DNA from: a virus
IMG/VR virus record: IMGVR_UViG_3300003177_000019
Span: 1-21,215 of that record
DNA length: 21,215 nucleotides
Direction: 5' to 3' (one strand)
The notes under the pieces were generated by a model, which ran no database searches, had not been told where the DNA came from, and was given only the letters and a program-made list of their open reading frames with translations. This document shows positions 1 to 21,215 of the stretch, in pieces; position 1 is the stretch's first letter, and each line of letters starts with the position of its first letter. The position numbers and the translations under genes were made by a program.

Positions 1-1
1 G

Positions 2-682
2 AGATTTAGTACAACAGTTTCTCTAACTTCTGAGAATCCAACTAAAATATGTTTCATCAACGAAGCTGATGGGTTTTCAGTTCAAGCAATGAATTCGTTG
101 AAAAATGTTATAGAAAAATTTAGTAAAAATATTAGATTTATCTTTGACACTAATCATGTAGAGAAACTTGTTGAACCTCTACGTTCTAGATGTGTTGAAA
201 TTGACTTCAATCCAACAAATGATGAGAAGCCTCAGATGATGAGAGATTTTCTTAAAAGAAGTGAAATGATATTGAATAATGAAGGTATTACGTCTTCTAA
301 AAAAGATATAGCAAATATCATAAAGACAGATTTCCCTGATATGAGAAAGATCGTGAACAATCTCCAAAAGTTTTCTGTTTCTGGTACATTAGTTATAGGT
401 GAAAGTTCAAGTGACGAACAACTGACATCTTTAATGGAAAGTATGAAATCTAAAAATTACACTAAGATCAGAGAAGCTGTGGCAAATATCACCAATCATG
501 ATAATATGTTACTAAAGTTGTTCTCGAATATGGATAAGCTGTTTAGAAAAGAAGATACTCCTCAGGTTGTTCTAATTTTAGGTGAAGCTAACTTTCAATC
601 AGGGTTTTGTATTTCAAAAGAGATTAACTTCTTGAATGCAGTAACAAAGCTACTTCAATCAGGTGTTGTTATAAATGACTGA
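2..682 (+). CDS. 44: Clamp loader large subunit gp44, C-terminal part (5' end outside window)
   Basis: AAA+ ATPase that, with gp62, opens the gp45 sliding clamp and loads it at primer-template junctions. The frame is open from the first bases of the window. It shows a Walker B-like segment (ICFINEADG, bases 44-70), then the clamp-loader SRC motif (EPLRSRC, near base 190). The region after it aligns with T4 gp44 (DEKPQMMRDFLKRSEMI; then FPDMRKIVNNL). The protein is therefore the C-terminal two thirds of gp44, with the Walker A loop upstream of the window. An internal ATG at 89 is not the start, because the conserved Walker B lies before it. The Walker B reads NEAD instead of the usual DEAD/DEFD, which is odd. 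The stop overlaps the start of the polymerase gene by 8 bases, as expected for a co-translated replication operon. Family identity is confident. Confidence 0.9.
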   Translation, partial: RFSTTVSLTSENPTKICFINEADGFSVQAMNSLKNVIEKFSKNIRFIFDTNHVEKLVEPLRSRCVEIDFNPTNDEKPQMMRDFLKRSEMILNNEGITSSKKDIANIIKTDFPDMRKIVNNLQKFSVSGTLVIGESSSDEQLTSLMESMKSKNYTKIREAVANITNHDNMLLKLFSNMDKLFRKEDTPQVVLILGEANFQSGFCISKEINFLNAVTKLLQSGVVIND

Positions 683-2255
683 TGTAAAATCTAAGGGATA
701 TATCTCGGTTTTCAAACACAGAGGGAAAGTATATGAGACTTTTAGATATAATGGAAAGAAATACACTTCTAAAGTAGAGAATTTCAAATACGAATTTTTC
801 ATCGAAGACAGAGAAGGTAAAGGTGAATTCACAGATTTAGAGACTGGAACAAAGAAACTGAAAACAATCAGATTTGATACTCCAAAGGAAATGTCTGAAA
901 AATTGGAGCAACTTAAGAATATTGGAATTGAGCCATATTCAACAATAAGTGTAGAATCTCAGTATAGATTCAAAACATATTATAAAAATAAAGCTCCATC
1001 TTTTCATAAAGTCATGTTTGATATTGAAACTGGTTTTAATGGTTCTTTCTTAAATGAGTATGGTGAACTAGATAGAGGTGTTGGTGGATTTCCTAAAGCT
1101 CAATATGCCAACGCTTCCATTGTATCTATTGGTCTTTATAGTTCTGAAAAGAAAATGTACTATATTTTTGGTGTTAAAGACTATAAAGTCACTGATTCTG
1201 ATGTTAGGTTTAAGAAATGTAAAGATGAATCTGAAATCATCATAAATATGTTTAGAACTCTTGACGCTTTACAGTGTGATATTCTAACTGGATGGAATGC
1301 TAATGGGTTTGACTTTCCATTCATTATCAATCGTATGAAAGCATTGAACATTCCTTTAGAGATTGTAGATGATTATCTACTTCAACCGAGCAACAAATCT
1401 CTAGAGACAAGTTTTGAGCGTCCGAGAACATACTACTTCATGGATTATATGGAACTTTATAAGAAATTCATATTTACACCAAGAGAAAAGTATTCATTGG
1501 ACTTTATTGGAAAAGCTGAACTTGGTGAGGGAAAATTAGATTATCTAGAAGATAGTACAGATTTAGAGGAACTTTATCAGAAAGATTACCAAACATTCAT
1601 TGATTATATGAAACAGGATATCCAAATAATAGTCGATTTAGATGCAAAGCTCAACCTATTAGATTTAGGTGTAGAGTTGTCAGCACTATATAATATAAAC
1701 TTATATGATGTATTTGGTACAGTTTTTCCTTGGGGAAACAAAATGTATTGTGAATCGTATCTTCAAGGTAAATGTCTTCCACGTGACTTCAAATATAAAG
1801 ACGAAAGCATGGATTTTGAAGGTGGGTGGGTTCATGCTAATCCTGGATTCTATAAATGGATTTTATCCTTTGATTTTGCTTCACTTTATCCAAGTATTAT
1901 TAGAGGGTATAATCTATGTCCAACCACTATCATAAAAGATGAAAATCTTCCAGATGAACTTAAATCACTTCAGAAAAAATATTTCAGTGATAGAGAAGCA
2001 AGCAATGTTTCCATCAGTAAACTTATAAATTTATCTGAAGAAGATGCTGAAGTCATTATGGAAACTTTAGTAAAATATAAAGTTTCAGTTTCTCCGACTG
2101 GTGATTTTTTCAGTGTAGAGAGACGAGGTTTTATTCCTGATATTATTGAAAGCATATATCAGCAAAGAAAAGCTGCGAAAAAATCTATGTTGAAATATCA
2201 GAGGGAAAGAGAGAGACTTTTGGAATATCTTGAAAAGAGAAATCAAATCAAATAG
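675..2255 (+). CDS. 43A: DNA polymerase gp43A: N-terminal domain, 3'-5' exonuclease and palm motif A
   Basis: N-terminal fragment of a family B replicative DNA polymerase (526 residues). Exonuclease motifs are visible: Exo I FDIETG (D116, E118), Exo II LTGWNANGFDFP (D213) and Exo III YMKQDIQIIVDLD. Polymerase motif A follows as DFASLYPS (D400), then the start of the fingers (IPDIIESIYQQRKAAKKSML). The frame ends at TAG in the fingers region, about 30-50 residues before the point where 43B picks up the alignment with T4 gp43. With 43B minus its intein the total is about 901 residues, close to T4 gp43 (898), so little or nothing has been lost. T4-related phages with gene 43 split into 43A and 43B by a mobile element are known, and the two chains there form one enzyme. 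The start ATG overlaps the end of gene 44. Confidence 0.93.
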   Translation: MTDVKSKGYISVFKHRGKVYETFRYNGKKYTSKVENFKYEFFIEDREGKGEFTDLETGTKKLKTIRFDTPKEMSEKLEQLKNIGIEPYSTISVESQYRFKTYYKNKAPSFHKVMFDIETGFNGSFLNEYGELDRGVGGFPKAQYANASIVSIGLYSSEKKMYYIFGVKDYKVTDSDVRFKKCKDESEIIINMFRTLDALQCDILTGWNANGFDFPFIINRMKALNIPLEIVDDYLLQPSNKSLETSFERPRTYYFMDYMELYKKFIFTPREKYSLDFIGKAELGEGKLDYLEDSTDLEELYQKDYQTFIDYMKQDIQIIVDLDAKLNLLDLGVELSALYNINLYDVFGTVFPWGNKMYCESYLQGKCLPRDFKYKDESMDFEGGWVHANPGFYKWILSFDFASLYPSIIRGYNLCPTTIIKDENLPDELKSLQKKYFSDREASNVSISKLINLSEEDAEVIMETLVKYKVSVSPTGDFFSVERRGFIPDIIESIYQQRKAAKKSMLKYQRERERLLEYLEKRNQIK

Positions 2256-2844
2256 TGAGCTTATATTTTGAATCTCACAGAGGAATCCATGATGAAAAGA
2301 AAACTGCTTATTGAAAAAGGTTGTGATATTAGATGGGTGGATAGATATTTGAATTTCATTGAATCTCAGTCAACTGAAAAGGTTGTTGGTGAAACGGATG
2401 AAAGGTTTAATCTTCTACTATAATCCAGAAACAAAAGAATCTGGAAGATTTTATGAAGGTACACAACCAGAAGGATTTATACAAGGAAAATTGAATGGAA
2501 TAGGTTTTGGTTATTTGAATAGTAAAGATAGAAAGACTGTCTTTGATATTTATGAAGGGAAAATGAAGAACATATCAATAGATGACATCGATGTATTAAA
2601 ACATGTGTATTCTGGGGTAAAGAAAGAAAAAATGTCATTTTTTGAGTTTGAAGGTGGTGTTTACTATGGTAATGGATATTTTCAGAAAGAATTGAAAAAG
2701 ATGTCAGGATTAGATGGTAAAAAATTTAGAGAATATTTTGGTTCACTTGAAAGTATGAATTACTATGAATTTAAGGAAAAGTTTATAGATTTAAAAATTC
2801 CTTTTAAATTTTATAGTAAATTAAGGGACGATTTAGTAAAATAG
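2255..2844 (+). pseudogene. Decayed homing endonuclease remnant between 43A and 43B
   Basis: This stretch has no single open frame. Three consecutive segments can be read in three frames: 2255-2311 (frame 2, SLYFESHRGIHDEKKTAY), about 2289-2400 (frame 3, LIEKGCDIRWVDRYLNFIES), and about 2398-2844 (frame 1, beginning GLIFYYNPETKESGRFYEG). Together they read like one protein with frame shifts near 2310 and 2400. The segment YYNPETKESGRFYEGTQPEGFIQGK resembles the region after the catalytic core in phage HNH homing endonucleases. The expected HH...N...H core is missing between the second and third segments, so it was probably deleted. The longest surviving frame could still make a roughly 149-residue peptide from the ATG at 2398, but no good ribosome site precedes it. 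The position, exactly between two halves of a split polymerase, fits the mobile element known to segment gene 43. HNH identity is inferred from pattern memory. Confidence 0.5.
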
Positions 2845-2884
2845 TGAAGCAAAATTTAAAACGAAATAATTTAAAAGGAATTAG

Positions 2885-4454
2885 ATGAAAATATACAGCG
2901 AAGAAGAGTTGGATACAATGTCCAACGAAGAAATACAGTCATTGATTTATGGATATGCAGGCTTAGAGTCTCAATTCAATAATCAACAAATGGCTTTAAA
3001 GGTATCACTTTAACTCATTGTTTGGAGCAATCTCAAACCCTATGTTTGTGTTATTCGATAAACAAATTGCAAGATCTATTACTTCTGGTGGTAGATTATA
3101 TGATAGATACTGTGGTGAAATGTTACAGAGAGAACTTAAGAATAAGTTTAATCCAGATTTTAGTCCATTGATACTTGGGGATACGGACTCTATTTACATT
3201 AGTGTGTCATATATTATAGATAATTTGATTAAAAGTGGAAAACTTGAAAATGATGATCTAGTTATTGCTAAATATATTGAAGATGTCATAGAACCTATTC
3301 TGGTTAAGATTAATAGAAGATCTTTAGATACACTCAACGATACATATAATGTTCTTAGACCAGAAGTTTTAGAGTATGACAGAGAGATTATTGCACGTTG
3401 TGTTACAGGTGAAACTGAGGTGATTGTAGAAAATGATTTAATGAAGATAGAAGAGTTATTTAACTCTTTTTCTGATTATAAGACATCTTCTAATGGTGTA
3501 GATTATGTTGACTGTTCATTATCAACTAAGTCATTTTCTTTGGAATGTGGTTTCATCGAGGACGATAGAATAGTTCGTGTTATGAGAAGAAAGAATACAG
3601 AACAGTTAGTGACCTTACATGATGTTGAGAGTGGTAAAGAATTAACTCTAACTGAAAGCCACGAAGTTCTAGTTAGGAACTTTAAAGAGACAAAATATAG
3701 TTGGGTCGAATCGAAAGATATAGATGTTGAATCAATATTGAAAAGATTTGTTCCTGGTGAAATTTCAGATGAATATGTGTATGATTTGGAAGTTGAAAAC
3801 AATCATAATTTTTTCGCAAATGGGATGCTGATACATAATTGCGGAATAGTGAACGGTAAGAAAAATTATGTTATGGATATTCTCAATAATGAAGGTACTG
3901 AATATCATAATGGTAAACTGAAGATAATTGGGTTACAAGTTAAAAAGACTAATATTCCAGGGTTCATCAGAAAAGAGTTATTAGAGTTACTGAAGATTCT
4001 ACTAAGAGGTGATGAAGTAACATTTCAATCTAGATATAAAAAATATAAAGAAGACTATATCAATATCCATCCTGATGACATTGCATTTCCAAAAGGGTGT
4101 AATATCTTAAGTGAAACTAAAGGTAGAGAATATACCCTTAGTGATAAAGGTATTCCAATCAATGTTAGATCTGCTTTGTTATATAATAGCTATATCCAGA
4201 AATATGGCACTAAATATGAGGAGATAACAACTGGGGAAAAGATAAAGTTCGTCTACCTAAAAACTCCTAACCCTATTGGTCAGAATGTTATTGGATATCC
4301 AAACAAGAAAGAATATAAAGATTTTCTTAAAGATGAAGGTCTAGATAAGTTTATAGACTATAAAAGAAGCTTTGAAGGAAATGTGTTCAAACCTCTTGAT
4401 GATTTGGTTAAAAATCGTGGTTGGGACTTTGAGAAGAAAAATACTCTCTTTTAA
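2885..4454 (+). CDS. 43B: DNA polymerase gp43B: fingers, palm motifs B and C, thumb; contains +1 frameshift and mini-intein
   Basis: C-terminal fragment of the family B polymerase. The ATG at 2885 follows a strong AAAAGGA site. The first 42 codons (MKIYSEEELDTM...QQMALKVSL) align with the T4 fingers helix, then a TAA follows at 3011-3013. Shifting +1 at CTT TAA C continues as NSLFGAISNPMF, exactly polymerase motif B (KxxxNSLYG in T4) with its lysine kept upstream of the shift. Downstream are motif C GDTDS (near 3177-3191), DREIIAR, a 147-residue intein, then CGIVNGKKNYV (the KKRY motif). The C-terminus ends EKKNTLF, where T4 has KKASLF followed by the clamp-binding tail DMFDF, so the tail is shortened. 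With the shift the precursor is 522 residues, or 375 after splicing. Without the shift the polymerase lacks an intact motif B. A sequencing error or real mutation is the alternative. Confidence 0.85.
3001..3014 (+). other. Candidate +1 frameshift site CTT TAA C in polymerase motif B
   Basis: Frame 2 reads AAG GTA TCA CTT TAA. If the P-site tRNA on CTT (3008-3010) slips to TTT (3009-3011), the next codon is AAC (3012-3014), giving VSL-NSLFGA. This is the same geometry as the bacterial RF2 recoding site CUU UGA C, with UAA as the stop. A short purine run AAAGG (2998-3002) lies five bases upstream of the CTT, where an internal Shine-Dalgarno-like element would sit, though it is weaker than in RF2. 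Recoding is inferred. A single extra T in the sequence would look the same. Confidence 0.5.
3399..3839 (+). mobile_element. Mini-intein in DNA polymerase gp43B (147 residues, no endonuclease domain)
   Basis: In-frame insertion between DREIIAR and CGIVNGKKNYV of the polymerase. It begins with Cys (block A: CVTGETEVIVEN) and has block B LTLTESHEVLV with the TxxH motif. It ends with block F/G VYDLEVENNHNFFANGMLIHN, with penultimate His and terminal Asn, followed by Cys +1 (codon 3840-3842). All residues needed for standard protein splicing are present. The length (147 residues) leaves no room for a LAGLIDADG or HNH domain, so this is a splicing-only mini-intein that cannot home by itself. The insertion point is beside the KKRY template-binding motif, not at the pol-a/b/c sites usual for archaeal family B polymerases. 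Confidence 0.9.
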
Positions 4455-4459
4455 CAGTG

Positions 4460-4542
4460 TTTTAAGAGCAACTGTGTCTCGTTCTATTGAAATTGGTACT
4501 TATGGTTATATTTTCAATAAAGAGTCTTGATTGCTCTTAAAA
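4460..4542 (+). other. Long inverted repeat / candidate structured RNA downstream of gene 43
   Basis: TTTTAAGAGCAA (4460-4471) is perfectly complementary to TTGCTCTTAAAA (4531-4542). Inside it, TATTGAAA (4485-4492) pairs with TTTCAATA (4512-4519). The result is an 83-base element with a 12-bp outer stem and an 8-bp inner hairpin, in an otherwise gene-free gap of about 158 bases (4455-4612) between the polymerase and the next small gene. It is too large for a simple intrinsic terminator and has no T-run after it. It does not fold as a tRNA: there is no TTC-type T-loop and no D-arm. It may be a processed leader, a small RNA, or the scar of a mobile element. Confidence 0.5.
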
Positions 4543-4612
4543 TGAATTAAAGATTAAGTAAAATTTAATGAACATTTAGCTAAAATATCAAAGATCAAAA
4601 TAAAGGAAGCAA

Positions 4613-4783
4613 ATGAATCAATTCTTAATTGAATATGAACTATATGGAGTGACACATAAAGAAACTGTTGTTGCGAATTCTAAAGAAGAAGCAATACGTG
4701 ATTTGAAAAAAACTTGCAATGTGTTGAATGAGAATATCTCTAACTTTAAAGTGTTAGATGTATTACAAGTTCTTCACGATTAA
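4613..4783 (+). CDS. Small protein of unknown function, 56 residues
   Basis: A short gene with a clear ribosome site (AAAGGAAG, then ATG at 4613). It encodes MNQFLIEYELYGVTHKETVV followed by a lysine/glutamate-rich helix-like segment and the ending KVLDVLQVLHD. It stops 15 bases before uvsX, and a second AAAGGA for uvsX lies in that gap, so the two genes are probably co-transcribed. The predicted composition suggests a small alpha/beta protein with an N-terminal strand-rich half. It has no membrane segment, cysteine cluster or catalytic motif. I do not recognise the family. Confidence 0.7.
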   Translation: MNQFLIEYELYGVTHKETVVANSKEEAIRDLKKTCNVLNENISNFKVLDVLQVLHD

Positions 4784-4798
4784 AAATAAAGGAAATAT

Positions 4799-5683
4799 AT
4801 GGCGTTAATAGATAAAATAAAAGGTAATAAACTGTTTAAGACTGCAGTTAGAAGTCCAGACTTACACAAAGATAGAGAATTTTTTCACGCTGGAAGTATT
4901 ACATTGAATCTACTTCTTAGTGGAAAGGTGAATGGTGGTATTGCAAGTAGTTCCGTCACTATGATTGCAGCGCAGCCAGCACACTTCAAGACAATTATTA
5001 CTATGATTGCTGCTGGGAATGCACAAAAGAAGGGTCACACTGTTGTTTGGTTTGATACTGAATTTGCATTTGATAAAGCCAATGCAGAAGCTTTTGGTAT
5101 GAGTACGGATGAAGATAAATTGATTTTGATTCAAGATAATAGTATCGAAAATGTTCAAAGTATTTTCGTCAACATGTTTGATAATTATAATGAAAAAGAA
5201 GATGGAAAAGTCTTTGTTGCGTTGGATAGTCTTGGAACCCTTGTCACAAGTAAAACATATGAAGATGCCATAACAGGAAATGATAAAGCTGATATGACAG
5301 TGGCTAAAAAGAGAAACACGTTCTCTAAAATTATGTTGGGTGCTAGTGGTCGTGGCGGATTCCCTATTGTCATCATCAACCACACTTATGCGTGTTTAAG
5401 CGGTGATACAATGGTTAAAACTAAAAATGTTCCATCTGGTGTATGTTTATCTTCATTAAACGTTGGAGAAGAAGTATTAACAACTAATGGGTTTGAAAGT
5501 GTCATTGATACTATGTATTACCCTGAATCTACTGTTTATTCTATAGAATTAGAAGACGGAAAGACCATAGAAGCAACAGCTGGTCATAAGTTTTTTGTTT
5601 CTTTTGAAGTTGATGGTGTGAAAGAGAGAAAATGGGTAAAGGTTGAAGATTTAAATGAAGACATGGAATTATTGGAAAATTAA
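4799..5683 (+). CDS. uvsX: Recombinase UvsX N-terminal half fused to a split N-intein
   Basis: UvsX is the T4 RecA-like ATPase that forms filaments on ssDNA for strand exchange and recombination-dependent replication. Residues 1-198 match the UvsX N-terminal half: a Walker A region at about 57-66 (AAQPAHFKT; T4 has AGPSKSFKS), FDTEFA with the catalytic-type glutamate at about 88, Walker B VFVALDSLG at 138-146, and IINHTYA at 192-198. From Cys199 the sequence becomes intein (CLSGDTMVKT; TxxH as TAGH) and stops at residue 294. The recombinase C-half is encoded separately at 6920-7489, so activity needs protein trans-splicing. The start follows AAAGGAAATAT. The stop TAA overlaps the ATG of the endonuclease gene (TAATG). 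The Walker A lacks the first canonical Gly, a variation partly shared with T4 UvsX. Confidence 0.92.
   Translation: MALIDKIKGNKLFKTAVRSPDLHKDREFFHAGSITLNLLLSGKVNGGIASSSVTMIAAQPAHFKTIITMIAAGNAQKKGHTVVWFDTEFAFDKANAEAFGMSTDEDKLILIQDNSIENVQSIFVNMFDNYNEKEDGKVFVALDSLGTLVTSKTYEDAITGNDKADMTVAKKRNTFSKIMLGASGRGGFPIVIINHTYACLSGDTMVKTKNVPSGVCLSSLNVGEEVLTTNGFESVIDTMYYPESTVYSIELEDGKTIEATAGHKFFVSFEVDGVKERKWVKVEDLNEDMELLEN
5393..5680 (+). mobile_element. N-terminal half of a naturally split intein (96 residues) in UvsX
   Basis: Begins with Cys1 directly after the UvsX segment INHTYA. Block A is CLSGDTMVKTK and block B is GKTIEATAGHKFFV with TxxH. The frame ends about 20 residues after the FEVDGVKERKWVKVEDL segment, the usual breakpoint of natural split N-inteins. 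The partner C-intein lies at 6920-7024. Confidence 0.92.
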
Positions 5684-6930
5684 TGTACATAATATATATG
5701 CACACTTGTACCATTACAAATAAATCATATATTGGTTTAACTAAATATACAATCGAAGAAAGATTTGAAGGTCATGTTAAATCATCTGAAAAACCAAAAT
5801 TTCATTTTCATCGAGCAATTAAAAAATATGGAAGAGACTCTTTTGTCTCAGAAATCTTAGAGAGTGGTATAGATACACTCGATAAAGCAAACGAGAGGGA
5901 ACAATTTTTCATATCTAAATATGACACCTTCCATAATGGTTACAATATGACAATTGGTGGAGATACTCTATATTCTTCAACAAAAGGTAAAACATATGAA
6001 GAAATATATGGTGAAGAATTAGCAAGAAAGAAAAAAGAACATCTTAGATGTCTATATAAAAATAGATATATATCAGATTCTTGGAGAGAAAACATGAAAA
6101 AGAATCATTGGTCTACATATAGATGTGCTTTTAGTAAGAAGAATATTGTGTTCTTACTCCCAGATGGTGAAATATTATATAGAGAAGAAATAGAAGATTC
6201 GGATGAAATTAATATTCCATCTTCATTGTTTAAGAAACATTTATATATGGATGGGGATGCTCATCGTTCTTCTGCTGATGGTTGGTCTTATCTTGTTGTC
6301 GATGAATATCAAGATAAGGAATCATATAGATCTAAATTAATTGAGATATCTATCAGTTTTTGGGAAGACAAACTTGATCCAAAGTATAAATATGTGAGAA
6401 AGATGGATAGGATGTTACCTGTTTGTATCTTATGTGGTAATAATATAATTGAATATGAAAAAAGATGTTCATATTTTTGTAAGACTTGTGAAACAACTGA
6501 AATTGCATTCAAGTTTTATAGAAATAAATCTTTTTTCATTGAACAAATGAAATATGTAAGTATAGAAGAGTCGATGAGACGTTTGAAATTATATAAAGAC
6601 GTAAGATTTCAAAAATTTATGAACCCTCTTAAAAATCTTTCATACATGAGAACTTTCAAGAGTGTTGGTGTTATAAGAGATGTCATTAATAAGTTGTGTA
6701 AATTTGAATATAATTCTTTTGAAGAAATTGGAATGGACAATAATCAAATTAGAAAAATGTATTACTCTTTTAGAGGATATTCAGAAAAAGAGTCGGAAGA
6801 TAAGATCACTTTTATACAAAGGGAAAGAAGCCAAAGATGCGTTGAATATTGGACTAAAGGAGGATTTAGCTTAGATGAAGCAAAGAAACAAGTTAGCTTT
6901 AATCAAAAAAGGAAGAAAAATGAAAATTAA
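5683..6930 (+). CDS. GIY-YIG homing endonuclease lodged in a fractured uvsX
   Basis: A 415-residue free-standing endonuclease gene between the two uvsX halves. The N-terminal GIY-YIG nuclease is clear: YIIYMHTCTITNKSYIG at residues 2-18, the conserved Arg in EERF, KYGRDSF, the metal-binding Glu in EREQFFISKYD, and NGYNMTIGG. A Cys4 zinc-finger-like block (CILCG ... CSYFCKTC) sits in the middle at about residues 247-269. The C-terminus has two helical repeats of the form G-F/Y-S-x2-E-(A/S) (RGYSEKESEDKI; GGFSLDEAKKQV), like the DNA-binding tails of phage homing enzymes. Its ATG overlaps the upstream stop by one base and its stop overlaps the C-intein ORF by 11 bases, so translation of the three is probably coupled. 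It is expected to cut intein-free uvsX alleles and spread the element. The target site is not deducible here. Confidence 0.9.
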   Translation: MYIIYMHTCTITNKSYIGLTKYTIEERFEGHVKSSEKPKFHFHRAIKKYGRDSFVSEILESGIDTLDKANEREQFFISKYDTFHNGYNMTIGGDTLYSSTKGKTYEEIYGEELARKKKEHLRCLYKNRYISDSWRENMKKNHWSTYRCAFSKKNIVFLLPDGEILYREEIEDSDEINIPSSLFKKHLYMDGDAHRSSADGWSYLVVDEYQDKESYRSKLIEISISFWEDKLDPKYKYVRKMDRMLPVCILCGNNIIEYEKRCSYFCKTCETTEIAFKFYRNKSFFIEQMKYVSIEESMRRLKLYKDVRFQKFMNPLKNLSYMRTFKSVGVIRDVINKLCKFEYNSFEEIGMDNNQIRKMYYSFRGYSEKESEDKITFIQRERSQRCVEYWTKGGFSLDEAKKQVSFNQKRKKNEN

Positions 6931-7024
6931 GAAAATTATGAAAAATTCGAAGAAAATGGATGTATATGATATTGAGACAAAGTCTCATAATTATATTCTT
7001 TCCAATGGGATCATTAGTCATAAT
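6920..7024 (+). mobile_element. C-terminal half of the split UvsX intein (35 residues)
   Basis: Contains block F (MDVYDIETKSHNYILSNG) and block G (IISHN with penultimate His and terminal Asn), followed by Ser +1 of the recombinase (7025-7027). The lysine-rich start (MKIKKIMKNSKK) opposes the acidic end of the N-intein (KVEDLNEDMELLEN). This charge pairing is typical of natural split inteins and drives their association. Confidence 0.92.
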
Positions 7025-7489
7025 TCCATGAGTATGTATGGTGGTAACTCGATCAGTGGTGGTTCAGGTGGAATTTATACTGCGTCTACAGTTGTTGAGA
7101 TTTCGTCAAGAGCCAAAGAGAAAGATGGAACTGAAATCACAGGAAGTATTTTTACAGCTAATGTAAGAAAGGGTCGAATGTCTAAAGAGAATTCTAAATT
7201 GAAATTTTTAGTTACTTATGAAGATGGTATCAACCCATGGTATGGTTTACTTGAAGATGCACTAGAAGCTGGTGTTGTTGAAAAACCAAATGTTGGTTTT
7301 TATTCTAGACCTTGTGTTGAAGATGATAAGAAGTTCAGAGAGAAACAAATCTATACTTCTGATTTTTGGATGCCAATCTTTAAGAACACTGATTTTAAAG
7401 AATATCTGGAAACAAAATATAGTTATATCAATTCATTAGATGAAGATTCTAGTTCATATGATGTAGAAACGATAGAATTTGAAGATTAA
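6920..7489 (+). CDS. uvsX: Split C-intein fused to recombinase UvsX C-terminal half
   Basis: Residues 1-35 are a C-intein (ending ISHN) and residues 36-189 are the UvsX C-half. The C-half begins SMSMYGGNSISGGSGGIY, matching the glycine-rich loop L2 segment of T4 UvsX (TVMGGGTGPMYSADTV). It continues with KGRMSKENSKLKFLVTYEDG and the conserved INPWYGLLEDALEAGVVEKP (T4: IDPYSGLLDMALELGFVVKP). ATG 6920 is chosen over the in-frame ATG at 6875 because AAGGA lies six bases before it, and because 35 residues is the typical C-intein length. The acidic tail (SLDEDSSSYDVETIEFED) is shorter than in T4. After trans-splicing UvsX would be 198 + 154 = 352 residues. T4 UvsX has 391. Confidence 0.92.
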   Translation: MKIKKIMKNSKKMDVYDIETKSHNYILSNGIISHNSMSMYGGNSISGGSGGIYTASTVVEISSRAKEKDGTEITGSIFTANVRKGRMSKENSKLKFLVTYEDGINPWYGLLEDALEAGVVEKPNVGFYSRPCVEDDKKFREKQIYTSDFWMPIFKNTDFKEYLETKYSYINSLDEDSSSYDVETIEFED

Positions 7490-7495
7490 GTTCTT

Positions 7496-7528
7496 CTTAA
7501 GTCAACTTAAGTTATAATATATTAAGGG
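7496..7528 (+). promoter_or_regulatory. Palindrome plus TATAAT-like element upstream of gene 45
   Basis: CTTAAGT (7496-7502) and ACTTAAG (7505-7511) form a 16-base palindrome with a CA centre, followed directly by TTATAATATATTAAGGGAG. TATAAT (7513-7518) looks like a -10 box. However, a start seven bases downstream would fall in the Shine-Dalgarno sequence of gene 45, so an ordinary promoter for that gene is doubtful. The palindrome may be an operator or a transcript-end hairpin for uvsX. Low confidence in the exact role. Confidence 0.35.
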
Positions 7529-7536
7529 AGAAATAT

Positions 7537-8211
7537 ATGAAAAAAGAAACTTTAAATACCTTGAAACGCTTGTCTCATTTGAATAAGGGTATTGTTCTTA
7601 GAAATGAGAAGATTACTGCTTTAACAGATGACAAGTCAGTTTGTGTTATTTATGAACCAGAAACATTAGTTGAGTTTGAACAAGAAACTCCAATTTTTGA
7701 CATTAATGAATTTTTAAATGTTATCGATTTGCTTGGAAAAGATGAAGCAAATATCGATGCGTCTGAAGACATTATTGTAATCAAAAACGGAAGACAAAAG
7801 ACTAAATATCTTAAGTCTCAAATAGATTATGTTAAAGAAGTACCAGAGACATTCGAAAACACTGTATCAAGTATGGATAGAGTTTTCTCGTTTCTTTTAA
7901 CTAAAGATATCTTTGAAACAATCACTAAAATGGGAAGTCTTCTTTCATTATCTGAAGTAAAGATTTCAAATGATGGTGAGAAAGTCTCTATTAAAATTTT
8001 TAGTAAAGAAGATGAAAACAATAGTCATATCATAGAACTTGATGAAACTGCTGAAAATGATTTTTCGGTTACTCTTGATTTATCAAAGCTTGCTCTTATT
8101 GGCCAAGATGATTATGATGTCACTCTACTTTCTAGTGGAATGAATGTTGTAGAGTGTAAATCTAAAAGTGAATCTTCATTAACATACTATCTGGCTCCAT
8201 TGTCAGAATAA
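7537..8211 (+). CDS. 45: Sliding clamp gp45 (DNA polymerase processivity factor)
   Basis: Ring-shaped trimeric clamp that tethers gp43 to DNA. In T4 it also activates late transcription. The length, 224 residues, is close to T4 gp45 (228). The N-terminus (ETLNTLKRLSHLNKGIVLRNE) matches T4 DTTALLKNFATINSGIMLKSG. Further matches are EFLNVIDLLGKDEANI (T4 GFLGILSLVNDDAEI) and the clamp-family ending NVVECKSKSESSLTYYLAPL. The fold is two repeated beta-alpha-beta clamp domains, with sequence divergence typical of gp45 homologues. The gene has a good AAGGGAG ribosome site and sits between uvsX and gene 32, a different order from T4 (45-44-62-regA-43), so the replication cluster is rearranged. Confidence 0.88.
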   Translation: MKKETLNTLKRLSHLNKGIVLRNEKITALTDDKSVCVIYEPETLVEFEQETPIFDINEFLNVIDLLGKDEANIDASEDIIVIKNGRQKTKYLKSQIDYVKEVPETFENTVSSMDRVFSFLLTKDIFETITKMGSLLSLSEVKISNDGEKVSIKIFSKEDENNSHIIELDETAENDFSVTLDLSKLALIGQDDYDVTLLSSGMNVVECKSKSESSLTYYLAPLSE

Positions 8212-8230
8212 GCTCTAAAATTTTAGAGCT
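8211..8230 (+). terminator. Perfect 20-base palindrome after gene 45
   Basis: AGCTCTAAAATTTTAGAGCT begins at the last base of the gene 45 stop codon and is a perfect palindrome that can form a stem with an AATT-type loop. No uridine run follows, so it is at best a weak or bidirectional terminator. It could equally be a stabilising hairpin at the mRNA end or part of the gene 32 leader. Confidence 0.4.
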
Positions 8231-8301
8231 TCGGAATAAATCGGAATATCTCGGGCTTGCCCAACACTAACCAAAATAAAACAACCAAAAGGAAATAAAC
8301 T
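8231..8301 (+). promoter_or_regulatory. Gene 32 leader with 10-base periodic repeat and unstructured A/C-rich tract (candidate autoregulatory operator)
   Basis: TCGG recurs with an exact 10-base period at 8231, 8241 and 8251 (TCGGAATAAA, TCGGAATATC, TCGGGCTTGC). It is followed by a small GC-rich hairpin (GGGCTTGCCC), then a tract rich in A and C with few U or G, then AAAAGGAAATAAACT before the gp32 ATG. In T4, gp32 represses its own translation by nucleating at a 5' pseudoknot and spreading over an unstructured leader to the ribosome site. The layout here (structured 5' part, then unstructured tract over the ribosome site) is similar. The function is inferred. Confidence 0.4.
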
Positions 8302-9198
8302 ATGGCAATAGATTTTAATGCAATACTACAAAAAGCTAAAGAAGCAACAAAACCAAAGTATAAAAAACGAGAAAAAGATGATAGATTCATCACTGTAACT
8401 AAAGATGAAACTGGAAGTGGTTCGATTGTAATTAGATTTTTACCTGATACAAAGGGTGTCCCTCTTATCACAAAATATTCACATTTCGGAACTAATGAAG
8501 TATCTAAAGATGATGTCAGATATTTTGTTGCTGAATGTCCAACTACAAATGACGAAAAATGCCCATACTGTGAAAAATACCTAACTGCTTGGAAATATAA
8601 AGATGAAGAAACTCTTGAACTTCTAAAGGGTGGAAAACGAAAAGAAGAATATATTGCAAATGTATATGTTGTTAAAGATCCAGGGAATCCTGAAAATGTT
8701 GGAAAAGTGATGCTTTTCAAATATGGGTATAAGATTGATCAAATGATTCAAGCTGCAACAACTGGTGATGATGAAGTTGGAATTGATCCAATTAACATAT
8801 ATAATCCATATGAAGGTGCAAACTTCCTGTTAAAACACACCAAACAAGGTAAGTTTTTCAGTTTAGATGGGAGTACATTTTTACAACCAAGTTCTATCGC
8901 CAAAGACGAAGATGAATTTAAAGAAATTTGGTCTAAAACATATGACCTAGAAGAATATAAAAATTCTTTAGAATATGAAAGCTATGAGGCTTTAGAACGC
9001 AAATTATATCACTATGAGACAGGTGTTTGGCCAGATAATGGTTCTGATGAGTCTAAACCAAAAGAAAAATCTGAACCTAAACAATCTGTTGAATCTAAAC
9101 CTAAACCAACAAAAGCTGAACCAACACCACCTGCTTCTGCTAAACAAGAAAGTGTCGTGGATACCGACGACGATGAGGACTTTTTTGCTAATCTATAA
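8302..9198 (+). CDS. 32: Single-stranded DNA-binding protein gp32
   Basis: Coats ssDNA cooperatively at the replication fork and in recombination intermediates, and contacts polymerase and recombination proteins. The length is 298 residues (T4: 301). The basic N-terminal domain (KPKYKKREKDD) precedes the core, which has GSIVIRFLPD (T4 QAVIRFLPS) and the zinc site His61, Cys79, Cys87, Cys90 in SHFG...AECPTTNDEKCPYC, nearly identical in spacing to T4 (64, 77, 87, 90). VVKDPGNPENVGKV matches T4 VVKDPAAPENEGKV, and NPYEGANFLLK matches CPWEGANFVLK. A lysine/proline-rich linker (residues 250-283) leads to the acidic protein-contact tail DTDDDEDFFANL. The start follows AAAAGGAAATAAACT. Identity is very secure. 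Confidence 0.96.
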   Translation: MAIDFNAILQKAKEATKPKYKKREKDDRFITVTKDETGSGSIVIRFLPDTKGVPLITKYSHFGTNEVSKDDVRYFVAECPTTNDEKCPYCEKYLTAWKYKDEETLELLKGGKRKEEYIANVYVVKDPGNPENVGKVMLFKYGYKIDQMIQAATTGDDEVGIDPINIYNPYEGANFLLKHTKQGKFFSLDGSTFLQPSSIAKDEDEFKEIWSKTYDLEEYKNSLEYESYEALERKLYHYETGVWPDNGSDESKPKEKSEPKQSVESKPKPTKAEPTPPASAKQESVVDTDDDEDFFANL

Positions 9199-9227
9199 TA
9201 GGATTTAAATATATTCAAAGGAATTCC

Positions 9228-9455
9228 GTGAAAACTATGAATTTTTCAGATTATATGCATCCTCCAATTATCGATGAGAATAAATTTCCTCATCGATATG
9301 AAATAACCTCTTTAAAAGAAGTCAACAATATATCTCAAAGGTATGGACTTAGATGGAAAAAATATAACAATCTTTGGGTGTCTTATAAAGACAATGAAAT
9401 TATTGCTTCTTATAGAAACTATAATCTTCTATCCACTTCTTTTGAAGTAGAATAA
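9228..9455 (+). CDS. Small protein of unknown function, 75 residues
   Basis: Located between gene 32 and the topoisomerase genes. A GTG start at 9228 is preferred because AAAGGA lies about six bases before it; the ATG at 9237 is poorly spaced. The protein has a tyrosine- and tryptophan-rich second half (YGLRWKKYNNLWVSYKDNEI) suggesting a short beta sheet. It has no membrane segment or zinc motif. In T4 several small replication or transcription accessory genes lie next to gene 32 (for example 59 and 33), but no convincing similarity to any of them is visible, so no function is assigned. Confidence 0.65.
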   Translation: MKTMNFSDYMHPPIIDENKFPHRYEITSLKEVNNISQRYGLRWKKYNNLWVSYKDNEIIASYRNYNLLSTSFEVE

Positions 9456-9537
9456 CCGCAATAGAAACATTTAAGCTTATACAGTCTTTCGAATGAATAT
9501 ATTAAAAATAAATAAAATTATATAATTAAGGTTAAAA

Positions 9538-11370
9538 ATGAGTACAACAGAAAATATAATAGAAGAAACTCAAAGGGAAGCAATTATCAATAGACCATAC
9601 AATCTTGCTGGGTCTATAAAAATTGTAAAGAAAGAAAGATTTAAAATTACTAATAAAAAAATTGAGTATTCTGAAAGTAATATAGTGCCAGCTTTGATGA
9701 AATTGTTTATGGAAGCACTTGATAACCCCATTGATGTGGCAATTAAGGGTGGATGTGATTCAATAGAAATTAAAGTCGATAATAAGTCTATATGGATAAA
9801 AGACAATGGATATGGTGTCAGTACGAATAGTCAAGGTGATGAAAGTATTTTATATAAAGCGTTTTGTAAATATAATACAAGCTCTAACTATCAGGATAAA
9901 AAAGGTCAAGGACAAAAGGGTGTAAATGGAATAGGAATTAAGTTATGTACAACCCTGAGTAAGAAGTTCGAGGTTATTTCAGAGGACACCAATGGCAGAT
10001 TAAAATTGACTGTATCTGAAAACAATCTCAACCATACAATTAAAAAGCTTAAAAAAACAGGAAAGACTGGTGTAGAAGTCTATTTCGAACCGGATTTTAA
10101 TATATTTGATGTCGAAGAGATCAACCAAGAACATATAGATAAAATGTATGAATATACCTTAATGCAGTCTTTGACATATCCTGAAATTAATTTTAAGTTT
10201 AATGGTGCTAAGGTTTCTATGAAACCTAATAGATTTATCAAAATGTTATCTGAAGACGCAATATTAGTTGAAGAAGATGATTATTTTATTGCGATCGCAC
10301 CATCTGAATCTGGAGAATTTAGACAATTGTCATATATTAACGGATTGGAGATTTCAAAGGGTGGATCACATATTGATTATATTATTGACTCTTCTGTGAG
10401 ACATCTGAGAGAGAAGATTGTAAAAAAATATAAAAACATAAAACCTTCTGATATTAAGAATAAATTGAATCTTATAGTTATTGGAAGAAACATGAAACAC
10501 ATAGATTGGGAAGGACAGGTTAAAGATACAATAGCAAGTGAACCAAGTCATATCAAAGAATATTTCAAAGACTTAGACTTCAATTCAATGACAGCTAAAA
10601 TCTTAAGAAATAAGAATATCATCGATCCAATTATTGAACTATATAAGATGAAAGAAGAGATGAAGAAGCGTAAAGAACTTGCTTCATTAAAGTCACCGAA
10701 AAAGAAACGAATAAAATCGGACAAATATCTTCCTGCAACTAAAGTTAAAGAATATTTTCTTATTGTAGAAGGATTATCTGCAATGGGTGGATTATCATCT
10801 GAATTTGGAAGAACCAACTTTTCATATTATGCTGTTCAAGGGAAACCACTGAATGTTATAAATGCTAGTCAATCTAAATTTATGCAGAATAAGGAATTAA
10901 AATCTCTATTTGAAACTATAAATCAGGAACCTCATAGAAAAATTCTTATCGCGACAGACCAAGATTTAGATGGGTTCAACATTAGAAGTTTGTTATTTGG
11001 TTTCTTTTATAAGTATATGCCAGAACTCTTGAAGGAAAACAAGATTGGTGTATTACAAACCCCAATTATTGTTGCTAAAAACCCTAAAGGGAAGATAGTC
11101 GAAACATTCTATTCTCTTAGAGACTATAACATTTATGTAGAAAAACACGGGGACGACAAACTTGAATATAAGTATCTTAAAGGATTAGGTTCTTATGAAG
11201 ATGGTGAACTTCAAGAAATTATAGATAAAGATGGTTTTGACACTATGGTGGAAATACTAGAGTGGAAAGAAGAATACAGTGAAACTATCTTAGATTGGTT
11301 AGATGGTACAAGAACTGACGTTAGAAAGAGTTTCATACTCGAAAACGAATTTGATATAGCTAAGATATAA
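9538..11370 (+). CDS. 39: DNA topoisomerase II large (ATPase and Toprim) subunit, gp39 with gp60 fused
   Basis: GyrB-like subunit of the phage type II topoisomerase, needed for origin use and relief of supercoils. The GHKL ATPase motifs are MEALDNPID (Glu near 59, Asn63), IWIKDNGYGV (residues 86-94) and GQGQKGVNGIGIKL. The Toprim domain has LIVEGLSAMGG (Glu411) and TDQDLDGFNIRSLL (Asp474, Asp476, Asp478). In T4 this protein is split into gp39 and gp60, with gp60 famous for a 50-base translational bypass. Here the two are one continuous frame of 610 residues, as in T2 and T6. The end YLKGLGSYEDGELQEI is typical. A single gene 11 bases upstream of gene 52, presumably one operon. Confidence 0.95.
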   Translation: MSTTENIIEETQREAIINRPYNLAGSIKIVKKERFKITNKKIEYSESNIVPALMKLFMEALDNPIDVAIKGGCDSIEIKVDNKSIWIKDNGYGVSTNSQGDESILYKAFCKYNTSSNYQDKKGQGQKGVNGIGIKLCTTLSKKFEVISEDTNGRLKLTVSENNLNHTIKKLKKTGKTGVEVYFEPDFNIFDVEEINQEHIDKMYEYTLMQSLTYPEINFKFNGAKVSMKPNRFIKMLSEDAILVEEDDYFIAIAPSESGEFRQLSYINGLEISKGGSHIDYIIDSSVRHLREKIVKKYKNIKPSDIKNKLNLIVIGRNMKHIDWEGQVKDTIASEPSHIKEYFKDLDFNSMTAKILRNKNIIDPIIELYKMKEEMKKRKELASLKSPKKKRIKSDKYLPATKVKEYFLIVEGLSAMGGLSSEFGRTNFSYYAVQGKPLNVINASQSKFMQNKELKSLFETINQEPHRKILIATDQDLDGFNIRSLLFGFFYKYMPELLKENKIGVLQTPIIVAKNPKGKIVETFYSLRDYNIYVEKHGDDKLEYKYLKGLGSYEDGELQEIIDKDGFDTMVEILEWKEEYSETILDWLDGTRTDVRKSFILENEFDIAKI

Positions 11371-11381
11371 AGGGAAAAAAG

Positions 11382-12716
11382 ATGAGAAAATTTGATTTTG
11401 AAGAATTTTTTAGTGTTGAAATGCCTTCATATGGAAACTACGCGAACCTGAGATCAATTGCTTCATATGTAGATGGTTTAAAGAATGCAAGTAGAAAAGT
11501 TATCCATACAGTTATAAATAAGAATATCAATAAGAAACAGAGACTTGATATTACTGCTAATGAAGTTGTGTCATATTCAAAATATGTACACGGTAGTATA
11601 GAGAATGTGCTTGTTGGTATGGCTCAAGATTATACTGGTGCAAATAATTTGAATCTTTTGTCACCTGATGGAAAATTTGGTAATAGAAACGTTCCAATTC
11701 CATCTGCTTCTAGATATATTAGTACAAAAAAGATGCCAATTGTAGATTCTCTATTTAACAAAGAAGATTTTGATATTTTAGTTCATCAAACATTTGAAGG
11801 TTTTAAAATAGAACCAAGATATTATGTTCCAATACTTCCAATGTTGTTAATAAATGGAAGCGAGAACCCTTCTGTTGGTTTTGCTCAGAAGATTCTTCCA
11901 AGAGACCCAAAAGCAATGAAAAGACTATTGATAAAAAAGATAAAGAACCCTGAAAAGAAGTTCAAAGTTTCTTTGCCTAGTTGGAATGGATTCAAAGGTA
12001 AAGTTATTGAAGAAGAACCAGGATCATATACAATATATGGTAATTTTCAACGTGATGGTGTTAATGTTATTATTGATGAGCTTCCTATTGGTTATTCTTT
12101 AAAATCTTATATAAAAGTTCTTAATACTCTTGAAGACGATAAGGTTATTAAAACATATGATGACCACTCTGACCCTAAAAAAGATACATTCAAATTTATA
12201 GTCAAGTTCGACAGAGAATTCATGAAGACTCATACAGATGAAGATATATTTAGAATTTTAAAGCTATATAAGAAAGTAACAGAAAACTATACGTGTATTG
12301 GAGAAGACAACAAAATTCATGAACTGAAGAGTGTTGAAGAGGTATTTGAGAACTATTTCAGGGTTAGAATGGAATTCTATAAAACTAGAAAAGAATACAT
12401 TATTCATAAGAAAGAAAATGATATCGAAGTGATTCAATCTAAGTTTGCTTTTATCAAATATATTTTAGAAGGGAAAGTTGTAGTCAATAAAAAGTCAAAA
12501 GATGAAATAATCAAACAAATAGAGAACATGAAATTCATTATAAAGGTTGATGACTCTTATGAGTATCTATTAAGACTTCCAATATATTCATTGACTAAAG
12601 AAAAGATTAACCAACTTTCAGAAGAGTTGAAGAAAAGAAAACTTGAACTCAAAGAGATGAAAGAAACATCTGAACAGGATATGTATCTTGATGATCTAGA
12701 TAAGTTAAAGTTATAA
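11382..12716 (+). CDS. 52: DNA topoisomerase II medium (breakage-reunion) subunit gp52
   Basis: GyrA-like subunit that cleaves and rejoins DNA. The length is 444 residues, as in T4 (442). Motifs: YVDGLKNASRKVIHTVI near residues 29-45, HGSIENVLVGMAQDYTGANN near 70-89, and the catalytic tyrosine region GKFGNRN...SASRYISTKK, where Arg111-Tyr112 is the RY pair of type IIA enzymes. The tower/coiled-coil part (VEEVFENYFRVRMEFYKTRKEY) follows, and the protein ends in a lysine/glutamate-rich helix (ELKKRKLELKEMKETSEQD). There is no C-terminal DNA-wrapping domain of bacterial GyrA, as expected for the phage enzyme. Eleven bases separate it from gene 39, with a GGGAAAAAAG ribosome site. Convergent with the endonuclease VII gene downstream. 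Confidence 0.95.
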   Translation: MRKFDFEEFFSVEMPSYGNYANLRSIASYVDGLKNASRKVIHTVINKNINKKQRLDITANEVVSYSKYVHGSIENVLVGMAQDYTGANNLNLLSPDGKFGNRNVPIPSASRYISTKKMPIVDSLFNKEDFDILVHQTFEGFKIEPRYYVPILPMLLINGSENPSVGFAQKILPRDPKAMKRLLIKKIKNPEKKFKVSLPSWNGFKGKVIEEEPGSYTIYGNFQRDGVNVIIDELPIGYSLKSYIKVLNTLEDDKVIKTYDDHSDPKKDTFKFIVKFDREFMKTHTDEDIFRILKLYKKVTENYTCIGEDNKIHELKSVEEVFENYFRVRMEFYKTRKEYIIHKKENDIEVIQSKFAFIKYILEGKVVVNKKSKDEIIKQIENMKFIIKVDDSYEYLLRLPIYSLTKEKINQLSEELKKRKLELKEMKETSEQDMYLDDLDKLKL

Positions 12717-12753
12717 GATATTCTATATTGAAGAGGTCCAATTTACAGAAAAA

Positions 12754-13266
12754 TCATTTATAGAATTCTGTTTGTATAGAAAATTCAGTAAACAGCTTTT
12801 CCAGTTCTTTTGTTAGTTTACCAGATTTTGGAAAAACTGGAATTTTCTTTCTATATTCTGAGTTCTTAAGTTCTTTAACTAACTTATTATAAGAAGACTT
12901 TTTAAGTTTCTTATCTTTAGGTTTTTCTGTTGGGTGTATATATGGTAAATTGTCTTGGTCTAAATAGTCTGCTAAATTTCTTAACAGTTCTGGTAATGAT
13001 ATGTCTTTCTTATGTAATCCAAGTCTTCTATAAGAATTAGTTATCTTTCCTTCCCATGAGTTACAATTTCTACAAATTACACCTCTACATAGTCCTGCTC
13101 CATTTTCACCTATTTCCTGGTCTTTGAATAGTTTATGTTGATGATCTAATGTTGTATCAGAATATTCTATTTTTTCTTTACATATTGGGCAAATCTCATT
13201 TTGTTCTTTATGTAATTTTTCTCTTAGATTTTTAACTTCAGATGTTTTCAGTTGTTTTAGTTCCAT
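12754..13266 (-). CDS. 49: Endonuclease VII (Holliday junction resolvase) gp49, minus strand
   Basis: Resolves branched DNA before packaging. 170 residues from ATG 13266 (MELKQLKTSE). An upstream in-frame ATG at 13299 would add 11 residues but lacks a ribosome site. The four zinc cysteines are CPIC (26, 29) and CRNC (65, 68). The catalytic region TTLDHQH (Asp41, His42, His44) matches T4 LDHDH, and RGVICRNCNSWEGKI matches T4 RGLLCNLCNAAEGQM, including the metal-binding Asn after the last Cys. The dimerisation helix and PYIHPTEKP (T4 NNIHPNFVG) follow. It is the only minus-strand gene in the window, convergent with gene 52 and divergent from the nucleotidase gene, so it must have its own promoter near 13270-13320 on the minus strand. 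It stops with TGA. Confidence 0.93.
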   Translation of the reverse strand: MELKQLKTSEVKNLREKLHKEQNEICPICKEKIEYSDTTLDHQHKLFKDQEIGENGAGLCRGVICRNCNSWEGKITNSYRRLGLHKKDISLPELLRNLADYLDQDNLPYIHPTEKPKDKKLKKSSYNKLVKELKNSEYRKKIPVFPKSGKLTKELEKLFTEFSIQTEFYK

Positions 13267-13304
13267 ATTTAAGCTCTTTTTAATAATTTTTAGGTACAAT
13301 TAGC

Positions 13305-13321
13305 GTTATAATATATAAAGG
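13305..13321 (+). promoter_or_regulatory. TATAAT-like element between the divergent gene 49 and nucleotidase genes
   Basis: GTTATAATATATAAAGG repeats, with one change, the GTTATAATATATTAAGG found before gene 45 (7511-7527). TATAAT is at 13307-13312. As before gene 45, it lies so close to the ribosome site that a start from it would leave almost no leader. The shared 17-mer suggests a real regulatory or translation-initiation element, but which one cannot be told from sequence. Confidence 0.3.
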
Positions 13322-13328
13322 ATTAAAA

Positions 13329-13907
13329 ATGAGTAATAAATTGAAAGTGTTGGTTGATGTTGATCTAACACTTGTAGACAGCAAGAAACATTGGTTGGAT
13401 TGGTACTTCAATCTAACTGGCCACGATATTTCGAATGAGATTTCTAAGGATTCACATAACATAGAGGAATTAATGCATAACCACTATGACCCTTATGCTT
13501 TTTGGAAAAAACCAAACTTATATGATGATATGATTCCATTTACAAGTTCTGTAGAGGTTTTAACATATTTACATAACAGAGGGTGTGAAATTATCTTTTG
13601 TTCTGCATGTTTTCCTGAACATGAAAATTCAAAGAAAATGTTCTTACAACGCAACTATAAGTTCCCATTCAAGTTTGTTAGTACAAAAGATAAAGGTGCT
13701 GTCAGATGTGATTATGCAATAGATGACTATAAAAAGTATCTTGATGATATACAAGAAGGAAATCCTGATGCAAAGATGTTTCATATAAAAACTGATATAA
13801 ATTCAGAAGGGAAATATGAATATGTTGATTGGTATGACATAAAGAAGATTATTGCTAAAGATCTTGATGTTCTAATTGACACTCAAGTAGAGGAAATAAC
13901 ATGTTAG
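13329..13907 (+). CDS. HAD-superfamily 5'(3')-deoxyribonucleotidase-like phosphatase
   Basis: 192 residues. HAD motif I is DVDLTLVD at residues 10-17, with nucleophile Asp10 and acid/base Asp12. Motif II is in the segment CEIIFCSAC (Ser after the strand), after IPFTSSVEVLTYLHNRG. The lysine and motif III/IV region is STKDKGAVRCDYAIDD. This layout matches the NT5C/deoxyribonucleotidase-like group, which remove phosphate from (deoxy)nucleoside monophosphates, so a role in nucleotide-pool adjustment during infection is likely. Other small-molecule or polynucleotide 3'-phosphatases of the HAD group are possible. The start has an AAGGATT site. The stop overlaps the next gene by seven bases. Confidence 0.75.
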   Translation: MSNKLKVLVDVDLTLVDSKKHWLDWYFNLTGHDISNEISKDSHNIEELMHNHYDPYAFWKKPNLYDDMIPFTSSVEVLTYLHNRGCEIIFCSACFPEHENSKKMFLQRNYKFPFKFVSTKDKGAVRCDYAIDDYKKYLDDIQEGNPDAKMFHIKTDINSEGKYEYVDWYDIKKIIAKDLDVLIDTQVEEITC

Positions 13908-14362
13908 AAAATCCAATATTTATTCAAAACAAAGAGAACGATTATATAGTTAATCTCAATAATGTCACTAATGTTTTTGTCACAAATTGTAATGATGGTG
14001 TTCATGAAAAAAGATTAGTGTTCAATATGAATTATATGGTGAAACTTAATAGAGGATTTCAATCTGATTTTGTGTACTGGGATTTTAAAAATGGTGAAGA
14101 TGCAGATTTAGCTATAAATGAAATATTTTATAAAGTGTCAACGCTAAATTGGGTGAGTCACAAAAACTCTATAATCAACTTAAATGAAGTCAGTTCTATA
14201 AAACTCAAACACAATTGTATCATTTTAAATTTTAAAAGTGGAAAACTAATTCAAGGTGGACAAAAAGTGACAAGTGACTATATGTATTTGAACTTTTCTT
14301 CAGATTTTGAAAGAGATTCTTTCTATAACTTTTTTCTGTCTAAATTTGTAGAAGAGATATAA
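13901..14362 (+). CDS. Unknown protein with an internal tandem duplication, 153 residues
   Basis: Two similar halves are visible. Residues about 14-76 read DYIVNLNNVTNVFV ... YWDFKNGEDADLAINEIF. Residues about 89-145 read NSIINLNEVSSIKL ... YMYLNFSSDFERDSFYNFF. Each half has the pattern hINLNxVxxh, a strand pair, then Y-x-x-F with an acidic stretch and a helix, suggesting two copies of a small all-beta plus helix domain with a PH-like outline. No catalytic residues stand out, and I do not recognise a named family. The gene overlaps the nucleotidase gene (ATGTTAG) with a good GAGGAAATAAC site and is followed at once by the nuclease gene, so it belongs to the same operon. Confidence 0.7.
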   Translation: MLENPIFIQNKENDYIVNLNNVTNVFVTNCNDGVHEKRLVFNMNYMVKLNRGFQSDFVYWDFKNGEDADLAINEIFYKVSTLNWVSHKNSIINLNEVSSIKLKHNCIILNFKSGKLIQGGQKVTSDYMYLNFSSDFERDSFYNFFLSKFVEEI

Positions 14363-14363
14363 T

Positions 14364-14882
14364 TTGAAATATGCTCCATACAGTTATAGTCGAATGTCTA
14401 CAGCTGAATCTTGTAAGAAAAAATTCAAACTTTCTTACATAGATAAAGTTAAGATCGAAAAGAGTAGCAATTTTGCTCTAGAAAAGGGTGGGTTATTACA
14501 TGAAATGATAGAGAATGATTTCCTTCATAACATTAAGATAGATATATCATCTAAATTGACTCAAATTGGACAGCTCAAGACATTAAATTCTATTTTTGAT
14601 ATATTGGTATCAAATAAGAGTTATATTCTCCTCAAGGACAAATATAAGTTATCGAAAGAAAAATATGTAGAACTTGGAATTGGATTTGATGATAATTGGA
14701 ATCCAGTAGAATACAACAAGGGTACAAAATTTAGAGGGTATATAGATTTAGTTATTTTTAATGAAGATTCAGCTATAATAGTTGATTGGAAATCTGGAAA
14801 ATTTAAAGAACATCAAGATTTTTCTCAGGTGTCGTTATATTCGTTGTGGGTGATGAAGATGTATCCAAATATCAAGAAGTGA
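14364..14882 (+). CDS. PD-(D/E)XK nuclease (Cas4/RecB-like), N-terminal catalytic part, ends at in-frame TGA
   Basis: Cas4/RecB-type exonuclease core of 172 residues, starting at TTG two bases after the previous stop. Motifs in order: YSYSRMSTAESCKKKFKLSY with the first cluster cysteine (Cys17), GGLLHEMIE (His46), RGYIDLV (Asp128), IIVDWKSG (Asp141, Lys143) and QVSLYSLW (Gln155, Tyr159). All nuclease residues are present. The frame then hits TGA at 14880-14882. The same frame continues with YCMYFYIESL and a three-cysteine C-terminus typical of iron-sulfur nucleases of this family. The stop therefore cuts a continuous beta strand, not a domain boundary. Possibilities are a recent nonsense mutation, stop readthrough, two-chain translation, or a sequence error. 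The likely role is DNA end processing or host DNA degradation. Confidence 0.8.
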   Translation: MKYAPYSYSRMSTAESCKKKFKLSYIDKVKIEKSSNFALEKGGLLHEMIENDFLHNIKIDISSKLTQIGQLKTLNSIFDILVSNKSYILLKDKYKLSKEKYVELGIGFDDNWNPVEYNKGTKFRGYIDLVIFNEDSAIIVDWKSGKFKEHQDFSQVSLYSLWVMKMYPNIKK

Positions 14883-14888
14883 TATTGT

Positions 14889-15101
14889 ATGTATTTCTAT
14901 ATAGAATCTTTAAAGATAAACAAAAGAATTTTATATAGAGAAGATATAAACAATCTAACAGAAACATTCCAAACAAGAATAGACAATATCGAAAACACAG
15001 AAGAATTTGATAAGAATGTAACAAAGTTATGTTTATGGTGTGACTATCTAAAAGAAGGTCATTGTGAACTTTCAGATAAAGAACTAATGAAAATTTTATA
15101 G
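14889..15101 (+). CDS. PD-(D/E)XK nuclease, C-terminal iron-sulfur cysteine part
   Basis: 70 residues, in the same frame as the catalytic part and separated from it only by TGA TAT TGT. It begins MYFYIESLKINKRILYREDI and ends with CLWCDYLKEGHC, a C-x2-C-x7-C cluster. Together with Cys17 of the catalytic part this would make the four-cysteine [4Fe-4S] site of Cas4/AddB-like nucleases. The ATG at 14889 has only a weak ribosome-site candidate (AAGAAG about nine bases before it). Separate translation is possible but not convincing. Joined by readthrough, the protein would be 245 residues, a usual size for the family. Confidence 0.65.
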   Translation: MYFYIESLKINKRILYREDINNLTETFQTRIDNIENTEEFDKNVTKLCLWCDYLKEGHCELSDKELMKIL

Positions 15102-15112
15102 TAGGGGAAAAT

Positions 15113-15496
15113 ATGTTTAATGTGTTTAAGAAAATATTAAGAAAAGAAGATATATCTGAAGAGGACAAAGGTAAAATTTCAGAGTATGTTATGATGAATT
15201 GGTTATCGGGTGATCCAACAGGTCAGATGATCTCTAATGTGTTTAATGTATATGATATCCCATTGGATGCTAAAATAAAGTTTATCCAAAGAGTTCTTCC
15301 TGGTTCAACAACTTATATAAAATATCCAAAGAAGGAAAAGTTTAAAGATGAAAATGTAGAAGTTGTGTCAAAATTCTATAATGTGACGTTTACTGAAGCA
15401 AGAGAGCTTTTAGAACTTATGGATGATGATCAACTCATAGAAATCATCAATACTATAAAGTCACAAAAAAGTGCAAAACTCAGAGGTAGAAATTGA
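15113..15496 (+). CDS. 62: Clamp loader small subunit, gp62-like
   Basis: 127 residues. The pattern MMNWLSGDPTGQMISNVFN, then a stretch ending in K-x-x-F-I-Q-R-V-L-P, then a YIKYPKKEK segment and a final helix pair (VEVVSKFYNVTFTEARELLEL) follows T4 gp62 ([63 protein letters not shown]). It also follows the shorter gp62 proteins of other T4-like phages. gp62 forms a 4:1 complex with gp44 to load gp45. The protein is shorter than T4 gp62 (187), mainly at the N-terminus. It is far from gene 44 in this window, unlike the adjacent 44-62 pair in T4. It has a clear AGGGGAAAAT ribosome site, and its stop overlaps the next start (TTGA). Confidence 0.65.
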   Translation: MFNVFKKILRKEDISEEDKGKISEYVMMNWLSGDPTGQMISNVFNVYDIPLDAKIKFIQRVLPGSTTYIKYPKKEKFKDENVEVVSKFYNVTFTEARELLELMDDDQLIEIINTIKSQKSAKLRGRN

Positions 15497-16380
15497 TAGT
15501 TGTGGCTAGACCAGATGTTGAGTCGTTGATATCTGTTGTTTTATTACACGAATTTAGTAAAGTGAACAACAAAAGGTTCACTGTAAAAGAAATGAATTTA
15601 TTGAAATTTTTAGATAAAGAAGTTTACTTTAAAGACAGAGAATATTGCTGGTTGATAGGATTGGACCTCACTCTAGATAACTTGAATTCTTTGAAAGAAA
15701 TTTCAGAAGAATTCGATTCTAAATTCATAGTAATCAGCAACTACAATAAGAATCTAGAACCATTCAATAGATTTAAGTTGATAAATTCCAATTCTAATGT
15801 GAAGTTTGTACATGACACAGAAAAGCAATTACATGAATTGGTATATTCCGTTCTTAAAAATAAAATCGATCATACATTTTTAAATTTGGTTAGAATTGGA
15901 TCAGATATTCAGAGTTTAGATTATAATATTTTGAGTGTATTGCTACCTGAAATTGGAATGTGTGAATTGAAAGATGAGATGTCAGTTGGTGTCATCCCAG
16001 AAAATCTTTATTCTTTAGGTAACTCGCTCCTAAAAGGTGAAAAAGATAGATTTAAGACTTTAGTTGAAAGTGGATCAATTCAAGTAGATAATGAAATTGT
16101 ATATTCTATTTCAGATGATTCTAACGTTAGTGTGTTTAGATTGCCTTTTGTGTTTAAAAGAACTCACTATATTTCTTTAAACTTAAAAGATAAAATTATA
16201 TCTATATTGAGTCCATACTCCAAGGATTTAGTTAAAGATAGTGGTGTTCAAGATTTATATAAATTTCAAATAAGAAAGATAATCAGTGATGGTTACTTTA
16301 TAGATATAAAATTCAAAGATGTCGAAACAGGCATAATTGTAGAGGCTTCTCAAGTTTTATATAATAGTCTCAAAGGATAA
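15493..16380 (+). CDS. Unknown protein, 295 residues, between gp62-like and gp41 genes
   Basis: It starts at TTG, overlapping the previous stop (TTGA), and ends three bases before gene 41, so it is firmly inside the replication operon. The protein opens MIVVARPDVESLISVVLLHE with a possible second strand-loop WLIGLDLTLDNLNSLKEI and a third KFIVISNYN, giving an alternating alpha/beta plan. The order (strand, Asp-containing loop, helix, then strand with Asp) recalls DHH-type phosphoesterases, but the DHH triad itself is absent. If related, it would be degenerate or structural. The second half (SGSIQVDNEIVYSI ... EASQVLYNSLKG) looks mostly beta. No confident family assignment. Confidence 0.7.
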   Translation: MIVVARPDVESLISVVLLHEFSKVNNKRFTVKEMNLLKFLDKEVYFKDREYCWLIGLDLTLDNLNSLKEISEEFDSKFIVISNYNKNLEPFNRFKLINSNSNVKFVHDTEKQLHELVYSVLKNKIDHTFLNLVRIGSDIQSLDYNILSVLLPEIGMCELKDEMSVGVIPENLYSLGNSLLKGEKDRFKTLVESGSIQVDNEIVYSISDDSNVSVFRLPFVFKRTHYISLNLKDKIISILSPYSKDLVKDSGVQDLYKFQIRKIISDGYFIDIKFKDVETGIIVEASQVLYNSLKG

Positions 16381-16382
16381 GT

Positions 16383-17786
16383 ATGACTTTAATAATTTTA
16401 AAAAATTTACTCAACGATGATAAATATTTTGATACAGTATTCCCTTACCTAAAAGAAGAATATTTTGATATAAGATATGAGAATATAATTTTTAAAAGTA
16501 TAGTGAAGTATCAGAAGAAATATGGATTTCATCCATCAGAAAGTGAACTAGAACTTCTAATAGAGAATTCAAAGATGGAGGAAGATGATAAATCTAAATT
16601 ATTGAAATATTATGATACTGTGAAAAACCAGAAGACATTTGATAATTTTGACTTTATTATAGATGAAACAGAAGAATTCGTTCAAAATTCTGATATGAGA
16701 AATTCTCTAATTAAGGCAATCGAAATTGTTTCAGATAAACCTGAAAAGCGTCAAGAAATTAGAGATGTCATTGATAGTTCATTGAGTATTCATTTTGATA
16801 ATAGTGTAGGTCTAGATTTATCTGAAAGTGCTCTAGAAAGATACAAGTATTATTCAGAGGTGTTAGATTCTGGCTTTAAATGTGATATAGATATTCTCAA
16901 CAAAATTACAAATAATGGGTTCAAAAGAAAGACTCTTGCATTCATAGCTGGGGAAGTGCATTCAGGAAAAACTTTATTTGGTACACATATGGCAACATCA
17001 TTTGCTCTTAATGGTCATAATGTTCTGTTTATAACACTTGAGATATCTGAATTTGAGATAGGAAAGCGTATAGATTCAAATATGTTCAATATAAAGATGT
17101 CTGACTTTTATAAGCTTAAAGAAGAAGATTTCTTGAATAACATGAAAGATATATATTCTAATGGGTCTGTTGGGGAAATAGTCATAAAAGAATATCCAAC
17201 AGCAAGTGCTTCTGTTAGTCATATAAAAGGGTTACTAAAAGAACTTAAAGATAAGAAAAAATTTATTCCAGATGTGATATTCATTGATTATCTTGGAATT
17301 ATGGAATCTTCTTCAGATAGTATGTATGAAAGTATGAAAAGAAATGCAGAAGGGTTAAGAGCAATTGCTGTTGAAGAAGACCTTTTTATCATGACGTTTG
17401 GACAAGTGAATAGAGGTGGCTTTGGGAAAGCTATGCCAACTATGGCTGATTTGGCTGAATCTACAGGACCTGCTCAGATTTCTGACTTCTTAGCTATTAT
17501 TGGAAAGGTCGATATAGGAGATGAGGTTGCAAATAATGAAGACCCTGATTCGATATTTAAGAGAAATCAGCATATATATCTTAATGTTGTAAAAAATAGA
17601 TATGGTGGAAGTGTTCAAAATTCTAGTCCAATTCTAGTACAAGATTTCTGGTATATGAGGTTAGAAGAATTTAAGACGGATGCTCAAATAGACTCAGAAC
17701 GTAAATCAACAACACCAGATATGTCATTTTTGAATAATCTTTCAAATGAACCAACTCAAAACACTGGAGACGTTTTTAAGTTTTAA
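16383..17786 (+). CDS. 41: Replicative DNA helicase gp41 (DnaB family)
   Basis: Hexameric 5'-3' helicase that unwinds the fork and partners with the gp61 primase. 467 residues (T4: 475). An N-terminal helical domain (about 1-140) is followed by the RecA-like core. Walker A is GEVHSGKT (190-197). Next is HNVLFITLEISEFEIGKRIDSN, as T4 HNVLYISMEMAEEVCAKRIDAN. Walker B is PDVIFIDYLGIM (296-307). The glutamine/arginine-rich motif 3 is TFGQVNRGG (338-346), followed by ADLAESTGPAQISDF. LNVVKNRYGG carries the arginine of motif 4. The C-terminal tail is polar and ends TGDVFKF. No intein is present here, although gp41 genes of some other phages are split-intein hosts. The start has AAAGGATAAGT. Confidence 0.95.
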   Translation: MTLIILKNLLNDDKYFDTVFPYLKEEYFDIRYENIIFKSIVKYQKKYGFHPSESELELLIENSKMEEDDKSKLLKYYDTVKNQKTFDNFDFIIDETEEFVQNSDMRNSLIKAIEIVSDKPEKRQEIRDVIDSSLSIHFDNSVGLDLSESALERYKYYSEVLDSGFKCDIDILNKITNNGFKRKTLAFIAGEVHSGKTLFGTHMATSFALNGHNVLFITLEISEFEIGKRIDSNMFNIKMSDFYKLKEEDFLNNMKDIYSNGSVGEIVIKEYPTASASVSHIKGLLKELKDKKKFIPDVIFIDYLGIMESSSDSMYESMKRNAEGLRAIAVEEDLFIMTFGQVNRGGFGKAMPTMADLAESTGPAQISDFLAIIGKVDIGDEVANNEDPDSIFKRNQHIYLNVVKNRYGGSVQNSSPILVQDFWYMRLEEFKTDAQIDSERKSTTPDMSFLNNLSNEPTQNTGDVFKF

Positions 17787-17807
17787 ATAGTATCATAAGG
17801 AAATATT

Positions 17808-18335
17808 ATGAAAAAATTTAAAACTATATTAGAAAGTGGTGTTGCAACAACTTCTGGTGATATAGCTACTGTTCCAACTAAAGTTGGCAATAAGGTATCT
17901 AAAAGAGACTTACCAGAAGTAGAAGAAGACGTATTCACAGTTGATGATATTTGTGAACTATTGAACGAAGCAGATGAAGATGATTTAGTTGAAATTGCAA
18001 ATTGTATTTTAGATGAATATTTCGAAGAAGTTGATGACGACGAATTGGATGACGAAGGTTCTGAAGAAGAACCTGAAGTAACAGAAACAAAGAAAAAGAA
18101 AATTGTTTGGCGTCAAGGTAAACGAAAAAAAGTACACACAAGTTCCAAGAAAGATTTAGGTTTTAGACTTCAGGGTGTTAAGAAAGGGTCTAAAGGTGGA
18201 AAAGAAGTATTCGTATCTAAGTCTAAGCGAAATAAAGAATCTCTCCATAAAATTATTGCAAAAAGAAAATCCAAAGGTAAGATAAGACAAGCTGTTAGAA
18301 AACGTGAACGAACCATGAGAAAAGCTGGATATTAA
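17808..18335 (+). CDS. Acidic-then-basic protein, possible prohead core/internal head protein
   Basis: 175 residues with extreme charge separation. Residues about 34-93 are strongly acidic (EVDDDELDDEGSEEEPE) and residues 95-175 strongly basic (KKKKIVWRQGKRKKVH ... RKRERTMRKAGY). The start MKKFKTILESG is typical of T4-like head core proteins. Several sequences fit the gp21 prohead-protease pattern (hydrophobic-x-Glu before a small residue): ILE|S and LLNE|A. A role as core/scaffold or packaged internal protein is therefore plausible, supported by the capsid-like gene 0.7 kb downstream. It could instead be a nucleic-acid-binding protein. It has a good AAGGAAATATT site 22 bases after gene 41. 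No named homologue is recognised. Confidence 0.6.
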   Translation: MKKFKTILESGVATTSGDIATVPTKVGNKVSKRDLPEVEEDVFTVDDICELLNEADEDDLVEIANCILDEYFEEVDDDELDDEGSEEEPEVTETKKKKIVWRQGKRKKVHTSSKKDLGFRLQGVKKGSKGGKEVFVSKSKRNKESLHKIIAKRKSKGKIRQAVRKRERTMRKAGY

Positions 18336-18336
18336 A

Positions 18337-18630
18337 ATGATATCATACAGAATTAAGCTTTTCTTGGATTCATATAAAAGAACATATTCTAATTCTTATC
18401 TATTCAAGTCTGATGTTAAAAAAGTAGATAAACTTGTACATAATATCTACATAAAATCGGAGTTCATGAAAATCAAAATTCTTCTATATGATGTTCTTGA
18501 AGTGTTTGAAGGGAAGGTTGTGTTTGATTTCATTTACAATTATTTTGATGGATATAGGTTTGATGAAGAGTCGTCATATATTCTAAATGAATTGTATGTC
18601 GTATATAAGGAACAATATGAAAAACGTTGA
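18337..18630 (+). CDS. Small protein of unknown function, 97 residues
   Basis: It starts one base after the previous stop and overlaps the next gene by 14 bases (18617-18630), so it lies inside a tightly packed operon. The protein is rich in aromatic residues and lysine (LFLDSYKRTYSNSYLFKSD, FDFIYNYFDGYRFDEES) and is predicted to be mainly helical. It has no signal peptide, cysteine pairs or nucleotide-binding motif. The ribosome site is weak, consistent with translational coupling to the upstream gene. Family not recognised. Confidence 0.65.
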   Translation: MISYRIKLFLDSYKRTYSNSYLFKSDVKKVDKLVHNIYIKSEFMKIKILLYDVLEVFEGKVVFDFIYNYFDGYRFDEESSYILNELYVVYKEQYEKR

Positions 18631-19048
18631 TATATTTGAGGGTGTTGGTAGCTATTTTGCAACATACCAGATATTGAAGTCTATATCTAAAAAATATGAA
18701 GATATGGAAATATATAAGCTTGGTATTATCGATAAGAATGGTATTGTTGATTATGATAAGTTGAAATCGTCACCAGAACTTGATTCTAAGTTTACTTTAT
18801 ATGACAGACTTATTATAGGGATAAAAAAGATCTTTAAAACCTTTAATAAAAATAAAACACTAACTTTTGCTGTTCTATTAAAATTCCTTTATGGAAACTT
18901 AAACGAATCTTATATAGATGTTGAAATATTAAAAGAAGAACTTGGTGTCGACGATACTTTAAATATTTCAGATAAAGAGGTTGAAATAAATTACAAAATA
19001 GTAGAAGAATACCTCGATAACCTTTTAGGAGATTTTAATGGAAAATAA
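18617..19048 (+). CDS. Conserved phage protein of unknown function, 143 residues
   Basis: ATG 18617 is preferred over in-frame ATGs at 18587 and 18596 because AAGGA lies six bases before it. The segment EIYKLGIIDKNGIVDYDKLK, followed by LYDRLIIGIKKIFKTF and TFAVLLKFLYGNL, resembles a widespread but uncharacterised T4-like phage protein. That family carries an h-K-L-G-I-I-D-x-x-G motif, then a helix with R-L-x-x-x-h-K-(K/R)-h, then an all-helical segment. No enzyme motif is visible. It is placed directly before the capsid-like gene with an 11-base overlap, so a head-related role is possible but unproven. The similarity is from memory of the pattern. Confidence 0.65.
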   Translation: MKNVDIFEGVGSYFATYQILKSISKKYEDMEIYKLGIIDKNGIVDYDKLKSSPELDSKFTLYDRLIIGIKKIFKTFNKNKTLTFAVLLKFLYGNLNESYIDVEILKEELGVDDTLNISDKEVEINYKIVEEYLDNLLGDFNGK

Positions 19049-19928
19049 AGTAAATGAAGATGTTGCAACAGTTGCCACTGATATAGACAGTGGATTAACA
19101 TTCACAGCTGATGTAGTGAGCAGAGCATATCAACAAATGTTGACAATGAAAATTCTTGGTACAGTTTTTGTCGATGGTCCAAGTGATGTTATGTTTTTCT
19201 CTAGAAAGAATGGAAACAAAAAAGATATTATACAAGCTAATGTTGATATGGAATCTTTGATTATTAAGACAAATGTGAGTAAAGAATTCTTTCAAGATAT
19301 CCAATCTCAGATGAGTAAAAATGGTGAGGAATTTTTACTTAGTCTTATTTCACAAGATCTTTTGGAAGATGTAGATACAAGAACTCTTAAAAAGTTAGAT
19401 GATATCAGTTTCAAAGAAGGTGATTTAATTTTAGACGCATTATCTGAAGTTGAATATAAGCGAAAGTTTGAACATATCGCAATGAGAATTGTATCAAGTT
19501 TAAATGAAATCAACAGTAAAGTTAAAAGGGGTGGAACAGGGTTTGCAGTAGTGAGTTCTAAAGTCGCTTCAGCATTAATGATGACTGGTGAAGTTGTTGT
19601 AAACTCCGATAAAACTCAAGCAGAAAGAGATGTTGTTGGTAAACTATATGGATACATCGATATCTATATTGATACTGATGAAAACATACCAGAAGATTAT
19701 TGTTTAGTTGGATATAAAGCAAATTCAGCAAAACTTGATTCTGGTCTAGTTTATATTGTATATCAACACAATGTTGAAGTATTAGATGACTATTCTATTG
19801 AAGAAAATACAGTATATGTTAGAGAAAGATCTAATATCTTAAGAAATCCACTTGACTCAGGTTCAGGAATTTCTGACTCAGATTTCTATAGAAAATTCAA
19901 AGTAGATTTTGAAAATATAGATATCTAA
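19038..19928 (+). CDS. HK97-fold capsid-like protein related to gp23/gp24
   Basis: 296 residues. VKRGGTGFAVVSSKVASAL (162-180) matches T4 gp23 RGEGNFIIASRNVVNVL. VVGKLYGYIDIYID then DYCLVGYKANSAKLDSGLVYI (199-240) matches the gp23 stretch GGKYRVYIDQYA followed by DYFTVGYKGPNEMDAGIYYAPY. The C-terminus ERSNILRNPL...DFYRKFKVD corresponds to KTRYGIGINPF...YFRRVYVKG. VDMESLIIKTNVSKEFFQDI corresponds to the P-domain/long-helix region. The protein is much shorter than gp23 (521) or gp24 (427) because the N-terminal 150-200 residues are absent. It may be a vertex protein, a minor capsid subunit, or the shortened major capsid protein. It has a TAGGAGATTTTA ribosome site and overlaps the previous gene by 11 bases. 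Confidence 0.75.
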   Translation: MENKVNEDVATVATDIDSGLTFTADVVSRAYQQMLTMKILGTVFVDGPSDVMFFSRKNGNKKDIIQANVDMESLIIKTNVSKEFFQDIQSQMSKNGEEFLLSLISQDLLEDVDTRTLKKLDDISFKEGDLILDALSEVEYKRKFEHIAMRIVSSLNEINSKVKRGGTGFAVVSSKVASALMMTGEVVVNSDKTQAERDVVGKLYGYIDIYIDTDENIPEDYCLVGYKANSAKLDSGLVYIVYQHNVEVLDDYSIEENTVYVRERSNILRNPLDSGSGISDSDFYRKFKVDFENIDI

Positions 19929-19985
19929 AAATTAAGCTATATCTAAGGATAATGATAGTAATATAACTCCACTAAAAGGAGAAAT

Positions 19986-20726
19986 ATGAAATTATTATTT
20001 TTAGATCTAGAGACAACAAATCTTCTAGAACAATTAGAATCCCCAAGAGATATAATTTTACAATTGTCGTATATCACAATAGACACAGACACAAAAGAAC
20101 ACAAAATATTTGATGTTAAGTGTAATCCAGGTTGTGACATTGACTATGGTTGTATGTCTACACACCACATAACACCAGAAATGGTGGTCAGTCTCCCTCA
20201 AGTAAAAGAAACTAAAGAATATGAAATTCTAAAAGATTTAGTGAACAGTGGAGAATATTACTTTTTCGCACATAATGCAAACTTTGACATAAGTGTATTA
20301 AAGATGGTTGATATAGATGTTTTAAATCATTGTAAGGTTGTTGACACATTGAGAGTTGCAGAGATAGTCAACGATCAGAAAGGTTTACCTCTTCAGATGA
20401 ATAAACTTGGTTATCTTTATTATGCTCTTGGTCTATATAAAGATCAGGATAAAATCAATAAAGAGTTTGGTATTACTGAGAACAGATATCATGAAGCTGT
20501 TACCGATATTCTTTATTTGATATTGTATGTTAGACATTTAGAGGACTTTGAAGGGCTTTCCATAGATCAAATGGTAACATTGACATCCATTGACTATGAA
20601 TTGATATATGTACCATTCGGAAAAAACAGAAAAGAGAAATTTTCTAGTCTAACATACAATCAACTTAAATGGTACACAACTTTAGATAATAAGAATGTGG
20701 CATATACAGCAAGTCTATATTTATAA
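19986..20726 (+). CDS. DnaQ/RNase T-like 3'-5' exonuclease with DUF3820-like C-terminal segment
   Basis: 246 residues. DEDDh exonuclease motifs: FLDLETT (Asp7, Glu9), FFAHNANFD (Asp101), and YHEAVTD with catalytic His169 and Asp174. The intervening STHHITPEMV is the usual ExoI/epsilon signature. The C-terminal segment (YVPFGKNRKEKFSSLTYNQLKWY, residues about 204-226) matches the pattern of the small DUF3820 domain (PFGKxxGxxhxxhPxxYLxWh). That domain is often fused to DnaQ exonucleases in phages and bacteria. The likely role is proofreading-like or DNA/RNA end trimming. The AAAAGGAGAAAT ribosome site is among the strongest in the window. A 57-base gap follows the capsid-like gene. Confidence 0.88.
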   Translation: MKLLFLDLETTNLLEQLESPRDIILQLSYITIDTDTKEHKIFDVKCNPGCDIDYGCMSTHHITPEMVVSLPQVKETKEYEILKDLVNSGEYYFFAHNANFDISVLKMVDIDVLNHCKVVDTLRVAEIVNDQKGLPLQMNKLGYLYYALGLYKDQDKINKEFGITENRYHEAVTDILYLILYVRHLEDFEGLSIDQMVTLTSIDYELIYVPFGKNRKEKFSSLTYNQLKWYTTLDNKNVAYTASLYL

Positions 20727-20736
20727 AAGGAAAAAT

Positions 20737-21215
20737 ATGAAAGAAGAAAGAAAAGAAAATTGGGAATTTGAACTAGAAGGGTCAAGAAAAATTGAACCTA
20801 ACAGTTCTGTAATGAAAATTGTTATTCCAACTTTAGGTAGAGAAAAGACCCAAAAAGTTGTATATCAGTTTCCGGATGAATTAAAAGAACATCTATATTT
20901 AGCCACTAAAGAGTCTAGAGTGGAAGAGTTAAAATTACATAATCCAGGATTCAACATATTGGTTTTACCTGAAGAAACTGATGGAATTGCTGATACTCGT
21001 CAAAGATGTTTAGATCTTCTACCTAAAGGGAAGGTGTGGATGTTGGATGACATGGTGAAACTGCAAACTAGAACTGAAGACATGAGAGTTATTGGAAGTG
21101 CAAGTAAAGCTGAAGTTAAGGAAATATACGATACAATTTCTAGACTAAGTCCCAGACCAGGAAACAATAGAGTAGAACAATTTAAAAAAGATGCAATAAG
21201 AAGTTACAGTTGTTA
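20737..21215 (+). CDS. GT-A glycosyltransferase of the TET-associated type, N-terminal part (3' end outside window)
   Basis: 159 codons are visible. After a 25-residue charged leader comes MKIVIPTLGREKTQKVVYQF, then ESRVEEL...GFNILVLPEETDGIADTRQRCLDL, then KGKVWMLDDMVKL. The order (hIPTxGR, an LVLPE...GIxxTRQ block, and the LDD metal/donor motif) is that of the TET-associated glycosyltransferase family found in phages. This points to glycosylation of modified DNA bases or another phage target. No TET/JBP dioxygenase or base-modifying enzyme is in this window, so the substrate is open. ATG 20737 follows AAAAGGAAAAAT. An internal ATG at 20812 begins exactly at the conserved strand and is the alternative start. 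Confidence 0.75.
   Translation, partial: MKEERKENWEFELEGSRKIEPNSSVMKIVIPTLGREKTQKVVYQFPDELKEHLYLATKESRVEELKLHNPGFNILVLPEETDGIADTRQRCLDLLPKGKVWMLDDMVKLQTRTEDMRVIGSASKAEVKEIYDTISRLSPRPGNNRVEQFKKDAIRSYSC

Follow-up and report, generated by a model that had tools for sequence, protein, structure and literature searches.

An endonuclease-free mini-intein beside the KKxY motif of a split T4-type phage DNA polymerase

We analyzed a 21,215-nucleotide stretch of viral DNA (IMG/VR record IMGVR_UViG_3300003177_000019, positions 1 to 21,215; hereafter the window), in which the T4-type family B DNA polymerase (PolB) gene, gp43, is divided into two pieces (Table 1). The first piece, gp43A, matched PHROG 262 (E=3.7e-105), gp43 of phage RB69 (E=5.7e-31), and the Pfam families DNA_pol_B and DNA_pol_B_exo1. 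It is separated from the second piece, gp43B, by an insertion whose 148-aa ORF had no family match in profile searches that included Pfam and NCBIfam. Such 43A/43B gene splits are mentioned as known in Aeromonas phages in a passage of PMC2988022 that cites Petrov et al. 2010. An Rfam search of the window returned no intron and no other RNA. Within gp43B, positions 3399-3839 encode a class-1 mini-intein, a stop-free run of 147 codons (CVTGETEV...FFANGMLIHN) followed immediately by a Cys codon, with DREIIAR before it and CGIVNGKKNYV after it.

Table 1. Positions of the polymerase pieces, the mini-intein, and other elements in the window
Feature	Position	Strand	Evidence
gp43A: exonuclease and N-terminal palm/fingers of T4-type DNA polymerase	675..2255	+	PHROG 262, Pfam, RB69 gp43
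43A/43B insertion	2256..2884	+	position between two gp43 pieces
148-aa ORF in 43A/43B insertion, starting MKGLIFYYNPETKESGRFYEGTQPEGFIQGK	2398-2844	+	
gp43B start, frame one, MKIYSEEELD...QQMALKVSL	2885..3010	+	AAAAGGAATTAG-ATG start context; TAA at 3011-3013
gp43B N-extein, +1 frame: NSLFGAISN (motif B), motif C LGDTDSIY, ...DREIIAR	3012..3398	+	alignment to RB69 566-689
Motif C GDTDSIY, uninterrupted	3177..3197	+	translation, alignment
147-aa class-1 mini-intein of gp43B	3399..3839	+	Pfam, NCBIfam, alignment, predicted structure
Intein Cys1	3399-3401	+	
Intein T85	3651-3653	+	
Intein H88	3660-3662	+	
Intein block F VYDLEVENNHNFFANG	from 3777	+	
Intein His146-Asn147	3834-3839	+	
gp43B C-extein, Cys+1-GIVNG-KKNY to ...KKNTLF	3840..4451	+	RB69 gp43 ~700-898; PHROG 1918, 262
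KKxY (KKNY) of C-extein	3858-3869	+	
uvsX intein N-half	Cys at 5393 to 5680		
GIY-YIG homing endonuclease ORF inside uvsX	5683-6930		NCBIfam TIGR01453, PHROG 314
uvsX intein C-half	ends HN at ~7024, then S+1		
Endonuclease VII/HNH-type ORF	12754-13299	-	Pfam PF02945, E=1.5e-12

The Pfam family Intein_splicing matched the insert above its gathering score (E=1.9e-11), while the NCBIfam matches begin at intein residue 1 (intein_Nterm, E=7e-11) and end at residue 147 (intein_Cterm, E=2.9e-8). Such agreement, with the profile matches starting and stopping at the two junctions and the flanks aligning as one protein, goes far beyond what chance would give, and the coordinates that an earlier note on this DNA had given for a 147-residue mini-intein between the two flanks proved exact. 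All class-1 residues are present (C1, T85xxH88, H146-N147, and C+1), and T85, H88, and N147 are invariant across an alignment of 12 rows assembled from IMG/VR inteins (A3). An AlphaFold model based on this alignment has a confident Hint fold (mean pLDDT 91.7, pTM 0.86). With this model, Foldseek retrieved 59 PDB chains at E<=0.001, the best of which was 9hth, the PolB1 intein of phage Aes123 (E=5.6e-11), and VIA-align gave tied Z values of ~20 to PI-PfuI, PI-PkoII, and Aes123 PolB1. The GC content of the intein (31.7%) does not differ from that of the extein (30.6%). Pfam and NCBIfam matched the splicing domain only and no nested homing endonuclease, and because an endonuclease domain would not fit into 147 residues, the earlier claim that the intein lacks one is upheld.

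Judging from these residues, the intein should splice by the standard class-1 route. An N-S acyl shift at Cys1, aided by T85 and H88, would be followed by transfer to Cys+1, and cyclization of Asn147, aided by His146, and an S-N shift would then join DREIIAR to CGIVNGKKNYV. The ligated peptide (...DREIIARCGIVNGK...) would re-form the loop that precedes KKxY, a motif contacting the template. In the unspliced form, a few residues would separate a 17-kDa domain from KKxY, and polymerase activity therefore probably depends on splicing.

To place the insertion point, the 331-aa extein was aligned to RB69 and T4 gp43 with the intein omitted, and the alignment was unbroken over the junction (E=9e-31 to 8e-23). 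Counted from this alignment, the RB69 equivalent of the insertion point is the loop 690-699, just before KKRY (705-708): RB69 gp43 reads ...DREAIA(689), loop 690-699, G700-FWTG-KKRY, and the window reads DREIIAR^CGIVNG-KKNY. We refer to this position as the KKRY-site. Since motif C, the usual PolB intein site, is intact and the insert lies on the KKxY side, a motif C allele (GD^TDS or DTD^S insertion) is ruled out, confirming the earlier placement near KKxY and away from motifs A, B, and C.

The two other classic PolB intein positions are taken to be at other catalytic motifs. Archaeal and Mimivirus PolB inteins occupy positions I, II, and III, the last of which (Pol-c) lies between YGD and TDS at motif C (PMC549080), and haloarchaeal PolB intein sites have been named polB-a to polB-d (PMC4071816). 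The window intein is like the archaeal, Mimivirus, and haloarchaeal inteins in using a conserved site of family B polymerases, whereas it differs from the Pol-c intein at motif C in lying before KKxY. No published description of an intein at the gp43 KKRY-site was found in a search that had InBase and most subscription papers outside its range and in which the position of haloarchaeal polB-d was unstated.

The reading frame of gp43B is itself broken at motif B, where KVSL stops at TAA and NSLFG resumes in the +1 frame (3010/3012). Consequently, expression of gp43B requires frameshifting unless the record contains an indel; the break could reflect programmed frameshifting, mutation, or an assembly indel. 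The +1 frameshift site of prfB is AGGGGGTATCTTTGAC. The gp43B break coincides exactly with CTT TAA C, which AAAGG precedes by five bases (3000-3014), and this sequence, AAAGGTATCACTTTAAC, resembles the prfB site with slightly longer spacing. No other PolB gene with a CTTTAA frame break was found among 5 matches. It is conceivable, if doubtful, that ribosomes are programmed to slip into the +1 frame at CTT TAA C within motif B, as in prfB, and that gp43B is then spliced at a previously undescribed PolB site before assembly with gp43A. A mutation or assembly indel is likelier, since a second gene in the window, a PD-(D/E)XK nuclease gene (14364-15101), is interrupted by an in-frame TGA (14880-14882). 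PDDEXK_1 matches both parts of that gene, the second weakly.

These two interruptions raise the question of whether gp43B is simply broken, or its assembly marred by indels, with the intein a passenger of no further importance. Both the +1 break and the in-frame TGA point in this direction. However, the remaining gp43B frame is fully open for 484 codons and preserves motif C, KKxY, and every residue of the intein, and the break coincides with a prfB-like slip sequence, so that we consider this explanation unlikely. The earlier note had pictured an active polymerase of two chains, one of which must splice itself; this picture is plausible and the gene split is real, but the +1 break inside 43B had been overlooked.

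The KKRY-site is also occupied elsewhere. Searching GenBank phages at the protein level with the window intein as query identified Vibrio phage vB_VmeM-32 (KU160494), whose gp43B carries an intein at the same residue (DREVIAD^C...HN^CGFWTSKKRY). This intein has ~138 aa, no nuclease, and Cys1/Cys+1, is 29% identical to the window intein, and has its reading frame broken near the start of the C-terminal block. The gene is annotated merely as two DNA polymerase ORFs, and the intein is unmentioned in the paper on this phage (PMC6483233). At positions 1-4447 of vB_VmeM-32 (locus L001), gp43 is in at least four pieces; its 43A contains an HNH (I-LimII-like) ORF, and a DUF559/VSR-like ORF lies between 43A and 43B.

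We also scanned 2.9 million IMG/VR contigs with the pattern HN-C-G-x4-KK-x-Y and identified two PolB genes with an intein at the KKRY-site, in contigs L016 (IMGVR_UViG_3300026518_000344; REIISD^C...HN^CGVWTAKKKY, Cys1/Cys+1) and L019 (EVIAS^C...HN^CGFWTAKKRY). The gp43 of L019, on the minus strand of its locus, is unsplit and contains a motif C mini-intein of 159 aa with Ser1 as well as a KKRY-site mini-intein of 142 aa with Cys1, indicating that the KKRY-site can also be occupied in an undivided polymerase gene. The break in the L016 gene lies within the intein. Its N-half runs into ~250 extra residues ending in an HNH-like motif, read by eye as LDHLVPI...RNLEVIPKIDNIKK, and the C-half is encoded by the next ORF, which starts at an overlapping ATGA preceded by AAGGA. 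The extension had no Pfam match, and its identity as a nuclease is unsupported by profile library matches; it matched PHROG 5104 (E 2.9e-6), a family without known function, and its C-terminal part resembles hypothetical proteins scattered in T4-type and other phages. Another fractured gene lies in L016 (836-2140, minus), where a DnaB/gp41-type helicase gene ends in an intein N-half.

Ser/Thr+1 versions of the site in IMG/VR gave unrelated matches only, and none of the 34 matches to the Cys version in 84,980 cellular genomes was a polymerase. No relatives of the whole 43B ORF were found in IMG/VR with its own peptides as query, and no DNA-level relatives among GenBank phages. Four cyanophage matches (H2-H5), which apparently spanned the intein, turned out to be gp43 of the ordinary, undivided kind, with no insert at the site.

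The KKRY-site was empty in ~22 other phage PolB loci examined, as well as in RB69 and T4. One of these loci, L143, belongs to a close relative of L016 (75-85% DNA identity in matched stretches), and the flanks of its empty site share 78% and 82% identity with the L016 flanks. Motif C of L143 carries a split intein whose halves enclose a DUF559/REase-like gene, and the comparison with L016 thus indicates that close relatives differ in intein presence or absence at both sites. The +1 residue is K, R, T, or A in most empty alleles and C in occupied ones; this difference suggests that the Cys arrived with the insert.

The four inteins at the KKRY-site share 21-31% pairwise identity and are no closer to one another than to motif C inteins. 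In the phylogenetic tree, 8 motif C inteins grouped together (support 98/99), and the window intein and its three same-site counterparts fell outside this group on long branches, without support for a single clade of these four rows. Their position argues against a recent jump from motif C. Among the best 80 IMG/VR relatives of the window intein, ~25 occupied motif C of PolB, and the KKRY-site was occupied by none. The identities and branches are compatible with repeated, independent invasion of the KKRY-site by the four inteins as well as with a common origin.

The closest structural match comes from a comparable gene. The PolB1 inteins of Aes123 and Aes508 (Aeromonas phages, Straboviridae; PDB 9hth) likewise lie in the gp43B half of a split T4-type polymerase. 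In contrast to the window intein, with Cys1/Cys+1 on the KKxY side, they are cysteine-less, use Ser1/Ser+1, and sit at motif C (DTD^SVY). They are also naturally split, their halves being separated by a VSR-like nuclease gene, whereas the window intein is contiguous, and their KKRY-site is empty. In Aes508, gp43 is a divided gene that also contains a group I intron and a split intein; a split gp43 with an intein is already on record in this phage, though at motif C.

Taken together, the KKRY-site is best read as a position in phage gp43 that inteins occupy rarely but recurrently and that is separate from the common one at motif C. The earlier note had suggested that the site may be new. We found no earlier description of it, but it is not unique to the window, and the locus represents a real, modestly new case of a mini-intein at an apparently undescribed PolB site.

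Given three other phages with inteins at the same site, one of them joined to a putative nuclease, the window intein most likely represents what is left of an ordinary mobile intein. The HNH-like extension in L016 and the empty site in L143 fit a mobile element whose nuclease was lost in the window phage. Our overall reading, with a probability of about 0.88, is of a class-1 mini-intein that would excise itself from gp43B at a rare but recurrent site and that is best explained as an endonuclease-free version of an intein which formerly homed there. The earlier alternative of an intein either fixed or dependent on another nuclease in trans is not forced, as L016 has an HNH-like extension on the intein itself and L143 has no intein.

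Another possibility is that the intein is still mobile via a free-standing nuclease in trans, encoded by the GIY-YIG ORF, the endonuclease VII-like ORF, or a gene beyond the 21-kb record. The homing-type GIY-YIG ORF is found 1.2 kb further downstream (NCBIfam TIGR01453 E=2.3e-16; PHROG 314), and the known split gp43 intein of Aes508 has its separate VSR-like nuclease gene beside it. However, the GIY-YIG gene is located exactly between the halves of the uvsX intein, making uvsX its obvious target, and the candidate nuclease of L016 is joined to the intein itself, which renders mobility in trans improbable.

The intein may also have been retained for conditional splicing that controls polymerase production or activity, rather than as a remnant. 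Every splicing residue is kept in a compact fold without a nuclease, and the site adjoins a DNA-contacting motif, both of which would suit such a role. Nevertheless, empty alleles are the rule among related phages, the window intein bears no sign of a sensor, and purifying selection on splicing alone would keep these residues, given that loss of splicing would probably inactivate the polymerase. We regard a regulatory role as very improbable.

The KKRY-site adds a position to the map of phage and archaeal PolB inteins, one that is used repeatedly in polymerases whether split or not, by inteins that either carry a nuclease-like extension or lack it. Its natural occurrence in empty, full, and reduced form may allow the gain and loss of homing to be studied, and the small Cys-type mini-intein may serve as a splicing tool.

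Other mobile-looking elements were observed in the window. The uvsX gene (4799-7489) is fractured by a split intein, with the intein halves apart and the nuclease gene between them, a fractured-gene layout unlike that of the contiguous gp43B intein. The uvsX of vB_VmeM-32 also has a split intein with a GIY-YIG gene, at a different residue from that of the window. The endonuclease VII-like ORF, which lies on the strand opposite to the surrounding genes, is possibly a free-standing mobile nuclease.
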